From the NCBI RefSeq assembly GCF_027625935.1, contig NZ_CP115300.1, forward strand, positions 6,944,001 through 7,008,000: a stretch of DNA of 64,000 bases, given 5' to 3'. Under the pieces are notes generated by a model. The model searched no databases. It worked only from the letters and a program-made list of their open reading frames with translations, and was not told the DNA's origin. This document shows positions 1-64,000 of the stretch, piece after piece. The translations under genes and the position numbers were made by a program. This DNA comes from Streptomyces camelliae (GTDB lineage: Bacteria > Actinomycetota > Actinomycetes > Streptomycetales > Streptomycetaceae). Within the stretch, counting starts at the first letter, position 1, and every line of letters begins with the position of its first letter.

Positions 1-207
1 TGGAACGACATGCTGGTCGCCCTGCTCTTCGCCGACAGCTCCGCCCAGCCCCTGACCGTGGAACTCCAGTCCCAGATCCGCCAGTTCGGCAGCAACATCG
101 ACGTCCTGGCCCCGGGCGCGTTCCTGTCCCTGATCGTGCCGGTGGTGGTGTTCTTCGCCTTCCAGAGGCACTTCGTACAGGGGGTGATGGCGGGATCCGT
201 CAAGTGA
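1..207 (+). CDS. Carbohydrate ABC transporter permease, C-terminal fragment
   Basis: Only the last 68 codons are in the window; the reading frame is already open at base 1. The segment begins WNDMLVALLF, the part of MalG-type permeases that follows the EAA loop, contains one hydrophobic helix (APGAFLSLIVPVVVFFAF) and ends with FVQGVMAGSVK, the usual carboxyl end of MalG/AraQ-like inner-membrane subunits of sugar importers. Substrate cannot be inferred. The upstream genes of its operon lie outside the window. Confidence 0.85.
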   Translation, partial: WNDMLVALLFADSSAQPLTVELQSQIRQFGSNIDVLAPGAFLSLIVPVVVFFAFQRHFVQGVMAGSVK

Positions 208-368
208 GCGCAGCGGAATCACGCATCATGCACACGCCTGCTACACAACGGATTCATACCATTGGGTGATCAACCGGCGTGTCAGATGGCGTGAGCTGAT
301 AGGGAGATACCTCCAGGGGGGCCGGGGAGGGTGGTCGCCCCTGCGCCCGCTCAGGAGGTATCCACGGC
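208..368. other. Intergenic leader before the helicase gene
   Basis: 161 bases between the permease stop and the helicase start. The distal part holds the hairpin described separately. No convincing -35/-10 pair was recognised. Confidence 0.4.
306..362 (+). promoter_or_regulatory. Leader hairpin covering the helicase ribosome binding site
   Basis: GATACCTCC (306-314) is the exact reverse complement of GGAGGTATC (354-362), which contains the strong Shine-Dalgarno AGGAGGT (353-359) of the helicase gene. A further inner pairing is possible between CAGGGG (314-319) and CCCCTG (338-343). If the 9-bp stem forms in the mRNA, the ribosome binding site is buried. That this controls translation is inference. 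Confidence 0.55.
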
Positions 369-3300
369 ATGGCCCAGCAGCCCCAGACCATGATGAAGAC
401 CGTCCTCGACGGATGGCGGAACTCTCTGCTGGACATGGGCGGGCGCAACCGGCTGCTGAACTTCCGGCATACCAGAACGGCCACGCTGGAGATCCACTCG
501 CCCGGCGCCGACGCGCTGCTCGCGGACCTGGCCAGGGGATGGGAGTTCGCGCCGGTCCCGGAGAAGACGCAGGGCGTGGGCCTGGAGAAGGCCGGCGACA
601 CGGTGGACGGGAGCACCGGCCGGCCGCACCGCCCGGGACTGGTCACCCAGAAGACCACCCAGGCGGCGCTGGACTCCTCGCTCTACCAACTGCGCCAGAA
701 GTCCGGCCAGATGTACAACGACTACGGCCTGTGGGTGCTCTGGCTGGGCGTCGGCATACTCGACTGGCGCGAGGCCGACGCCCACGAGAGCAGCGCCGCG
801 CCCCTGCTCCTGGTACCCGTCGAACTGCGCAGGGACGGCAATCGCAGCTACCGCCTGCACCCGGCGGAGGACCAGGAGCGCATCCACAACCCCGCGCTCG
901 CGGTGAAACTGGACCGGCTCGGCGTCGACTGGACACCCGTCACCGCGACCGACGCTGCCGACCTGCCCGGCGTCCTCGCGGCGGCCCGATCGGTCGCGGC
1001 CGGGCTGCAGGGATGGGCGGTCGAGGAGCGCGTGGTCCTCGGGCTGTTCGCCTCCCACCGCGAGGCGATGTACCAGGACCTCCAGCAGAACGAGGAACGG
1101 ATCCTCGGCCATCCGCTGGTGCGGGCCGTCGCCCTCGGGCCCGACGTGGGCCTGCCCGACGACCTGATCGACTTCGAACCCCCCGACGCGGACCGCATCG
1201 ACGACATCCAGCTGCCCGAGCAGACCCCGCTCGTCCTCGACGCCGACGCCTCACAGCGGCAGTGCATCGCCGCGGCCCTCGACGACCGGTCCTTCGTCAT
1301 GAGCGGCCCGCCCGGCACCGGCAAGAGCCAGACCATCACCAACCTCATCGCCGCACTCATGCACGCCGGCCGCAGCGTGCTGTTCGTCAGTGAGAAGGCC
1401 GCCGCCCTCGACGTCGTACGCAACCGGCTGCGCGGGGTCGGGCTCGGTGACTTCGTCATGGCCCTGCACAGCGGTGACACGAGCAAGAAGGCGGTGGCCA
1501 CCGAACTCGCCCGGGTGCTCACCACCGAGGCCCGGGTCACCGGAGCCGCCGAGCACGAGCTGGCGCGCGCCCGGAAGCTGCGCGCGGACCTGTCCGCGTA
1601 CGCCGCTGCCATGAACGAGACCCGCGAACCCCTGGGGCGCAGCCTGCACGACGTCCTCGGCCGCCTGGTGCTGCTGGAGCAGTCCGACACCCCCGGCCTG
1701 CCGCTGGGCACGGAGAACGCCAAGGTCGTCCGCACCCTGACCGCCGGCGCCCTGCAGGAACTCGCCGCCGCCGCCCAGACGGTCGCCCGTGCCTGGCGCC
1801 CCGCCGCCGAGGGCGAGTCCTTCCCCTGGCGCGGGCTGGCCGGCGGCTCCGCGCACCAGGTGGTCGCCGAGGCCGCCGACGCCCTCGGCGCCCTGCTGAC
1901 GGCGGCCGGACGCCGCCCCTTCGCCGCCACCCAGGACGAGCCCCGCTCGGTGCGTGAGGTCCAGCAGCTCGTGCGCGGCCTGCGGGCCGGGCTCGCCGGC
2001 CGTCCGGCAGAGCAGGAGGACGGCGGCCTGCCGGAGGACGTCACCACTCAGGTCGCCCAGCTCGCCGACCTGCTCGGCATGCCGAAGCCCGATCGCGCCG
2101 AGACCGCGTACGCCCTGTGCGAGCTGGCCGACCTGACGACGGACGGCCACCGCCCGCTCCACGGCTGGTTCGACACCGACACCCTGCGCCGCGCCCACGC
2201 GGCGGCCCGCGACCTGAGTACGGCCCTCGACGCGCAGGCCGCGGCCCGAGCGGCGGCCGAGGACGTCTTCGGCGAACAGATCCTCACCGCCACCGACCTG
2301 CCCGCCCTGGTACGACGCTTCGCCGAGGAGCACCGCGGCCTCATGGCCCGCTTCTCGGCACAGTACAAGGAGGACCGCCGGCGAGTGGCCGACCTGACCA
2401 GGACCGGCACCTGGGACAAGGCGCTGGCCGGCCGGCTGGAGCAGGCGCTGGCCTGGCAGCAGGCCGCCGCCGAGGTGACGCGCCTGACCGGGGCGCACAC
2501 CGCCCTGCTCGGCAGGTACACGCCGCACACCCCGGACGCGTACGAGGAGCTGGACCGGGCCCTGGCGACGGCCGACCGCATCGAGACGCTCGGCCGGGAT
2601 GCCCAGCGCCGCGACCTGCTCGCGGACCGACTGGCCGACCAGGCCGAACCCGACCAGCTCCCCGCTCTGCTCGCCGAGCAGGTCCGCAGGTCGCTCGGTG
2701 CCTGGTGTGCGGCCGCCGAGACCCGGGCCGAGCGCTGGAACCGAGCAGTGACGGACCTGCTCGACCTCTTCGACACGGCCGGCCGCACCCGGCTGTCGCC
2801 CTCCCTGCTCGGTCCCCTGGACCAGGCCGAGCAGGCCATCGACACCCTGCTCGCCGATCCGGAGGGCCCCGAGGTGTGGCGCGCCCACTGCGACGGGCTC
2901 GCCGTCCTCGCCCGGCACGGGGCGGACGGCCTGGTCGCGGGCGCGGCCGAGCGCGGCCTCGACCCGCGGCGCCTGCCGGACATCGTCGAGCAGGCGCTGC
3001 TGCGCGCCTGGGCGGACGGCGTCCTCGCCACCGACCCGCGCCTGCGCAGCACCCGCGCCGAGGACCTGGACGCGCGCGTGGCCGACTTCCAGGAGGCCGA
3101 CCGGCGGCTGATCGCGGCCGCCGGGGGAGCGGTGACCGAGGCGTGCAACAAGCGCCGGCCCCGCAGCTTCGGCGGTGGCGGTGCGGCCGTCGTCATCCGG
3201 GAGGCCGAGAAGAAGACGCGGCACATGCCGGTGCGTGAACTGCTCGGCAGAGCCCGCGAAGTCGTGCAGGCCGTCAAGCCGTGCTTCATGATGAGTCCCT

Positions 3301-5270
3301 TGACGGTCAGCCAGTTCCTGCCACCGGACTTCCAGTTCGACGTCGTCGTCTTCGACGAGGCCTCCCAGGTCCGCCCCAGCGACGCGGTCAACTGCATCTA
3401 CCGGGGCCGTACGCTGATCGTCGCCGGTGACGACAGGCAGTTGCCGCCGACCTCCTTCTTCGACTCCTCCGTCGACGACGACTCCGACGAGTACGCCGAG
3501 GACGTCCCGGACTCCTTCGAGTCCCTGCTGCAGGCCTGCAAGGCTGGCGCCATGCGGGAACTGCCGCTGCGCTGGCACTACCGCAGCCGCCACGAAAACC
3601 TGATCACCTTCAGCAACCACGAGTTCTACGACAACTCGATGATCACCTTCCCCGGGGCCCTCGACGAGGGCAACGACGTCGGCGTCGCCTTCCTGAAGAC
3701 CGACGGCGTCTACGACCGGGGACGGCGCCGGGACAACCGCGAGGAGGCGGAGTTCGTCGCCCGCCGGGTCCTGCACCACTTCGACACCCGCCCCGGCAAG
3801 AGCCTCGGCGTCGTCGCGCTCTCCCAGGCCCAGGCCTCCGCCATCGACCAGGCCGTGCAGCAGGCCCGGCTGGCCCGCCCCGACCTCGACCACTGCTTCA
3901 CCGAGGACCGCCTCGACGGATTCTTCGTCAAGAACCTGGAGTCGGTACAGGGCGACGAGCGCGATGTGATGATCATGTCCGTGGGCTACGGCCCCGACGA
4001 ACACGGCAGGGTGGGGCTCAACTTCGGCCCGATCAACAAGAGCGGAGGATGGCGCCGCCTCAACGTGGCCGTGACCCGCGCCCGGTACCGCATGGAGGTC
4101 GTGGCCTCCTTCCGCGCCGCCGGCCTGCCGGACAGCCCCAACGACAGCGTGCAGTACCTGAAGCGCTACCTCGACTACGCCGAGAACGGCCCGTCGATCC
4201 TCGCCCGGGACGTCGTGCAGACCGACGCCGAGCCGGAGAGTCCCTTCGAGGAGTCCGTCCTCGCGGTGCTGCGCGGCTGGGGCTACCAGGTGCAGCCCCA
4301 GGTCGGTGTCGCCGGCTACCGCATCGACCTGGGCGTACGCCACCCGGAGCTGCCCGGCGCCTTCGCCCTCGGCGTCGAGTGCGACGGGGCCATGTACCAC
4401 TCCGCCAAGGCCGCCCGGGACCGGGACCGGCTGCGCGAACAGGTCCTGAACGGGCTCGGCTGGCGGCTGCACCGCATCTGGGGCACCGACTGGTACCGAG
4501 GCCGGCCGGCCGCCGAACTGCGTCTGCGGGAAGCGGTCGAACAGGCCGTCGCCCAAGGTCCGCTCACCACGGCGCCGGCCACGCCGCGGCCCGCCGCGGG
4601 GGAGGAGGCGCACACCGCACCGCCCTCGGGCGGCGACGAGCACGGCCGCATCCCGCGGCAGACGAAGGTGGAGTACGAACGCGTGCCCGTGGACACCGGG
4701 ACCGCACGCGAGTGGAGCGTCCCTTACCGGACCAGTGCCGTCACGGTCGTGCCCCGCCATGAACTGCACACACCGGAGGCCCGGCCCGCGCTGCGCAAGG
4801 TACTGGCGCAGATCATCGACACCGAGGGCCCGATCCACGAGGACCTGCTGGTCCAGCGGGCACGCGAGGCCTGGGGCGTCGGCCGCGCCGGCAACCGCAT
4901 CCGGGACAACGTCCGAGAGGTGGCCCGCACCCTGGTCCGCTCCGGACAGGTCCGCGCGGACGACGCCTTCTACGACGTGACGGCCCGGGACGAGGTGAAG
5001 GCGCGGCACCCGGAGGACGGCACTCCACCCCGCAAGGTCCTCCACATCGCACCGGCCGAGCGGCACCGGGTGCTGTACGAGCTGGCCGCCGAATGCCCCG
5101 GCATGTCCGAGGACGAACTGATCAAGCAGGCCTGCGAGTTCTTCGGCTGGCGCCGCACCGGCAAGGACATCCGGGACCGCCTGGCCGCGGACCTCGCGGA
5201 ACTGCGCCGCCGGGGCGAGCTCGACGGCGGGCCGGACCGGGTCAGCGCCGTGCGCCGCGCCGGCTGGTGA
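369..5270 (+). CDS. DUF4011-type SF1 helicase with C-terminal REase-like and DUF3320 domains
   Basis: A 1633-residue cytoplasmic multidomain ATPase. The N-terminal 300 residues resemble DUF4011 (SLLDMGGRNRLLNF near residue 18). A Walker A loop GPPGTGKSQT lies at about 312-321, a long helical insert follows, then Walker B FDEAS (about 995-999), motif III GDDRQLPPTSF, and motif VI NVAVTRAR (about 1232-1239), all of the UPF1/Dna2-like SF1 helicase class. Residues about 1290-1380 form a small nuclease-like domain (PFEESV, RIDLGV, GVECDG) matching the MTES/Vsr-like restriction fold. The end carries a DUF3320-like winged-helix module, apparently duplicated. Start ATG has SD AGGAGGT 9 bases upstream. 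It is a lone gene, convergent with pgl. DUF4011 helicase-nucleases have been linked to phage defence in other bacteria; that role here is inference. Confidence 0.85.
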   Translation: MAQQPQTMMKTVLDGWRNSLLDMGGRNRLLNFRHTRTATLEIHSPGADALLADLARGWEFAPVPEKTQGVGLEKAGDTVDGSTGRPHRPGLVTQKTTQAALDSSLYQLRQKSGQMYNDYGLWVLWLGVGILDWREADAHESSAAPLLLVPVELRRDGNRSYRLHPAEDQERIHNPALAVKLDRLGVDWTPVTATDAADLPGVLAAARSVAAGLQGWAVEERVVLGLFASHREAMYQDLQQNEERILGHPLVRAVALGPDVGLPDDLIDFEPPDADRIDDIQLPEQTPLVLDADASQRQCIAAALDDRSFVMSGPPGTGKSQTITNLIAALMHAGRSVLFVSEKAAALDVVRNRLRGVGLGDFVMALHSGDTSKKAVATELARVLTTEARVTGAAEHELARARKLRADLSAYAAAMNETREPLGRSLHDVLGRLVLLEQSDTPGLPLGTENAKVVRTLTAGALQELAAAAQTVARAWRPAAEGESFPWRGLAGGSAHQVVAEAADALGALLTAAGRRPFAATQDEPRSVREVQQLVRGLRAGLAGRPAEQEDGGLPEDVTTQVAQLADLLGMPKPDRAETAYALCELADLTTDGHRPLHGWFDTDTLRRAHAAARDLSTALDAQAAARAAAEDVFGEQILTATDLPALVRRFAEEHRGLMARFSAQYKEDRRRVADLTRTGTWDKALAGRLEQALAWQQAAAEVTRLTGAHTALLGRYTPHTPDAYEELDRALATADRIETLGRDAQRRDLLADRLADQAEPDQLPALLAEQVRRSLGAWCAAAETRAERWNRAVTDLLDLFDTAGRTRLSPSLLGPLDQAEQAIDTLLADPEGPEVWRAHCDGLAVLARHGADGLVAGAAERGLDPRRLPDIVEQALLRAWADGVLATDPRLRSTRAEDLDARVADFQEADRRLIAAAGGAVTEACNKRRPRSFGGGGAAVVIREAEKKTRHMPVRELLGRAREVVQAVKPCFMMSPLTVSQFLPPDFQFDVVVFDEASQVRPSDAVNCIYRGRTLIVAGDDRQLPPTSFFDSSVDDDSDEYAEDVPDSFESLLQACKAGAMRELPLRWHYRSRHENLITFSNHEFYDNSMITFPGALDEGNDVGVAFLKTDGVYDRGRRRDNREEAEFVARRVLHHFDTRPGKSLGVVALSQAQASAIDQAVQQARLARPDLDHCFTEDRLDGFFVKNLESVQGDERDVMIMSVGYGPDEHGRVGLNFGPINKSGGWRRLNVAVTRARYRMEVVASFRAAGLPDSPNDSVQYLKRYLDYAENGPSILARDVVQTDAEPESPFEESVLAVLRGWGYQVQPQVGVAGYRIDLGVRHPELPGAFALGVECDGAMYHSAKAARDRDRLREQVLNGLGWRLHRIWGTDWYRGRPAAELRLREAVEQAVAQGPLTTAPATPRPAAGEEAHTAPPSGGDEHGRIPRQTKVEYERVPVDTGTAREWSVPYRTSAVTVVPRHELHTPEARPALRKVLAQIIDTEGPIHEDLLVQRAREAWGVGRAGNRIRDNVREVARTLVRSGQVRADDAFYDVTARDEVKARHPEDGTPPRKVLHIAPAERHRVLYELAAECPGMSEDELIKQACEFFGWRRTGKDIRDRLAADLAELRRRGELDGGPDRVSAVRRAGW

Positions 5271-5301
5271 CCTCAGGAAAGCACCGGTCGGCGCCCTTAC
5301 G

Positions 5302-5338
5302 AAAAAATGGGGCGGCGGGGTCGAAACCCCGCCGCCCC
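5302..5338 (-). terminator. Intrinsic terminator between convergent helicase and pgl genes
   Basis: A perfect 13-bp stem (5309-5321 with 5326-5338) closes a CGAA tetraloop. On the minus strand it is followed by a run of six T residues (complement of 5302-5307), so it is a textbook Rho-independent terminator for the pentose phosphate operon; the same hairpin lies 38 bases past the plus-strand helicase stop and could serve both. Confidence 0.85.
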
Positions 5339-5353
5339 CCGCTCAGCCGAGGC

Positions 5354-6136
5354 TCACGGCGACGCCGGCGGATACAGCGACCTCGGCAGCTGCGAAGCCG
5401 CCGCCGAGTCCAGGAGCCACAGCGTCCGGGAACGGCCGTACGCGCCCGCCGCCGGGGCCTGGATCTCGCCCGCGCCCGACAGGGCGATGGCCGCGGCCTC
5501 CGCCTTGTCCTCGCCGGCCGCGAGCAGCCAGACCTCGCGGGCCGCGCGGATCGCCGGGAGAGTGAGGGAGATCCGGGTCGGCGGGGGCTTGGGCGCGCCG
5601 TGGACGCCGACCACCGTGCGCTCGGTCTCCCGTACGGCCGGCAGCTCCGGGAAGAGCGAGGCCACATGGGTGTCCGGGCCGACGCCCAGCATGAGCACGT
5701 CGAAGGTGGGTACCGAGCCATGGTTCTCCGGCCCGGCCGCCTTCGCCAGCTCCGCCGCGTACGCCTCCGCCGCCGCCTCGACGTCCGCACCGAACGGGCC
5801 GTCGGAGGCGGGCATGGCGTGCACGCGCTCCGGGTCCAGCGGTACGGCGTCCAGCAGGGCCGCGCGGGCCTGCGTGACATTGCGCTCGGGGTCGCCCTCG
5901 GGGAGGTAGCGCTCGTCGCCCCACCACAGGTCGAGCCGGCCCCAGTCGATGGCGTCCCGCGCGGGCGCCGCCGCGAGCGCGGCCAGCAGGCCGTTGCCGT
6001 TGCGGCCGCCGGTGAGGACCACGGACGCGCTGCCCCGGGAGGCCTGCGCGTCCACGATCTTCGTGATGAGGCGGGCCGCGGCGGCCTGCGCCATCAGTTC
6101 CTTGTCGCGGTGGACGACCAGCTGGGGGACGCTCAC
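5354..6136 (-). CDS. pgl: 6-phosphogluconolactonase
   Basis: 260 residues, DevB/SOL type. It hydrolyses 6-phosphogluconolactone to 6-phosphogluconate, the step after Zwf in the oxidative pentose phosphate pathway. The N-terminus VSVPQLVVHRDKELM is followed by the family loop LTGGRNGNGLLAAL and WWGDERYLP. GTG start overlaps the opcA stop by four bases (GTGA), so the two are translationally coupled. Last gene of the tkt-tal-zwf-opcA-pgl operon, followed by a strong terminator. A longer in-frame ORF extends upstream into opcA but is not coding in that part. Confidence 0.95.
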   Translation of the reverse strand: MSVPQLVVHRDKELMAQAAAARLITKIVDAQASRGSASVVLTGGRNGNGLLAALAAAPARDAIDWGRLDLWWGDERYLPEGDPERNVTQARAALLDAVPLDPERVHAMPASDGPFGADVEAAAEAYAAELAKAAGPENHGSVPTFDVLMLGVGPDTHVASLFPELPAVRETERTVVGVHGAPKPPPTRISLTLPAIRAAREVWLLAAGEDKAEAAAIALSGAGEIQAPAAGAYGRSRTLWLLDSAAASQLPRSLYPPASP

Positions 6137-7188
6137 TTCGCCGCCGCCTTCCGTGCCGGAGCCTTCTTGGCCGTCTTGGCCGCCGCCTTCTTCGCGGGCG
6201 CCTTGGCCGCCTCCTCCACCGGTTCCGGCTCGGCGACAGGCTCGGCCGCCTGCTGTGCCGGGACCGGGTTCAGCCGCTCCACGCCGTAACGCAGCGCCGA
6301 CGCGTAGGTGTCGTCCGGGTCGAGCCGGCGCAGCTCCTCCGCGATCAGCTCGGCGGTCTCCCGCCGCTTGAGCGCCACCGCACGGGCCGGCTGGCCCTCG
6401 ATGGACAGCGTGGCCAGCGAGCCGTCCGCGCGGTCCAGGACGATCGGGCCGCAGGAGGTGTCCATGCGGACGGCCGTCAGCCCGGGACCGGAGGACCGGA
6501 GGCGCTTGACGGGGACGTCCAGCCGGTCCGCGAGCCACATCGCCAGCAGCTCACAGCTCGGGTTGAACTCCTCACCCTCCACCTCGACGCCCCGCACCTC
6601 GCACGTGACCTGGTCCAGGGCCGCCGCGAGCATCGAGCGCCACGGCGTGATCCGGGTCCAGGACAGGTCGGTGTCACCGGGCGTGTAGGCCGCGGCGCGG
6701 GCAGACAGCTCCCGCACCGGCTGCTCGGCGGCATAGGTGTCGGTGACCCGGCGCTGGGCCAGCGCGCCCAGCGGGTCCTTCGCCGGGTCCAGCGGCGCGT
6801 TCACCGGCCACCACACCACGACCGGGGCGTCCGGCAGCAGCAGCGGCAGCACGACCGAGTCGGCGTGGTCGGCGACCTCGCCGTACAGCCGCAGCACGAC
6901 CGTCTCGCCTGTGCCCGCGTCCGCGCCCACCCGCACCTCGGCGTCCAGCCGGGACGTCGTACGGTCGCGCGGGGTGCGGGAGACCCGCTTGATGACCACG
7001 AGCGTGCGCGAGGGGTGCTCGCGCGAGGCGTCGTTGGCGGCCTTCAGGGCGTCGTAGGCGTTCTCCTCGTCGGTGACGATGACGAGGGTCAGGACCATGC
7101 CGACGGCAGGGGTGCCGATGGCCCGGCGGCCCTGGACGAGCGCCTTGTTGATGTCGCCGGCGGTGGTGTCGGTCAGGTCTATCTTCAT
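6133..7188 (-). CDS. opcA: Glucose-6-phosphate dehydrogenase assembly protein OpcA
   Basis: 351 residues. OpcA proteins of actinobacteria and cyanobacteria are needed for assembly or activation of G6PDH. The N-terminus MKIDLTDTTAGDINKALVQ and the inner VVWWPVNAPLDPAKDPLG and NPSCELLAMWLADRL segments are characteristic. ATG start overlaps the zwf stop (ATGA). The last roughly 30 residues are a Lys/Ala repeat tail (KAPAKKAAAKTAKKAPARK) resembling the basic tails of actinobacterial nucleoid proteins; its role is unknown and it may be disordered. Confidence 0.95.
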   Translation of the reverse strand: MKIDLTDTTAGDINKALVQGRRAIGTPAVGMVLTLVIVTDEENAYDALKAANDASREHPSRTLVVIKRVSRTPRDRTTSRLDAEVRVGADAGTGETVVLRLYGEVADHADSVVLPLLLPDAPVVVWWPVNAPLDPAKDPLGALAQRRVTDTYAAEQPVRELSARAAAYTPGDTDLSWTRITPWRSMLAAALDQVTCEVRGVEVEGEEFNPSCELLAMWLADRLDVPVKRLRSSGPGLTAVRMDTSCGPIVLDRADGSLATLSIEGQPARAVALKRRETAELIAEELRRLDPDDTYASALRYGVERLNPVPAQQAAEPVAEPEPVEEAAKAPAKKAAAKTAKKAPARKAAAK

Positions 7189-8723
7189 GGCCGGCGCCAG
7201 CTCCGTCCGTCTCGTGCGAGCATCTCGTCCGCCTCGGCGGGGCCCCAGGTGCCCGACGGGTACTGCGCGGGCTTGCCGTGCGTGTCCCAGTACTCCTCGA
7301 TCGGGTCGAGGATCTTCCAGGACAGCTCGACCTCCTCCGTGCGCGGGAAGAGGTTGGCGTCGCCCAGCAGCACGTCCAGGATGAGCCGCTCGTACGCCTC
7401 CGGCGACGACTCGGTGAACGACTCGCCGTAGGCGAAGTCCATCGACACGTCCCGGATCTCCATCGAGGTGCCCGGCACCTTCGAGCCGAAGCGGACCGTG
7501 ACACCCTCGTCGGGCTGGACGCGGATGACGATCGCGTTCTGGCCCAGCTCCTCCGTCGCCGTGGTGTCGAACGGGGAGTGCGGGGCCCGCTGGAAGACGA
7601 CCGCGATCTCCGTCACCCGGCGGCCGAGCCGCTTGCCGGTGCGCAGATAGAAGGGGACGCCCGCCCAGCGGCGGTTGTCGATCTCCAGCTTGATCGCGGC
7701 GTAGGTGTCGGTCTTCGACGTGGCGTCCGTGCCGTCCTCTTCGAGGTAGCCGATGACCTTCTCGCCGCCCTGCCAGCCGGCCGCGTACTGACCGCGCACG
7801 GTCGAGGCGCCCAGGTCCTTCGGCAGCCGTACGGCACCGAGCACCTTCTCCTTCTCGGCGGCCAGCGCGGACGCGTCGAAGGAGGCGGGCTCCTCCATGG
7901 CCGTGAGGGCCATGAGCTGGAGCAGGTGGTTCTGGATGACGTCACGGGCGGCGCCGATGCCGTCGTAGTAGCCGGCGCGGCCGCCGATGCCGATGTCCTC
8001 GGCCATGGTGATCTGCACATGGTCCACGAAGGACCGGTTCCAGATCGGCTCGAACATCGTGTTGGCGAAGCGCAGCGCCAGGATGTTCTGGACGGTCTCC
8101 TTGCCGAGGTAGTGGTCGATCCGGAACACCTGGTCCGGCTCGAACACCTCGTGCACGACCTTGTTCAGCTCCTCGGCCGACGTCAGGTCGTGGCCGAACG
8201 GCTTCTCGATGACGGCGCGCCGCCAGGAACCGCCCGACTGGTCGGCCAGCCCGTGCTTCTTCAGCTGCTGGATGACGACGGGGAAGGAGCGCGGCGGCAC
8301 CGACAGGTAGAAGGCGAAGTTGCCGCCCGTGCCCTGGGCCTTGTCCAGCTCCTCGATGGTGGCGCGCAGCCGCTCGAAGGCATCGTCGTCGTCGAAGGTG
8401 CCCTGGACGAAGCGCATCCCCTGGATGAGCTGCTGCCAGACCTCCTCACGGAACGGCGTGCGGGCGTGCGCCTTGACGGCGTCGTGGACCTCCTGGGCGA
8501 AGTCCTCGTTCTCCCATTCGCGGCGGGCGAAGCCCACCAGCGAGAAGCCCGGCGGCAGCAGACCCCGGTTGGCGAGGTCGTACACCGCGGGCATCAGCTT
8601 CTTGCGCGACAGGTCGCCCGTGACGCCGAAGATGACCAGGCCCGACGGCCCCGCGATACGCGGGAGCCGCCGGTCGGCCGGGTCACGAAGCGGGTTCGCT
8701 CCGGAACCAGCAAGGGGTGACAA
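7185..8723 (-). CDS. zwf: Glucose-6-phosphate 1-dehydrogenase
   Basis: 512 residues. NADP-dependent oxidation of glucose 6-phosphate, entry to the pentose phosphate pathway. The Rossmann loop GVTGDLSRKK lies at 33-42, EKPFG at 173-177 and the active-site RIDHYLGKE at 201-209. The start is a TTG (8723-8721) with a GGAGGG ribosome binding site five bases upstream on the minus strand, just after the tal stop; this decides an unusual start codon. Operon position between tal and opcA fits. Confidence 0.95.
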   Translation of the reverse strand: MSPLAGSGANPLRDPADRRLPRIAGPSGLVIFGVTGDLSRKKLMPAVYDLANRGLLPPGFSLVGFARREWENEDFAQEVHDAVKAHARTPFREEVWQQLIQGMRFVQGTFDDDDAFERLRATIEELDKAQGTGGNFAFYLSVPPRSFPVVIQQLKKHGLADQSGGSWRRAVIEKPFGHDLTSAEELNKVVHEVFEPDQVFRIDHYLGKETVQNILALRFANTMFEPIWNRSFVDHVQITMAEDIGIGGRAGYYDGIGAARDVIQNHLLQLMALTAMEEPASFDASALAAEKEKVLGAVRLPKDLGASTVRGQYAAGWQGGEKVIGYLEEDGTDATSKTDTYAAIKLEIDNRRWAGVPFYLRTGKRLGRRVTEIAVVFQRAPHSPFDTTATEELGQNAIVIRVQPDEGVTVRFGSKVPGTSMEIRDVSMDFAYGESFTESSPEAYERLILDVLLGDANLFPRTEEVELSWKILDPIEEYWDTHGKPAQYPSGTWGPAEADEMLARDGRSWRRP

Positions 8724-8724
8724 A

Positions 8725-9843
8725 TCAGCCCTCCGAGGGGGCGAGGCGCTTGAGCTCCGCCTCGGTCGACTTCAGCAGGTCGTTCCAGGACGCCTCGAAC
8801 TTCTCGACGCCCTCGTCCTCCAGCACCTGGACCACGTCGTCGTACGAGATCCCGAGCTTCTCCACCGCGTCGAGGTCGGCGCGCGCCTGCTCGTACGTCC
8901 CGGAGATGGTGTCGCCGGTGATCTCGCCGTGGTCCTCGGTGGCCTCCAGGGTGGCCTCCGGCATGGTGTTGACCGTGTTCGGCGCGACCAGGTCGGTGAC
9001 GTACATCGTGTCCTGGTAGGCCGGGTCCTTCACGCCGGTCGACGCCCACAGCGGACGCTGCTTGCGGGCGCCCGCGTTCTCCAGCGCCTGCCAGCGGCCG
9101 GAGGAGAAGACCTCCTCGTACGCCTGGTAGGCGAGGCGCGCGTTGGCGATGGCGGCCTTGCCGCGCAGCGCCTTGGCCTCGTCGGTGCCGAGGGCGTCGA
9201 GGCGCTTGTCGATCTCGGTGTCCACGCGGGACACGAAGAACGATGCCACGGAACGGATGAGCGACAGGTCGAGGCCGCGCTCCTTGGCCTTCTCCAGGCC
9301 GGAGAGGTAGGCGTCCATGACCGCGCGGTAGCGCTCCAGGGAGAAGATCAGCGTGACGTTCACGCTGATGCCGAGGCCGATGACCTCGGTGATCGCCGGC
9401 AGACCCGCCTGGGTGGCCGGGATCTTGATCAGGGTGTTGGGGCGGTCCACCAGCCAGGCCAGCTGCTTGGCCTCGGCGACGGTCGCCTTGGTGTTGTGGG
9501 CGAGACGGGGGTCCACCTCGATGGAGACCCGGCCGTCCTGGCCGTCCGTGGCGTCGAAGACCGGGCGCAGGATGTCGGCGGCGTCGCGGACGTCCGCCGT
9601 GGTGATCATGCGGATGGCCTCTTCGACGGTGACCTTGCGGGCGGCGAGGTCGGCGACCTGCTGCTCATAGCCGTCGCCACCGCTGATCGCCTTCTGGAAG
9701 ATCGTCGGGTTGGTGGTGACGCCCACGACGTGCTGCTGGTCGATCAGCTCGGCGAGGTTGCCGGACGTGATCCGCTTGCGCGACAGGTCGTCCAGCCAGA
9801 TCGCGACGCCTTCGTCGGAGAGGCGCTTGAGTGCGTCTGTCAT
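8725..9843 (-). CDS. tal: Transaldolase
   Basis: 372 residues, actinobacterial TalB-type. It transfers dihydroxyacetone units in the non-oxidative pentose phosphate branch. The Schiff-base lysine is K140 within [11 protein letters not shown]; the N-terminal [13 protein letters not shown] segment is typical. ATG start has GGAGATG upstream. 33 bases separate it from tkt and one base from zwf, consistent with one transcript. Confidence 0.95.
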
Positions 9844-9876
9844 GGAATTACATCTCCTACGTGTCGTATATGAGCG

Positions 9877-11964
<2,088 letters not shown>

Positions 11965-12383
11965 CCTGGGTCAGGGCTCCTCTCCACATGTCGGTCGCCG
12001 GTCTTCGGGGCAGGTGCCCACCCGGCCGCCGGCGTGCTTGACGCCCGCCGGCCGCTGTCGAGCCTACCCCCGTAAGGACGTGCGTTTTTTCGAGTGTTTC
12101 CAGACTGCCGGGACTCTGTGCGATCCGCCTCCCGACTGGCCGACACGGCATTTGGCACATGAATACGGAGGCAGTCATCTGAGCGCTCAATCGAGGGGTG
12201 GGTCACCTCTTATGGGGGGCTCTCCGGTGATCCTCCGGCGGTCCTCGTTCGGGGGGCCGCCAACACGACCCCACCCCCGCGAAGGGCGGGGTATGGGCAA
12301 CGTCTAAAGTGGCGTGGTACGCGCGAGCCTTTACCGGCACTTCACTCGGGAGGCTTGCTGGGATGTCTCTGTCAGGGGTGTGC
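11965..12383. promoter_or_regulatory. Divergent promoter region between tkt and ctaB
   Basis: 419 bases without a supported gene. It must carry the promoters for the pentose phosphate operon (minus) and ctaB (plus). A -10-like TAAAGT sits at 12305-12310 upstream of ctaB, preceded by the inverted repeat CCCCGC/GCGGGG-like bases around 12277-12292. Short in-frame extensions of the ctaB ORF into this region are not supported. Confidence 0.5.
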
Positions 12384-13334
12384 GTGACGGCCGTCGAATC
12401 ACGTCCAGCGGGCGTGCTGGGTGGTGCGAGCCAGGGCCCGGTTCACCGGCCGTTCGGGGCCCGTGTCAAGGCGTTCGTGGCTCTGACCAAGCCGCGGATC
12501 ATCGAGCTGCTGCTCATCACCACCGTTCCGGTGATGTTCCTGGCCCAGAAGGGCGTGCCGGACCTGAAGCTGGTCCTGCTCACCTGCATCGGCGGCTACC
12601 TCTCGGCGGGCGGCGCCAACGCGCTGAACATGTACATCGACCGGGACATCGACGCGCTGATGGACCGCACCTCGCAGCGGCCGCTGGTGACCGGCATGGT
12701 CAGCCCGCCCGAGTGCCTGGCCTTCGGCATCACCCTGGCGGTCGTCTCCACGCTCCTCTTCGGATTCACCGTCAACTGGCTGAGCGCCTGGCTCTCGCTC
12801 GGAGCGCTCCTTTTCTACGTCGTCGTCTACACGATGATCCTCAAGCGCCGTACGTCGCAGAACATCGTGTGGGGCGGCATCGCCGGCTGCCTCCCGGTGC
12901 TCATCGGCTGGTCGTCGGTCACGGACTCGATGTCCTGGGCGCCGGTCATCCTCTTCCTCGTCATGTTCTTCTGGACCCCGCCGCACTACTGGCCGCTGTC
13001 CATGAAGGTCAAGGAGGACTACGCGCGCGTGGGCGTGCCGATGCTCCCGGTCATCGCCTCCAACAAGGTCGTCGCCCGGCAGATCGTCATCTACAGCTGG
13101 GTGATGGTCGCCGTCTCGCTGCTCCTCACCCCGCTCGGTTACACCGGCTGGTTCTACACGGTGGTCGCCCTCGCGGCCGGCGGCTTCTGGCTCTGGGAGG
13201 CGCACGGCCTGCAGAACCGGGCGAAGGCCGAGGTGACCGGCGCGAAGCTCAAGGAGATGCGGCTCTTCCACTGGTCGATCACCTATGTGTCGATCCTCTT
13301 CGTCGCGGTCGCGGTGGACCCGTTCCTGCGCTGA
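12384..13334 (+). CDS. ctaB: Protohaem IX farnesyltransferase (haem O synthase)
   Basis: 316 residues from GTG ([10 protein letters not shown]). UbiA-superfamily integral membrane prenyltransferase with about nine hydrophobic helices that converts haem B to haem O for cytochrome oxidase. The prenyl-diphosphate-binding motif NMYIDRDID lies near 82-90 (N82, D86, D90) and a second Asp region is [11 protein letters not shown]. An ATG at 12363 is an alternative start; the GTG has AGGGG upstream. It stands divergently from tkt, the arrangement known in Streptomyces, and its partner ctaA is 2.4 kb away. Confidence 0.94.
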
Positions 13335-13403
13335 CACCCGTCGGGCGTACGTCACAGCGGTCTGCTCTCGCCAGTCGATCTACTCGTGAGTAGCATCCTG
13401 GTC

Positions 13404-13724
13404 ATGGCAGACACGCAGCAGGTTGACCCGAAGGCCGAGCGCAAGGCGGCCAAGCTGGCCCACCAGATCAGCGCCTTCGCCAAGGCGCACGGCGGCGCCG
13501 AGGGCCAGGTGGCCTACATCGGCGAACGCGGCGCCCGTATCGTCCTCGTCGGCGAGGACGGCGGCTGGGGCGATCTCGTCGCCCCGACCTACGCCATCGC
13601 CGAGCAGGCTGTGCAGAAGGCCGGCATCACCGTCCACGAGTTCTTCGACGGCGAGTTCGCGGCGAAGGTGAAGACCGGGCCGTACGAGTGGAAGCGGATG
13701 GCGGGCATTCAGATCGGCGGTTGA
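13404..13724 (+). CDS. Conserved small hypothetical protein
   Basis: 106 residues from ATG (MADTQQVDPKAER); a GTG at 13386 would add six residues. No membrane segment or signal. The N-terminal half is a Lys/Ala-rich helix, the rest predicted mixed alpha/beta (VAYIGERGARIVLVGEDGGWGD). It lies 69 bases after ctaB. I recognise no catalytic motif; likely a lineage-specific cytoplasmic protein. Confidence 0.8.
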   Translation: MADTQQVDPKAERKAAKLAHQISAFAKAHGGAEGQVAYIGERGARIVLVGEDGGWGDLVAPTYAIAEQAVQKAGITVHEFFDGEFAAKVKTGPYEWKRMAGIQIGG

Positions 13725-13773
13725 ACGGCTCGCCCCCGAGCCGAACCGCGACCTCGAACCCCGTTCACCCGTT

Positions 13774-13799
13774 AGGACGTGTAAGGCAGCACACGTCCT
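13774..13799 (+). promoter_or_regulatory. Inverted repeat upstream of the amidohydrolase gene
   Basis: AGGACGTGT (13774-13782) and ACACGTCCT (13791-13799) are perfect 9-bp inverted arms around an 8-base centre, ending 15 bases before the next start codon. It may be an operator or a leader hairpin next to the ribosome binding site CGGGGAG. Confidence 0.5.
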
Positions 13800-13814
13800 C
13801 ACGGGGAGCCCGGG

Positions 13815-14921
13815 ATGATCGAAACGCCGTCCCTCGTGGACCAGTACTGCCATGGCGTACTGCGGACGGAGCTGGGCCTCGGCACCTTCGAGGCCCAACT
13901 GGCGCACACCGAGGGACCCCCCGCACCCGGCACCACCCTCTTCGACACCCAGACCGGCTTCGCCGTACGCCGCTGGTGCCCGCCCCTGCTCGGCCTGGAA
14001 CCCCACTGCCCGCCCGCCCGCTATCTGGCCCGCCGCCGGGAACTGGGCGTCCTGGAGACGGGCCGCAGGCTCCTGCGGGGCAGCGGTATCACCACCTACC
14101 TCGTCGACACCGGCCTGCCCGGCGACCTCACCGGCCCCGCCGAACTGGCCTCCGCCGGCTTCGCCGAGGCCCATGAGATCGTTCGGCTGGAGCTGCTCGC
14201 GGAACAGGTCGCCGACACCTCCGGCACCGTCGAGTCCTTCCTCGCCAACCTCGCCGAGTCCGTGCACGCCGCCGCCGCGCACGCCGTCGCCTTCACCTCC
14301 GTCGCCGGGCTCCGGCACGGCCTCGCCCTCGCCCCCGAGCCACCGGGACCGGGGGAGGTACGGGGCGCGGCGGGCCGCTGGCTGGCCGGGCGCCCGGTGG
14401 GCGGCGCGCTCTTCGACCCCGTGCTGCTACGGCACCTGCTGTGGATCGCCGTCGCCTCCGGGCTCCCCCTCCAGCTGCACGCGGGGCTCGGCGAGCCCGG
14501 CTCCCGCATCGACCGCACGGATCCGGTGCTGCTCACCGACTTCGTCCGGGCCACCGCCGGCCTCGGCACCGATCTGGTCCTGCTGCACGGCTATCCGTAC
14601 CACCGCCACGCCGCCCACCTGGCCGGTGTCTTCGCGCACGTCTACACCGACTCCGGCGCCGCGCTCGTACGCACCGGCGCCCGGGCCGCCACGGTCCTCG
14701 CCGAGATCCTGGAGCTGGCCCCCTTCGGCAAGATCCTCTTCTCCACCGGCGCCCAGGGCCTGCCCGAGCTGCACGTCGTGGGGGCCCGGCTGTTCCGCGA
14801 GGCGCTGGGCCGGGTCCTGGGCGGCTGGGTCGCCGACGGCGCCTGGTCCCTGGAGGACGCCCAGCGGGTGGCCCGACTGGTCGCGGCGGACAACGCGCGC
14901 CGGGTGTACGGACTGCGGTGA
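13815..14921 (+). CDS. Amidohydrolase-superfamily protein
   Basis: 368 residues. Amidohydrolase-2-like TIM-barrel protein. The usual N-terminal metal motif is reduced to VDQYCHGVL (D9, H13). Later barrel-strand residues include LQLHAGLGEPG (metal-binding His), VLLHGYPYHRHAAHLA and FGKILFSTGAQGLPE. The central part (YLVDTGLPGD) fits the same fold. Substrate unknown; glutamine synthetase-fused relatives exist in this superfamily. It starts with ATG after GGGGAG and is followed at 18 bases by the nucleotidyltransferase gene. Confidence 0.78.
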   Translation: MIETPSLVDQYCHGVLRTELGLGTFEAQLAHTEGPPAPGTTLFDTQTGFAVRRWCPPLLGLEPHCPPARYLARRRELGVLETGRRLLRGSGITTYLVDTGLPGDLTGPAELASAGFAEAHEIVRLELLAEQVADTSGTVESFLANLAESVHAAAAHAVAFTSVAGLRHGLALAPEPPGPGEVRGAAGRWLAGRPVGGALFDPVLLRHLLWIAVASGLPLQLHAGLGEPGSRIDRTDPVLLTDFVRATAGLGTDLVLLHGYPYHRHAAHLAGVFAHVYTDSGAALVRTGARAATVLAEILELAPFGKILFSTGAQGLPELHVVGARLFREALGRVLGGWVADGAWSLEDAQRVARLVAADNARRVYGLR

Positions 14922-14939
14922 ACTGACAAGACTGGGCGC

Positions 14940-15689
14940 ATGCCGACGGAATCGACGCAATCCCTGCTCGCCCGTTTCCTGACCGACCTGGCGCCGCTGC
15001 GTCCCCGTGCCGTGTGGGCCCACGGTTCCCTGGCCGGCGGCGACTACCAGGAGGGCCGCAGCGACCTGGACCTCATCGCCGTACTCCCGGCTCCGGTGAG
15101 CCTCAGGACTTTACGCCGGGTCGTGTCCCTGCACCGCGGGCTGCGCACCGAACCGCTCGCGGCGAAGCTCCACTGCAGCTATCTGACCCCGGCCGGCCTG
15201 GACGACCCGGACCGGTCCCACCTCACCTGGGCGCACCGGCACGTCATGCGCCGCCCGGTCACTCCCGTCACCCGGCGCGAGCTGCACGACTTCGGCCGCG
15301 TGCTGCACGGCGAGCCACCGGCCGGGCTGCTGCCGCCGGTGCCGGAGCGACAGCTGCACGCCTTCGTCGTTCGCGACCAGCGGGACTTCTGGCGGCCCAA
15401 TGTCGACCGGGCCCGGCTGTGGATGCGGGACATCTGGGTCGACGCGGGCCTGCTGACCTTCGCCCGCGCCACCGTGACCCTGCACGACGGACGGCTGATC
15501 TCGAAGCGGGAGGCGCTCACCGAGCTTCCGGCCCTCGGTGCTCCGGTCGAGGTCGTCGAGGACATCACCCGCAGGCGGTACGACCCGGACGCGCCGGGGG
15601 CGGACGACACCTGGCGCGCCCGCCGGGCGGAGCTGACCCGCGGGTATCTGGGACCGGCGATCGACGCGCTCGTAGCAGCGCACCGGTGA
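14940..15689 (+). CDS. Nucleotidyltransferase-domain protein
   Basis: 249 residues. The Pol-beta-type nucleotidyltransferase signature HGSLAGGDYQEGRSDLDL occurs at 28-45 (G29-S30, D42, D44). The C-terminal half (DFWRPNVDRARLWMRDIWVDAGLLTFARATVT) resembles aminoglycoside adenylyltransferase-like proteins. It may nucleotidylate a small molecule; the substrate cannot be told. Convergent with ctaA with 12 bases between. Confidence 0.8.
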   Translation: MPTESTQSLLARFLTDLAPLRPRAVWAHGSLAGGDYQEGRSDLDLIAVLPAPVSLRTLRRVVSLHRGLRTEPLAAKLHCSYLTPAGLDDPDRSHLTWAHRHVMRRPVTPVTRRELHDFGRVLHGEPPAGLLPPVPERQLHAFVVRDQRDFWRPNVDRARLWMRDIWVDAGLLTFARATVTLHDGRLISKREALTELPALGAPVEVVEDITRRRYDPDAPGADDTWRARRAELTRGYLGPAIDALVAAHR

Positions 15690-15701
15690 CCGGACGGCAC
15701 C

Positions 15702-16715
15702 TCAGCCGGCCGCGGGCTCCAGGTGGTCGCCGGTCGCGGGAGCCGGGACGGTGGCGTCGAGCGCGGGACGCTCCCGCAACGACAGCAGCACGCGCAGTAC
15801 CCAGATCCACATCACGCAGGAGCCGAGCATGTGGGCGGAGACCAGCGCCTCGGGCAGATGGGTGAAGTACTGGACGTAACCCACGACACCCTGGCACAGC
15901 AGCACGATGAACAGTTCCCGCGTCCGGTCCAGCGGACCCTTCGGCGAGTCGACCGCCTTGAGGACGAACCACAGCGCGAACGTCAGCGTCACCACGATCC
16001 AGGCGAACACGGAGTGCAGCTTGGCGACGGTCTCCCAGTCGATCGGGATGCGCTTGACGTCGCTGGAGTCGCCCGCGTGCGGGCCGGCGCCCGTCACCAC
16101 CGTGCCGGCCCCGATCAGCAGGACGGAGGCGACCACGAGGAACCACACCAGCTGCTGCACCGCCTTGCCGACCAGCGGCCGGGGCGCGCCGTCGCCCTCG
16201 CGGGTGCGCTGCCACATCAGCACGGCCACCGCGGTCAGCGCCGTCGCCAGCAGGAAGTGCGCCGCGACCGTGTAGGGGTTGAGGCCGACGAGCACCACGA
16301 TGCCGCCCAGCACCGCGTTGCCCATCACGAGCCAGAACTGCGCCCAGCCGAGCCGGGTCAGGCTGCGCCGGTACGGCTTCTCGGACCGCGCGGCGATGAT
16401 CGCCCAGCCGACCGCGGCGCACAGCACGTACGTCAGCATGCGATTGCCGAACTCGATGGCGCTGTGGTAGCTCAGCGCGCTCGTCGGCGTCAGCGAGCCG
16501 TCGGTGCACTCGGGCCAGGTCGGGCAGCCGAGGCCCGAGCCGGTGAGGCGTACGGCACCGCCAGTGACCACGATGACCACCGACATGACGAGCGCGGCGA
16601 GGGCCGCCCGCTGCACGGTCCGGGGCCCCGGAGTCCAGCGTTCGGCGATGAAGGCGAGCGGGTTGCGCAGGGCGGCTACGGCGTCGGCGCGGGTCAGCTT
16701 TGGCACGGGCACCAT
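15702..16715 (-). CDS. ctaA: Haem A synthase (COX15/CtaA family)
   Basis: 337 residues from ATG (MVPVPKLTRADAV). Integral membrane enzyme with eight hydrophobic helices that oxidises haem O to haem A for the aa3 oxidase. The family segments GGAVRLTGSGLGCPTWPEC and the conserved His residues in EFGNRMLTY/AHFLLAT, KLHSVFAW and SAHMLGS are visible. The frame stays open upstream but the preceding 40 residues lack coding character. Works with CtaB encoded upstream on the other strand. Confidence 0.94.
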   Translation of the reverse strand: MVPVPKLTRADAVAALRNPLAFIAERWTPGPRTVQRAALAALVMSVVIVVTGGAVRLTGSGLGCPTWPECTDGSLTPTSALSYHSAIEFGNRMLTYVLCAAVGWAIIAARSEKPYRRSLTRLGWAQFWLVMGNAVLGGIVVLVGLNPYTVAAHFLLATALTAVAVLMWQRTREGDGAPRPLVGKAVQQLVWFLVVASVLLIGAGTVVTGAGPHAGDSSDVKRIPIDWETVAKLHSVFAWIVVTLTFALWFVLKAVDSPKGPLDRTRELFIVLLCQGVVGYVQYFTHLPEALVSAHMLGSCVMWIWVLRVLLSLRERPALDATVPAPATGDHLEPAAG

Positions 16716-16761
16716 CGTAGGCCGCCGCTTGTGCACGCTTTCACGAGGGTCCCTCGTGCTC

Positions 16762-17535
16762 TCATTCCCAGCGGAAGAACTTCCCCGCCGCCGCGAGCCC
16801 CACGACCGCCCACACCGCCAGGATCCCCAGGTCACCCCACGGCATGCCGGCCCCGTGCTGGAGCACGCTCCGCAGGCCGTCCGACAGCGCGGAGATCGGC
16901 AGCAGGCGCAGGACGTCCTGCCCGGCCGAGCCGAACTTGTCCAGCGGGACGATGACCCCGCCGCCGACGAGCAGCAGCAGGAAGACGAGGTTGGCGGCGG
17001 CCAGCGTCGCCTCGGCCTTCAGGGTGCCCGCCATCAGCAGCCCGAGCCCGGAGAACGCGGCCGTGCCGAGGATCAGCAGGAGCAGGACGGCGGCGGGGTT
17101 GCCGTGCGGGGACCAGCCCAGCGCGAGCGCGATCACCGTCAGCAGGATCACCTGGAGGACCTCGGTGACCAGCACGGACGCCGTCTTGGCGGTCATCAGG
17201 CCCCAGCGGGGCAGCGGCGAGGAGGCGAGCCGCTTCAGCACGCCGTAGCGGCGCTCGAAGCCGGTCGCGATGGCCTGCCCGGTGAACGCCGTCGACATCA
17301 CGGCGAGGGCGAGGATGCCGGGGGCGAGGAAGTCGACGGCCTTGCCCTTGCCGGTGTCCACGATGTCCACGGAGCTGAAGAGCGCCAGCAGCAGGGTCGG
17401 GATGACGACCGTCAGCAGCAGCTGCTCGCCGTTGCGCAGCAGCATCCTGGTCTCCAGGGCCGCCTGCGCCGCGATCATGCGGGGCAGGGGGGCGGCGCCC
17501 GGCTTCGGGGCGTACGTACCCGTTGCGGTCGTCAT
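16762..17535 (-). CDS. ABC-2 type transporter permease
   Basis: 257 residues with about six hydrophobic helices and the ABC-2 motif GFERRYGVLKRLASSPLPRWGLM. Membrane partner of the ATPase encoded immediately upstream; their genes overlap by four bases. In Streptomyces this pair sits next to ctaA, hinting at a link with respiration or haem trafficking, but the exported substrate is unknown. Confidence 0.9.
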   Translation of the reverse strand: MTTATGTYAPKPGAAPLPRMIAAQAALETRMLLRNGEQLLLTVVIPTLLLALFSSVDIVDTGKGKAVDFLAPGILALAVMSTAFTGQAIATGFERRYGVLKRLASSPLPRWGLMTAKTASVLVTEVLQVILLTVIALALGWSPHGNPAAVLLLLILGTAAFSGLGLLMAGTLKAEATLAAANLVFLLLLVGGGVIVPLDKFGSAGQDVLRLLPISALSDGLRSVLQHGAGMPWGDLGILAVWAVVGLAAAGKFFRWE

Positions 17536-18455
17536 GAGCGCAACTCCTTGCCCGTGAGCTCAAGAAAGACGTCTTCGAGGGTGTGCCGTTCCACCGAGAT
17601 CCGGTCCGGCATCACCCCGTGCTGGGCGCACCAGGAGGTGACCGTGGCCAGCAGCTGGGGGTCCACCCTGCCGACGACCCGGTAGCTGCCCGGGGTCAGC
17701 TCGGCGGCCGTGCAGCCGTCCGGGAGCGCCTTGAGCAGGGAGCCGACGTCGAGGCCGGGGCGGCCGGTGAAGCGCAGGGTGTTCTCGGCGCCGCCCTTGC
17801 ACAGCTCCTCGGGGGAGCCCTGGGCGATGACCTTGCCGCCGTCGATGATCGCCACATCGTCGGCGAGCTGCTCGGCCTCTTCCATGTAATGGGTGGTGAG
17901 GATCACCGAGACGCCGTCGGCGCGCAGGTCCTTCACCAGGTCCCAGGTGGCCCGGCGGGCCTGCGGGTCGAGGCCGGCGGTCGGCTCGTCCAGGAAGACC
18001 AGCTCCGGGCGCCCGACGACGGCCATGGCCAGCGCCAGCCGCTGCTGCTGGCCGCCGGACAGCCGGCGGTAGCCGGTCCGGCCGCAGGAGCCGAGGCCCA
18101 GCCGCTCGATCAGCGCGTCCACGTCCAGCGGGTGCGCGTGCAGCTTGGCCACGTGCCGCAGCATCTCGTCCGCGCGGGCACCGGAGTACACGCCGCCGGA
18201 CTGGAGCATCACACCGATACGGGGACGCAACTCGGCGGACTGCCGTACCGGGTCGAGGCCCAGGACACGCACCGTGCCGGAATCCGGCTTCCGGTACCCC
18301 TCGCAAGTCTCGACCGTGGACGTCTTCCCCGCCCCGTTGGGACCGAGAACGGCGGTCACGCCCGCCTCGGCCACCAGGTCGAGGCCGTCCACCGCGGTCT
18401 TTGTGCCGTACCGCTTCACCAGGGCCTGGACCTGGACCACGGGCTCACTTCGCAT
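17532..18455 (-). CDS. ABC transporter ATP-binding protein (ABC-2 exporter)
   Basis: 307 residues from ATG (MRSEPVVQVQALVKRYG). Walker A GPNGAGKT at about 38-45, signature LSGGQQQRLALA, Walker B LVFLDEPTAGLDP. A C-terminal roughly 80-residue regulatory extension (SLLKALPDGCTAAELTPGSYRVVG) is typical of DrrA-like exporter ATPases. Couples to the downstream permease. The reading frame is open upstream of the chosen start without coding character. Confidence 0.92.
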   Translation of the reverse strand: MRSEPVVQVQALVKRYGTKTAVDGLDLVAEAGVTAVLGPNGAGKTSTVETCEGYRKPDSGTVRVLGLDPVRQSAELRPRIGVMLQSGGVYSGARADEMLRHVAKLHAHPLDVDALIERLGLGSCGRTGYRRLSGGQQQRLALAMAVVGRPELVFLDEPTAGLDPQARRATWDLVKDLRADGVSVILTTHYMEEAEQLADDVAIIDGGKVIAQGSPEELCKGGAENTLRFTGRPGLDVGSLLKALPDGCTAAELTPGSYRVVGRVDPQLLATVTSWCAQHGVMPDRISVERHTLEDVFLELTGKELRS

Positions 18456-18486
18456 GGCTCCAGAGTCTAGGGAGGCGTGGGAGCGT

Positions 18487-19302
18487 TCAGACGTGCGGGT
18501 ACGGGAACTCCTCCTCACGGGGCCGGTGCACCGGCAGCCACCGCTGGGCGTAGGCCACCGCGTCCGCCACCGGGAACAGCCGCACGTCCGCCGCGCCCAC
18601 CCTGCCGCGCACGACGTCCCGGTCCCGTTCGAAGTCGTACCCCAGCTCGTCGAAGCGGTCGGAGTCGATCGAGACCTCGATCACCGTCTCCCAGCCGCCC
18701 CCGGGCGCGGGCCGGCCGACAGCCACGCGCGGCGCGGGTATCCGGTACTCGGCCAGGTGGAAGCTGGTGCAGGCGTCGTAGCCCGCGCCCAGCAGCAGGA
18801 CCCGGGCGCCCAGTTTCTCCAGCCGGGCCAGCGGGCTGTGCTCGCCGAGCCGGCAGTCGGACGCGTGGCCTTCGGTGACCGCGCGCGCGTGCGGGCCGAC
18901 GGCCGCGAAGGAGGTCTGCGGGTGCGCGCTGCGCAGCGCTCCGGGCCAGGTCCGCACGGTCTCGGGGATCACACCGACGCCTCGGGTGGGGGTGATCAGC
19001 GGATCGTACGGCGGCATGGTGGCCCGGATCCGGTCCCACCACTCCTCGGGCACCGGCGGATTTCCCCACACGGCCGGGTCGGACAGGTCGCCGGACTGGG
19101 CCGGGACGACCAGCGTGCCGGACGGGCCCAGGGCGTCGAGGAGTCCCTGGACGACGGCGACCGGGCCTCCGTTCACCCAGCCGAGCGAGCTGAGCGAGGA
19201 GTGCACGAGGAGGATCTCGCCGGTCTCGACACCGAGCAGGCGCAGCTGTGCGGCGACTGAGTCCCGGGTGACAAGTGGGCCGGTCGGAGGGGGTGTCGGC
19301 AT
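18487..19302 (-). CDS. Aminoglycoside N(3)-acetyltransferase family protein
   Basis: 271 residues. AAC(3)/FrbF/YokD-family acetyl-CoA-dependent transferase. Seen are the N-terminal ILLVHSSLSSLGWV, TLVVPAQSG, the HPQTSFAAVGPHA segment and LLLGAGYDACTSFHLAEY with conserved Asp/His/Glu. Members acetylate the 3-amino group of aminoglycosides or other amines; resistance is possible but not shown by sequence. It is 32 bases downstream on the same strand side of the ABC exporter genes' start, transcribed towards them. Confidence 0.88.
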   Translation of the reverse strand: MPTPPPTGPLVTRDSVAAQLRLLGVETGEILLVHSSLSSLGWVNGGPVAVVQGLLDALGPSGTLVVPAQSGDLSDPAVWGNPPVPEEWWDRIRATMPPYDPLITPTRGVGVIPETVRTWPGALRSAHPQTSFAAVGPHARAVTEGHASDCRLGEHSPLARLEKLGARVLLLGAGYDACTSFHLAEYRIPAPRVAVGRPAPGGGWETVIEVSIDSDRFDELGYDFERDRDVVRGRVGAADVRLFPVADAVAYAQRWLPVHRPREEEFPYPHV

Positions 19303-19399
19303 GCTTCCGGAGTCTTCCCGACGGGTCCGCGCGGCGCCACCGAATTGCCTGTTCAGACCCCTCCGGATGATCGATCAAAGATCGTTTCCGCAGGTCGGA

Positions 19400-19413
19400 T
19401 TAGGTATGCCTAA
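19400..19413. promoter_or_regulatory. Palindrome TTAGG-4-CCTAA upstream of sufR, iron-box-like
   Basis: TTAGGTATGCCTAA has perfect 5-bp arms around TATG, 73 bases before the sufR start. The first half and centre match the DtxR/IdeR-type iron box (TTAGGTTAGSCTAACCTAA) at about 13 of 19 positions, but the distal half is degenerate. It could bind SufR, an IdeR/DmdR-type repressor, or a regulator of the divergent acetyltransferase gene. Confidence 0.45.
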
Positions 19414-19449
19414 GTGATGCAGGGCACCGTCCGGTGATCCGGACGGCGC

Positions 19450-19479
19450 TTGTCAGGCTCCGCGGAATTACGCAACAAT
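19450..19479 (+). promoter_or_regulatory. Candidate sufR promoter with leaderless transcript
   Basis: TTGTCA (19450-19455) and AACAAT (19474-19479) are spaced by 18 bases. Position +1 would fall at about 19486, the GTG start codon of sufR, and no Shine-Dalgarno precedes that codon. A leaderless mRNA is inferred. Confidence 0.55.
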
Positions 19480-19485
19480 GGCGTT

Positions 19486-20220
19486 GTGAAAAACGTCGGC
19501 GAGGCTCGGGAGACCCCCCTGGGGGCCCCGCAGGAGGAGCTCGCGACCGGTGAGCGTTCCACGCGCAACCGCGTCGCGCGATCCATCCTGGACCACGGCC
19601 CGTCGACCGTCGCCGAGCTGGCCGGCCGGCTGGGCCTGACCCAGGCCGCCGTCCGGCGGCACCTGGACGCCCTGGTCGCCGACGACATCGTGGAGGCGCG
19701 GGAGCAGCGGGTGTACGGCACGCGTACGCGCGGCCGTCCCGCCAAGGTCTTCGCGCTCACCGACTGCGGCCGGGACGCCTTCGACCAGTCGTACGACAAG
19801 CTGGCCGCCGACGCGCTGCGCTGGATCGCCGAGCAGGGCGGTGGCCCCGAGGCCGTCGCCGCGTTCGCCCGCGCGCGGATCGCCGCCCAGGCGAGCGCCT
19901 ACCGCAGGGCGATCGAGGCGGTCACGCCCGACAAGCGTGCCGAAGCGCTGGCCAAGGCCCTGAGCGTGGACGGGTACGCTGCAACGGCGCGCACCGCACC
20001 GGTCGGCGAGCAGCTGTGCCAGCACCACTGCCCGGTCGCCCATGTCGCGGAGCAGTTCCCCCAGCTGTGCGAGGCGGAGACGGAGATCTTCGCCGAGCTG
20101 CTGGGAACCCACGTCCAGCGACTGGCGACCATCGCGCACGGCGACGGCGTCTGCACGACGTTCATCCCCAAGATTTCCACTGACGCACCTGCAAGCACGG
20201 CCGGGAGGAACCCCGCATGA
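19486..20220 (+). CDS. sufR: SufR-type Fe-S-sensing transcriptional repressor
   Basis: 244 residues from GTG ([11 protein letters not shown]). N-terminal winged helix ([25 protein letters not shown], about 40-64) and a C-terminal cluster-binding set of cysteines: C178 and C182 in [13 protein letters not shown]195, and C223. This is the actinobacterial SufR pattern: holo-protein represses the suf operon and loss of its Fe-S cluster induces it. It is the first gene of the operon and overlaps sufB by ATGA, so it autoregulates the whole set (inferred from family). Confidence 0.93.
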
Positions 20221-21638
20221 CTCTCCCCACGGAGACTGCCCACCCTGAGCTCGAAGGCCTGGGCAAGTACGAATACGGCTGGGCCGACTCCGACGAGGCC
20301 GGCGCCTCTGCCAAGCGCGGTCTGAGCGAGGAAGTCGTCCGGGACATCTCCGCCAAGAAGAACGAGCCGGAGTGGATGACCAAGCTCCGTCTCAAGGGCC
20401 TGCGCCTGTTCGAGAAGAAGCCCATGCCGAACTGGGGCTCGGACCTGTCGGGCATCGACTTCGACAACATCAAGTACTTCGTGCGCTCCACGGAGAAGCA
20501 GGCGGAGTCCTGGGAGGACCTGCCCGAGGACATCAAGAACACCTACGACAAGCTGGGCATCCCGGAGGCCGAGAAGCAGCGCCTCGTCGCCGGTGTCGCC
20601 GCCCAGTACGAGTCGGAGGTCGTCTACCACCAGATCCGCGAGGACCTGGAGGAGCAGGGCGTCATCTTCCTCGACACCGACACCGCCCTGAAGGAGCACC
20701 CGGAGCTCTTCAAGGAGTACTTCGGGACGGTCATCCCGGTCGGTGACAACAAGTTCGCCTCCCTGAACAGCGCCGTGTGGTCGGGCGGCTCCTTCATCTA
20801 CGTCCCGCCGGGCGTTCACGTGGAGATCCCGCTCCAGGCCTACTTCCGCATCAACACGGAGAACATGGGCCAGTTCGAGCGGACCCTGATCATCGTCGAC
20901 GAGGGTGCCTACGTGCACTACGTCGAGGGTTGTACGGCCCCGATCTACAAGTCGGACTCGCTGCACTCCGCGGTCGTCGAGATCATCGTCAAGAAGAACG
21001 CCCGCTGCCGCTACACGACCATCCAGAACTGGTCGAACAACGTCTACAACCTGGTCACCAAGCGCGCCGTGGCCTACGAGGGCGCGACCATGGAGTGGAT
21101 CGACGGCAACATCGGCTCCAAGGTGACGATGAAGTACCCGGCCGTCTACCTGATGGGCGAGCACGCCAAGGGCGAAACCCTGTCCATCGCCTTCGCGGGC
21201 GAGGGCCAGCACCAGGACGCCGGTTCCAAGATGGTCCACATGGCGCCGAACACCTCCTCCAACATCGTCTCCAAGTCGGTGGCGCGCGGCGGCGGCCGCA
21301 CCTCGTACCGCGGCCTGGTGGAGATCGGCGAGGGCGCCCACGGCTCGAAGTCGAACGTGCTGTGCGACGCGCTGCTCGTCGACACCATCTCCCGCTCCGA
21401 CACGTACCCCTACGTGGACGTCCGCGAGGACGACGTGTCGATGGGCCACGAGGCGACCGTCTCCAAGGTCTCCGAGGACCAGCTCTTCTACCTGATGAGC
21501 CGTGGTCTGAGCGAGTTCGAGGCGATGGCGATGATCGTGCGCGGCTTCGTCGAGCCCATCGCCAAGGAACTGCCCATGGAGTACGCCCTTGAGCTCAACC
21601 GGCTGATCGAGCTCCAGATGGAAGGCGCGGTCGGCTAA
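20217..21638 (+). CDS. sufB: Fe-S cluster assembly scaffold subunit SufB
   Basis: 473 residues. Component of the SufBC2D scaffold on which Fe-S clusters are built. Family landmarks: [19 protein letters not shown] near the N-terminus, [42 protein letters not shown], and [20 protein letters not shown]. The C-terminal [21 protein letters not shown] is shared with SufD. Translationally coupled to sufR. Confidence 0.96.
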
Positions 21639-21695
21639 GCATCCGCCGCCGTTCCCATCAAGCCCTTACGTAAGAAAGCGAGCAGACCGACAGCC

Positions 21696-22880
21696 ATGGC
21701 TGAGGCTCAGAACATCCCCGTGGGCTCGACCACCGCGGGCCAGATCGCGGTGGCCGCCGAGTCGACCGTCGCCACGCGCATGAGCGCGCCCCCGTCCTTC
21801 GACGTGGCGGACTTCCCGGTCCCCCACGGCCGCGAGGAGGAGTGGCGGTTCACGCCGCTGGAGCGGCTGCGCGGGCTGCACGACGGCACCGCGGTCGCGA
21901 CCGGTGACGGCGTGAAGGTGGACGTCCAGGCCCCCGAGGGCGTGAGCGTCGAGACCGTCGGCCGCGACGACGCCCGCATCGGCAGGGCCGGCACGCCGGT
22001 GGACCGCGTCGCCGCCCAGGCGTTCTCGGCCTTCGAGAAGGCCGGCGTGGTCACCGTCCCCAAGGAGATGGTGCTCACCGAGCCGATCCGGATCGCCGTG
22101 CACGGTGAGGGCGGGGTCGCCTACGGCCACCAGGTGATCGAGCTCGGAGCCTTCGCCGAGGCCGTCGTCGTCATCGACCACACCGGTGACGCCGTCCTCG
22201 CCGCCAACGTCGACTACGTCCTCGGTGACGGCGCCAAGCTGACCGTCATCTCCGTCCAGGACTGGGACGACAAGGCCGTGCACGTGGGCCAGCACAACGC
22301 GCTGATCGGCCGCGACGCCACCTTCAAGTCGTTCGTGGTCACCTTCGGCGGCGACCTCGTACGTCTGCACCCGCGCGTCGCCTACGCCGGCACCGGCGGC
22401 GAGGCCGAGCTCTTCGGCCTGTACTTCACCGACGCGGGCCAGCACCAGGAGCACCGCCTCCTCGTCGACCACAACACCCCGCACTGCAAGTCGAACGTCG
22501 CCTACAAGGGCGCGCTCCAGGGCGACGACGCGCACGCGGTCTGGATCGGCGACGTGCTCATCGAGGCCAAGGCCGAGGGCACGGACACCTACGAGATGAA
22601 CCGCAACCTGGTCCTCACGGACGGCGCGCGCGTCGACTCGGTGCCGAACCTGGAGATCGAGACCGGCGAGATCGTCGGCGCCGGCCACGCCTCCGCCACC
22701 GGCCGCTTCGACGACGAGCAGCTCTTCTACCTGATGGCCCGCGGCATCCCGGAGCACGAGGCCCGCCGCCTGGTGGTCCGCGGCTTCTTCGCCGAGCTGG
22801 TCCAGCAGATCGGTGTCACCGACATCGAGGAGCGCCTGCTCGCCAAGATCGAGGAGGAGCTGGAGGCGTCGGTCGCATGA
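21696..22880 (+). CDS. sufD: Fe-S cluster assembly subunit SufD
   Basis: 394 residues. Paralogue of SufB in the SufBC2D complex. Shows HGREEEWRFTPLERLRGLHDG near the N-terminus, AGQHQEHRLLVDHNTPHCKSNVAYKGAL and DEQLFYLMARGIPEHEARRLVVRGFF at the C-terminus. 57 bases after sufB; its stop overlaps the Rieske gene start. Confidence 0.95.
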   Translation: MAEAQNIPVGSTTAGQIAVAAESTVATRMSAPPSFDVADFPVPHGREEEWRFTPLERLRGLHDGTAVATGDGVKVDVQAPEGVSVETVGRDDARIGRAGTPVDRVAAQAFSAFEKAGVVTVPKEMVLTEPIRIAVHGEGGVAYGHQVIELGAFAEAVVVIDHTGDAVLAANVDYVLGDGAKLTVISVQDWDDKAVHVGQHNALIGRDATFKSFVVTFGGDLVRLHPRVAYAGTGGEAELFGLYFTDAGQHQEHRLLVDHNTPHCKSNVAYKGALQGDDAHAVWIGDVLIEAKAEGTDTYEMNRNLVLTDGARVDSVPNLEIETGEIVGAGHASATGRFDDEQLFYLMARGIPEHEARRLVVRGFFAELVQQIGVTDIEERLLAKIEEELEASVA

Positions 22881-23200
22881 CCAGCACCTTCGTACGCGCC
22901 TGCGGGCTGAGCGAGCTGGAGGAGGACACCCCGAAGCGGGTGGAACTCGACGGCACGCCCATCTCGGTCGTGAAGACCGAGGGCGAGGTCTTCGCGATCT
23001 ACGACATCTGCTCCCACGCGAACGTCTCGCTCTCCGAGGGCGAGGTGGAGGACTGCCAGATCGAGTGCTGGCTGCACGGCTCCAGCTTCGACCTGCGCAC
23101 CGGCAAGCCCTCCGGCCTCCCGGCCACGCGTCCCGTCCCCGTATACCCCGTAAAGATCGAAGGGGACGACGTTCTCGTCTCCCTCACCCAGGAGTCCTGA
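22877..23200 (+). CDS. Rieske [2Fe-2S] ferredoxin-like protein of the suf operon
   Basis: 107 residues. Bacterial Rieske ferredoxin of the non-haem oxygenase component type. Cluster ligands are C45-S-H47 and C64-W-L-H67. Overlaps sufD by ATGA and precedes sufC by seven bases. A Rieske gene embedded in suf operons is common in actinobacteria; it may deliver electrons during cluster assembly, but this is inference. Confidence 0.93.
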   Translation: MTSTFVRACGLSELEEDTPKRVELDGTPISVVKTEGEVFAIYDICSHANVSLSEGEVEDCQIECWLHGSSFDLRTGKPSGLPATRPVPVYPVKIEGDDVLVSLTQES

Positions 23201-23207
23201 GGCACCC

Positions 23208-23972
23208 ATGGCAACGCTTGAAATCCGAGACCTGCACGTCACCGTCGAGGCCGACAACGCCACGAAGGAGATCCTCAAGGGCGTCGACCTCACCGTGAAG
23301 CAGGGCGAGACGCACGCCATCATGGGCCCCAACGGCTCCGGCAAGTCGACCCTCGCCTACTCCCTCGCGGGTCACCCGAAGTACACGATCACCAGCGGCA
23401 CCGTGCTGCTCGACGGCGAGGACGTCCTGGAGATGTCCGTCGACGAGCGCGCCCGCGCGGGCCTGTTCCTGGCGATGCAGTACCCGGTCGAGGTCCCTGG
23501 CGTCTCGGTCTCCAACTTCCTGCGCACCTCCGCCACCGCCGTCCGCGGCGAGGCCCCCAAGCTGCGCACCTGGGTGAAGGAGGTCAAGGAGGCCATGGAG
23601 CGCCTCAACATGGACCCGTCCTTCGCCGAGCGCAACGTCAACGAGGGCTTCTCCGGCGGTGAGAAGAAGCGCCACGAGATCCTCCAGCTGGAACTCCTCA
23701 AGCCCAAGGTCGCGATCCTCGACGAGACCGACTCCGGTCTGGACGTCGACGCGCTCCGCATCGTCTCCGAGGGCGTCAACCGCGTCCGCGAGACCGGCGA
23801 GGTCGGCACCCTGCTGATCACGCACTACACGCGCATCCTGCGCTACATCAAGCCCGACCACGTCCACGTGTTCGCCGGCGGCCGCATCGTCGAGTCCGGC
23901 GGTCCCGAGCTGGCCGACAAGCTGGAGAACGAGGGCTACGAGGCTTACACGAAGGGTGGCGCATCCGAGTGA
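23208..23972 (+). CDS. sufC: Fe-S cluster assembly ATPase SufC
   Basis: 254 residues. ABC-type ATPase of SufBC2D. Walker A GPNGSGKST at 40-48, signature FSGGEKKRHE at 148-157, Walker B AILDETDSGLD at 169-179. The ETDSGLDVDALR and IVESGGPELADKLENEGYE segments identify SufC rather than a transporter ATPase. Start ATG after GAGTCCTGAGGCACC; stop overlaps sufS GTG. Confidence 0.96.
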   Translation: MATLEIRDLHVTVEADNATKEILKGVDLTVKQGETHAIMGPNGSGKSTLAYSLAGHPKYTITSGTVLLDGEDVLEMSVDERARAGLFLAMQYPVEVPGVSVSNFLRTSATAVRGEAPKLRTWVKEVKEAMERLNMDPSFAERNVNEGFSGGEKKRHEILQLELLKPKVAILDETDSGLDVDALRIVSEGVNRVRETGEVGTLLITHYTRILRYIKPDHVHVFAGGRIVESGGPELADKLENEGYEAYTKGGASE

Positions 23973-25225
23973 CACAGCTGCCGGGCCTCCTCGACACCGA
24001 GGCGATCCGCAAGGACTTCCCCGTACTGGACCGGCTGGTCCACGACGGCAAGAAGCTCGTGTACCTGGACAACGCGGCGACCTCGCAGAAGCCGCGCCAG
24101 GTACTGGACGCCCTGAGCGAGTACTACGAGCGCTACAACGCCAACGTCCACCGCGGTGTGCATGTGCTCGCCGAGGAGGCCACGGCGCTGTACGAGGGCG
24201 CGCGCGACAAGGTCGCCGAGTTCATCAACGCGCCGAGCCGCGACGAGGTGATCTTCACCAAGAACGCCTCCGAGTCGCTGAACCTCGTGGCGAACATGCT
24301 GGGCTGGGCCGACGAGCCCTACCGCGTGGACCACGAGACCGAGATCGTCATCACGGAGATGGAGCACCACTCCAACATCGTGCCGTGGCAGCTGCTCGCG
24401 CAGCGCACGGGTGCGAAGCTGAAGTGGTTCGGCCTCACCGACGACGGCCGGCTCGACCTGTCCAACATCGACGAGATCATCACCGAGAAGACGAAGATCG
24501 TCTCCTTCGTGCTGGTGTCGAACATCCTGGGCACGGTCAACCCGGTCGAGGCGATAGTCCGCCGCGCCCAGGAGGTCGGCGCGCTGGTCTGCATCGACGC
24601 CTCCCAGGCCGCCCCGCACATGCCGCTGGACGTGCAGGCCCTCCAGGCCGACTTCGTGGCCTTCACCGGTCACAAGATGTGCGGCCCGACCGGCATCGGC
24701 GTGCTCTGGGGCCGCCAGGAGCTGCTGGAGGACCTTCCGCCCTTCCTCGGCGGCGGCGAGATGATCGAGACGGTGTCGATGCACTCGTCGACGTACGCTC
24801 CCGCGCCCCACAAGTTCGAGGCGGGCACGCCCCCGATCGCGCAGGCGGTCGGTCTCGGCGCCGCGATCGACTACCTCAACTCGATCGGCATGGAGAAGAT
24901 CCTCGCCCACGAGCACGCGCTGACGGAGTACGCGGTCCAGCGCCTGGCCCAGGTCCCGGACCTGAGGATCATCGGCCCGACCACGGCCGAGGACCGGGGC
25001 GCGGCGATCTCCTTCACGCTCGGCGACATCCACCCGCACGACGTGGGCCAGGTCCTCGACGAGCAGGGCATCGCGGTCCGCGTCGGCCACCACTGCGCGC
25101 GCCCCGTCTGCCTGCGCTACGGAATTCCTGCGACCACGCGAGCGTCGTTCTACCTGTACTCCACGCCGGCCGAGATCGACGCACTGGTCGAGGGGCTGGA
25201 GCACGTACGGAACTTCTTCGGCTGA
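23969..25225 (+). CDS. sufS: Cysteine desulfurase SufS
   Basis: 418 residues from GTG. PLP-dependent class V aminotransferase-fold enzyme that mobilises sulfur from cysteine. PLP lysine K236 in TGHKMCGPTG; catalytic C376 in GHHCARPVCLRYG; EMEHHSNIVPWQ near 130. Group II (SufS/CsdA) architecture with a short active-site loop, which fits transfer to SufU next door. Confidence 0.96.
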   Translation: MTQLPGLLDTEAIRKDFPVLDRLVHDGKKLVYLDNAATSQKPRQVLDALSEYYERYNANVHRGVHVLAEEATALYEGARDKVAEFINAPSRDEVIFTKNASESLNLVANMLGWADEPYRVDHETEIVITEMEHHSNIVPWQLLAQRTGAKLKWFGLTDDGRLDLSNIDEIITEKTKIVSFVLVSNILGTVNPVEAIVRRAQEVGALVCIDASQAAPHMPLDVQALQADFVAFTGHKMCGPTGIGVLWGRQELLEDLPPFLGGGEMIETVSMHSSTYAPAPHKFEAGTPPIAQAVGLGAAIDYLNSIGMEKILAHEHALTEYAVQRLAQVPDLRIIGPTTAEDRGAAISFTLGDIHPHDVGQVLDEQGIAVRVGHHCARPVCLRYGIPATTRASFYLYSTPAEIDALVEGLEHVRNFFG

Positions 25226-25241
25226 AGGGCGTGCTGAAACG

Positions 25242-25709
25242 GTGAAGCTGGACTCGATGTACCAGGAAGTCATCCTGGACCACTACAAGAACCCGCACGG
25301 GCGTGGTCTTCGGGATGGCGACGCCGAGGTTCACCACGTGAACCCGACGTGCGGCGACGAGATCACCCTCCGCGTGAAGTACGACGGCACGAGGATCGAG
25401 GACGTCTCCTACGAGGGCCAGGGCTGCTCGATCAGCCAGGCCTCGGCGTCCGTACTGAACGAACTGCTGGTCGGCAAGGACCTGGCCGAGGCGCAGAAGA
25501 TCCAGGAGACCTTCCTGGAGCTGATGCAGTCCAAGGGCAGGATCGAGCCGGACGACGCGATGGAGGAGGTGCTGGAGGACGCGGTCGCGTTCGCCGGTGT
25601 CTCCAAGTACCCCGCGCGGGTCAAGTGCGCCCTCCTGAGCTGGATGGCGTGGAAGGACGCGACGGCCCAGGCGCTGGGTGGCGCCGAAGCCGAAAGGAAG
25701 ACCGCATGA
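25242..25709 (+). CDS. sufU: SufU-type zinc-dependent sulfurtransferase/scaffold
   Basis: 155 residues from GTG. IscU-like fold. Three conserved cysteines: C37 (NPTCGD), C62 (GQGCSIS) and C129 (RVKCALL), with the SufU-type insertion between the second and third. Accepts sulfur from SufS. Overlaps the next gene by ATGA. Confidence 0.95.
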   Translation: MKLDSMYQEVILDHYKNPHGRGLRDGDAEVHHVNPTCGDEITLRVKYDGTRIEDVSYEGQGCSISQASASVLNELLVGKDLAEAQKIQETFLELMQSKGRIEPDDAMEEVLEDAVAFAGVSKYPARVKCALLSWMAWKDATAQALGGAEAERKTA

Positions 25710-26038
25710 GCGACACCGTCGAGATGAAGCCGGCCTCGGAGGAAGAACTCCGTGAGGCCCTGATGGACGTGGTCGACCCCGAGCTGGGCATCGACGTCGT
25801 CAACCTCGGCCTGATCTACGGCATCCACATCGACGAGTCCAACATCGCGACCGTCGACATGACCCTGACCTCGGCGGCCTGCCCGCTGACCGACGTCATC
25901 GAGGACCAGGCCAAGTCCGCCACGGACGGTCTGGTCAACGAGCTGCGCATCAACTGGGTCTGGATGCCGCCGTGGGGCCCGGACAAGATCACGGACGACG
26001 GCCGCGAGCAGCTTCGGGCGCTCGGGTTCAACGTCTGA
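25706..26038 (+). CDS. sufT: SufT/MIP18-family Fe-S biogenesis factor (DUF59)
   Basis: 110 residues. DUF59 domain with DVVDPELGIDVVNLGLIY, the invariant cysteine in TSAACPLTDVIE and WMPPWGPDKITDDG near the end. Acts in maturation of Fe-S proteins. Last gene of the suf operon, directly followed by a terminator hairpin. Confidence 0.94.
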   Translation: MSDTVEMKPASEEELREALMDVVDPELGIDVVNLGLIYGIHIDESNIATVDMTLTSAACPLTDVIEDQAKSATDGLVNELRINWVWMPPWGPDKITDDGREQLRALGFNV

Positions 26039-26054
26039 TCCCACCGCGTGCGTG

Positions 26055-26089
26055 AAGCGGCGGCACCCGCTCGGGGGGTGCCGCCGCTT
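26055..26089 (+). terminator. Terminator of the suf operon
   Basis: 14-bp perfect stem AAGCGGCGGCACCC (26055-26068) with GGGTGCCGCCGCTT (26076-26089) around a 7-base loop, followed by T. It lies 17 bases past the sufT stop and also between convergent genes. Confidence 0.88.
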
Positions 26090-26112
26090 TGTGCTGTGCC
26101 GCTTCGGTGTGC

Positions 26113-26922
26113 TCAGCCCAGCCCGTCCACCAGGGTGAACGCCGAGTCCGCCCAGTACAGATCGGTGTTGTCGTAAGGGGCCAGCTTCAGCTGGAAGTTC
26201 TGGTGGCGCAGGAAGCGGCCGGGGTAGTTGACCGACTCCAGCATGGTCGCCCCGGGATAGGGGGAGTGCCGGGGGCAGAACGTGGCGTCCTGGCGGAACA
26301 GGGGCGTGCCGTCGTCGGGTTCGGCGCGCAGGAGGAAGTTCCGGTGGCGGAGGTAGCCGCCGTCGGCCGTGGCGAAGGAGTAACAGCCGCTGTTCGCCAG
26401 GCCGTTGACCACCCTGAAGGTGGCGTCGCGGCGGTCGGCGGGTGAGCCGACCGGGTCGAGCCGGACGAAGTCACCGCTGATGTGCCAGTAGCGGTCCGGG
26501 TAGTTGACGGAGCGGACGGAGGTTCCCGTTTCCTGCGGCGCCGGTTTCGGCTTCGGCTGCGGTGAACTCCCCTGACTGCCCGGTGACGTGGACGGCGACG
26601 TCGACGGCTCCGGCTGAGGGGAGGCGGACGCCGTCTGCGGGGTCACCGGGGTCAGAGCGCTCCTGCCCTTCGGGGGAGCGGTCGTACTCCCCGAGGGGGA
26701 GGCGAAGGAGAGCAGGCCGGGGCCGCCCGCCGTCGGGGCGCCGGGCGGTCGCGGGGCGGCCTCGGACCGCGGGGCCGTGCTGTTCACGGCCAGAGCGGTG
26801 ACGCAGGCGGTGACGACCGCGATGGCCAGCGCGCCGGCGAGCCAGAGTCTTCGGGTGCCAGGGGTCCGGGAGGCGTCGGCCGTCCAGCCGTGCTCCCAGG
26901 GATGGGGGGTGTGGTCGGGCAT
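26113..26922 (-). CDS. Membrane-anchored AbfB (CBM42) domain protein
   Basis: 269 residues from the second ATG (MPDHTPHPWEHGW); an ATG 12 bases upstream is possible. One N-terminal membrane helix (WLAGALAIAVVTACVTALAV) is followed by a long Pro/Ser/Thr-rich linker (about 60-130) and a C-terminal beta-trefoil AbfB domain with repeated SVNYPDRYWHIS, GYLRHRNFLLRA and SVNYPGRFLRHQNF units. CBM42 modules bind arabinofuranose side chains, so it may tether to arabinoxylan or to arabinose-containing polymers; no catalytic domain is present. Confidence 0.85.
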   Translation of the reverse strand: MPDHTPHPWEHGWTADASRTPGTRRLWLAGALAIAVVTACVTALAVNSTAPRSEAAPRPPGAPTAGGPGLLSFASPSGSTTAPPKGRSALTPVTPQTASASPQPEPSTSPSTSPGSQGSSPQPKPKPAPQETGTSVRSVNYPDRYWHISGDFVRLDPVGSPADRRDATFRVVNGLANSGCYSFATADGGYLRHRNFLLRAEPDDGTPLFRQDATFCPRHSPYPGATMLESVNYPGRFLRHQNFQLKLAPYDNTDLYWADSAFTLVDGLG

Positions 26923-27011
26923 GGGCCCGCACATTAGTGGCCGGAGTGTGTTCAGTGAGCGGTTTCTGTGAAAGTGAAACTTTTTCGCGGCCGAGATCGT
27001 GACACATGCCT

Positions 27012-27050
27012 GTGTACGGCCGTACGCAACAGTTGTGTACGCTCGTACAC
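27012..27050. promoter_or_regulatory. Two tandem TetR-type operators before the SMR gene
   Basis: Two copies of the same pattern: GTGTACG-GC-CGTACGC (27012-27027) and GTGTACG-CT-CGTACAC (27035-27050), 23 bp centre to centre. The second is a perfect 7-2-7 inverted repeat and ends on the base before the ATG. The TetR gene is the second gene of the operon, so autoregulation by this site is likely. Confidence 0.75.
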
Positions 27051-27374
27051 ATGGGATACATCTTGCTCGCCGGCGCCATCGCCGCCGAGGTCGCCGCGAC
27101 GACGGCGATGAAGTACAGCGCGGGCTTCAGCAGGCTCGCGCCCTCGCTCGTGACGGCGCTCGGCTACGTCGTCTCCTTCGCGCTGCTCGCCCAGACACTG
27201 AAGACGGTGCAGATCGGCACCGCCTACGCGATCTGGTCCGGCGTGGGCACCGCGACCATCGCCGTCCTCGGGCTGCTGCTCTTCGGGGAGGGGCTGAACG
27301 TCACCAAGGTCGCCGGGATCCTGCTGATCATCGGCGGGGTCGTGGTGCTGAACCTGGGCGGGGCGAGCCACTGA
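27051..27374 (+). CDS. Small multidrug resistance (SMR) efflux protein
   Basis: 107 residues with four membrane helices. The essential proton/drug-binding Glu is E13 in GAIAAEVAATTAMKYS; AYAIWSGVGTATIAVLG is the SMR helix-3 motif and GVVVLNLGGASH ends helix 4. EmrE/QacC-like drug-proton antiporter. No Shine-Dalgarno precedes the ATG, because the operator abuts it; the mRNA may be leaderless. An in-frame ATG at 27006 lies before the operators and is unlikely. Co-transcribed with tetR (stop and start overlap). Confidence 0.93.
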   Translation: MGYILLAGAIAAEVAATTAMKYSAGFSRLAPSLVTALGYVVSFALLAQTLKTVQIGTAYAIWSGVGTATIAVLGLLLFGEGLNVTKVAGILLIIGGVVVLNLGGASH

Positions 27375-27907
27375 TGGCCCGCCGCTACGACCCCGAGCGC
27401 CGGCAGCGGATCATCGACGCCGCGATCCGCGTGGTCGGCCGGGACGGCATCGCCGGGCTCAGCCACCGCTCCGTCGCCGCCGAGGCGGACGTACCGCTCG
27501 GCTCGACGACGTACCACTTCGCCACCCTCGAAGAGCTGATGGTCGCCGCGCTCCGGCAGGCGAACGAGGGCTTCGGCCGGGTGCTCGCCGAGCGGTTGCC
27601 GGAGGGCGGCGGGGGCGACCTCGCGGCGGAGCTGGCCCGCACCCTCGGCGAGTGGCTGGGCGGCGAGCGCACGGGCGTGGAGCTGGAGTACGAGCTGTAT
27701 CTGGCCGCGCTGCGCCGGCGTGCGCTGCGCCCCGTCGCCGCCGAGTGGACCGAGAGCGCCTCCGCGCTGCTGGCCCGGCGCACGGACCCGGTCACCGCCC
27801 GCGCGCTGTGCGCGCTCATGGACGGCATCTGTCTGCAGGTGCTGCTCACGGGCGGTTCCTACGACGAGGAGTACGCGCGCGCCGCGCTGGCCCGTCTGAT
27901 CCCCTGA
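27374..27907 (+). CDS. TetR-family regulator of the SMR pump
   Basis: 177 residues. HTH in IIDAAIRVVGRDGIAGLSHRSVAAEADVPLGSTTYHFATLEEL (about 13-55). The C-terminal ligand domain is short and Leu/Ala-rich. Start overlaps the SMR stop (TGATG). Probably represses the pump through the tandem palindromes upstream. Confidence 0.92.
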   Translation: MARRYDPERRQRIIDAAIRVVGRDGIAGLSHRSVAAEADVPLGSTTYHFATLEELMVAALRQANEGFGRVLAERLPEGGGGDLAAELARTLGEWLGGERTGVELEYELYLAALRRRALRPVAAEWTESASALLARRTDPVTARALCALMDGICLQVLLTGGSYDEEYARAALARLIP

Positions 27908-27943
27908 AGCCGTGCCCGGCACGTGAGACGCCCCGGCACCGGT

Positions 27944-27973
27944 TCGCCTCCGCGACCCCGCTCACGTTAGGTT
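27944..27973 (+). promoter_or_regulatory. Candidate dapD promoter, near-leaderless
   Basis: TTCGCC (27944-27949) and TAGGTT (27968-27973) with an 18-base spacer. Transcription would begin at about 27980, next to the dapD ATG at 27981, and no Shine-Dalgarno is present, so a leaderless transcript is inferred. Confidence 0.45.
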
Positions 27974-27980
27974 TTGGTAC

Positions 27981-28967
27981 ATGACCGACTCTGCTTCCCG
28001 CACCACCGGCGCCGTCGCCGCCGGTCTCGCCACGATCGCCGCCGACGGCACCGTTCTCGACACCTGGTTCCCGGCCCCCGAGCTGGTCGAGCAGCCCGGC
28101 CCGGCCGGCACCGAGCGGCTGACCGCCGAGCAGGCGGCCGAGCTGCTGGGCGAGGGCGCGACCAAGGCGGTCGGCCCGGACGCCCGCCGGGGCGTCGAGG
28201 TGGTCGCGGTCCGCACGGTCATCGCCTCGCTGGACGAGAAGCCGATCGACGCGCACGACGTCTACCTGCGCCTGCACCTGCTCTCGCACCGCCTGGTCAA
28301 GCCGCACGGCCAGAGCCTGGACGGCATCTTCGGGCACCTCGCCAACGTCGCCTGGACCTCGCTCGGCCCGGTCGCCGTGGACGACATCGAGAAGGTGCGC
28401 CTCAACGCCCGCGCCGAGGGCCTGCACCTCCAGGTCACCTCGATCGACAAGTTCCCGCGCATGACGGACTACGTCGCCCCGAAGGGCGTCCGCATCGCCG
28501 ACGCCGACCGGGTCCGCCTCGGCGCGCACCTGGCCGCGGGCACCACGGTCATGCACGAGGGCTTCGTCAACTTCAACGCCGGCACGCTCGGCACGTCGAT
28601 GGTCGAGGGCCGGATCTCCGCCGGTGTCGTCATCGGCGACGGCTCGGACATCGGCGGCGGCGCGTCCACCATGGGCACCCTGTCCGGCGGCGGCAACGTG
28701 ATCATCTCCATCGGTGAGCGCTGCCTGATCGGTGCCGAGGCGGGCGTGGGCATCGCGCTCGGCGACGAGTGCGTGGTCGAGGCCGGCCTGTACGTCACGG
28801 CGGGCACCCGGATCACCATGCCCGACGGCCAGATCGTCAAGGCCCGCGAGCTGAACGGCGCCTCCAACATCCTCTTCCGCCGCAACTCGGTCACCGGCAC
28901 GGTCGAGGCCCGCCCGAACAACGCGGTCTGGGGCGGCCTGAACGACATCCTGCACAGCCACAACTGA
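27981..28967 (+). CDS. dapD: Tetrahydrodipicolinate N-succinyltransferase
   Basis: 328 residues, the long actinobacterial DapD. Succinylates tetrahydrodipicolinate in the lysine/diaminopimelate pathway. The C-terminal left-handed beta-helix shows hexapeptide-like repeats ([60 protein letters not shown]). The same pathway's DapA is encoded 0.6 kb away. Followed by a strong terminator. Confidence 0.95.
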
Positions 28968-28994
28968 CGCACGGCGACGCACGGCAGCTGACGC

Positions 28995-29027
28995 AAGCGC
29001 CCTTCACCGCGGAGTGGAGGGCGCTTT
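28995..29027 (+). terminator. Terminator after dapD
   Basis: AAGCGCCCTTCAC (28995-29007) pairs with GTGGAGGGCGCTT (29014-29026), one G·U, six-base loop, then T. Placed 28 bases after the dapD stop and just before the convergent HAD remnant. Confidence 0.82.
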
Positions 29028-29029
29028 CG

Positions 29030-29466
29030 TCATGCGGGAAGCGCCGCCGCGAACTCCCGCAGTGCCGCGAAGTCAGCCTCCCGCAGGCCGACCCGCGGGT
29101 CGACATGGTGGAGCAGGGCCGGGCCGGGGTGGTGAGCCGCCACATACGCGATGTGCGCCGGGCTCTGCTCGTCGTCCACCCAGGCGAACGGCCGGCCGTC
29201 GGCGTACGCCACGATCGCCTCCGTTTTCCAGTGCACCTCGTCGGGCCGGAAGGCGAACAAGCCGGCGCCGAAGTCGACGTACGGCAGATCGGTGGGCAGG
29301 CCGACCTGAGCGCTCCGCTGAAAGTGCCGCGATGTGCCGTCAGGAGTCTGCGGCGCCGTCGTGGCTGGTCGCGCAGTTCCCCGCGCCCCTTCGGGGCGCG
29401 CCGAACCCTGCCGCATAGGTTGATCGAGGGGGCCGTCGACGTCCAGGAACAACAGGGGCGGCTCAC
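29030..29466 (-). pseudogene. Remnant of a HAD-like hydrolase gene interrupted by a repeat
   Basis: The minus strand still encodes the HAD motif I (LLFLDVDGPL, near 29430-29460) and a well-kept C-terminal part (DLPYVDFGAGLFAFRPDEVHWK, PFAWVDDEQS, ALLHHVDPRVGLREADF). In intact homologues about 60 residues of cap and motif II separate these parts. Here they are replaced by about 35 residues translated from a Streptomyces repeat (29350-29400). The natural start GTG-AGC-CGC-CCC is out of frame with motif I by one base, and no in-frame start exists nearby. I call this a decayed gene with frameshift, deletion and insertion. Confidence 0.7.
29350..29404. repeat. Streptomyces dispersed repeat within the HAD remnant
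   Basis: The stretch GGCTGGTCGCGCAGTTCC followed by the hairpin CGCGCCCC-TTC-GGGGCGCG (29382-29400) is a dispersed element I recognise from Streptomyces intergenic regions. Here it lies inside a former coding sequence. Confidence 0.7.
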
Positions 29467-29514
29467 CGAGACACCGGACGGCAGGGCAGACGGCCGGTCC
29501 TCGCCGGCCGGTGA

Positions 29515-30417
29515 TCAGGCCGCCACGAGCGCCTCGTAACGTGTCAGCAGCCCGTCGGCCGCCTCCGGCCCGGCAGACAGCAGAGGTGCCCGCACCGGGC
29601 CCGCCGGCAGGCCCAGCCGGGCCAGCAGGGCCTTCGCGGTGACCGTGCCCGGCAGGCCCGCGTCCATCATCGCCTCGATCAACGGCGTGGCCCGCAGCTG
29701 GAGTTCGCGGGCCCGCGCGGTGTCCCCCGCGTCGAAGGCGTCGAGGATCGCGGCGACATGGCCGGGGACGGCGTTGGCGACCGTGCTGACACATCCCGCC
29801 GCGCCGACCGCGTACAGCGCGAGCACATGCTCGTCGCAGCCCGCGTAGTACGCCAGCTCCGTGTGCGCCAGCACCTTCTGCGTGCCGAGGAAGTCGTAGG
29901 AGCAGTCCTTGACCGCCACGATCCGGGGGTGCTCGGCGAGCCGGATCATCGTCTCCGGCTCGATCCGGGTGCCGGTGCGGCCCGGAATGTCGTAGAGCAT
30001 CACGGGCAGGCCGCTCGCGTCGGCGACCTGCCGGAAGTGCGCCTCCACGGCCTCCTGCGGGGGCCGGCTGTAGTACGGCGTCACCAGCAGCACTCCGTCG
30101 GCGCCCGCCTTCTCGGCCGCGAGAGTCAGCTCGACGGTGTGCCGGGTGTCGGCGCTGCCCGCGCCCGCGACCAGGGAGACGCCGGCGCCGACCGCGTCCC
30201 GGACGGCCGCGATGAGCTCCGCCTTCTCCGTGTCCGTGGTGGTCGGCGACTCGCCGGTGGTGCCGTTCAGCACCAGGCCGTCGCAGCCCTCCGCCACCAG
30301 CCGCGCGGCCAGGCTCCGGGCCCCGTCCAGATCGAGGGCGCCCACCGCGGTGAACGGCGTGATCATCGCGCAGAGGGTGCGGCCGAATGGGGCGGGGGGC
30401 TTGCGTGTCGTCGTCAT
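29515..30417 (-). CDS. dapA: 4-hydroxy-tetrahydrodipicolinate synthase
   Basis: 300 residues. Class I aldolase that condenses pyruvate with aspartate semialdehyde. GTTGES at 52-57, catalytic Y115-Y116 region (TPYYSRPP), Y142 and R147 in MLYDIPGRTG, and Schiff-base K170 in IVAVKDCSYD: the full true-DapA set, unlike the two DHDPS-like sugar enzymes later in the window. Promoter region contains an AT-rich palindrome. Close to dapD as expected for lysine/peptidoglycan supply. Confidence 0.93.
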   Translation of the reverse strand: MTTTRKPPAPFGRTLCAMITPFTAVGALDLDGARSLAARLVAEGCDGLVLNGTTGESPTTTDTEKAELIAAVRDAVGAGVSLVAGAGSADTRHTVELTLAAEKAGADGVLLVTPYYSRPPQEAVEAHFRQVADASGLPVMLYDIPGRTGTRIEPETMIRLAEHPRIVAVKDCSYDFLGTQKVLAHTELAYYAGCDEHVLALYAVGAAGCVSTVANAVPGHVAAILDAFDAGDTARARELQLRATPLIEAMMDAGLPGTVTAKALLARLGLPAGPVRAPLLSAGPEAADGLLTRYEALVAA

Positions 30418-30462
30418 ACAGGTAGTCTCGGCAGCGCCACGATGAAGCTCTACTTAATTCTT

Positions 30463-30480
30463 CTTAGATATATAGCTAAG
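30463..30480. promoter_or_regulatory. AT-rich palindrome upstream of dapA
   Basis: CTTAGATATATAGCTAAG is palindromic at 16 of 18 positions, 46 bases before the dapA start on the minus strand. Such an AT-rich block is rare in this genome and probably overlaps the dapA -10 region. It looks like an operator for a GntR- or MarR-type dimer; the regulator is unknown. Confidence 0.55.
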
Positions 30481-30585
30481 TGTTGCTGAGATGTCGGGCT
30501 CTGTGGCCGAAGGCCCTGTGTCCAACTCGGCCCCTCATGGGTCACTATGGCCGAAGGGTCACCGACGTCACTCATGGGAGGCACC

Positions 30586-30759
30586 ATGAAGCTCGGCAAG
30601 GCACTGGCCACCGGAGTCGCCGAGGAGCGGCCGCTCGGTCACGAAGAGACCGTCCGCGAAGAGACCGTCCGCGTCGAGGGGATCGCGCTCGCCGAGGACG
30701 CCGCCACCGTCGAACCGGCCGAGCCGGCCGCCCGCGAAGAGGTCCCGGCCGCCCGATGA
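30586..30759 (+). CDS. Small acidic protein, unknown
   Basis: 57 residues from ATG (MKLGKALATGVAEERPLG), preceded by GGGAGG five bases upstream, a strong ribosome binding site. The sequence contains the imperfect repeat EETVREETVRVEG and a Glu/Ala/Pro tail, and overlaps the next gene by ATGA. No membrane segment. It is missed easily because of its size. Function unknown; the translational coupling suggests it acts with the downstream Cys-rich protein. Confidence 0.65.
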   Translation: MKLGKALATGVAEERPLGHEETVREETVRVEGIALAEDAATVEPAEPAAREEVPAAR

Positions 30760-31469
30760 GACTGCGGCTCCCGGCGGAACGCCCGACGGAGCCGCCGACC
30801 GGATACAAGATCGCCCACCCGGTGCTGTCCCAGGACGGCACCCGGGCCGGGTTCACCGGAGTGTCGCTCGGCGGCGCGCTGCCGTACGGCGTGCTCGACG
30901 ACGCCTCCTGCGTCTACGGCCGACGGCACCGCCCGCCCGCACGGCTGTGCGACTGCGGCTTCCACTGTGTCCATGACCGCGCGGCCGCCGAGGCCATGCT
31001 GTGCACTGCCGAGCACCGGGACGCCGTGCTGCTCGAAGTCTCCGTGCTCGGCGCCTACATCCGCTTCGAGCGCGGATTCCGCTACGCCCGCCAGCGGGTG
31101 CGCTCGGCCGTCGCCGGCCCCTGCGCCTGCGGGGCCGGCGCCGTCGCGCTCGCCGACGCCGGCTGGGGCCGCCCCGGCTGGCGCGCCCTCGTCCCCTCCT
31201 GCGCCGGCTGCCTGCGCGGCCGTACGTCCGTCTCGCTCGCCGGCTTCGCGCGGCTGGCCGGGGAGGGGCTGCAGGTGATGGCCGGGGGAGGCGGCGGTGC
31301 GGCGCTCCCGGCGGCCGATCCGGCGTCCGGCGCGTCCGGCACCTCCGGCGCCTTTGGCGCGGAGCTCGGTGTGCCCGAACTCGTCGCCGAGGCTGCGCTG
31401 TTGCAGGCGCGCCTCGACTGGTTCCAGAGCCAGCTCGCCCGCCTCGGCGAACGCGGAGAACAGGGCTGA
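30756..31469 (+). CDS. Cys-rich conserved hypothetical protein
   Basis: 237 residues from ATG (MRLRLPAERPTEPPTGYK). Contains CDCGFHC (near 66-72), PCACGAG and PSCAGCL pairs that could bind zinc, and a Gly/Ala/Ser-rich linker before a C-terminal helix (AEAALLQARLDWFQSQLARL). Coupled to the small acidic protein upstream. No family recognised; the cysteine pairs suggest a zinc-ribbon-like fold. Confidence 0.7.
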   Translation: MRLRLPAERPTEPPTGYKIAHPVLSQDGTRAGFTGVSLGGALPYGVLDDASCVYGRRHRPPARLCDCGFHCVHDRAAAEAMLCTAEHRDAVLLEVSVLGAYIRFERGFRYARQRVRSAVAGPCACGAGAVALADAGWGRPGWRALVPSCAGCLRGRTSVSLAGFARLAGEGLQVMAGGGGGAALPAADPASGASGTSGAFGAELGVPELVAEAALLQARLDWFQSQLARLGERGEQG

Positions 31470-31507
31470 CGGTCTGACGGTCGTGGGCTCCACATCGCTC
31501 TCTCGTG

Positions 31508-31565
31508 CACCCTCGCACCGAAAACTTGATCCGTCTGGACAAAAAAAGTTTTCGGTGCGAGGGTG
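31508..31565 (+). promoter_or_regulatory. Perfect 20-bp inverted repeat before the ArsR gene
   Basis: The arm at 31508-31527 (CACCCTCGCACC then GAAAACTT) is exactly complementary to 31546-31565, with an 18-base centre. The right arm contains GAGGG (31559-31563), the likely ribosome binding site of the ArsR gene at 31571. It may be a double ArsR operator (CCGAAAACTT half-sites) and/or an mRNA hairpin hiding the start region. Confidence 0.7.
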
Positions 31566-31570
31566 GACGC

Positions 31571-32179
31571 ATGCTGGACGTGACCGTGATCGAGGACCCT
31601 GAGGCGGCGGCCGTGTCGCTGGACCCCATACGGGCCCGGCTGCTCGCCGAGCTGGCCGCCGAACCCGCGTCGGCGGCGATGCTGGCCGGCAAGGTCGGAC
31701 TGCCCCGGCAGAAGGTGAACTACCACCTCAAGGCCCTGGAGCGGCACGGCCTGGTCGAACTGGCCGGAGAGCGCCGCAAGGGCAATGTCACCGAGCGGCT
31801 GATGCGTGCCACCGCCGCGTCGTACGTCATCTCGCCGGCCGCCCTGCCCGCCGTGCAGCCGGATCCGGCCCGCTTCCGGGACCAGCTCTCCGCGCGCTGG
31901 CTGCTCGCCCTCGGCGCCCGTCTGGTGCGCGACGTCGGCGCGCTGATCACCGGCGCCACCAAGGCCCGCAGGCAACTGGCGACCTACGCCCTGGACGGCG
32001 AGCTCCGCTTCGCCTCCGCCGCCGACCGCGCGGCCTTCGTCCAGGAGCTGACGGCGGGCGTGAGCGCCCTCATCCGCAAGTACGACGCCCCCGACGCCGA
32101 GGGCGGCCGCGACCACCGGATCGTCGTCGCCCTCCACCCCACAGTCAAGGAACAGCCCACCCCCGCACTGGATCAGTGA
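31571..32179 (+). CDS. ArsR-type winged-helix regulator
   Basis: 202 residues from ATG (MLDVTVIEDPEAAAV). HTH_20/ArsR domain: DPIRARLLAELAAEPASAAMLAGKVGLPRQKVNYHLKALERHGLV (about 17-61). No metal-binding cysteines are seen, so it is not a classic metal sensor. Followed by an AHSA1-family gene 14 bases downstream; ArsR-AHSA1 pairs are a recurrent arrangement. The inverted repeat upstream is its probable operator. Confidence 0.88.
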   Translation: MLDVTVIEDPEAAAVSLDPIRARLLAELAAEPASAAMLAGKVGLPRQKVNYHLKALERHGLVELAGERRKGNVTERLMRATAASYVISPAALPAVQPDPARFRDQLSARWLLALGARLVRDVGALITGATKARRQLATYALDGELRFASAADRAAFVQELTAGVSALIRKYDAPDAEGGRDHRIVVALHPTVKEQPTPALDQ

Positions 32180-32193
32180 GCAGGAGCCCCGCC

Positions 32194-32943
32194 ATGTCCA
32201 AGGAATCGCCCAAGGAATTCGAGATCGTCCGCGAGTTCGAGGTCGACGTCCCGCCCGAGCAGGTGTGGGACGCCGTCATCAACGCATCCGGTGCCTACCT
32301 CTGGCCGATGGACCCGCCCGAGCCCCGCGTCGGCGGCTCCGGCCCCTTCGGCTCGACCGTCACCGTCTGGGACCCGCCCCACCGCTACACCAACCGCAGC
32401 GAGAACGTCGGCATGCCCACCCAGTCGGCCAACCAGCTCGACTACACCATCGAGCCCCGCGACGAGGGCCGCCGGGCCTGGGTGCGCTACGTCCACAGCG
32501 GCATCTTCACCGACGACTGGAACAACCAGTACGACGGCGCGAGCAAGCACACCAACTTCTACCTGCACACCCTGTGCGAGTACCTGACGCACTTCGCGCC
32601 CCGCCCGGTCACCTTCGCCCAGCTGAACGGCCCCGCGGCCTCGGCGACCCCGCGGGCGCTCGCCGCCGTCGGCCACGCCTTGGGGCTTTCGGACGACGCG
32701 GCCGCGGGGACGAAGGTCGCCGCCCGGGGGCCCGGCGGGCGGATCCTGGACGCCGTGCTCGACTACCGCAACCCGTACTTCATCGGGCTGCGCACCGAGG
32801 ACGCCCTCATCCGCTTCTTCGGCCGCGGCCACTGGGGCGCCCCGCTCGGCATCAGCGTCCACGACTTCGCGCGGGACGCCGACGCCGAGGCGACCGAGAG
32901 CGCGTGGCAGACCTGGCTGAACGAGGTGTTCAGCCAGGCGTGA
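32194..32943 (+). CDS. SRPBCC/AHSA1-family protein
   Basis: 249 residues from ATG, with AGGAGC upstream; a GTG at 32176 is less likely. START/Bet v1-like ligand-binding fold: EIVREFEVDVPPEQVWDAVINA at the N-terminus and KHTNFYLHTLCEYLTHFAPRPVTF at the helix that closes the cavity. Longer than typical AHSA1 proteins (about 150) because of a second half (RGPGGRILDAVLDYRNPYFIG). Partner of the upstream ArsR; ligand unknown. Confidence 0.85.
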   Translation: MSKESPKEFEIVREFEVDVPPEQVWDAVINASGAYLWPMDPPEPRVGGSGPFGSTVTVWDPPHRYTNRSENVGMPTQSANQLDYTIEPRDEGRRAWVRYVHSGIFTDDWNNQYDGASKHTNFYLHTLCEYLTHFAPRPVTFAQLNGPAASATPRALAAVGHALGLSDDAAAGTKVAARGPGGRILDAVLDYRNPYFIGLRTEDALIRFFGRGHWGAPLGISVHDFARDADAEATESAWQTWLNEVFSQA

Positions 32944-32952
32944 CCACCCTGA

Positions 32953-34779
32953 TCACGGCCGGAAGCGCAGCACCTGCGGGTCGTGGTCGCTGATCTGGTC
33001 GTTGAACTCCGCGTTGATGTGCACGCTGTCGTACTCGACGTCGCAGCCGCGCCGGATCGCCGGGCTGATCAGGATCTGGTCCAGGACCTGCTCGTTGCCC
33101 TGGTAGTCGTAGGTGTAACGCTCGCTCCTCGGCAGCGACTTGATCGCCGACCACAGTTCGCCGTCACCTTCGAGGATCTTCGCGGTGCCGGAGAACTCGA
33201 AGTCGTTCATGTCGCCGAGCGCGATGACGTTCGCGTTCTTCTGGACCTTCAGGATGTCCTTGACGAACGCGTTCACCTCGGTCGCCTGCGCGTGACGCTG
33301 GATCTCCGAGCTGCGCGTCGGCGGCTGGTACTGCGAGGCCAGCCCCTGGTCGCCGCCCTTGGAGACCAGGTGGTTGGCGATCACGAAGACGGTCTTGCCG
33401 CGGAAGACGAACTCGCCGGCCAGCGGCTTGCGGCTGTCCTTCCAGGCCGCGTTCGCCGGGTCGATCCGGCCCGGCGACACAGTCAGCTCGGCCTTGCCGG
33501 CCACCTTGGTCACGCCGACCGCGGTGGTGGAGTCGCCGCCCGCGCGGTCCACGAAGGACACCCGCTCGGGGTTGAACAGGAACACCTGGCGGATGTTGCC
33601 GCCCGGCTGGCCGCCGTCCTGGTCGTTGACCGGGTTGATCGAGCGCCAGTCGTACTTCGGGCCGCCCGCCGCGACGATCGCGTCGATCAGCTTGTTCACG
33701 GTCACGCTCGCGTCGACCGTGCCGTCGTCCGTGACGCCGTTGTCGTCCTGGATCTCCTCCAGGGACACGATGTCCGGCGACTGGAGGTTGTTCACGATCG
33801 CGGCGGCGTGCGCGGCGAAGGTGGTGTCCGACGGGTCGAGGTTCTCGACGTTGTACGTCGCCACCGCCAGCTCGCGGCTGGACTGCTTGCGTGTGGTCTC
33901 GCGCTCCAGGCCACCGCTCTTCAGGGTGCCGAGCCGGCTCGCGACCAGGGTGTAGCCGCCGAACTGGTTGAAGTCCAGCGGGCCGGTGGTGGTGCCGGTG
34001 AGCGTGTCGCCGACGTTCGCCTTCGGGAAGTCGGCGGTCGCGCCCAGCGACTGTATCTGGAGCCGGCCGGTGTTCTGGGAGTCGTAGGAGCCGTAGACCG
34101 TGCCGCCGCGGCGGCTGCGGTGCTCGTGCGGTTTCACGGTGACCCACAGTTCGCTGTACGGGTCGGTAGCGGTTACCACGCGGGCGTCCTCGACCTGGAC
34201 GTTCATGCCCTCCAGGGACTCGTAGTAGTCCAGGGCGTACGTCGACGGCGCCAGGGTCAGGCCGTTGATCGAGCCGTTCGCGGCGGTGTCGCCGGCCGGG
34301 GTGTACTCGTCCGGTACGGAGTTCTCGTCGATGACGACCGGTGCCGGGACCGGGTTGCCCGTGGAGACGGTGGTGACCGTCGGCTTGGTGATCTCCGTGA
34401 CCGACTGGTTGCCGGAGGAGGTGCCGCCCGGGACGTACTCGGAGACCGTGCCGGTCACCGTCACCGAGTCGCCGACCGCGACCTTCGGCGCGGAGCTGGT
34501 GAAGACGAACACGCCCTCGCTGGTGCGCGGGTCGTCGTCCGGGTTCGGGTCCTGTATCCAGAAGCCTCTGGAGGAGCCGTACGCGCGCGTGGCCGTGACG
34601 ATGCCGGGCACGTCCGTCACCTTCTGGCCGGCGTACGGCGAGATCCGGGTCGTGCCCTGGATGTCGTGGATGCGCACCGAGTCGGCGTGCGCCGGGGAGG
34701 TGAGGACGACGGCGGACGCCGCGCTGCAGACGGCGGCGACGGTGAGCGCGGCGAGGCGCGCGGAAGACCTGCTCGGCAA
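32953..34779 (-). CDS. Secreted endonuclease/exonuclease/phosphatase-family nuclease
   Basis: 608 residues from a TTG with GGAGG nine bases upstream. Sec signal peptide (ARLAALTVAAVCSAASAVVLTSPAHADS). An OB-fold-like N-terminal part (IRIHDIQGTTRISPYAGQKV, GIVTATRAY) precedes the EEP domain: VATYNVENLDP, DIVSLEEIQDDNG (catalytic Glu), NHLVSKGG, ALGDMNDFEFS and ISDHDPQVLRF. Such exported enzymes degrade extracellular DNA or phosphoesters. Upstream bases include one PHO-unit-like GTTCACTCGGC on the minus strand (34883-34893), too little to claim phosphate control. Confidence 0.9.
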   Translation of the reverse strand: MPSRSSARLAALTVAAVCSAASAVVLTSPAHADSVRIHDIQGTTRISPYAGQKVTDVPGIVTATRAYGSSRGFWIQDPNPDDDPRTSEGVFVFTSSAPKVAVGDSVTVTGTVSEYVPGGTSSGNQSVTEITKPTVTTVSTGNPVPAPVVIDENSVPDEYTPAGDTAANGSINGLTLAPSTYALDYYESLEGMNVQVEDARVVTATDPYSELWVTVKPHEHRSRRGGTVYGSYDSQNTGRLQIQSLGATADFPKANVGDTLTGTTTGPLDFNQFGGYTLVASRLGTLKSGGLERETTRKQSSRELAVATYNVENLDPSDTTFAAHAAAIVNNLQSPDIVSLEEIQDDNGVTDDGTVDASVTVNKLIDAIVAAGGPKYDWRSINPVNDQDGGQPGGNIRQVFLFNPERVSFVDRAGGDSTTAVGVTKVAGKAELTVSPGRIDPANAAWKDSRKPLAGEFVFRGKTVFVIANHLVSKGGDQGLASQYQPPTRSSEIQRHAQATEVNAFVKDILKVQKNANVIALGDMNDFEFSGTAKILEGDGELWSAIKSLPRSERYTYDYQGNEQVLDQILISPAIRRGCDVEYDSVHINAEFNDQISDHDPQVLRFRP

Positions 34780-35061
34780 GGGATCCCTCCGGGGACGTGA
34801 CTGAGTGCCGGGACGAGGGTGTACGGGTGGTACCGGTGGTACGGGAGCGTGCGGGGCTCGTAGCCCTCCGTCACGCGCGCAGAGCCGAGTGAACAGTTGT
34901 CCCCCCAACTTCTACGCGCGTCAATCTCTTACCTGGGTAAGGGAGTTGTCAAGGTTTCGGCCATGTACGGAAGCCGACGGAGAGATGAACCGGGCGGCAT
35001 GGGTGGAAATCCGTCTAGGCTGAGCGGCTGAGCCCGTTCACGGTCCGAGGAGATCCAGCCG
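34780..35061. other. Divergent intergenic region
   Basis: 282 bases holding promoters for the nuclease (minus) and the next gene (plus). Contains a duplicated GGTGGTACCGGTGGTACGG stretch (about 34824-34842) and the palindrome TTACC-TG-GGTAA (34929-34940). No gene is supported. Confidence 0.4.
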
Positions 35062-36489
35062 ATGTCAGACAGCTCCCCCCTGCCGCCCGTACGGCTGCAC
35101 CCCGAAGCGGAGCTGGCGCGCGCCGCGCTGTCCACGCCGTTGCTCTCCCGCGCCGCCCGCCTCGCCCGCTGGGCCGGGCCCGGCACCCGCGTGGACGCCG
35201 GCGGCGGCCTGGTCGAGGAGCAGCTTCCGGCCGCCGCCGAACTGCTCGGACTGACCGGCGACGACGCCGCCGCCCTCGCCAGTGAGGCCTGGCGGGTCGC
35301 CGTGGACGCCGGCCTGGTCGAGATCGCGGACGAGGAGAACGGCACGGTCCGCACGGGGGAGGAGCTGGAGCTGCTCACCGGCGGCTCCCCGCAGGACGTG
35401 CTCACGGTGTGGCTCGCCGCCCTGGAGACCGTCCTCGCCGACGCCGCCGTACCCGACCTGGACGATCTGGTCGACGCGCTGGAGGAGGGCGGCGAGGTCG
35501 ATTTCTCGTCACTCGACTGGGACCCCGAGGCCGAGGGCGAGTTCCTCGACGGCGTCCTCGGCAATCTCTATCTGCTGACCGTGAGTGAGGGCGGCTCCGG
35601 CGACGGCCCCGTCCCGCTGCCCGCCCTCGCCGCCTCGATGCTCGTCCCCGACGACATGGGCGAGCCCACCAACGACGTCCTGGAGCAGGTCTCCGACGCG
35701 ATGATGCGGCTGGACGACCAGTTCCGGACGCTGGAGCCGATCGGGCTGGTCGAGTATCAGCCCGTCGACGAAGCCCTGATGGCGGACGGCGATGAGGAAC
35801 CCGCCGCGGCGGTCGACGACACCGACGTCACCCGCTACGGCATGGTCCGGCTCACCCCGCTCGGCGCGTACGGGCTGCGGGCGCGGCTGCTGGAGGCCGG
35901 GTTCGAGGCGCCGGCCGTCGGCGAACTCGCCGACAAGGGCGCGGACGCCCTGCTCGACGGCACGGCCGGATTCGGGCCGTCGGCGGCCCAGGCCGAGACC
36001 GAGCAGTGGCTGACCCGGCGTGAACCGCTCGGCGCCGCACGGGAGTTGCTCGCCGCCGCGCGCGGAGTCGACGAAGGCGCGCCGCTGCGGCGGCTGCGCT
36101 GCCAGCAGGCCCTGTCGCTGATCGGCGCGGAGGCCGAGCCCGCGCTGCGCGAGGTGCTGGACGATCCCGAGCTGGGGGGCCTCGCCCGGGTGTGGCTGAC
36201 CGAACAGGGCGCCGCCGGGGTGCCGGCGCCGTCCGAGGAGATGGTGTTCTGGCTGACCATCGACACCGTCGCCGCCCAGCTCGCCGCCGAGGGCAATTCC
36301 GAGGAGCTGCAGGCGCTGGTGGAGGGACTGGCCGCCCAGCACAGCGGGTTCTTCGCCGCGGCCTGGCGCGTGGGGCATCCCGCCACCGCCGATGTGCTGG
36401 AGGCGATGGGCCGGCTGCACCCGGACAAGAAGGTGGCGAAGGAGGCGCGGAAGGCCGCGTTCAAGGCACGCTCCCAGCAAGGGAGTTGA
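35062..36489 (+). CDS. Conserved hypothetical protein
   Basis: 475 residues, soluble, acidic, Ala/Leu/Glu-rich and mostly helical. The central GLVEYQPVDEALMADG and RYGMVRLTPLGAYGLRARLLEAGF look like a winged-helix-type module; HPDKKVAKEARKAAFKARSQQG ends it, resembling HEAT-like endings. Start ATG after GAGGAGATCCAGCCG. No catalytic motif; function unknown. The C-terminus suggests a protein-interaction repeat. Confidence 0.8.
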   Translation: MSDSSPLPPVRLHPEAELARAALSTPLLSRAARLARWAGPGTRVDAGGGLVEEQLPAAAELLGLTGDDAAALASEAWRVAVDAGLVEIADEENGTVRTGEELELLTGGSPQDVLTVWLAALETVLADAAVPDLDDLVDALEEGGEVDFSSLDWDPEAEGEFLDGVLGNLYLLTVSEGGSGDGPVPLPALAASMLVPDDMGEPTNDVLEQVSDAMMRLDDQFRTLEPIGLVEYQPVDEALMADGDEEPAAAVDDTDVTRYGMVRLTPLGAYGLRARLLEAGFEAPAVGELADKGADALLDGTAGFGPSAAQAETEQWLTRREPLGAARELLAAARGVDEGAPLRRLRCQQALSLIGAEAEPALREVLDDPELGGLARVWLTEQGAAGVPAPSEEMVFWLTIDTVAAQLAAEGNSEELQALVEGLAAQHSGFFAAAWRVGHPATADVLEAMGRLHPDKKVAKEARKAAFKARSQQGS

Positions 36490-36593
36490 GCGGGCGGGAG
36501 TGCGTGGTGGGCCACCCCGAGGGGGGTTCCCTTGGGATGCCCATGGGGCGGCGCATACGGATTCTTGAACAAGGGTCGCGGACGTCGCCCGGC

Positions 36594-36615
36594 GTTCAAC
36601 CGGTGTTCAGCAGCG
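36594..36615 (+). promoter_or_regulatory. PHO-box-like direct repeats before the PhoX gene
   Basis: GTTCAACCGGT (36594-36604) and GTTCAGCAGCG (36605-36615) are two adjoining 11-bp units beginning GTTCA, the spacing of Streptomyces PhoP-binding direct repeat units. They lie 70 bases before the start of a PhoX-type phosphatase gene. Control by PhoR-PhoP is inferred. Confidence 0.65.
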
Positions 36616-36684
36616 GGCGCGAGCGTGAGCTCCGGACCGAGGACCGCCCCCCGCAACGGCACTCCCACCGTCTCAGGAGACACC

Positions 36685-38139
36685 ATGTCGCTCACCCGCA
36701 GGGACTTCGCCAGGACCTCCGCCCTCACCGGTGCCGGGGTGGCACTGGCGGGCAGCGTCGGCGCGCTCGCCAGCGCCCCGGGCGCCCTGGCCGCCACGGA
36801 CGACGTCGAGAGCGCGGACGGCGGGCCGGCCCAGGGCCACCGGCACGAGGTCGGCTACGGCCCGCTGATCGCCGACCCGGACGGCATCCTCGCCCTGCCC
36901 GAGGGCTTCACCTACCGTGTCATCACCTACAGCGGCAGGACCAGGCTGGAGACGGGCGAGTTCACCCCGTCCAACCACGACGGCACGGCCACCTTCGAGG
37001 GCCCCCGAGGCGCCACGCTCCTCGTCAACAACCACGAACTCGCGGGCCCCCGGTCCAAGTGGGCACACCCGGTGCCGCTCACCGAGGGCCTGGTCTACGA
37101 CCCCGCCGCCTCCGGAGGCTGCACGGTGGTCGAGGTACGCCGTGGCGGCGAGGTCGCCGAGTGGGTCGGCATCGCGGGCACCGCCACCAACTGCGCGGGC
37201 GGCAGCACCCCTTGGGGCACCTGGCTGACCTGCGAGGAGACCGAGGACAAGGCCGGCCGCAACGGCATGACCAAGGACCACGGCTACGTCTTCGAGGTCG
37301 ACCCCGCCGACCGCCGGGCCAACCGCGACCCCAAGCCGGTCAAGGCCCTCGGCCGGTACGCCCACGAGGCCGTCGTGGTGGACCCCAAGCGCGGCCATCT
37401 GTACCTCACCGAGGACGCCTCCGGCCCCAACGGCCTGCTGTACCGCTGGACCCCGCCGGAGGGCTTCCGCCACGGCCGCGGCCGGTTGCGCACCCTCGCC
37501 GACGACGCGGGCGCTCTCCAGGCCTTCCGGTGCTTCGACTCCGGCGGCCGGTTCGTGGACGACCTCTCCCGCGCCACCAGGACCGGCACGGTCTACGGCG
37601 TCGACTGGGTGGACGTGCCCGACCGTGACGCCAGGTCCGTCTCCGTGCGCAAGCAGTTCACCGACGGCCAGGTCACCCGCGCCCGCAAGCTGGAGGGCAT
37701 GTGGTGGGGTGACGGCGGCGCCTACATCGTCTCCTCCTACGCCCGCGAGGAGAGCCCCCTCCAGCACGACGGCCAGGTCTGGTTCTACGACCCGCGCCGC
37801 CGCACCCTCACCCTCAAGGTCCTCCTCGGCGTGAACCGGACCCCGGCCGAGGACGGCGCCTTCGACGGCCCGGACAACATCACCGTCTCCCCGTACGGCG
37901 GCCTCGTCATCGCCGAGGACGGCGAGGGGATCCAGCACCTGTTCGGCGCCACCGAGAGCGGCCGCACCTATCCGATCGCCCGCAACGACCTCAACATTGG
38001 TACCGAACAGGCGCCGGAATACAGCGAGTTCACCGGCGTCACCTTCTCCCCGGACGGCAGGACCCTGTACGCCAACATCCAGACGCCCGGCATCATGCTC
38101 GCCATCACCGGGCCCTGGAAGCGGCAGAAGCGCGACTGA
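36685..38139 (+). CDS. Tat-exported PhoX-family (DUF839) phosphatase
   Basis: 484 residues from ATG (MSLTRRDFARTSALTG). Twin-arginine signal peptide: TRRDFARTS followed by a hydrophobic stretch and cleavage near ALAA. PhoX/DUF839 beta-propeller features: NNHELAGPRSKWAHP, TNCAGGSTPWGTWLTCEE, GRYAHEAVVVDPKRGHLYLTED, DGPDNITVSPYGGLVIAEDG. PhoX enzymes are Ca/Fe-dependent alkaline phosphatases outside the membrane. The PHO-box-like repeat upstream agrees with that role. Confidence 0.9.
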   Translation: MSLTRRDFARTSALTGAGVALAGSVGALASAPGALAATDDVESADGGPAQGHRHEVGYGPLIADPDGILALPEGFTYRVITYSGRTRLETGEFTPSNHDGTATFEGPRGATLLVNNHELAGPRSKWAHPVPLTEGLVYDPAASGGCTVVEVRRGGEVAEWVGIAGTATNCAGGSTPWGTWLTCEETEDKAGRNGMTKDHGYVFEVDPADRRANRDPKPVKALGRYAHEAVVVDPKRGHLYLTEDASGPNGLLYRWTPPEGFRHGRGRLRTLADDAGALQAFRCFDSGGRFVDDLSRATRTGTVYGVDWVDVPDRDARSVSVRKQFTDGQVTRARKLEGMWWGDGGAYIVSSYAREESPLQHDGQVWFYDPRRRTLTLKVLLGVNRTPAEDGAFDGPDNITVSPYGGLVIAEDGEGIQHLFGATESGRTYPIARNDLNIGTEQAPEYSEFTGVTFSPDGRTLYANIQTPGIMLAITGPWKRQKRD

Positions 38140-38161
38140 CGCCTGGCGCCGATCAATTCGC

Positions 38162-38191
38162 TCGCCTGTCCCGCGGCCGTCCCCCTAGAGT
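38162..38191 (+). promoter_or_regulatory. Candidate promoter of the Y-RNA-like array
   Basis: TAGAGT (38186-38191) matches the Streptomyces TAGRRT -10 box. At 18 bases upstream TCGCCT (38162-38167) is a weak -35. Transcription would start at about 38198, a few bases before the first element (38204). Confidence 0.5.
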
Positions 38192-38203
38192 GATCCACGT
38201 CCA

Positions 38204-38342
38204 GGTGCGACAGGCAGGACCTACTTCCGCTCATAACGGGGAGGCCGCGGGTTCGAGTCCCGCCGCCGGCACAACAGGCCGGCGTAGCTCAGGGGTCAGA
38301 GCACCAACACGTCGGTTCCGCCGGCCTCGATCTCTGGACACC
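38204..38342 (+). ncRNA. Y-RNA-like element 1 with permuted CAU tRNA module
   Basis: 139 nt. A closing GGTG/CACC pair (38204-38207 with 38339-38342) and the Y stem GGCAGGACC (38213-38221) with GGTTCCGCC (38314-38322), one A·C mismatch, frame a complete tRNA in circularly permuted order: CCG-CTCATAA-CGGGG (38227-38241, CAU anticodon loop), variable AGGCC, T arm GCGGG-TTCGAGT-CCCGC (38247-38263), acceptor CGCCGGC (38264-38270), loop ACAACAG, acceptor 5' strand GCCGGCG (38278-38284), TA, D arm GCTC-AGGGGTCA-GAGC (38287-38302), A, CC. The break lies inside the anticodon stem between positions 28 and 29. This is the layout of YrlA-type Y RNAs whose partner protein, Ro60, is encoded next. No aminoacylation is claimed. 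Confidence 0.85.
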
Positions 38343-38363
38343 GAACAACTTCACGCACCTCCC

Positions 38364-38428
38364 GGTGCGCGGGCAGCGGTTACTTCGTTGTGGTCGAAAT
38401 CAAAACCGCCGCCGATCTGATCTCGGGA
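38364..38428 (+). ncRNA. Y-RNA-like element 2, minimal form
   Basis: About 65 nt. GGTGCG (38364-38369) is followed by the Y stem GGCAGCGGT (38372-38380) with ACCGCCGCC (38405-38413), the same single A·C mismatch as elements 1 and 3, the TACTTC box (38381-38386) and a small hairpin TTCG-TTGTGGT-CGAA (38384-38398) where the others have the tRNA-like module. Preceded by a CGCACC-TCCC-GGTGCG hairpin (38354-38369). A 7-nt complement outside it (38336-38342 with 38445-38451) could enclose it. The 3' boundary is approximate. Confidence 0.72.
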
Positions 38429-38451
38429 GGCGTGGCACATGGTGGGTGTCC

Positions 38452-38590
38452 GGTGCGCAGGCAGCGGATACTTCAGGACCTGGTCCGAAAGGGTGCGGGT
38501 TCGAATCCCGTCACCGGCCCACGGCCGGTGTGGCGGAACGGAAGACGCGCCAGGCAATAGTCCCGCCGCCGACTCTCGACCTCGGACACC
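38452..38590 (+). ncRNA. Y-RNA-like element 3 with permuted CAG (Leu) tRNA module
   Basis: 139 nt. Closing GGTG/CACC (38452-38455 with 38587-38590), Y stem GGCAGCGG (38460-38467) with CCGCCGCC (38563-38570) and the shared A·C mismatch. Inside: anticodon loop TTCAGGA (38472-38478, anticodon CAG), anticodon 3' strand CCTGG, variable region TCCGAAAGGGT, T arm GCGGG-TTCGAAT-CCCGT (38495-38511), acceptor CACCGGC (38512-38518), loop CCACG, acceptor 5' strand GCCGGTG (38524-38530), TG, D arm GCG-GAACGGAAGA-CGC (38533-38548), G, anticodon 5' strand CCAGG (38550-38554). Every tRNA-Leu part is present, with the break at positions 31/32. The discriminator is C rather than the A needed by leucyl-tRNA synthetase, favouring mimicry over charging. 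Confidence 0.87.
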
Positions 38591-38643
38591 CTCCTTCTGC
38601 CGCGCCTCCCTCCGAAACGGCAACGAATTCGGGGGAATTCACC

Positions 38644-40224
38644 ATGGCGCGATTCAACACGCGTGCCGCCAAGGCGCAGGTGAAGTCGGCGGTCACATCG
38701 ACCGGCCGGGTCCTGCGGACCTACGAGGGCGGCCGGGGCCAGGAGCGCGAGCCGCGCTCCGAGCTGTTCCTGCTCGCGGTGTCCCACTTCCTTTCGGGCA
38801 CCTTCTACGAGAACGCCCAGGACCGCGACGACCGCTTCACCCGCCTGGTCCGCGACCTCGCCGTCAGTGACCCGGACTGGACCGCCGGACTGCTGCGCTG
38901 GCTGCGCGGTGAGGGCAACATGCGGACGGCGTCGATCGTCGGCGCCGCCGAGTACGTGCACGCCCGGCTGACCGCCGGTGCGACCGACGGCCCCTCGAAC
39001 CGGCAGGTCGTGGACTGCGTGCTGCAGCGCCCGGACGAGCCGGGCGAGCTGCTCGCGTACTGGACGTCGACGTACGGCCGCGCGATCCCCAAGCCGGTCA
39101 AGCGGGGCGTCGCCGACGCCGTACGACGGCTGTACCACGCCAAGTCGCTGCTGAAGTACGACACCGCCGCCAAGGGCTACCGCTTCGGCGACGTCCTCAA
39201 CCTGGTGCACGCGGCGCCCGACCCGGACAAGCCGTGGCAGGGCGAGCTGTTCCGGTACGCGCTCGACCGCCGGCACAACCCGGACACGGCCGTGCCGCCC
39301 GCGTCGCTGCCGGTGCTCACCGCGCACCGCGAGCTGATGGCGCTGCCCGTGGCCGAGCGGCGCCGGGTCGTCACGTCGGAGGGTGGCGCCGAGCGGCTGG
39401 CGGCGGCCGGGATCACCTGGGAGGCGCTGGCCGGCTGGCTCCAGGGCCCGATGGACAAGGCGGCCTGGGAGGCGGTCATCCCGTCGATGGCTGCGATGTC
39501 GCTCGTTCGAAACCTGAGGAATTTCGACGAGGCGGGTGTCTCGGACGAGGTCGCCGCGCGGGTCGCGGCACGGATCAGCGACCCGGCGGAGGTCGCGCGC
39601 TCACGGCAGTTCCCCTTCCGGTACCTCGCCGCGTACCAGCACGCACCATCGCTGCGCTGGTCGTACCCGCTGGAGCAGGCGCTCGGCCATTCGCTGGCCA
39701 ACGTGCCCGCGCTGCCGGGCCGGACGCTGGTGCTCGTCGACCGGTCGGGCTCGATGTTCTGGTCGCGGGTCTCCGAGCGGTCCCAGCTCACCCGGGCCGA
39801 CGCGGCGGCGGTCTTCGGCACGGCGCTCGCGCTGCGGGCGGCGGACGCCGACCTGGTGGAGTTCGGTACGACGAGCAACGCGGTGACGTTCCGCAAGGGC
39901 GAGTCGGTCCTGAAGATCCTGGACCGCTTCGGCGACCTGGGCGGCACCGACACGACCGACGCGGTGCGCCGGCACTACAAGAAGCACGACCGGGTGCTGA
40001 TCGTCACCGACGAGCAGTACACCCCGAACCGCCACGGCGATCCGACCGTCCAGGTCCCGGCCCACGTGCCCGTCTACACCTGGAACCTGGAGGGCTACCG
40101 GGCGGGCCACGGCCCGTCGGGCACGGGCAACCGGCACACCTTCGGCGGCCTGTCGGACGCGGCTTTCCGGATGGTGTCCTTGCTTGAGGCCGCTGGGGAG
40201 GCCGACTGGCCGTGGAGCGCCTGA
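38644..40224 (+). CDS. rsr: Ro60/Rsr-family TROVE-domain RNA-binding protein
   Basis: 526 residues from ATG (MARFNTRAAKAQVKSAV) after CGGGGGAATTCACC. The N-terminal two thirds is the TROVE HEAT-repeat ring that binds misfolded RNA and Y RNA (SELFLLAVSHFLSGTFYENAQDRDDRF, LLRWLRGEGNMRTASIVGAAEYVHARL, YWTSTYGRAIPKPVKRGVADAV). The C-terminal third is a von Willebrand A domain with an intact MIDAS motif DRSGS (D366, S368, S370) and GGTDTTDA. Cytoplasmic ring-shaped RNP protein; bacterial relatives scaffold Y RNA with nucleases or assist RNA repair. The three Y-RNA-like elements directly upstream lie in its 5' region. No rtcB or exonuclease gene adjoins it in this window. Confidence 0.93.
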   Translation: MARFNTRAAKAQVKSAVTSTGRVLRTYEGGRGQEREPRSELFLLAVSHFLSGTFYENAQDRDDRFTRLVRDLAVSDPDWTAGLLRWLRGEGNMRTASIVGAAEYVHARLTAGATDGPSNRQVVDCVLQRPDEPGELLAYWTSTYGRAIPKPVKRGVADAVRRLYHAKSLLKYDTAAKGYRFGDVLNLVHAAPDPDKPWQGELFRYALDRRHNPDTAVPPASLPVLTAHRELMALPVAERRRVVTSEGGAERLAAAGITWEALAGWLQGPMDKAAWEAVIPSMAAMSLVRNLRNFDEAGVSDEVAARVAARISDPAEVARSRQFPFRYLAAYQHAPSLRWSYPLEQALGHSLANVPALPGRTLVLVDRSGSMFWSRVSERSQLTRADAAAVFGTALALRAADADLVEFGTTSNAVTFRKGESVLKILDRFGDLGGTDTTDAVRRHYKKHDRVLIVTDEQYTPNRHGDPTVQVPAHVPVYTWNLEGYRAGHGPSGTGNRHTFGGLSDAAFRMVSLLEAAGEADWPWSA

Positions 40225-40293
40225 AGCACGTGGCCCCTACTCCGGCGCCCACCTCGGCGGCCGGCCGGCGCTGAACGCGTACAGCGCGCTGTT

Positions 40294-41727
40294 CTAGTCG
40301 GACCGGCGACCGGTGAGCACCGTCGCCGCCACCGCCAGCGCGGCCACGGTGAGCAGCGCGCCGACGCCGAAGGCGCGGGCGGAACCGTGGACGAGGACGG
40401 CGCCCGGTGCCCCGGTGGTGTGCCGGGTCGCCGTGCCGTACACCGTGACCAGGACGGACAGGCCGACCGTGCCGCCGAGCCACTGGAGGGTCTGGAGCAG
40501 GCCGGAGGCCGCGCCCGCCTCCCGGGGCTCGACGGCGGACAGGATCGTCGCGTTCAGCGGCATGAAGCTCAGGCCCGTGCCGAGGCCCAGCAGCATCAGC
40601 GGCCCGAGCAGCCCGGTGGCGTAGCCGTCCCCGGGCCCGAGCCGCCACAGCCAGCCGCAGGCCACGGTGACCAGCGTCATGCCGGTCAGCAGCACCGGCT
40701 TCACGCCGAAGCGGGCCAGCAGCCGGGGCACCAGCCGTACGGCCGTGAACATCACCAGCGTCATGGGCAGGAAGGCGAATCCCGCGCGCAACGGGCTGTA
40801 GCGCAGGGCTTGCTGGCAGACGAGGCTGAGGAAGTAGAAGGCGCCGAACATGCCGGCGGGCAGTAGCAGGATGCTCGCGTAGGCGCCGGCCCGGTTCCGG
40901 TCGCCGAGCAGGCGCAGCGGCATGACCGGCTGGTCGGCCCGCGATTCGACCAGGACGAAGCCGGCCAGCAGAGCGGCGGCCGCACTGAAGCCGAGCAGGG
41001 CCCGGGTGTCGCTCCAGCCGGCCTCGGAGACCCGGATGAACGCGTACACCAGCGAGGTGGTCCCCGCGGTTCCGGTCAGCGCGCCCGCCAGGTCGAACCG
41101 GCCCGCGTGGCGGGGGGTCTCGGTGACGAAGCGGGGCAGGGCGAGGGCGAGGGCCGCGCCGATCGGGACGTTGATGAGCAGGGCCCAGCGCCAGGAGGCC
41201 CAGGAGGTGAGCATGCCACCGAGGACGAGGCCGGCCGAGCCACCGATGCCGGCCATGGCGGAGTAGACGCTCAGGGCGTGGTGCCGGCGGGGCCCGTCGG
41301 GGAAGTTGGTGGTGATCAGGGCGAGGGTGCTGGGGGCGATCAGGGCGGCGCCGAGGCCCTGGAGCGCGCGGGCGGCGAGCAGCCAGCCGCCGTCGACGGC
41401 GAGCCCGCCGAGCAGCGAGGACACGGCGAACAGCAGCACCCCGGTGGTCAGGGTGCGGCGGCGGCCGAGGACGTCGCCGACCCGCCCGCCGAGCAGCAGC
41501 AGGCCACCGAAGGCGAGGGTGTAGGCGTTGAGGACCCAGGACAGGCCGGTACGGCTGAAGTGCAGGCCGCGCTGGATGTCGGGCAGGGCCACGTTGACGA
41601 CGGTGGAGTCGACGCCGACCATCAGGTAGGCGGTGACGATGACGAGGAGGGTGGTGCCGAGCCTCGCGGGTGGCGAGGGCGCGGTGGACGCTGTGGCGGT
41701 GGCGGACGGTGCGGACGGGGTGGACAT
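40294..41727 (-). CDS. MFS drug efflux transporter (EmrB/QacA family)
   Basis: 477 residues from ATG (MSTPSAPSATATAS) with about 14 membrane helices. DHA2 motifs: VDSTVVNVALPDIQRGL (motif D1), GRVGDVLGRRRTLTTG (motif A) and APSTLALITTNFPDGPRRHHALSVYSAMAGIGGSAGLVLGG region (motif C GGSAGLVLGG). Proton-driven export of drugs or metabolites. Divergent from its TetR regulator with a shared operator; convergent with rsr. Confidence 0.92.
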   Translation of the reverse strand: MSTPSAPSATATASTAPSPPARLGTTLLVIVTAYLMVGVDSTVVNVALPDIQRGLHFSRTGLSWVLNAYTLAFGGLLLLGGRVGDVLGRRRTLTTGVLLFAVSSLLGGLAVDGGWLLAARALQGLGAALIAPSTLALITTNFPDGPRRHHALSVYSAMAGIGGSAGLVLGGMLTSWASWRWALLINVPIGAALALALPRFVTETPRHAGRFDLAGALTGTAGTTSLVYAFIRVSEAGWSDTRALLGFSAAAALLAGFVLVESRADQPVMPLRLLGDRNRAGAYASILLLPAGMFGAFYFLSLVCQQALRYSPLRAGFAFLPMTLVMFTAVRLVPRLLARFGVKPVLLTGMTLVTVACGWLWRLGPGDGYATGLLGPLMLLGLGTGLSFMPLNATILSAVEPREAGAASGLLQTLQWLGGTVGLSVLVTVYGTATRHTTGAPGAVLVHGSARAFGVGALLTVAALAVAATVLTGRRSD

Positions 41728-41813
41728 GGCGGTCTCCCGGTCTGGGCGTCCCCGGGCGCGCGGCGGTGTTCCATGGCAGGGGTGAGCTGCCACGGAGCAG
41801 GACGGCAGTAAGC

Positions 41814-41860
41814 GGGGACTGTCTCCGTTTAGATGTCGGTAAAATACGGAGAGAGTCCCC
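41814..41860. promoter_or_regulatory. Operator between MFS gene and tetR
   Basis: GGGGACTGTCTCCGT (41814-41828) and ACGGAGAGAGTCCCC (41846-41860) are inverted arms matching at 14 of 15 positions, 17 bases apart, in the 154-bp divergent region. The centre TTTAGATGTCGGTAAAAT is AT-rich and probably carries the promoters. Confidence 0.75.
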
Positions 41861-41881
41861 GGTTTGGCAAGGAGTAACTGG

Positions 41882-42448
41882 ATGACGCAGGTCAGGCCCA
41901 TGCGCGCGGACGCTCGGCGCAACTACGAGCGGTTGCTGAAGGTGGCGGCGGAGGCCTTCGCCGAGCATGGGGAGAACGCGTCGCTCGACGACATCGCCAA
42001 GCGGGCGGGCGTCGGCTCCGGCACGCTCTACCGGCACTTCCCGACGCGGCAGGCGCTGCTGGAGGCCGCGTACGTGGACCGCATCGAGGCACTGGGGTCG
42101 CGGGCGGACGAGCTGGCGGCACAACTCCCGCCGGGTGAGGCGCTGATGGAGTGGCTGTACGAGCTGTGCGTCGGCACGATCCAGGTGCGCGGGCTGAAGG
42201 CGCTGCTGGGGTCGGCGGTCACGGACGGCAATACGGCGGCGCTGACGGCGTGCGGGACGACGGTGCGGGGCGCGGCGGGCCGGTTGATCGAGGCGGCCCG
42301 TGAGGAGGGCTTCCTGCGGGCCGACTTGGAGCCGATCGAGCTGCTGCGGCTGGCCCATGGGGTGGCTACGGCATCGGAGCTGGCCGATGGGAAGGGCGCG
42401 CAGATCCGGCGGTATCTGGGCTTGTTGATGGAGGGGTTGCGGGGGTAG
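41882..42448 (+). CDS. TetR-family transcriptional regulator
   Basis: 188 residues from ATG (MTQVRPMRADARRNYERLL) with AAGGAG seven bases upstream. HTH: FAEHGENASLDDIAKRAGVGSGTLYRHFPTRQALLEA. The C-terminal domain (GLKALLGSAVTDGNTAALTACG) is the SbtR/TetR_C type. Divergent from the MFS pump, which it most likely represses through the inverted repeat between them. Confidence 0.92.
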   Translation: MTQVRPMRADARRNYERLLKVAAEAFAEHGENASLDDIAKRAGVGSGTLYRHFPTRQALLEAAYVDRIEALGSRADELAAQLPPGEALMEWLYELCVGTIQVRGLKALLGSAVTDGNTAALTACGTTVRGAAGRLIEAAREEGFLRADLEPIELLRLAHGVATASELADGKGAQIRRYLGLLMEGLRG

Positions 42449-42478
42449 AGCGATCCACCCCCACGCACCCTCGGCGAA

Positions 42479-43651
42479 CTACAGCGCTCTCGCCCCCGGC
42501 TCCACCATGTTCCGCACCGTGCGTGCCTTCACGAAGTCGCCCATCGCTGTCATGTCCCACTCGCCGGAGAACTGGCGGATGAGCTTGGCCATCATGACGC
42601 CCGTCTGGGGCTCGGCGTGGGTGAGGTCGAAGCGGACCAGTTCCTCGTCGGTGGCGGCGTCCACCAGGCGGCAGTAGGCCTTGGCGACCTCCGTGAACTT
42701 CTGGCCGGAGAAGGAGTTCACCGTGAAGACCAGACCGGTGACCTCCTGCGGGAGCCGGCCGAGGTCGACCACGATCACCTCGTCGTCGCCCCCGCCCTCA
42801 CCGGTGAGGTTGTCCCCGGAGTGCTTGATCGCGCCGTTCAGGATGCTCAGCTTGCCGAAGTAGCAGCTGTCGATGTGGTTGCGCTGCGGGCCGTAGGCGA
42901 TGACCGAGGCGTCCAGGTCGATGTCCGCGCCACGGAACGCCGGCTCCCAGCCGAGGCCCATCCTGACCTGGGAGAGCAGCGGGCGGCCGGCCTTGACCAG
43001 GGACACGGTCTGGTTCTTCTGCAGGCTGACCCGGCCCTTGTCCAGGTTCACCTTCCCCGCACCGGGAACGGGCGCCGGGGGAGCCGGGGGAGCCTGCGGG
43101 ACCGGCGGAGCCACCGGCTGCTGCGGCGGAGCCGCCGGCGCCGCGGCCGGTTCCTCCACCGTCACCCCGAAGTCCGTCGCGATGCCGGCCAGTCCGTCGG
43201 CGTACCCCTGGCCCACCGCACGGGCCTTCCAGGCGCCGCCCCTGCGGTAGACCTCCACGACGACCAGGGCCGTCTCCGTACCGAGCCGGGGCGGGGTGAA
43301 CGTGCCCAGCACCGCGCCGGCGTCCGCGTCGCGGATCGTGGCCGTCGGCTCGATGCCCTGGAAGGTCTGGCCGGCCGCGTCCGGGCTGGCGGTGACCACG
43401 ATCTTCTCGATGTCCGGCGGGACGGCGGCGGTGTCGACCGTGATCGCGTCGGGGGCCGTACCGCCGCCGGGGGTGTAGGTCACGCCCGGTCCCGCCGGCT
43501 GGTTGTAGAAGATGAAGTCGTCGTCGGAGCGCACCTTGCCGTCGGCAGTGAGCAGCAGGCCCGACACGTCGAGCCGCACGGGCGCGGCCACGTCCACCGT
43601 GACGCGGGCGGCTGACAGAGGAATGTTCGAGCCAGGGGTCATAGCTGTCAT
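42479..43651 (-). CDS. TerD-family protein with two TerD domains
   Basis: 390 residues. First domain about 1-170 (RLDVSGLLLTADGKVRSDDDFIFYNQP, then SPDAAGQTFQGIEPTATIRDADAG), then a Pro/Ala linker (about 170-200), then a second TerD domain (VSLQKNQTVSLVKAGRPLLSQVRMGLGWEPA; DLDASVIAYGPQRNHIDSCYFGKLSILNGAIKHSGDNLTGEGGGDDEVI with Ca-binding acidic loop). Ca-binding stress proteins of the tellurite-resistance family; TerD/TerZ-like proteins are numerous in Streptomyces and affect differentiation. The ATG nine bases inside is an alternative start. Confidence 0.92.
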   Translation of the reverse strand: MTAMTPGSNIPLSAARVTVDVAAPVRLDVSGLLLTADGKVRSDDDFIFYNQPAGPGVTYTPGGGTAPDAITVDTAAVPPDIEKIVVTASPDAAGQTFQGIEPTATIRDADAGAVLGTFTPPRLGTETALVVVEVYRRGGAWKARAVGQGYADGLAGIATDFGVTVEEPAAAPAAPPQQPVAPPVPQAPPAPPAPVPGAGKVNLDKGRVSLQKNQTVSLVKAGRPLLSQVRMGLGWEPAFRGADIDLDASVIAYGPQRNHIDSCYFGKLSILNGAIKHSGDNLTGEGGGDDEVIVVDLGRLPQEVTGLVFTVNSFSGQKFTEVAKAYCRLVDAATDEELVRFDLTHAEPQTGVMMAKLIRQFSGEWDMTAMGDFVKARTVRNMVEPGARAL

Positions 43652-43730
43652 GCCGGGTGAACGAACGACACCGCTTTACCGTTCCCTTACCCATCCCCCG
43701 ATCGGCTCAGGGGTCCGACCCCGAGCCGTC

Positions 43731-44720
43731 TCAGGGCACCACCACGATCTTCCGCCCCACCCCGGCAGCGAACTGCTCCAGCGCCCGCGGGTACTCGTCC
43801 AGAGGCAGCCGGTCGCTGATGAAGACCTGCGGGTCCAGCACCCCGTTCGCGAACAGCTCCGCCGCCCGCTCGAAGCTGTGCAGCACCGCCATGGAGCCGG
43901 TGATCGTGATCTCCTGGTTGTAGATGCGATACGGATCGATCGTCACGCGCGTCGCGTAGTCGGCCACGCCGAACTGCAGGAACGTGCCCGCCTTCGCCAC
44001 CCGGCCCAAGCCGTCCTGGATGGCGGCGGCGTTGCCGGTCGCGTCCACCACCAGGTCCCAGCCCTGCGGCCGTTCCAGCTCGTCCGCGCCGCCGGCGGCC
44101 GCCGAGACGCCGAGCCGGCGGGCCGTCTCCAGCCGGGCGGGGTTGATGTCGACCATGTCCACGCTCGCCGCGCCCGTGCGCTTGGCCAGCTCCAGCATCA
44201 TCAGGCCCATGGTCCCGGAGCCGTAGATCAGCACATGGGCGCCGAGACGGGAGCGCAGGACGTCGTAGCCGCGGATCGCGCAGGACAGCGGCTCGACCAG
44301 GGCCGCGTCCTCGGTGCGCACGTGCTCGGGGAGTTTCACGCAGTTGGCCACCGGGGCGACCGCGTACTGCGCGGCCCCGCCGGCCGTGGTCACGCCGATC
44401 GCCGCCCACCGTTCGCACAGGTTGTTGTGGCCGGTACGGCAGTAACGGCACTCGTGGCAGTAGAGGGACGGGTCGACGGCCACCCGGTCGCCGGCCGCCA
44501 GCTCCGTGACCTGGGTGCCGACAGCGACCACCTCGCCGGCGAACTCGTGCCCGGGGACGATGGGCAGCTCGGGTGCGAACTCGCCCTGGAGGATGTGCAG
44601 ATCGGTGCCGCACAGGCCGCAGGCGGCCACCTCCACGACGACCTCGCGCGGGCCCGGCGTCGGGTCCGGCACCTCGGTGACCACGGCGCGGCCCACGGAC
44701 TCGATGACGGCGGCCTTCAT
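43731..44720 (-). CDS. Zinc-dependent alcohol/polyol dehydrogenase
   Basis: 329 residues, MDR superfamily. Catalytic zinc ligands C37 (CGLCGTDLH) and H58-E59 (GHEF); structural zinc cysteines C88, C91, C94 and C102 (YCHECRYCRTGHNNLC). NAD-binding IYGSGTMGLMMLELAKR. Likely oxidises a sugar alcohol taken up by the ABC importer with which it shares an operon (overlap of four bases with the permease). Specificity not decided. Confidence 0.9.
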   Translation of the reverse strand: MKAAVIESVGRAVVTEVPDPTPGPREVVVEVAACGLCGTDLHILQGEFAPELPIVPGHEFAGEVVAVGTQVTELAAGDRVAVDPSLYCHECRYCRTGHNNLCERWAAIGVTTAGGAAQYAVAPVANCVKLPEHVRTEDAALVEPLSCAIRGYDVLRSRLGAHVLIYGSGTMGLMMLELAKRTGAASVDMVDINPARLETARRLGVSAAAGGADELERPQGWDLVVDATGNAAAIQDGLGRVAKAGTFLQFGVADYATRVTIDPYRIYNQEITITGSMAVLHSFERAAELFANGVLDPQVFISDRLPLDEYPRALEQFAAGVGRKIVVVP

Positions 44721-45571
44721 TTCACGGCTCCCAACGACAGGCCCTGGACCAGCTTGTCCTGGGCGGCGAACCCCGCGGCGAGCACCGGCAGGGAGATGAC
44801 GAGCGACGCGGCGCACACCTTGGCCAGGAACAGGCCCTGACTGGTGATGAAGCCGGTCAGGAAGACGGGGGCGGTCTCGGCGACCACGCCCGTCAGGACT
44901 CGGGCGAAGAGAAGTTCGTTCCAGCTGAAGATGAAGCAGATCAACGCCGTCGCCGCGATGCCGGGCAGGGCGATCGGGGCGACCACGCGCGCGAGGATCG
45001 TCGGGAGGCGGGCGCCGTCCACTCTCGCCGCCTCGATCACCGCCACCGGCACCTCGGCGAGGAAGGACTGCATCATCCACACCGCGATCGGCAGGTTCAT
45101 GGAGGTGTAGAGGATGACCAGGAGCCATATGTTGTCGAGCATCCCGGTGTTCTTGGCGAACAGGTAGATCGGCAGCAGGCCCGCCACGACCGGCAGCATC
45201 TTCGTGGACAGGAAGAAGAACAGCACGTCCGTCCACTTCTTCACCGGCCGGATCGACAGCGCGTACGCCGCCGGGAGGGCCAGCAGCAGGACGCAGAGCG
45301 TGGAGACCACGGACGCGACCGTGGAGTTGATCAGCGCGGGCCACGGGCTCGCCCCGCCGCCGCTGCCGAAGAACTCGCGGTAGCCGTTCAGCGTCAACGA
45401 CGCGGTGAAGGACGGCGGGTTGGTCGCCGCGTCCGCCTCCGAGTGGAAGGAGGTGAGGGCCATCCAGGCGATCGGCAGGAAGAACACGATGCCGGCCAGC
45501 CAGGCCACCAGGCCCAGTCCGTTACGGCGTAGTACGGCACTCGGTCCGTTCCGGTGCGGTACGGCGTTCAT
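44717..45571 (-). CDS. Carbohydrate ABC transporter permease (MalG type)
   Basis: 284 residues, six membrane helices. EAA loop VAVIEAARVDGARLPTILARVVAPIALPGI before the last helices. Ends FAAQDKLVQGLSLGAVK, the common MalG finish. Works with the MalF-type partner and the solute-binding protein upstream; the ATPase is not encoded here and is presumably a shared MsiK-type protein. Confidence 0.92.
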   Translation of the reverse strand: MNAVPHRNGPSAVLRRNGLGLVAWLAGIVFFLPIAWMALTSFHSEADAATNPPSFTASLTLNGYREFFGSGGGASPWPALINSTVASVVSTLCVLLLALPAAYALSIRPVKKWTDVLFFFLSTKMLPVVAGLLPIYLFAKNTGMLDNIWLLVILYTSMNLPIAVWMMQSFLAEVPVAVIEAARVDGARLPTILARVVAPIALPGIAATALICFIFSWNELLFARVLTGVVAETAPVFLTGFITSQGLFLAKVCAASLVISLPVLAAGFAAQDKLVQGLSLGAVK

Positions 45572-46506
45572 GCGCGGGACACCTCCTCGCGGAACAGGGA
45601 CGACACCACGCGCAGCGCGAAGGTGGCGATGATGATCGAGCCGATGACGACCAGGACGCCGGCCGCCGAGGCGAGGCCGTTCTCATGGGCCTGGTAGAAG
45701 CTCTGGTAGACGGTGTAGGGGAGGTTCGCCGTGCCCAGGCCCCCCGAGGTGATCGTGAAGACGGCGTCGAAGTTCTGCACGATGTAGATCGAGCCGAGCA
45801 GGGCGCCGAGTTCGAGGTAGCGGCGCAGGTGGGGGAGGGTGAGGTGGCGGAAGATCTGCCAGTCGTTCGCGCCGTCGACCCGCGCGGCCTCGATCTGCTG
45901 CTGGTCCCGGCTCTGCAGCCCGGCGAGCAGGATCAGCATCATGAACGGCGTCCACTGCCACACCAGGGAGGCCTCGACGGCGAGCAGCGGGGTGTTCGAG
46001 ATCCAGTCCGGCTGTGGGCCGCCCACATAGTGCAACAACCCATTCAGCAGGCCGTATTCAGGGTTGTAGAGCACATGCTTCCAGAGCAGGGCCGCGGCCA
46101 CCGGCACCACCAGAAAGGGTGCGATGAGCAGGGTGCGGACGATGCCCCGGCCGCGGAATTTCCGGTCCAGCAGCAGCGCGAGCGCCAGGCCGAGGACCAG
46201 GCTGGCGAGCACCACGGCCACCGTGAGCAGCACAGTCGTCCACACCGAGTGGCGCAGGTCGGCGTCGGTGAGCACCTGGCGGTAGTTGTCCAGGCCGGTG
46301 AAGTGACGGGCCTTGGGATAGAGGGCGTTCCAGTCGAAGAAGGAGATCACCAGCGTGGCCACGAACGGCAGCTGGGTGACCGCGATCATGAAGACGAGGG
46401 CCGGCAGCAGCGGGGCCCGGGTGGCCCAGGCGCGCAGCCGGGCCGAGGGCTGTTTCACGGTACGTGCGGGGGCGGCCGTGAGCGGGGCCGTGGTCGTCGC
46501 TGTCAT
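45568..46506 (-). CDS. Carbohydrate ABC transporter permease (MalF type)
   Basis: 312 residues, six membrane helices with a cytoplasmic N-terminal extension. EAA loop QQIEAARVDGANDWQIFRHLTLPHLRRYL. Overlaps both neighbours by four bases, showing one tightly coupled operon. Confidence 0.92.
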   Translation of the reverse strand: MTATTTAPLTAAPARTVKQPSARLRAWATRAPLLPALVFMIAVTQLPFVATLVISFFDWNALYPKARHFTGLDNYRQVLTDADLRHSVWTTVLLTVAVVLASLVLGLALALLLDRKFRGRGIVRTLLIAPFLVVPVAAALLWKHVLYNPEYGLLNGLLHYVGGPQPDWISNTPLLAVEASLVWQWTPFMMLILLAGLQSRDQQQIEAARVDGANDWQIFRHLTLPHLRRYLELGALLGSIYIVQNFDAVFTITSGGLGTANLPYTVYQSFYQAHENGLASAAGVLVVIGSIIIATFALRVVSSLFREEVSRA

Positions 46507-47873
46507 CGTCCCTCGTACTCCTTGGAGATCTTCTCGGCGAGCGCCTGGGACTTCTTGAGGGCCGAGCCGACGGACTGGCGTCCGGCGATGGCCGCGCTGA
46601 TCTCCTGGGAGACCTTGGTGCCGAGGTCGGTGAACTCGGGGATGCCGACGAACTGGATGCCGGGCGCGGGCCGCGGCTGCACGCCGGGGTCGTCCGGGCG
46701 GGCGCTCTCGATGGCCTGCCTGGTCATCTCCTGGAAGGAGGCGGCCGAGGCGCGGTAGTCGGCGTTCTCGTACGTCGACGCCCGCTTGCCCGCCGGCACG
46801 TTCGGCCAGCCACTGGTCTCGCCGACCAGCTGCTCATAGCCCTTGCCCGACGCCCAGGAGATGAACTTCCAGGCCTTGTCGGGGTTGCGGGAGGCCTTCT
46901 GGATGCCCCAGGCCCAGGTGTAGAGCCAGCCGGAGGACGGGGTCTTCTCGACGGGGGCCGGGGCGTAGCCGAGCTTGCCCTTGACCGGGGAACCGGCTGC
47001 CTCCAGCAGTCCGGCGGCGCTCGTGGCGTCGTACCACATGGCGACCTTGCCCTGGGTCATGTCGTTGAGGCACTCGGCGAAGCCGGACTGGGCGGCGCCG
47101 GACTCGCCGTGCCCGCGGACGAGATCGACATAGAACTTTGTCGCCTTCTCGAACTCGGGGGAGTCCAGGTGGGCCTTCCACTTCTTGTCGAACCAGGTGC
47201 CGCCGAAGGTGTTCACGACCGTCGTCAGCGGCGCCATCAGCTCGCCCCAGCCGGGCAGTCCGCGCAGGCAGATGCCCTTCATCCCGGGCTGCGCGCCGTC
47301 TGCCCGCGCGGCCAGGTCGGCGACCTGCTGCCAGGTGGGGTGGGCGGGCATGGTCAGGCCCTTCGCCGCGAACACGTCCTTGCGGTACATCAGGAACGAC
47401 GACTCGCCGTAGAAGGGCTGTCCGTAGAGTCTGCCGTCGTTTCCGGTGAGGGACTGGCGCATGGGACCGAGCACGTCCTGCTCGTCGTACGACGGGTCCT
47501 TCGCGACGTATCCGTTCATCTCGTGCAGCCAGCCGTTGCGGGCGTAGATCGGTATCTCGTAATTGGACAGGGTGGCCACGTCGTACTGGCCGGCCTGGTT
47601 GGCGAAGTCCTGGCTGATCTTGTCGCGGACGTCGTTCTCGGGCAGGACCGTGAAGTTGACCTTGATGCCGGTCTCTTTGGTGAAGTGGGCGGCCGTGAGC
47701 TTCTGCAGCTCGGTCATCTGCGGGTTGTTGACCATCAGCACGTTGATGGCGTCGCCGCCGGAACCGGACCCGCCCGCACCGGCCCAGCAGCCGGAGAGGA
47801 GCGGGGCGAGCAGCGTCCCTGCGGCGGCCATGGCGAGCGTGGCTCGCGGCCTCCGTCGGCTCGGGGTTCGCAT
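46503..47873 (-). CDS. Sugar-binding lipoprotein of ABC importer
   Basis: 456 residues from ATG with AGGAG six bases upstream. Lipoprotein signal: basic start MRTPSRRRPRATLAM, hydrophobic core and lipobox LLSGC (Cys becomes the lipidated N-terminus). Family 1 extracellular solute-binding fold. Key parts: NDVRDKISQDFANQAGQYDV, GKVAMWYDATSAAGLLEAAG, WLYTWAWGIQKASRNPDKAWKFISW. With the dehydrogenase and DeoR regulator this is most likely a polyol (for example sorbitol, mannitol, xylitol) uptake system; inference. Confidence 0.92.
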   Translation of the reverse strand: MRTPSRRRPRATLAMAAAGTLLAPLLSGCWAGAGGSGSGGDAINVLMVNNPQMTELQKLTAAHFTKETGIKVNFTVLPENDVRDKISQDFANQAGQYDVATLSNYEIPIYARNGWLHEMNGYVAKDPSYDEQDVLGPMRQSLTGNDGRLYGQPFYGESSFLMYRKDVFAAKGLTMPAHPTWQQVADLAARADGAQPGMKGICLRGLPGWGELMAPLTTVVNTFGGTWFDKKWKAHLDSPEFEKATKFYVDLVRGHGESGAAQSGFAECLNDMTQGKVAMWYDATSAAGLLEAAGSPVKGKLGYAPAPVEKTPSSGWLYTWAWGIQKASRNPDKAWKFISWASGKGYEQLVGETSGWPNVPAGKRASTYENADYRASAASFQEMTRQAIESARPDDPGVQPRPAPGIQFVGIPEFTDLGTKVSQEISAAIAGRQSVGSALKKSQALAEKISKEYEGR

Positions 47874-47944
47874 GGATCGCTCCTGGATGAATGGGGAGAT
47901 AAGGGGCACTCCAAGGCGTGGAGGTGCCGTACGTGGGGACTGCG

Positions 47945-47977
47945 TCGGTTTTTCGGACTACCTGATTCGGTTGTTCA
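47945..47977 (-). promoter_or_regulatory. Repeated CCGAA/ACCGA motifs upstream of the binding-protein gene
   Basis: On the minus strand the stretch reads CAACCGAATCAGG then TAGTCCGAAAAACCGACG. The short CCGAA-type units resemble DeoR half-sites arranged as direct repeats. Site lies between the DeoR stop and the solute-binding protein start. Weak evidence. Confidence 0.35.
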
Positions 47978-48745
47978 GACCCGGATGACCTGCGGGCCCA
48001 GCAGGGAGTAGCGGTGGGCCTCGGAGGCCGGCAGCAGGGTGCTCGTCACGATCGCCTCCAGTGCGCCGACATCGGCGAACCGGCAGAAGCTGGCCGCGCC
48101 GAACTTGGTGTGCACGCCCGCGAACACGGTCCGCCGGGCGGCCCGGATCGCCTGCGCCTTGACCTCGCTGACCGCAGGGTCGGGGGTGGTCAGACCGTGC
48201 TCGCGGGAGATGCCGTTGGCGCCGATGTAGGCGAGGTCGACGACGAATCCGGCGAGCATCTTCGTCGTCCAGTGGTCGACGGTGGCCAGCGTGCCGGCCC
48301 GGACCCGGCCGCCGAGGAGCAGCACCGACATGTTCTCGGCCTCCGCCAGGGCGCCCGCGACCGGCAGGGAGGCGGTGACCACGGTCAGCGGCCGGTCGGT
48401 GGGCAGGGCCTCGGCGATGAGCTGCGGGGTGAAGCCCTCGTCGACGAAGACCGTCTCGGCGTCCCCGAGCAGCTCGGCCGCGGCGGCCGCGATCCGGCGC
48501 TTCTCGGGCACATGGCTGGTGGCGCGGAACGCCAGCGTCGTCTCGAAGCCGGCGCTCTCCACGGGATAGGCGCCGCCGTGGGTACGGCGGACCAGACCAT
48601 GGTCCTCCAGCGCGCGCAGATCGCGCCGGATCGTCTCCTTGGCCACGCCCAGCTCGGCGGCGAGCGCGGTGACGTCGACCGAGCCGGTGGCGCGCGCCGC
48701 CAGCACGATCTCACGCTGGCGCTCTTCGGCCGTCCTCGTGCTCAT
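47975..48745 (-). CDS. DeoR-family sugar-operon regulator
   Basis: 256 residues from ATG (MSTRTAEERQREIVL). HTH ALAAELGVAKETIRRDLRALEDHGLVRRTHGGAYPV (about 24-60) and the DeoR sensor domain with FVDEGFTPQLIAEAL, GGRVRAGTLATVDHWTT and IGANGISREHGLTTPDPAVSEVKAQAI, the phosphosugar-binding pattern. First gene of the operon with the ABC importer and dehydrogenase. Confidence 0.93.
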   Translation of the reverse strand: MSTRTAEERQREIVLAARATGSVDVTALAAELGVAKETIRRDLRALEDHGLVRRTHGGAYPVESAGFETTLAFRATSHVPEKRRIAAAAAELLGDAETVFVDEGFTPQLIAEALPTDRPLTVVTASLPVAGALAEAENMSVLLLGGRVRAGTLATVDHWTTKMLAGFVVDLAYIGANGISREHGLTTPDPAVSEVKAQAIRAARRTVFAGVHTKFGAASFCRFADVGALEAIVTSTLLPASEAHRYSLLGPQVIRV

Positions 48746-49018
48746 CTCGTCACCCGCCTTCCCGTGGAACCGCCCGTTCGGGCCCATGGGGGAAGTTCTA
48801 CAGCGGGTACGCGGCGCTGACCAGGTCTGTTGCGGGCCCGTTCCTGCCCGTGTGTGCCCGTTTACCGTACGGCCTGCCCGGCGCGGACCTGCGCGGCCGC
48901 GGCCGGCGGGGTGGGAGCGGGCGGTCCGGATGCCCGAACACGGCGGCGGGTGGGCCCGTTCGGTGCCCGCCCGCGCGCGTGAGCGACGATTTTCCGCCGC
49001 CCGGGGACTTCAGTGGGG
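48746..49018. promoter_or_regulatory. Region between DeoR start and udh end with repeated GCCCGTT
   Basis: 273 bases. GCCCGTT occurs at 48772, 48836, 48856 and 48954, with related TGCCCGTG and TGCCCGAA copies. Such clusters of short direct repeats are typical of DeoR operators. No gene. Confidence 0.4.
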
Positions 49019-49828
49019 TCAGTACGGCCAGATCGGCGGGTCGCTCACGAAGGGGCCGCCCAGGTGGGTGTGCGCCGGGTTCTCCGGGTCCAGCTCGCCC
49101 TGCTCGGCGATCAGCTTCTCGGCGTACGGCTCGGAGTCGTCCCGCGGCTCGTAACCGAGCGCCCGCGCGGTGGTCAGGTCCCACCACAGCCGGGTGTTGG
49201 CGGAGGAGCCGTAGACGACCGTGTGGCCGACCCCCTCGGCGGTCAGAGCGGCGTGGAAGAGGCGGGCGCCGTCGGCCGGGCTCATCCACACCGAGAGCAT
49301 GCGCACGTTGGACGGCTCCGGGAAGCAGGAGCCGATGCGGACGGAGACGGTCTCCAGGCCGTGCCTGTCCCAGTAGAGCTGGGCGAGGTCCTCGCCGAAG
49401 GACTTCGACAGGCCGTAGAAGGTGTCCGGGCGGCGCGGGGTGTCGATCGGGATGAGCGGGTCGCCCACGCGCGGGGCCGGGGTGAAGCCGACGGCGTGGT
49501 TGGAGGAAGCGAAGACGATCCGGGGCACGCCCTCCTGGCGGGCGGCCTCGTACAGGTTGTAGGTGCCCTCGATGTTGGACTTCAGGATCTTCTCGAAGGG
49601 GGCTTCCAGGGAGATGCCCGCGAGGTGGAGGACCGCGTCCACGCCCCGCACCGCCTCACGCAGGGCCGCCGTGTCGGCGAGGTCGGCGGTGATCGCGTCC
49701 GGCGCGCCCTCGACGGGGCGCACGTCGAACAGGCGCAGGGTGTAGCCGTACTCCGGCAGCAGGGACCGCATCAGGGTGCCGAGCCCGCCGGCGGCGCCGG
49801 TGAGCAGAACGGTGCGGGGAGCGGGCAT
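49019..49828 (-). CDS. udh: Uronate dehydrogenase (NAD-dependent)
   Basis: 269 residues, SDR superfamily. GAAGGLG at 11-17, AGISLEAPFEKILKSNIEGTYNLYEAAR, S109 in FASSNHAVG, catalytic Y138 and K142 in FYGLSKSFGE, VRIGSCFPEP and the WW in ANTRLWWDLTTARALGY. This set matches bacterial uronate dehydrogenase, which oxidises glucuronate/galacturonate to the aldarolactone. It lies divergently beside kdgD, which degrades the later intermediate, supporting the call. Confidence 0.85.
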   Translation of the reverse strand: MPAPRTVLLTGAAGGLGTLMRSLLPEYGYTLRLFDVRPVEGAPDAITADLADTAALREAVRGVDAVLHLAGISLEAPFEKILKSNIEGTYNLYEAARQEGVPRIVFASSNHAVGFTPAPRVGDPLIPIDTPRRPDTFYGLSKSFGEDLAQLYWDRHGLETVSVRIGSCFPEPSNVRMLSVWMSPADGARLFHAALTAEGVGHTVVYGSSANTRLWWDLTTARALGYEPRDDSEPYAEKLIAEQGELDPENPAHTHLGGPFVSDPPIWPY

Positions 49829-49867
49829 CCTCGGTTCTCCTTGTGGCCGGCATTCACATACGTGGAC

Positions 49868-49976
49868 AAGCTAGAGAGTTCTGCTGTGTACCGTCAAGTG
49901 TCGCGTGATCTCGGTGAATTCGCTTCGGAGTTACGGGTTTCCCCGCTTGACCCGCCGCAAGAAGGCCCCTTAGCGT
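49868..49976. promoter_or_regulatory. Divergent promoters for udh and kdgD
   Basis: For udh (minus): TTGACG (49897-49892), 18-base spacer, TAGCTT (49873-49868). For kdgD (plus): TTGACC (49947-49952), 18-base spacer, TAGCGT (49971-49976). Both fit the main Streptomyces sigma factor. Downstream of the kdgD -10 is a direct repeat TCAGAAA (49985 and 50004), a possible operator. Confidence 0.7.
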
Positions 49977-50039
49977 GGTCGCGTTCAGAAATGTAGACGC
50001 CAATCAGAAACATGCACCGTGTGTCTCAAGGGAGAGCCC

Positions 50040-50981
50040 GTGACGCCAGCCCCTCTCGCCGCCCGGCTCAGCGCCCCGAGCGGGCCGCTCTTCTTCCCCG
50101 TCACGGCCTACGGCCAGGGCGGCGCCCTCGACCTCGACACCTACCGCACCCATGTGCGCCGGGGTGTCGAGGCCGGTGCCGCCGCCGTGTTCGCCTGCTG
50201 CGGCACCGGGGAGTTCCACGCGCTGCTGCCGGAGGAGTTCCAGGCGGCCGTACGGGCGGCCGTGGAGGCGGCCGAGGGGCGGGTGCCGGTGGTCGCGGGC
50301 GCCGGATACGGCACCGCGCTCGCCGTCCGCTACGCGCGCCTGGCCGAGGAGGCGGGCGCCGACGGCCTGCTCGCCATGCCCCCGTACCTCGTCCAGGCCG
50401 GACAGGAGGGCCTGCTGCGGCACTACCGCGAGGTCGCCGCCGCCACCGCCCTCCCGGTCATCGTCTACCAGCGCGACAACGCCGTCTTCACCCCGCACAC
50501 GGTGGTCGGACTCGCCCGCACCGACGGGATCATCGGCCTCAAGGACGGCCTCGGCGACCTCGACCTCATGCAGCGCATCGTCAGCGCGGTGCGCACCGAG
50601 GTCCCCGGCGACTTCCTCTACTTCAACGGCCTGCCCACCGCCGAACAGACCCAGCTCGCCTACCACGCCCTCGGCATCACCCTGTACTCCTCGGCCGTCT
50701 TCTGCTTCGCCCCCGAGATCGCCCTCGCCTACTACAACGCCGTCAATGCGGGCGACACGGCGACCGTGGGGCGCCTGCTGGACGGCTTCTACCGCCCGTT
50801 CGTGGAACTGCGCGCCCAGGGCCGCGGCTACGCCGTCTCCCTCGTCAAGGCGGGCGTACGGCTGCGCGGCCTGGACGTCGGCGAGGTCCGGCCCCCGCTG
50901 CACGAGCCGCCGGAGGAGCACGTCAAGCAGCTCGCCCAGCTCATCGAACGGGGCCATGCGCTGCTGGAGGAGGGCCGGTGA
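50040..50981 (+). CDS. kdgD: 5-dehydro-4-deoxyglucarate dehydratase
   Basis: 313 residues from GTG with GGGAG upstream. DHDPS superfamily. GTGEF at 55-59 replaces the GTTGES of DapA; Y143 in IVYQRDNAVF and Schiff-base K168 in GLKDGLGDLDLM match KdgD, which dehydrates and decarboxylates ketodeoxyglucarate to 2-oxoglutarate semialdehyde. Functions downstream of Udh in the aldarate route. Overlaps the next gene by GTGA. Confidence 0.9.
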   Translation: MTPAPLAARLSAPSGPLFFPVTAYGQGGALDLDTYRTHVRRGVEAGAAAVFACCGTGEFHALLPEEFQAAVRAAVEAAEGRVPVVAGAGYGTALAVRYARLAEEAGADGLLAMPPYLVQAGQEGLLRHYREVAAATALPVIVYQRDNAVFTPHTVVGLARTDGIIGLKDGLGDLDLMQRIVSAVRTEVPGDFLYFNGLPTAEQTQLAYHALGITLYSSAVFCFAPEIALAYYNAVNAGDTATVGRLLDGFYRPFVELRAQGRGYAVSLVKAGVRLRGLDVGEVRPPLHEPPEEHVKQLAQLIERGHALLEEGR

Positions 50982-52141
50982 AGGCGTCCGCGTTCCTCTA
51001 CCCCTGGGACGTCGTCGGGGACCCCGACGCCCCCGCGCGCGTGGCCGGGCTCGGCGTGGAGCAGGTGACCCTCGCCGCCGCCTACCACTCCACCCGCGCC
51101 CTGACCCCCCGCCACCCCGGCCACCGCATCGTCACCGCCGAGTACGCGGCCGTCCTCTACCCGCCGGGCGAACGCTGGGCGGGCCGGGGCCTCAGGCCGT
51201 ACCCCGCCGGCCGCTGGGCCCCGGGCGACGCCCACGGCGAGGCCGCGCGGGCCCTGGGCGCGGCCGGCCTGGAGGTGCACACCTGGGTCGTCCTCGCCCA
51301 CAACTCCCGGCTGGGCGCCGAACACCCGGACACCTCGGTCGTCAACGCCTACGGCGACCGCTACCCCTGGGCGCCCTGCATCGCCCAGCCCGCCACGCGC
51401 GCGTACCTGGCCGACCTGGCCGCCGAGGCCGCCGTACGCCCGGGCGCGCACGGCACCGAGCTGGAGTCCCTCGGCTGGTACGGGCTCCAGCATCTGCACG
51501 CCCACGACAAGACCGGCGGCGTCGCCCTCGGGGAGGCCGGGCAGTACCTGATGGCCCTGTGCTTCTGCCCGTCCTGCCGTGCCGGGTACGACGGGCAGGG
51601 CCTCGACCCGGACGCGTTAGTGGCCTCCGTACGGGACGCGCTGGAGCCGCTGTGGCGCGGCGCGGCCGGCGACGAAGGCTGGCCGACGGTCGGCAAGCTC
51701 CTCGGCGAGGAGACGGCGGCCCGCACGCGCGCCTGGCGCGAGGAAACCGCCGGCACCCTCCAGGAGGAGGTCGTCGCCGCCGTACGCGCCGCCGCCCCGG
51801 CCGGCTTCCGGATCCTGCTGCACGCCGACCCGGTCTCGTACCACTGCGGCGCCAACCCCGGCACCGACCCCGCTCGCGTCCTCTCCGTCGCCGACGGCGT
51901 CGTCGTACCGTGCGCCGGCGGCACGGCCCTGCTCGCGCCCTTCGCCGCACACGCCCGCGAGGAGACGGTGCTGGCCGCCAACTTCACCGTGGTCTCCGGG
52001 ATGGGCGGCAGCCCCGGCACCCTCGCGGACGACGCGGCACGCGCGCGTGCGCAGGGCGCGACCGAACTGCGGCTGTATCACGCCGGGTTGGCGTCGGACG
52101 ACGACCTCGCAGCGGTACGGGAGGCCCTGTCCGCGCGCTGA
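50978..52141 (+). CDS. Conserved hypothetical protein, possible TIM barrel
   Basis: 387 residues from GTG (VKASAFLYPWDVVGDP), translationally coupled to kdgD. Looks alpha/beta: EQVTLAAAYHSTRALTPRH, GLEVHTWVVLAHNSRLG, ELESLGWYGLQHLHAHDKTG, FCPSCRAGYDGQGLDP (CxxC pair). His and Asp residues at strand ends resemble glycoside-hydrolase-like barrels. I do not recognise the family. Co-transcription points to uronate metabolism. Its last 64 bases overlap the convergent MFS gene. Confidence 0.75.
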   Translation: MKASAFLYPWDVVGDPDAPARVAGLGVEQVTLAAAYHSTRALTPRHPGHRIVTAEYAAVLYPPGERWAGRGLRPYPAGRWAPGDAHGEAARALGAAGLEVHTWVVLAHNSRLGAEHPDTSVVNAYGDRYPWAPCIAQPATRAYLADLAAEAAVRPGAHGTELESLGWYGLQHLHAHDKTGGVALGEAGQYLMALCFCPSCRAGYDGQGLDPDALVASVRDALEPLWRGAAGDEGWPTVGKLLGEETAARTRAWREETAGTLQEEVVAAVRAAAPAGFRILLHADPVSYHCGANPGTDPARVLSVADGVVVPCAGGTALLAPFAAHAREETVLAANFTVVSGMGGSPGTLADDAARARAQGATELRLYHAGLASDDDLAAVREALSAR

Positions 52142-53310
52142 GCCAGCGCGGCCGCCGTCAGCAGCAGCGCCAGGCCGTAGATCGGCAACAGCAGCACGGG
52201 GGAGGCCAGTTCGACCAGGCCCGCCCCGAGGCCGAGCCCGATGACGTTCGGCGTGAAGACCAGGGTGTTGGCGGTCGCCGTCGCCCGGCCCAGCAGCGGG
52301 CCGGGCGTCTGCTGCTGGACGGCGGTGAACACCGCGACGAGCACCCAGGGCAGCCCGAGACCGGCCGCCGCGGAGGACGCGAGGGCGACCGGGTCCGACG
52401 GCACGGCACGGGTGATCACCGAGAGCGCCGTCAGCGCGATCCCCGCGGCCGCGAACCGGCGGGGACCGAGCCGCCGCAGCGCGGTGCCCGAGACGAGCCC
52501 GGCCGCCACCGAACCGGCGCCCTGGACGGCGTAGAGCACGCCCGTGTACGCGGGGGAGTGGCCGAGGCGGTCGACGACCGCATACAGCGTGGTGCTGCTC
52601 AAGGAGGCGAGGAGCATCGTCGTACCGCCCGCCCCGACCAGCGGTCGCAGTTCCGGGTGGCCCCACAGGTGCCGGAGGCCCTCCGCGGTCTCCTTGCGCC
52701 GGCTGCCGCCGGTCCGGGCCGGTCGTTCCTCGCGCACCCGCAGCAGGGCGTACAACCCGGCGGCGACCGCGAAGGTGCCCGCGTCCAGGCAGGCGACGGC
52801 CGGGCCGCCGAAGGCCGTGTACAGACCCGCACCGGTCAGCGGGGCGACGAGCTTCATGCCTTCGGTGACGGCCATGCGCAGCCCGTTGAGGTCGCCGAGG
52901 CGCTCCGGGCCGACGGCCGCGGTCACCAGGGCCGACTCGGCCGCGTCGTGGACGACCTCGGCGGCGCCGTAGACCAGCAGGACGGTGAAGAGCAGCCACA
53001 GGCCGCCCGGGGAGCGCACGGTGCACAGGGTGAGCAGCAGGGCGGCCAGTCCCGCGTTCAGCGCCACCAGCAGGGGCCCCCGGCGGACGCGGTCGGCGAT
53101 CGTGCCCAGCGGCGGGCCCACCAGGGTGGGGGCCCACATGGCGAGCATGCACAGCGCGGCCAGGCTGTCGGAACCGGTGAGGTCCTTCACCCACACACCC
53201 GATGCCAGGAACAGCGCGGAGTTGCCGAAGCCCGACACCACCACCGCCGTCAGATACAGCCCCGCGTTGCGGTCGCGCAGCACGCGCGGCAGGGTCCAGG
53301 AAGTCGTCAT
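52078..53310 (-). CDS. MFS transporter (DHA3/enterobactin-exporter type)
   Basis: 410 residues with about 12 hydrophobic helices. N-terminal RDRNAGLYLTAVVVSGFGNSALFLASGVWV and motif A variant GTIADRVRRGPLLVALN. C-terminal LVFTPNVIGLGLGAGLVELASPVLLLPIYG. Exporter of unknown substrate. 3' end overlaps the preceding convergent gene by 64 bases, an unusual but probably real arrangement. Confidence 0.88.
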   Translation of the reverse strand: MTTSWTLPRVLRDRNAGLYLTAVVVSGFGNSALFLASGVWVKDLTGSDSLAALCMLAMWAPTLVGPPLGTIADRVRRGPLLVALNAGLAALLLTLCTVRSPGGLWLLFTVLLVYGAAEVVHDAAESALVTAAVGPERLGDLNGLRMAVTEGMKLVAPLTGAGLYTAFGGPAVACLDAGTFAVAAGLYALLRVREERPARTGGSRRKETAEGLRHLWGHPELRPLVGAGGTTMLLASLSSTTLYAVVDRLGHSPAYTGVLYAVQGAGSVAAGLVSGTALRRLGPRRFAAAGIALTALSVITRAVPSDPVALASSAAAGLGLPWVLVAVFTAVQQQTPGPLLGRATATANTLVFTPNVIGLGLGAGLVELASPVLLLPIYGLALLLTAAALAQRADRASRTAARSSSDANPA

Positions 53311-53351
53311 GCCTGGTCATCGTGGGGCTAAGGGGGGTGGGCGCGGATCGG

Positions 53352-53363
53352 TAAGGTGCCTTA
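53352..53363. promoter_or_regulatory. Palindrome TAAGG-TG-CCTTA
   Basis: Perfect 5-bp arms around TG, 42 bases before the MFS start on the minus strand and in the divergent region. Candidate operator. Confidence 0.4.
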
Positions 53364-53503
53364 TTCCGGTGCGGTCCGCTCCTGGCGGCAATCCGTCGGA
53401 ACGTGTCAGTCGTGCCCCTGGGGCGTACACGGACCGATGAGTTTTCGGGAGCCCGCCGGTCTGCCCTTCGTACAGGCAGCGACCCTGAAGGAGTGAGACA
53501 GGC

Positions 53504-54094
53504 ATGACCACGCTGGACCTCGGACCGCAGACCAGGATCGTGGCGCGGCTCGCCGAGTCGGTGACCGACGAGCAGATGACGGGCCCGACACCCTGCCCGG
53601 ACCTGGCCGTGCGCAATCTGCTGGGTCACCTGCTGGGGCTGTCCGTCGCCTTCCGCGACGCGGCCCGCAAGGACCTCGGCCCCACGACCGACACCGACCC
53701 GGGCGCCACCGTCCCGGACATCGGACCCGGCTGGCGCGAGGAGCTGTCCAAGGCGCTGGACGAGCTGGCCGACGCCTGGCGCGACCCGGCCGCGTGGACC
53801 GGGGACACCCGGGCCGGCGGGGTGGATCTGCCGGCGCCGGTCGCGGGTGCCGTCGTCGCCGACGAGCTCGTCATCCACGGGTGGGATCTGGCGCGCGCCA
53901 CGGGACAGGAGTATGCGCCCGACCCCGCCGCACTGGGCTCGGCGCTGACGTTCCTGCGTGCCGCCGCCGACGATCCCGACCGGGGCAGCGGCCTGTTCGG
54001 GCCGGTCGTTCCCGTCCCGGAGTCTTCGACGCTGCTGGACCGAGCCGTGGGTTTGAGCGGCCGGGATCCGGAATGGCGACCGGTGTCGGGTTAG
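53504..54094 (+). CDS. TIGR03086-type maleylpyruvate isomerase-like protein
   Basis: 196 residues. DinB/MDMPI-like helical bundle: RIVARLAESVTDEQMTGPTPCPDL at the N-terminus (the usual TxCxxW-type lead), NLLGHLLGLSVAFRDAARKDLG with a metal-binding His, and ADELVIHGWDLARATGQEY with the second His pair. Mycothiol-dependent enzymes belong here. Function of this one unknown. Confidence 0.88.
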   Translation: MTTLDLGPQTRIVARLAESVTDEQMTGPTPCPDLAVRNLLGHLLGLSVAFRDAARKDLGPTTDTDPGATVPDIGPGWREELSKALDELADAWRDPAAWTGDTRAGGVDLPAPVAGAVVADELVIHGWDLARATGQEYAPDPAALGSALTFLRAAADDPDRGSGLFGPVVPVPESSTLLDRAVGLSGRDPEWRPVSG

Positions 54095-54152
54095 CGGCTT
54101 CCCGCCGCGGAGGTGCAGACCGCTTCCGGCTGCGGGTCCCTCTCGTTTGTTC

Positions 54153-54240
54153 GCTCCCCCAAGTTCTCGGCTTCGCTCGAACAGGGGGACCCATCGCGGC
54201 GGAGCCGCACACCGGCACGGCCCCGCGCCCCTTGGGGAGT
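54153..54240. repeat. Streptomyces palindromic repeat, intergenic copy
   Basis: GCTCCCCCAAGTTCTCGG then CTTCGCTCGAACAGGGGG (54153-54188) is one unit of a dispersed hairpin repeat, followed by GCGGCGGAGCCGC (54194-54206) and GCCCCGCGCCCCTT, pieces that accompany the same family. Located between two genes; the same core occurs inside coding sequence at 61775 and 63400. Confidence 0.75.
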
Positions 54241-54281
54241 CGCAGCGTCCCTGGCTGAAACGGCACCGTACGCTTCCCTCC

Positions 54282-55043
54282 ATGCCCCTCAGCCTCACCG
54301 TCCTCGGCACCGCCTCCCCGCATCCCGGTCCCGACCGGCCCTGCTCGGGGTATCTGCTGGCCGGCGGTGGGGCCGAGGTGTGGGTGGACGCGGGCCCCGG
54401 GTCGTTCGCCGCGTTGCAACGGCACACGGATCCGGCACGGCTCACCGCGATCTGGATCTCCCATCTGCACGCCGACCACAGTGCCGACCTGCTCGCCGCC
54501 GCCTATGCCTTCGCCTTCGGCGGGATGACCCCGCACGCGCCGGTCCCGGTGTACGCCCCGCGGGACTGTGCCCAGCGGCTGGCCGGCTTCTTCGGGCGGC
54601 CGGACGTCGGGTTCCTCAAGGACGTCTTCGACTTCCGGGCGCTGTACGACGGCCACGACGTCCGGCACTGGAACCTCCGGCTGACCGCCCGCGCCGTCGC
54701 CCACGACACCGAGGCGTACGGGCTGCGCGCCGAGTGCCAGGGGAGCGTGTTCGCGTACTCGGGGGACAGCGGGCCGTGCGCCGCGCTCGGTGAACTCGCC
54801 TACCGTGCCGATCTGTTCCTGTGCGAGGCCGACATCGACGTGCATCGCGAGAGCGAACAGGGCGCACAGGTGCATCTGACGCCCGAGGACGCCGGGCGTA
54901 TCGCCCGCGAGGCGCGTGTGCGCGGGCTGCTCGTCACCCACGTCGGTCCCACGCTCACCCGCGAGGCGGCCACCGCACGCGCCGCCGAGGTGGCGGGCCG
55001 ACCCACCTTCGCCGCGGTCGAGGGCGCCACCCACACGCTCTGA
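54282..55043 (+). CDS. MBL-fold metallohydrolase
   Basis: 253 residues from ATG (MPLSLTVLGTASPHPG). Metallo-beta-lactamase motif HLHADHSAD (H61, H63, D65, H66), AYSGDSGP and LFLCEADIDVHRE, and a final VTHVGPTLTREAAT. Resembles RNase Z/arylsulfatase-like MBL hydrolases. The frame runs upstream through the repeat element and is not coding there. Substrate unknown. Confidence 0.87.
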   Translation: MPLSLTVLGTASPHPGPDRPCSGYLLAGGGAEVWVDAGPGSFAALQRHTDPARLTAIWISHLHADHSADLLAAAYAFAFGGMTPHAPVPVYAPRDCAQRLAGFFGRPDVGFLKDVFDFRALYDGHDVRHWNLRLTARAVAHDTEAYGLRAECQGSVFAYSGDSGPCAALGELAYRADLFLCEADIDVHRESEQGAQVHLTPEDAGRIAREARVRGLLVTHVGPTLTREAATARAAEVAGRPTFAAVEGATHTL

Positions 55044-55125
55044 GGGCGCCCCCCGACTTCCTTTGTCAGAAGCATTGACGAAACACAGGCCCCCTCTTAC
55101 CTTCAACCGCGTCGTACTTCGTACG

Positions 55126-55135
55126 TCATATATGA
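55126..55135. promoter_or_regulatory. TCATATATGA palindrome before the FCD regulator
   Basis: Perfect 10-bp AT-rich palindrome 31 bases before the GntR/FCD start, in GTACGTCATATATGAGACG. Resembles FCD-type GntR operators; autoregulation is inferred. Confidence 0.5.
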
Positions 55136-55165
55136 GACGCGATATGTGAGATCCGAGAGGGCCGC

Positions 55166-55849
55166 ATGACCTCTGTGCCCACCCCGATCCCGTCCCGCAC
55201 GCAGTTCGTGCTGGACGCGATCAAACACCGCATCCTGACCGGGCAGCTGACGCCCGGACAGGCCCTGGTCGAGACGGAGCTGGCCGCGCAGTTCGGGGTG
55301 TCCAAGACCCCGGTGCGCGAGGCGCTGAAGACCCTCGCCGGGACCGGCCTCGTCGTGATGAGCCAGTACAAGGGCGTCACGGTGCGCATGGTGGACGCGG
55401 ACATGGCGCGCGAGGTCTACGACGTGCGCCTGCTGCTGGAGCCGGAGGCGCTGCGCAGGGCCGTCCGGCGCGGTGCCTCCCTCGACGACGCCCGCGACGC
55501 GCTCTCCCGCGCCGACGAGGCCACCGACACCGCCGAACGGTCGCTCGCCAACCGGGAGTTCCACCGCGCCCTCTACCTGCCGTGCGGCAACCCGCTGCTC
55601 GGCCGGATGCTCGACGAGGTCCGCGACCAGGCCGCCCTCGTCTCCGCCGTCGCCTGGGCCACCGACCCCTCCTGGGAGCGGGAGGCCGCCGAGCACCGGG
55701 ACATCCTGCGGCTCGCGCTCGCCGGCGACGCCGATGGGGCCGCCGGCGCCCTGCACGCCCACATCGCGTCCTTCGTCCAGCGCGCATTCCCCTCGGACAC
55801 CTCGGACCCCTCGGACCCCCAGCCCCACGCAGAGGAAGGTCATCGATGA
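55166..55849 (+). CDS. GntR-family regulator with FCD domain
   Basis: 227 residues. Winged helix IKHRILTGQLTPGQALVETELAAQFGVSKTPVREALKTLAGTGLV (about 19-65), then an FCD domain whose metal-binding residues include D and H in REFHRALYLPCGNP and HRDILRLALAGDADGA. Start overlaps nothing upstream; stop overlaps the DHDPS-like gene. Likely senses a sugar acid or its derivative and controls the following catabolic genes. Confidence 0.92.
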   Translation: MTSVPTPIPSRTQFVLDAIKHRILTGQLTPGQALVETELAAQFGVSKTPVREALKTLAGTGLVVMSQYKGVTVRMVDADMAREVYDVRLLLEPEALRRAVRRGASLDDARDALSRADEATDTAERSLANREFHRALYLPCGNPLLGRMLDEVRDQAALVSAVAWATDPSWEREAAEHRDILRLALAGDADGAAGALHAHIASFVQRAFPSDTSDPSDPQPHAEEGHR

Positions 55850-56757
55850 GCAGCGTGACGTTCGAGAGCAGGCGGGCGGCCCTGGCCGACGTGGTGGCCA
55901 TCCCGGTGACCCCGTTCGCCGCGGACGGCTCCATCGACACCGGCACCCACCGGGCCCTGCTGCGCCGCCTGCTCGAAGCCGGGATCACCACCCTCACCCC
56001 GAACGGCAACACCGGCGAGTTCTACGCTCTCAGCCCCGAAGAGCGCCGTGTCGTCACCGAGTCGACCATCGACGAGGTCGGCGACCGCGCCGCGATCCTC
56101 GTCGGTGTCGGACACGATCTGCCCACCGCCGTCGCCTCCGCCCGGCACGCCCGTGACCTCGGCGCCGGCATGGTCATGGTGCACCAGCCCGCCCACCCCT
56201 ACGTCTCCGCGGCCGGCTGGGTCGACTACCACCGCGCCATCGCCGAGGCCGTGCCCGAGCTGGGCGTGGTGCCGTACCTGCGCAACGCCCAGCTGCCCGG
56301 CGCCCGGCTCGCCGAACTCGCCGACCACTGCCCGAACGTCATCGGCGTCAAGTACGCCGTACCGGACGCGTCCCGCTTCGCCGCCTTCGCCCGCGACGCC
56401 GGCCTCGACCGCTTCGTCTGGGTCGCCGGGCTCGCCGAGCCGTACGCCCCCTCCTACTTCTCGGCGGGCGCCACCGGCTTCACCTCCGGACTCGTGAACG
56501 TCGCCCCGGCCGTCTCGCTGAACATGATCGAAGCGCTGCGGTCCGGCGACTACCCGGCCGCCATGAAGGTCTGGGAGCAGATCCGCCGCTTCGAGGAACT
56601 CCGGGCCGCCCACGGCTCCGCCAACAACGTCACCGTCGTCAAGGAGGCCCTCGCCTCGCTCGGCCTGTGCCGCCGGGACGTCCGCCCGCCGAGCCGGCAC
56701 CTCCCCGAGGACGAGCGCGCCGAGGTCGCCGCCATCGCCGCCGGATGGTCCATATGA
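55846..56757 (+). CDS. Dihydrodipicolinate synthase-family sugar-acid aldolase/dehydratase
   Basis: 303 residues. NGNTGEF at 53-59, Y144 (VVPYLRN) and Schiff-base K169 in VIGVKYAVPDASRF. It lacks the DapA GTTGES loop and sits between an FCD regulator and an IlvD-type dehydratase, so a 2-keto-3-deoxy sugar-acid dehydratase or aldolase role is likely. Overlaps both neighbours by ATGA. Confidence 0.88.
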   Translation: MSSVTFESRRAALADVVAIPVTPFAADGSIDTGTHRALLRRLLEAGITTLTPNGNTGEFYALSPEERRVVTESTIDEVGDRAAILVGVGHDLPTAVASARHARDLGAGMVMVHQPAHPYVSAAGWVDYHRAIAEAVPELGVVPYLRNAQLPGARLAELADHCPNVIGVKYAVPDASRFAAFARDAGLDRFVWVAGLAEPYAPSYFSAGATGFTSGLVNVAPAVSLNMIEALRSGDYPAAMKVWEQIRRFEELRAAHGSANNVTVVKEALASLGLCRRDVRPPSRHLPEDERAEVAAIAAGWSI

Positions 56758-58487
56758 GCGTGCCCCGCAAGAGCCCCGAGGAGCTCAGAAGCCACCAGTG
56801 GTACGGCACCGAGGGCCTGCGCTCCTTCAGCCACCGCGCCCGCACCCGCCAGCTCGGCTATCTCCCCGAGGAACACCTCGGCAAGCCGGTCATCGCGATC
56901 CTCAACACCTGGTCCGACATCAACCCGTGCCATGTGCATCTGCGGGACCGCGCGCAGGCCGTGAAGCGGGGCGTGTGGCAGGCCGGGGGCTTCCCGCTCG
57001 AATTCCCGGTCTCCACGCTCAGCGAGACCTTCCAGAAGCCGACCCCCATGCTCTACCGCAACCTGCTCGCGCTGGAGACCGAGGAACTGCTGCGCTCCTA
57101 CCCCGTCGACGGCGCGGTCCTCATGGGCGGCTGCGACAAGTCGACCCCGGCCCTGCTCATGGGAGCCGCCTCGGCCGATGTGCCCGCCGTCTTCGTGCCG
57201 GCCGGGCCCATGCTCCCGGGCCACTGGCGCGGCGAGGTCCTCGGCTCCGGCACCGACATGTGGAAGTACTGGGACCACAAGCGGGCCGGCCTCATCGGCG
57301 ACTGCGAGATGGCCGAGCTGGAGAGCGGCCTGGCCCGCTCGCCGGGCCACTGCATGACGATGGGTACGGCGTCCACGCTGACGGCCGCCGCCGAGGCGCT
57401 CGGCGTGACCGTGCCGGGCGCGTCCAGCATCCCGGCGGTGGACTCGGGACACGACCGGATGGCCGCCAAGGCGGGCATGACGGCCGTCGAACTCGTCCAC
57501 CAGGACCGGAAGCTGAGCCGGATCCTCACCCGTGAGGCCTTCGAGGACGCCGTCACCACCGTGCTCGGCCTCGGCGGCTCCACCAACGCCGTGATCCATC
57601 TGATCGCCATGGCCGGCCGGGCGGGCGTACGGCTCACCCTGGACGACTTCGACCGCATCGCCCGCACCGTGCCCGTCCTCGCCGACGTCCGCCCCGGCGG
57701 CCGGAAGTACCTCATGGAGGACTTCCACTTCGCCGGCGGCCTGCCCGGCTTCCTCTCCCGGATCCCGGACCTGCTCCACCTGGACCGGCCGACGGTCTCG
57801 TACGACACCCTGCGCGAGCAGATCGCGGGCGCCCAGGTGCACCACGACGACGTCATCCGGACCCGGGACAACCCGGTCGCGAGCGAGGGCGGGGTCGCCG
57901 TACTGCGCGGCAACCTCTGCCCGGACGGCGCGGTCGTCAAGCACATCGCCGCCGAGCCCCACCTGCTCAAGCACACCGGACCGGCGGTCGTCTTCGACGA
58001 CTACAGGACCATGCAGCGCATCATCAACGACCCTGCGCTCGGCATCACCGCCGACAGCGTGCTGGTGCTGCGCAACGCCGGGCCCAAGGGCGGACCCGGC
58101 ATGCCCGAGTACGGCATGCTCCCCATCCCCGACCACCTGCTCAAGCAGGGCGTGCGGGACATGGTGCGGATCTCCGACGCCCGGATGAGCGGAACGAGTT
58201 ACGGCGCCTGTGTGCTGCACGTGGCCCCGGAGTCGTACGTCGGCGGGCCCCTGGCGCTGGTGCGCACCGGGGATCTCATCACCCTGGACGTCGACGCCCG
58301 CAGCCTCCATCTCCACGTGGACGACGAGGAGTTGGCGCGCCGCAGGGCCGAGTGGACCCCGCCGCCCGCCCGGTACGAACGCGGCTACGGCGCCCTCTAC
58401 AACGAGCAGATCACCCAGGCCGACACCGGCTGCGACTTCGAGTTCCTCGCCCGGCCGGGCCACGTGCCGGACCCGTACGCCGGCTGA
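56754..58487 (+). CDS. IlvD/Edd-family sugar-acid dehydratase
   Basis: 577 residues. Fe-S cysteines C59 (NPCHVH), C127 (GGCDKSTP, carboxylated Lys 129) and C200 (GHCMTMGTAS). Sugar-acid type rather than dihydroxyacid dehydratase of branched-chain synthesis (NHRARTRQLGYLPE-type start, HWRGEVLGSGTDMWKY). Pentonate or hexonate dehydration is expected. Operon with the DHDPS-like enzyme suggests it feeds 2-keto-3-deoxy acid to it. Confidence 0.9.
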   Translation: MSVPRKSPEELRSHQWYGTEGLRSFSHRARTRQLGYLPEEHLGKPVIAILNTWSDINPCHVHLRDRAQAVKRGVWQAGGFPLEFPVSTLSETFQKPTPMLYRNLLALETEELLRSYPVDGAVLMGGCDKSTPALLMGAASADVPAVFVPAGPMLPGHWRGEVLGSGTDMWKYWDHKRAGLIGDCEMAELESGLARSPGHCMTMGTASTLTAAAEALGVTVPGASSIPAVDSGHDRMAAKAGMTAVELVHQDRKLSRILTREAFEDAVTTVLGLGGSTNAVIHLIAMAGRAGVRLTLDDFDRIARTVPVLADVRPGGRKYLMEDFHFAGGLPGFLSRIPDLLHLDRPTVSYDTLREQIAGAQVHHDDVIRTRDNPVASEGGVAVLRGNLCPDGAVVKHIAAEPHLLKHTGPAVVFDDYRTMQRIINDPALGITADSVLVLRNAGPKGGPGMPEYGMLPIPDHLLKQGVRDMVRISDARMSGTSYGACVLHVAPESYVGGPLALVRTGDLITLDVDARSLHLHVDDEELARRRAEWTPPPARYERGYGALYNEQITQADTGCDFEFLARPGHVPDPYAG

Positions 58488-58510
58488 GCACACCCGTGTA
58501 TCCGCCTGTC

Positions 58511-58545
58511 GAAGCGCTTCACGCATGTGCATGTAGCAAGCGCTT
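58511..58545. promoter_or_regulatory. Two LacI-type operators upstream of the ABC operon
   Basis: GAAGCGCTTC (58511-58520) is a perfect palindrome and AAGCGCTT (58538-58545) another, 26 bp centre to centre. The CG-centred AAGCGCTT core is typical of LacI-family operators. They precede the sugar permease genes; the regulator gene is not in this window. Confidence 0.72.
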
Positions 58546-58594
58546 CCTATGCCCACCGCACTCGCTGAACAGCCCACTGCGAACGGAGAAAGTC

Positions 58595-59530
58595 ATGGCC
58601 CAAGCCGCAGCCGTGGCGGAACCGCCCGCGCCACCCCGGCGGCGCCGTGCCTCCGCGACCCCGCGCAGGCTGCCGTACCTGCTGATCGCCCCGGCGGCCC
58701 TGCTGATGCTGGGCTTCATCGCCTACCCGGTGCTCAGCGTCTTCTACTACAGCCTGCAGAACTACAACCCGACCAAGCCGTGGCGGAACGGCTTCGCGGG
58801 ATTCGGCAACTTCACGCAGATCTTCGCCCACGACCCCCAGTTCTGGGACACGCTGACCTTCAGCGCCAAGTGGGTCGTGGTGGAAGTCGGGTTGCAGTTG
58901 CTGTTGGGCCTGGCGCTGGCGCTCATCGTCAACCAGACCTTCGTCGGCCGGGCGCTGGGCCGCGCCCTGGTCTTCTCGCCCTGGGCCGTCTCCGGCGTGC
59001 TGACCTCCGCGATCTGGGTGCTGCTCTACAACTCCCAGACGGGCATCACCCGTTACCTTGCCGACGCGGGGCTGGGGTCGTACGGCACCAGCTGGCTGTC
59101 GGACACCTCCACCGTCTTCCCGGCGGCGGTCGTCGCCGACCTGTGGCGGGGTGTGCCCTTCTTCGCGATCCTCATCCTCGCCGACCTCCAGTCCGTCTCG
59201 AAGGACCTGTACGAGGCCGCCGAGGTCGACGGGGCGAGCAGGATCAAGCAGTTCTGGCACATCACCCTGCCCCATCTGAAGGACGCCATCGTGCTGTCCA
59301 CGCTGCTGCGCGCGGTGTGGGAGTTCAACAACGTCGACCTGCTCTACACCCTGACCGGCGGCGGTCCGGCCGGCGAGACCACGACCCTTCCCCTCTACAT
59401 CGCCAACACCAGTGTCGACGCACACAACTTCGGCTACGCCTCCGCGCTGACCACGGTGGCGTTCGTGATCCTGCTCTTCTGCTCGATCGTCTATCTGCGG
59501 CTGAGCAAGTTCGGAGGTGAGAGCAAGTGA
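58595..59530 (+). CDS. Sugar ABC transporter permease (MalF type)
   Basis: 311 residues from ATG with GGAGA upstream. N-terminal LLIAPAALLMLGFIAYPVLSVFYYS, EAA loop DLYEAAEVDGASRIKQFWHITLPHLKDAI, end SIVYLRLSKFGGESK. Six helices. Overlaps the MalG-type gene by GTGA. No solute-binding protein is encoded beside it, which is unusual. Confidence 0.92.
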   Translation: MAQAAAVAEPPAPPRRRRASATPRRLPYLLIAPAALLMLGFIAYPVLSVFYYSLQNYNPTKPWRNGFAGFGNFTQIFAHDPQFWDTLTFSAKWVVVEVGLQLLLGLALALIVNQTFVGRALGRALVFSPWAVSGVLTSAIWVLLYNSQTGITRYLADAGLGSYGTSWLSDTSTVFPAAVVADLWRGVPFFAILILADLQSVSKDLYEAAEVDGASRIKQFWHITLPHLKDAIVLSTLLRAVWEFNNVDLLYTLTGGGPAGETTTLPLYIANTSVDAHNFGYASALTTVAFVILLFCSIVYLRLSKFGGESK

Positions 59531-60414
59531 TCACCGAGATCGCTCCCGCGGAGGACGAGCGCGTGGCGCCCGAGCCCGCCCTGCCCCGCAAGCGGCGGCG
59601 CGCCTGGGACGAGGTACCGCGCTGGCAGATCTATGTCCCCTTGTCGATCTATCTCCTCTTCACCCTGATCCCCTTCTACTGGATCCTGCTCTTCGCCCTG
59701 CGCCCGGCAGGCTCCACCTCGCTCGTGCCGTGGCCGATGACCTTCGAACACTTCCAGAAGGTGTGGACCGAGCGCAGCTTCGGCACCTACTTCACCAACA
59801 GCGTCTACGTCGGCCTCGCCACCCTGGTGCTGACCACCGTCGTCGCCCTGGCCGGCGGCTACGCCCTCGCCCGCTTCGACTTCAGGATCAAGCGCGGGTT
59901 CATGCTGGCCCTGCTGTGTTCCCAGTTCGTACCGGGCGCGCTGCTGCTGGTCCCGCTGTTCCAGATCTTCGCCAAGCTGTCGATGATCAACTCGCTCGCG
60001 AGTGTCGTCATCGCCGAGACCGTCTTCCAGCTGCCGCTGTCGATGATCCTCATCAGCGGGTTCATCCGGAACGTGCCGTACTCCCTGGAGGAGGCCGCCT
60101 GGGTGGACGGCTGCAACCGGATGACCGCCTTCCGGATCGTCGTCCTGCCGCTGCTGCGGCCCGGGCTGATCGCCGTCGGCTCCTTCGCCTTCGTGCACGC
60201 CTGGAACCACTTCCTGTTCGCCCTGATGTTCCTGTCCGACCAGAGCAAGCAGACCATCCCGGTCGGCCTCAACACCCTGATGAGCGCGGACAGCGTCGAC
60301 CTCGGCGCGCTGGCGGCGGGCGGCATCATCGCGGCCGTACCCGTCGTGATCGTCTTCGCCTTCATCCAGAAGTGGCTGATCACCGGCTTCAGCGCGGGGG
60401 CGGTGAAGGGATGA
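59527..60414 (+). CDS. Sugar ABC transporter permease (MalG type)
   Basis: 295 residues from GTG. IYVPLSIYLLFTLIPFYWILLFALRPAGST near the N-terminus, EAA loop SLEEAAWVDGCNRMTAFRIVVLPLLRPGL, end WLITGFSAGAVKG. Partner of the MalF-type permease; stop overlaps the Gfo/Idh start. Confidence 0.92.
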   Translation: MITEIAPAEDERVAPEPALPRKRRRAWDEVPRWQIYVPLSIYLLFTLIPFYWILLFALRPAGSTSLVPWPMTFEHFQKVWTERSFGTYFTNSVYVGLATLVLTTVVALAGGYALARFDFRIKRGFMLALLCSQFVPGALLLVPLFQIFAKLSMINSLASVVIAETVFQLPLSMILISGFIRNVPYSLEEAAWVDGCNRMTAFRIVVLPLLRPGLIAVGSFAFVHAWNHFLFALMFLSDQSKQTIPVGLNTLMSADSVDLGALAAGGIIAAVPVVIVFAFIQKWLITGFSAGAVKG

Positions 60415-61550
60415 CACTGCCGATCGTTCTCGCGGGCGCGCGCGGTCACGGCCGCTGGCACCTCGACAACATCCGCCGGCTCCAGCGGCGCGGCCTCGTC
60501 CGGCTCGCCGGGATCTGCGAGCTGACCCCGCTGGCCCCGCACGAGATCCCCGACGGCCTCGGCACGCCCGAGCAGTCCGCCGACTTCGGTGCGCTCCTCG
60601 ACGCCACCGGCGCCCGGATCGCGGTCGTCTGCACCCCCATCCCCACCCACACCGACCTCGCGCTCACGGCCGCCGCCCGGGGCGTGCACCTGCTGCTGGA
60701 GAAGCCGCCCGCGCCGTCGTACGCGGAGTTCCGGCGCATGGCCGACGGGGTCGGCACGGCGGGCGTGGTCTGCCAGATCGGGTTCCAGTCGCTCGGTTCG
60801 CACGCCGTGCCCGCGATCCGGCGGCTGCTCGCCGAGGGCGCGATCGGCGAGATCGTCGGGGTCGGCGGCGCCGGCGCCTGGGCCCGCGACGAGGCCTACT
60901 ACCGGCGCGCCCCCTGGGCCGGCCGGCGCCGCCTGAACGGCACCGACGTGGTCGACGGAGTCCTCACCAACCCCCTCGCGCACGCCGTCGCCACCGGTCT
61001 CGCCCTGCTCGGCACCACCCGCGCCGAGGACGTCACCGGCATCGAGACCGAGCTGCGGCGGGCCAACGACATCGAGTCCGACGACACCTCCTGCGTCCGC
61101 GTGAGCACCCCGCGCGGCCCGGTCACCGTCGCCGCGACCCTGTGCGCCGAGGAGCCGGGGGAGCCGTACGTCCTGGTGCACGGCGGCAGCGGCCGGATCA
61201 CCTTCTGGTACAAGCAGGACCGGGTACTGCTCCAGCGCGCCGGACACGGTCCGGAGGAGACCGAGTACGGCCGCACCGACCTGCTGGAGAACCTGGTCGA
61301 GCACCTGCAGAGCGGTACCGAGCTGCTGGTCCCGCCGGACGACACCGGCGCCTTCATGCGGGTCGTGGAGGCCGTCCGCACCGCCCCCGACCCGGCCCCG
61401 CTCCCGGACGGCGCCTGGCGGCGGCTGCCCGCCGAGGACCGCCGGATCGTGCCCGGCATCGACGCACTGGTCGCGGCCTCGGCCGACACCCTCGCCCTCT
61501 ACTCCGAACTGGGCGCCCCCTGGGCCGTACGGAACGAGGCGAGCCGCTGA
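60411..61550 (+). CDS. Gfo/Idh/MocA-family oxidoreductase
   Basis: 379 residues. NAD(P)-binding VLAGARGHGRWHLDNI near the N-terminus, EKPPAPS (EKP motif) near 97-103, and the GTDVVDGVLTNPLAHAVATGLALL segment in the C-terminal domain that replaces the GGGxLxDxGxH. Oxidoreductase of sugars or sugar acids. Placed in the operon between the permeases and the PmoA-like gene. Confidence 0.9.
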   Translation: MTLPIVLAGARGHGRWHLDNIRRLQRRGLVRLAGICELTPLAPHEIPDGLGTPEQSADFGALLDATGARIAVVCTPIPTHTDLALTAAARGVHLLLEKPPAPSYAEFRRMADGVGTAGVVCQIGFQSLGSHAVPAIRRLLAEGAIGEIVGVGGAGAWARDEAYYRRAPWAGRRRLNGTDVVDGVLTNPLAHAVATGLALLGTTRAEDVTGIETELRRANDIESDDTSCVRVSTPRGPVTVAATLCAEEPGEPYVLVHGGSGRITFWYKQDRVLLQRAGHGPEETEYGRTDLLENLVEHLQSGTELLVPPDDTGAFMRVVEAVRTAPDPAPLPDGAWRRLPAEDRRIVPGIDALVAASADTLALYSELGAPWAVRNEASR

Positions 61551-62434
61551 TGGCCTCCCCCGACACCCTGGTCCTGCGGGCCGCGGGCCGCCCGGTCGCC
61601 CGGTACGTCACCCGGCCCGAACTGCCCGCCCGGCTCTCCCCCCGCCCCTATCTGCACCCGGTCACCACGCTGGCCGGTACAGCGGTGACCGAGCTGAGCC
61701 CCGCCGACCACGCACACCACCTCGGCGTCGGTGTCGCCGTTCCCGACGTCGAGGGGCACAACTTCTGGGGCGGGCGCTCCCCCAAGCTCTCAACTTCGTT
61801 CGAGCAGGGAGGTACCCCCACCGTCCGCGACCAGGGGCCGACCGAGCTCGACGACCACGGCGCCCAGCGGCACAGCGCCTTCCAACTGCGCGACCCCGAC
61901 GGCTTCATGGAGGAGCTGCGCTGGGTCGCCGCCGGGGCCGAGCTGCTGCGCGAGCGCCGTACTGTCGCCGCCGTCGAACTCACCGCCACGGCCTGGGCTC
62001 TGGACTTCACCTTCTCCCTCACCAACGTCACCCCGGGGACCCTGACCATCGGCAGCCCCGCCACCGACGGACGGCCCGGCGCGGCCTACGGCGGCTTCTT
62101 CTGGCGGGCTCGGAAGGAACCCCGGGCACCCGAGGTCTTCACCGCCGACCGCGAGGGCGAGGACGGGGTGCACGGCCGGTGTGCCGGGTGGCTGGCGCTC
62201 GCCGGGGCCGGCTGGACGCTGGTCTTCGCCGGCGCCACCGAGGAGACCCGGCGCGACCCGTGGTTCGTGCGCGCCGCCGAGTACCCGGGCGTGGGCTCGT
62301 CGCTGGCGCACACCGAGCGGCTGACCGTCGAGCCCGGCGTGACCGCCGTACGCCGGATCGTCACCGTCGTCGCCGACGGCCGGCTGGACCGGGACGGGGC
62401 CGCCGCGCTGGCCCGGAAGGCGGTGAGCGCATGA
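61550..62434 (+). CDS. PmoA-like (DUF6807) protein with in-frame repeat insertion
   Basis: 294 residues. Beta-sandwich PmoA-family features: YLHPVTTLAGTAVTELSPADHAHHLGVGVAVPDVEGHNFWGG then GAQRHSAFQLRDPDGF. Between GHNFWGG and the later EELRW lies RSPKLSTSFEQGGTPTV (about residues 76-92), which is translated from a Streptomyces palindromic repeat. PmoA genes co-occur with Gfo/Idh and sugar importers in carbohydrate use; biochemical role unknown. Confidence 0.85.
   Translation: MASPDTLVLRAAGRPVARYVTRPELPARLSPRPYLHPVTTLAGTAVTELSPADHAHHLGVGVAVPDVEGHNFWGGRSPKLSTSFEQGGTPTVRDQGPTELDDHGAQRHSAFQLRDPDGFMEELRWVAAGAELLRERRTVAAVELTATAWALDFTFSLTNVTPGTLTIGSPATDGRPGAAYGGFFWRARKEPRAPEVFTADREGEDGVHGRCAGWLALAGAGWTLVFAGATEETRRDPWFVRAAEYPGVGSSLAHTERLTVEPGVTAVRRIVTVVADGRLDRDGAAALARKAVSA
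61775..61819. repeat. Palindromic repeat inserted in frame in the PmoA-like gene
   Basis: GCTCCCCCAAGCTCTCAACT then TCGTTCGAGCAGGGAGGTAC: same family as the unit at 54153, with a few changes. It adds about 15 codons with no stop and keeps the frame. Confidence 0.75.
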
Positions 62435-63969
62435 GCACCTACGCCAATCCCGTCCTGAACGCCGACTGGTCCGACCCGGACGTGGTCCGCGTCGGTGACG
62501 ACTTCTACCTCACCGCCTCCAGCTTCGGCCGCGCCCCCGGCCTGCCGCTGCTGCACTCGCGCGACCTGGTGAACTGGACCCTCGTCGGCCATGCCCTCGA
62601 ACGCCTCGAACCGGAGGAGCGGTTCGCGCTGCCCCGGCACGACGGCGGGGTCTGGGCGCCCTCGATCCGGCACCACGACGACCGCTTCTGGATCTTCTGG
62701 GGCGATCCCGACCAGGGCATCTTCCAGGTCAACGCCCCGGAGATCAGGGGCCCTTGGACCCGCCCGCACCTGCTGAAGGCCGGCCTGGGCCTGATCGACC
62801 CGTGCCCGCTGTGGGACGACGAGACCGGCGACGCCTACCTCGTGCACGCCTGGGCGAAGTCCCGCTCCGGCATCAAGAACCGGCTCACCGGCCACCGGAT
62901 GCACCCCGACGGCACCTCGCTGCTGGACGAGGGCAAGGTGATCGTCGACGGCGACCGCATCCCCGGCTGGTTCACCCTGGAGGGCCCCAAGCTCTACCGG
63001 CACGACGGCTGGTTCTGGATCCTCGCGCCCGCCGGGGGAGTGGAGACCGGCTGGCAGGGCGCCTTCCGCTCGCGCGGCTTCTTCGGGCCGTACGAGGAGC
63101 GGATCGTCCTGGAGCAGGGAGACACCGAGGTCAACGGGCCGCACCAGGGCGGCTGGGTGCGCACGCCGGCCGGCGAGGACTGGTTCCTGCACTTCCAGCA
63201 GCGCGGCGCGTACGGCAGGGTCGTCCACCTCCAGCCCATGGGCTGGGGCCCGGACGGCTGGCCGGTCATCGGGGACAGCGGCGCCCCCGTCGCCGTACAC
63301 CGCAGGCCCGCTCTTCCGGCGCAGCCGCCCGCCGTGCCCGCCACCGACGACGACTTCCCCGGCGGGCGGTACGGCCGTCAGTGGCAGTGGACCGCCAACC
63401 CTCCCCCACTCTCGGCTTCGCTCGAGCGGGGGGACCCCCATGCCGGCTGGGCCACCCAGCACTCGGCGGACGGGCTGCGGCTGAGCTGCGTGCGCTCGGC
63501 CGACGCCCACGACCCGCGCAGGCTCCCGAACATCCTCACCCAGCGGCTGCCCGGCCTGCCCTGCACGGTGGAGGTCGAGCTGCGGCTGGACTCCGCCGAA
63601 CCCGGGGCGCGGGCCGGACTCGTCGTCCTCGGCGACGCGTTCGGCTGGATCGGGCTGGAACGGGCGGCCGACGGCACGGTCCGGCTCGTGCACCGGTTCG
63701 CGGAGGCCGCCGCCGACCGGGAGCGGGACGCCGGGGTGTCCTGCCCCGCGCCCGAGGGGCGGGCCCGGCTGCGGATCGAGATCGGCGCCGGGGCGCGCTG
63801 CCGGTTCGGCTACGACGTCGGGGACGGCCCGCGCCGCTCCGGTCCCGTCTTCGCGGCCACTCCCTGGCGCTGGGTCGGTGCCCTGCTCGGCCTGTTCGCC
63901 GTCGCTCCCGAGGGACCGGGGCACGCGGGGGCGGCGACCTTCACCCGGTTCCGGATCACGTCTTCGTAG
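62431..63969 (+). CDS. Glycoside hydrolase family 43 protein
   Basis: 512 residues. Five-bladed propeller: general base D15 (WSDPDVVRVGDDFYLTAS), pKa modulator D123 (GLIDPCPLWDDE) and general acid E184 (FTLEGPKLYR). C-terminal beta-sandwich domain (about 310-510) of the DUF1349/xylosidase type is interrupted at about 323-338 by NPPPLSASLERGDPHA, the translation of a repeat. No signal peptide, so it acts on imported oligosaccharides: beta-xylosidase or alpha-L-arabinofuranosidase activity is likely. Confidence 0.9.
   Translation: MSTYANPVLNADWSDPDVVRVGDDFYLTASSFGRAPGLPLLHSRDLVNWTLVGHALERLEPEERFALPRHDGGVWAPSIRHHDDRFWIFWGDPDQGIFQVNAPEIRGPWTRPHLLKAGLGLIDPCPLWDDETGDAYLVHAWAKSRSGIKNRLTGHRMHPDGTSLLDEGKVIVDGDRIPGWFTLEGPKLYRHDGWFWILAPAGGVETGWQGAFRSRGFFGPYEERIVLEQGDTEVNGPHQGGWVRTPAGEDWFLHFQQRGAYGRVVHLQPMGWGPDGWPVIGDSGAPVAVHRRPALPAQPPAVPATDDDFPGGRYGRQWQWTANPPPLSASLERGDPHAGWATQHSADGLRLSCVRSADAHDPRRLPNILTQRLPGLPCTVEVELRLDSAEPGARAGLVVLGDAFGWIGLERAADGTVRLVHRFAEAAADRERDAGVSCPAPEGRARLRIEIGAGARCRFGYDVGDGPRRSGPVFAATPWRWVGALLGLFAVAPEGPGHAGAATFTRFRITSS
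63400..63440. repeat. Palindromic repeat inserted in frame in the GH43 gene
   Basis: CCTCCCCCACTCTCGGCT then TCGCTCGAGCGGGGGGACCC. Same family as the units at 54153 and 61775. Inserted between WQWTA and GWATQHS in frame with no stop. Confidence 0.78.
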
Positions 63970-64000
63970 TCCGTCCTCTTCGTAGTTCTTCCGCACTCTC

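Follow-up and report, generated by a model that had tools for sequence, protein, structure and literature searches.

The stretch of Streptomyces camelliae DNA analysed here, 64 kb in length and referred to as the window, carries a Ro60/Rsr gene (TROVE; PF05731 match, E 7.2e-12) which is preceded by an array of three RNA elements. A whole-genome profile search reveals this gene as the single TROVE match in the 9.6-Mb genome of S. camelliae, and its closest named relatives, among the best 80 of 417, belong to Streptomyces. A PhoX phosphatase gene is located upstream of the array on the same strand, and an MFS transporter gene downstream of the Ro gene on the opposite strand. The original prediction placed three Y-RNA-like elements 54 bases before a TROVE gene, and this spacing is correct, since the gene starts at 38644, 54 bases after element 3. 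A near-palindromic GAATTCGGGGGAATTC at 38625-38640, just 5' of the Ro start codon, includes the likely ribosome-binding site of the Ro gene and recurs at four further loci (L008, L050, L054, L066). The features of the locus are as follows.

38186-38191, forward strand: -10-like box TAGAGT, probable single promoter of the array, assigned from the placement of TANNRT boxes in relatives
38198-38340, forward strand: element 1, putative Y RNA with a head equivalent to a full tRNA in circularly permuted order, anticodon arm intact
38199-38204, forward strand: 5' strand of the outer stem of element 1, pairing with 38334-38339; 100% paired in 54 sequences, five of six pairs invariant
38213-38221, forward strand: 5' strand of the inner Y stem of element 1, with the A of the A·C mismatch, pairing with 38314-38322; two-sided changes in five of nine pairs
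38225-38241, forward strand: anticodon arm of element 1, stem UUCCG/CGGGG, loop CUCAUAA at 38230-38236, anticodon CAU
38242-38246, forward strand: variable loop of element 1 (nt 44-48), 5 nt
38247-38263, forward strand: T arm of element 1, from the covariation fold
38264-38284, forward strand: acceptor hairpin of element 1, with 3' strand (38264-38270), loop and 5' strand (38278-38284) in this order
38287-38302, forward strand: D arm of element 1; its stem is invariant in 54 sequences, which is neutral as to pairing
38358-38430, forward strand: element 2, putative minimal Y RNA, a Ro-type stem without tRNA-like domain
38446-38589, forward strand: element 3, putative Y RNA of YrlA topology with a class-II tRNA-Leu-like head
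38644-40224, forward strand: Ro60/Rsr (TROVE) gene, PF05731

The three elements share the box GGTGCG-N2/3-GGCAG, as had been proposed. Exactly three copies are found in the window (38204, 38364, 38452), while shuffled sequence contains a mean of 0.48 per whole window and reached three copies in 1 of 100 shuffles. The second common motif, TACTTC, is indeed present in each element (38222, 38381, 38469), but with 23 copies in the window, where 4 are expected, it is not evidence by itself. Likewise, the A·C mismatch described for the inner stem occurs in all three window elements (38216·38319 in element 1) and is not fixed in relatives. A strict script detected it in 39 of 53 element 1 rows (10 unparsed, two with A·A, two with an unparsed partner), in 38 of 67 element 3 rows (11 unparsed) and in only 11 of 80 element 2 rows. 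Its rarity among the latter suggests a tolerated weak point, and the mismatch was rejected as a fixed signature. Folding of the single sequences gave z values of -0.71, -1.51 and -2.14, which is weak evidence and too weak for a deciding test; the case rests on comparison.

Concerning known RNA families, no Rfam match was obtained anywhere in the window at gathering thresholds. Below the cut-off, the YrlA family (RF02553) matched element 1 with 31.1 bits (38240-38305) and element 3 with 24.2 bits (38461-38575), and none of the three elements reached its gathering cut-off of 69 bits. Element 2 gave no YrlA match in this sub-threshold search. Other actinomycete Ro loci show YrlA matches of 25-54 bits.

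Recurrence was assessed in the genus. The Ro protein search matched 108 of 199 Streptomyces genomes, the last rows being fragments. Of 125 matches listed, 90 loci were read over at most 900 bases upstream of the gene, 30 from the search and 60 taken by place; one of them, L001, is a duplicate of the window. All 90 Ro genes have at least one box element upstream. The complete set of elements 1, 2 and 3 is present at 39 loci, elements 2 and 3 at 23, element 2 only at 13, elements 1 and 2 at eight, elements 1 and 3 at five and element 1 only at two. Element 1 was thus not found at 36 of the 90 loci and looks dispensable. By a lenient scan, three or more elements are present at 39 of these 90 loci and at 11 of 30 loci of the class. 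Together with the pair yrlB and yrlA of Salmonella, mentioned in a passage of PMC7790460, this shows that several Y RNAs at one Ro locus have precedents, the original prediction having known of no array with three different partners. Eight divergent Ro genes (L078-L082, L084-L086; 66-73% identical), six of which share a genome with a copy of the first type, apparently have one stem-only element upstream, automatic element extraction being faulty at several such loci. No start codon was found at the aligned position of these eight genes.

Within the 22 nt that precede the first element, a TANNRT box is found at 67 of the 90 Ro loci; later elements have a box so placed in 2 of 119 cases. This placement, almost exclusively before the first element, suggests that one promoter serves the array and the Ro gene.

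Element 1 is, judged by comparison of sequences, a complete circularly permuted tRNA which retains its anticodon arm. The fold of the 54 aligned sequences begins with the outer and inner stems, continues through the anticodon arm, the variable loop and the T arm to the acceptor hairpin and the D arm, and returns via the stems. In this fold 97.3% of cells are paired and 14 of 36 pairs show two-sided changes, which was reached by 0 of 500 shuffles; slid frames gave 33-46% paired cells in every frame. RNAalifold, unprompted, returned identical helices. The acceptor hairpin is 99.7% paired with two-sided changes in four of seven pairs. Model R1, in which the window row itself is included, scores element 1 at 157 bits.

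The 5-bp anticodon helix is 99.6% paired and has nine doubly changed cells, both values being reached by 0 of 500 shuffles, and slid frames of this helix are 38-64% paired. Other measures are less telling for Streptomyces: only two of the five anticodon-stem pairs show a two-sided change, a number reached by 44 of 500 shuffles, and the further pair types in this stem are matched by 295 of 500. Two G·U pairs of the stem are nearly invariant. A topology test gave 99.3% paired cells for the hairpin (all five pairs in 52 of 54 copies) versus 74.1% for a stem split as in element 3 (11 of 54), so that the split stem is the less supported arrangement. Nevertheless it is feasible in many copies, and a second, split-stem conformer of element 1 could exist.

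The tRNA core is retained as well. U8, A9, A14, G46, T54, T55, C56 and A58 are present in 54 of 54 copies, as is GG in the D loop, and G15 and C48 in 53; the lone row with A15 (L089) has U48 as well. ARAGORN identifies the un-permuted element 1, supplemented with one placeholder base and CCA ends, as tRNA-Met(CAU). Among 51 distinct own tRNA sequences from 40 genome stretches, the five nearest to element 1 are Thr(CGU), Arg(CCU), Arg(UCU), Met(CAU) and Asn(GUU), all of which decode A-initial codons. In the window as it stands, ARAGORN reports a tRNA-Met(CAU) at 38201-38272, lying inside element 1. An ordinary tRNA gene was rejected as an identity for element 1 on account of the arm order anticodon-T-acceptor-D and an RF00005 score of 17.8 bits against a cut-off of 29; the element is absent from the 70 RF00005 matches of the genome.

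Element 3, by the same kind of comparison, is a tRNA-like head permuted at the anticodon arm, that is, in the known YrlA topology. Its anticodon stem is split (38479-38483 with 38550-38554), and the topology test reversed the result of element 1, with 62.5% paired cells for the hairpin (4 of 65 complete) versus 96.9% for the split stem (55 of 65), the search for the split form being more lenient. Model R1 detects both topologies and scores element 3 at 67 bits. The element 3 set omits mis-extracted or odd rows (L037, L078, L080, L082, L084, L086), and four more are unclassified. Among 43 copies of class-I type, two-sided changes occur in 20 of 39 pairs, including all five pairs of the split anticodon stem. 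A Leu-type D arm is found in 20 of 67 copies, window included, 18 of them with an extra variable arm (by eye), and 7 of 37 pairs in these 20 relatives show two-sided changes. The nearest own tRNA of un-permuted element 3 is tRNA-Leu(CAG), and ARAGORN calls likewise (placeholder base and CCA added).

Element 2 was predicted to be a minimal partner, and it is a stem without T, acceptor or D arm. Its common fold, derived from 74 of 82 rows, is 98.7% paired with two-sided changes in 3 of 14 pairs. The stem is possibly closed by a small hairpin at TTC, which a lenient per-sequence test without control allows in 72 of 82 rows and which is absent from the consensus fold of the 74 rows. A miniature anticodon arm was considered for element 2 and rejected: many rows offer UUCU/AGAA or UUCUU/AAGAA stems with 7-nt loops, but loop sizes vary.

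The long 5'/3' stem of the kind predicted to bind Ro, consisting of outer and inner stems, is kept and covaries in all three elements, and the permuted head of T arm, acceptor hairpin and D arm is present in elements 1 and 3. The stems are thus retained in orthologous loci, as the original prediction implied. The weak YrlA matches, the strong covariation and the recurrence upstream of Ro support its assignment of the elements as Y RNA partners of the Ro gene, with predicted binding. The best reading is that all three are bacterial Y RNAs, elements 1 and 3 of the YrlA kind, element 2 a Y RNA but not a YrlA. What had been overlooked is the unusual part, namely a whole anticodon arm in element 1, a split, class-II tRNA-Leu-like mimic in element 3 and the want of any tRNA-like domain in element 2.

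Y RNAs of the YrlA kind, two of them at one locus and candidate phage-borne Y RNAs are already in print, according to passages in PMC7790460, PMC8394870 and PMC12282133. The Salmonella operon rsr-yrlBA-rtcBA encodes the two Y RNAs yrlB and yrlA (passage in PMC7790460). As stated in passages of PMC8394870 and PMC11472068, respectively, YrlA resembles the D, T and acceptor arms of tRNA and is a substrate of DusA and TruB, and it is circularly permuted relative to tRNA. The elements resemble YrlA (RF02553; Salmonella structure 6CU1) in their linkage to Ro60, the terminal stem and the permuted succession of T arm, closed acceptor hairpin and D arm, even though their scores are far under the Rfam cut-off. 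Element 3 shares with YrlA the topology and the position of the anticodon stem as connector. Element 1, in contrast, has a full anticodon arm in addition and a different point of permutation; the consensus of the RF02553 alignment has no room for such an arm. In the published text searched (titles, abstract openings and passages, a scope outside which the main Y RNA papers lie), an anticodon arm in a Y RNA was not found. Element 2 may be compared with headless Y RNAs, possibly Salmonella YrlB, as a stem-only RNA beside tRNA-like ones. Permuted tRNA genes and permuted tmRNA carry the 3' half before the 5' half. Element 1 is alike in the order of the halves, but its ends are locked in the Y stem and its acceptor end is a closed loop.

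The anticodon loop of element 1 follows a rule. In 54 loops C32 and U33 are invariant, U36 is found in 52, A37 in 49 and A38 in 53, while positions 34 and 35 are variable; all five t6A-type positions (C32, U33, U36, A37, A38) are present in 47 copies, and the window loop CUCAUAA fits. Changes were counted on one quick tree of 81 Ro genes, which comprises the Ro gene of the window and the best 80 among 417 named relatives; the loop is known for 60 of these. Positions 32 to 38 require a minimum of 0, 0, 17, 12, 1, 7 and 1 changes, and the whole anticodon has changed at least 24 times; these minimum counts are without a shuffled-label control. According to a passage in PMC9654439, U36A37A38 is the universal t6A determinant, C32 is a determinant for KEOPS and C33 is an anti-determinant of bacterial enzymes. 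The conserved positions sit close to these determinants of t6A37, A37 being the least strictly kept. On this basis element 1 is predicted to carry t6A37. The absence of A37 from 5 of 54 copies and its seven changes on the tree make the element ill-suited to an essential t6A. As positions 34 and 35 drift while C32, U33, U36, A38 and mostly A37 stay, a reader likely senses a t6A-type loop and not one anticodon. The loop therefore looks read, though for no particular codon.

The elements extend beyond Streptomyces. In a class-wide draw of 296 genomes, 37 contain TROVE. Of 18 Ro loci from other genera, R1 matches 15 at E 2.3e-8 or better. At L147 the best R1 match lies inside an ordinary tRNA (E 0.0045) and the next has E 0.03; L142 and L163 gave no R1 match at E up to 0.1. 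A strict scan found the anticodon arm at 7 of these 18 loci and, among the 80 best of 295 viral contigs with Ro, on 40. In addition, of 20 stretches picked from R1 matches, 12 show no Ro match in their 8 kb and contain orphan copies, with anticodons that include GUC, CUC and GCA and with D arms which we take, by eye, to be Glu-like. In the orphan stretches L122-L128, L130, L131, L135, L136 and L139 the elements lie mid-stretch, near 4000-4140; most orphan-type elements have an anticodon arm, several of them followed by GC-rich hairpins. The first element of L141 belongs here as well, since its 8-kb stretch shows no Ro match, although a Ro gene begins roughly 2.3 kb beyond.

Among 18 named phage or plasmid records around Ro, the strict scan finds the arm in five. 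In Gordonia phage VanLee it lies inside an annotated tRNA-Arg (L374:1204-1275), and one copy in Xanthomonas phage 10KY502B lies inside an annotated tRNA-Thr (L380:1205-1272); the further carriers are a Rhodococcus rhodochrous plasmid, Xanthomonas phage Olaya and Caulobacter phage CcrPW. For Streptomyces phages Alone3 and BRock there is an R1 match together with a hairpin that resembles the arm on visual inspection only; the match in Alone3 overlies an annotated tRNA-Ser (L373:1274-1347). The public tRNA annotation is thus probably wrong at the VanLee and 10KY502B elements and, as a weaker case, at that of Alone3; the abstract of PMC8320454 reports VanLee with one tRNA. In Streptomyces phages BRock and Alone3 and in Arthrobacter phage Atuin (L372, L373, L375) the Ro gene lies among tRNA genes. 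The Ro locus of a Deinococcus gobiensis plasmid shows an R1 match (L381) without a regular 7-nt anticodon loop, and the rtcR-Ro-RtcB locus of Rhizobium phaseoli has a classical YrlA (96.5 bits) and a less regular element. Rhizobium phage RHph_Y65 has R1 matches, the best at 4.9e-9. No R1 match was obtained at E up to 1 for the loci of a crAss-like phage, Pseudomonas and Thermus oshimai, or at E up to 0.1 for Allomeiothermus.

An alignment-free scan for a 5-bp stem with a 7-nt loop between TAC and the T arm, leaving the loop sequence free, yielded 135 unique cores with 31 distinct stems. Unique cores were counted since the locus groups overlap in species; related sequences remain among the 135, so that a p-value for the association of positions 36 and 37 is no strict probability. 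At least four cores of the Streptomyces sets (L036, L103, L229, L288) resemble element 3 copies and seem to have passed the scan by chance. Full 5/5 stems were found in 116 unique cores in frame, versus 0-16 in nine slid frames. U33 is present in 124 of the 135 cores and A38 in 130, A34 in only 5 and A35 in 29. In tRNA, position 36 predicts position 37. The same holds in the cores: G36 is accompanied by G37 in 10 of 11, and U36, C36 or A36 by A37 in 107 of 124. In the 79 cores outside the Streptomyces Ro sets, which form four groups and include Streptomyces orphan copies and some genus loci of the class draw, U36 goes with A37 in 39 of 40 and C36 with A37 in 23 of 24; A37 is less well kept in the Streptomyces sets than in the cores of other groups. 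C36 (24) or G36 (10) in many of these 79 cores means that these are not t6A types.

Weak best R1 matches near 3e-9 in many Streptomyces genomes were taken as tandem tRNA genes and not counted as Y RNAs. In the one genome checked, S. camelliae itself, a tandem tRNA-Asn pair (L172:44-122) matches R1 positions 27-105 with 61 bits. Tandem tRNA genes imitate the permuted order, the 3' half of one being followed by the 5' half of the next, and they are a possible origin of permuted tRNA-like heads.

From the covarying structures, the loop rule, the recurrence and the linkage to Ro, we consider it probable that the three elements are Y RNAs of this Ro60 and that their heads serve as handles for tRNA-reading enzymes, in element 1 including readers of the anticodon loop. 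Co-transcription, Ro binding, modification and an enzyme partner are what we infer from them. The array would be transcribed as one RNA from the promoter 5' of element 1 and then processed. Ro60 would hold the Ro-binding-type stem common to the three RNAs, whose far ends differ. Element 1 would present an entire tRNA whose permutation point lies between the D arm and the anticodon arm, element 3 a tRNA-Leu-like head permuted at the anticodon arm, and element 2 almost nothing, so that it may keep Ro60 gated without a partner. The head would act as an interchangeable handle that docks tRNA-reading enzymes, with element 1 also open to anticodon-loop readers. Passages in PMC4726728 and PMC8394870 describe a Y RNA that tethers Rsr to PNPase and gates substrates; the Deinococcus Y RNA in the RYPER complex with PNPase serves as the model for such a tether between Ro60 and a partner. 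The anticodon loop would most likely be read by modification enzymes, and anticodon nucleases would be the bolder option.

That bolder option leads to an explanation which we regard as unlikely, though it is the strongest of the alternatives: the anticodon arm of element 1 could be a decoy or fuse, offered to toxins or defence nucleases that cleave tRNA anticodon loops. A cut would create a new 3' end beside Ro60, a binder of free 3' ends (PMC6340977, in a passage, reports that Ro60 binds misfolded RNAs whose 3' ends are single-stranded), and would spare tRNAs or report their damage. The frequent changes at positions 34 and 35 within a fixed frame fit this, as do the different anticodons across loci and orphan copies, although the drift at 34 and 35 could also be neutral. 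Ro and Y RNA elements among the tRNA genes of phages BRock and Alone3 point the same way, and passages elsewhere argue that phage tRNAs resist host anticodon nucleases (PMC10264068), raise a competitive-inhibitor role for Salmonella YrlA (PMC7790460) and cite tRNA cleavage in S. coelicolor (in PMC8628891). However, fragments of Salmonella YrlA were not detected according to PMC7790460 (passage), which is not decisive, since the YrlA head is described without an anticodon arm.

Somewhat more doubtful is a purely structural role, in which the arm stabilises the tRNA-like fold for readers of the D and T arms and the loop is a relic of tRNA descent. Both DusA and TruB already accept YrlA, which is described with D, T and acceptor arms only (PMC8394870, passage), and element 3 manages without an anticodon arm. 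Yet a relic is hardly expected to retain U33, U36 and A38 over 24 or more anticodon changes, or to obey the rule for positions 36 and 37 across phages and other actinomycetes. We think it improbable that the array acts in cis, as a leader controlling Ro synthesis, instead of giving separate RNAs: a common transcript is likely in view of the single promoter-like box and the closeness of the Ro start, but elements are also found in the 12 of 20 stretches without a Ro match in 8 kb. Processing of element 1 into a working tRNA is very improbable despite its passing as tRNA-Met(CAU) when un-permuted and the ARAGORN call at 38201-38272, for that call ignores the covarying acceptor hairpin, UUCG-type acceptor loops in relatives (L061, L070, L072, L073, L076) leave no 3' CCA end, the anticodon has shifted from one amino acid to another and the long paired Y stem would need removal.

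Beyond the reading of the three elements as Y RNAs with enzyme handles, we tentatively raise a wider one, which we hold at somewhat less than even chances: bacteria and their phages would harbour an overlooked group of Y RNAs, each of them an entire permuted tRNA whose anticodon loop is of the working type. Judged by anticodon, they would imitate different tRNA families, in sets of ANN-decoding, Asp, Glu, Pro and Leu types. They would be handles or baits of Ro60 for anticodon-loop enzymes, either modification enzymes or, more boldly, anticodon nucleases from toxins and phage defence, some of these Y RNAs being annotated as tRNAs.

As to what bacterial Ro60 does with Y RNAs, a full anticodon loop that obeys the modification rules of tRNA gives a direct, testable clue to the partner, namely a reader of anticodon loops. 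If this is true, Ro60 would be linked to tRNA modification or tRNA damage, and the chromosomal loci would be tied to the phage loci that carry Ro among tRNA genes. Some of the tRNAs annotated beside phage Ro genes, for example in VanLee, would be Y RNAs. As far as sequence comparison can indicate, Ro60 may be guided by anticodon-bearing tRNA impostors.
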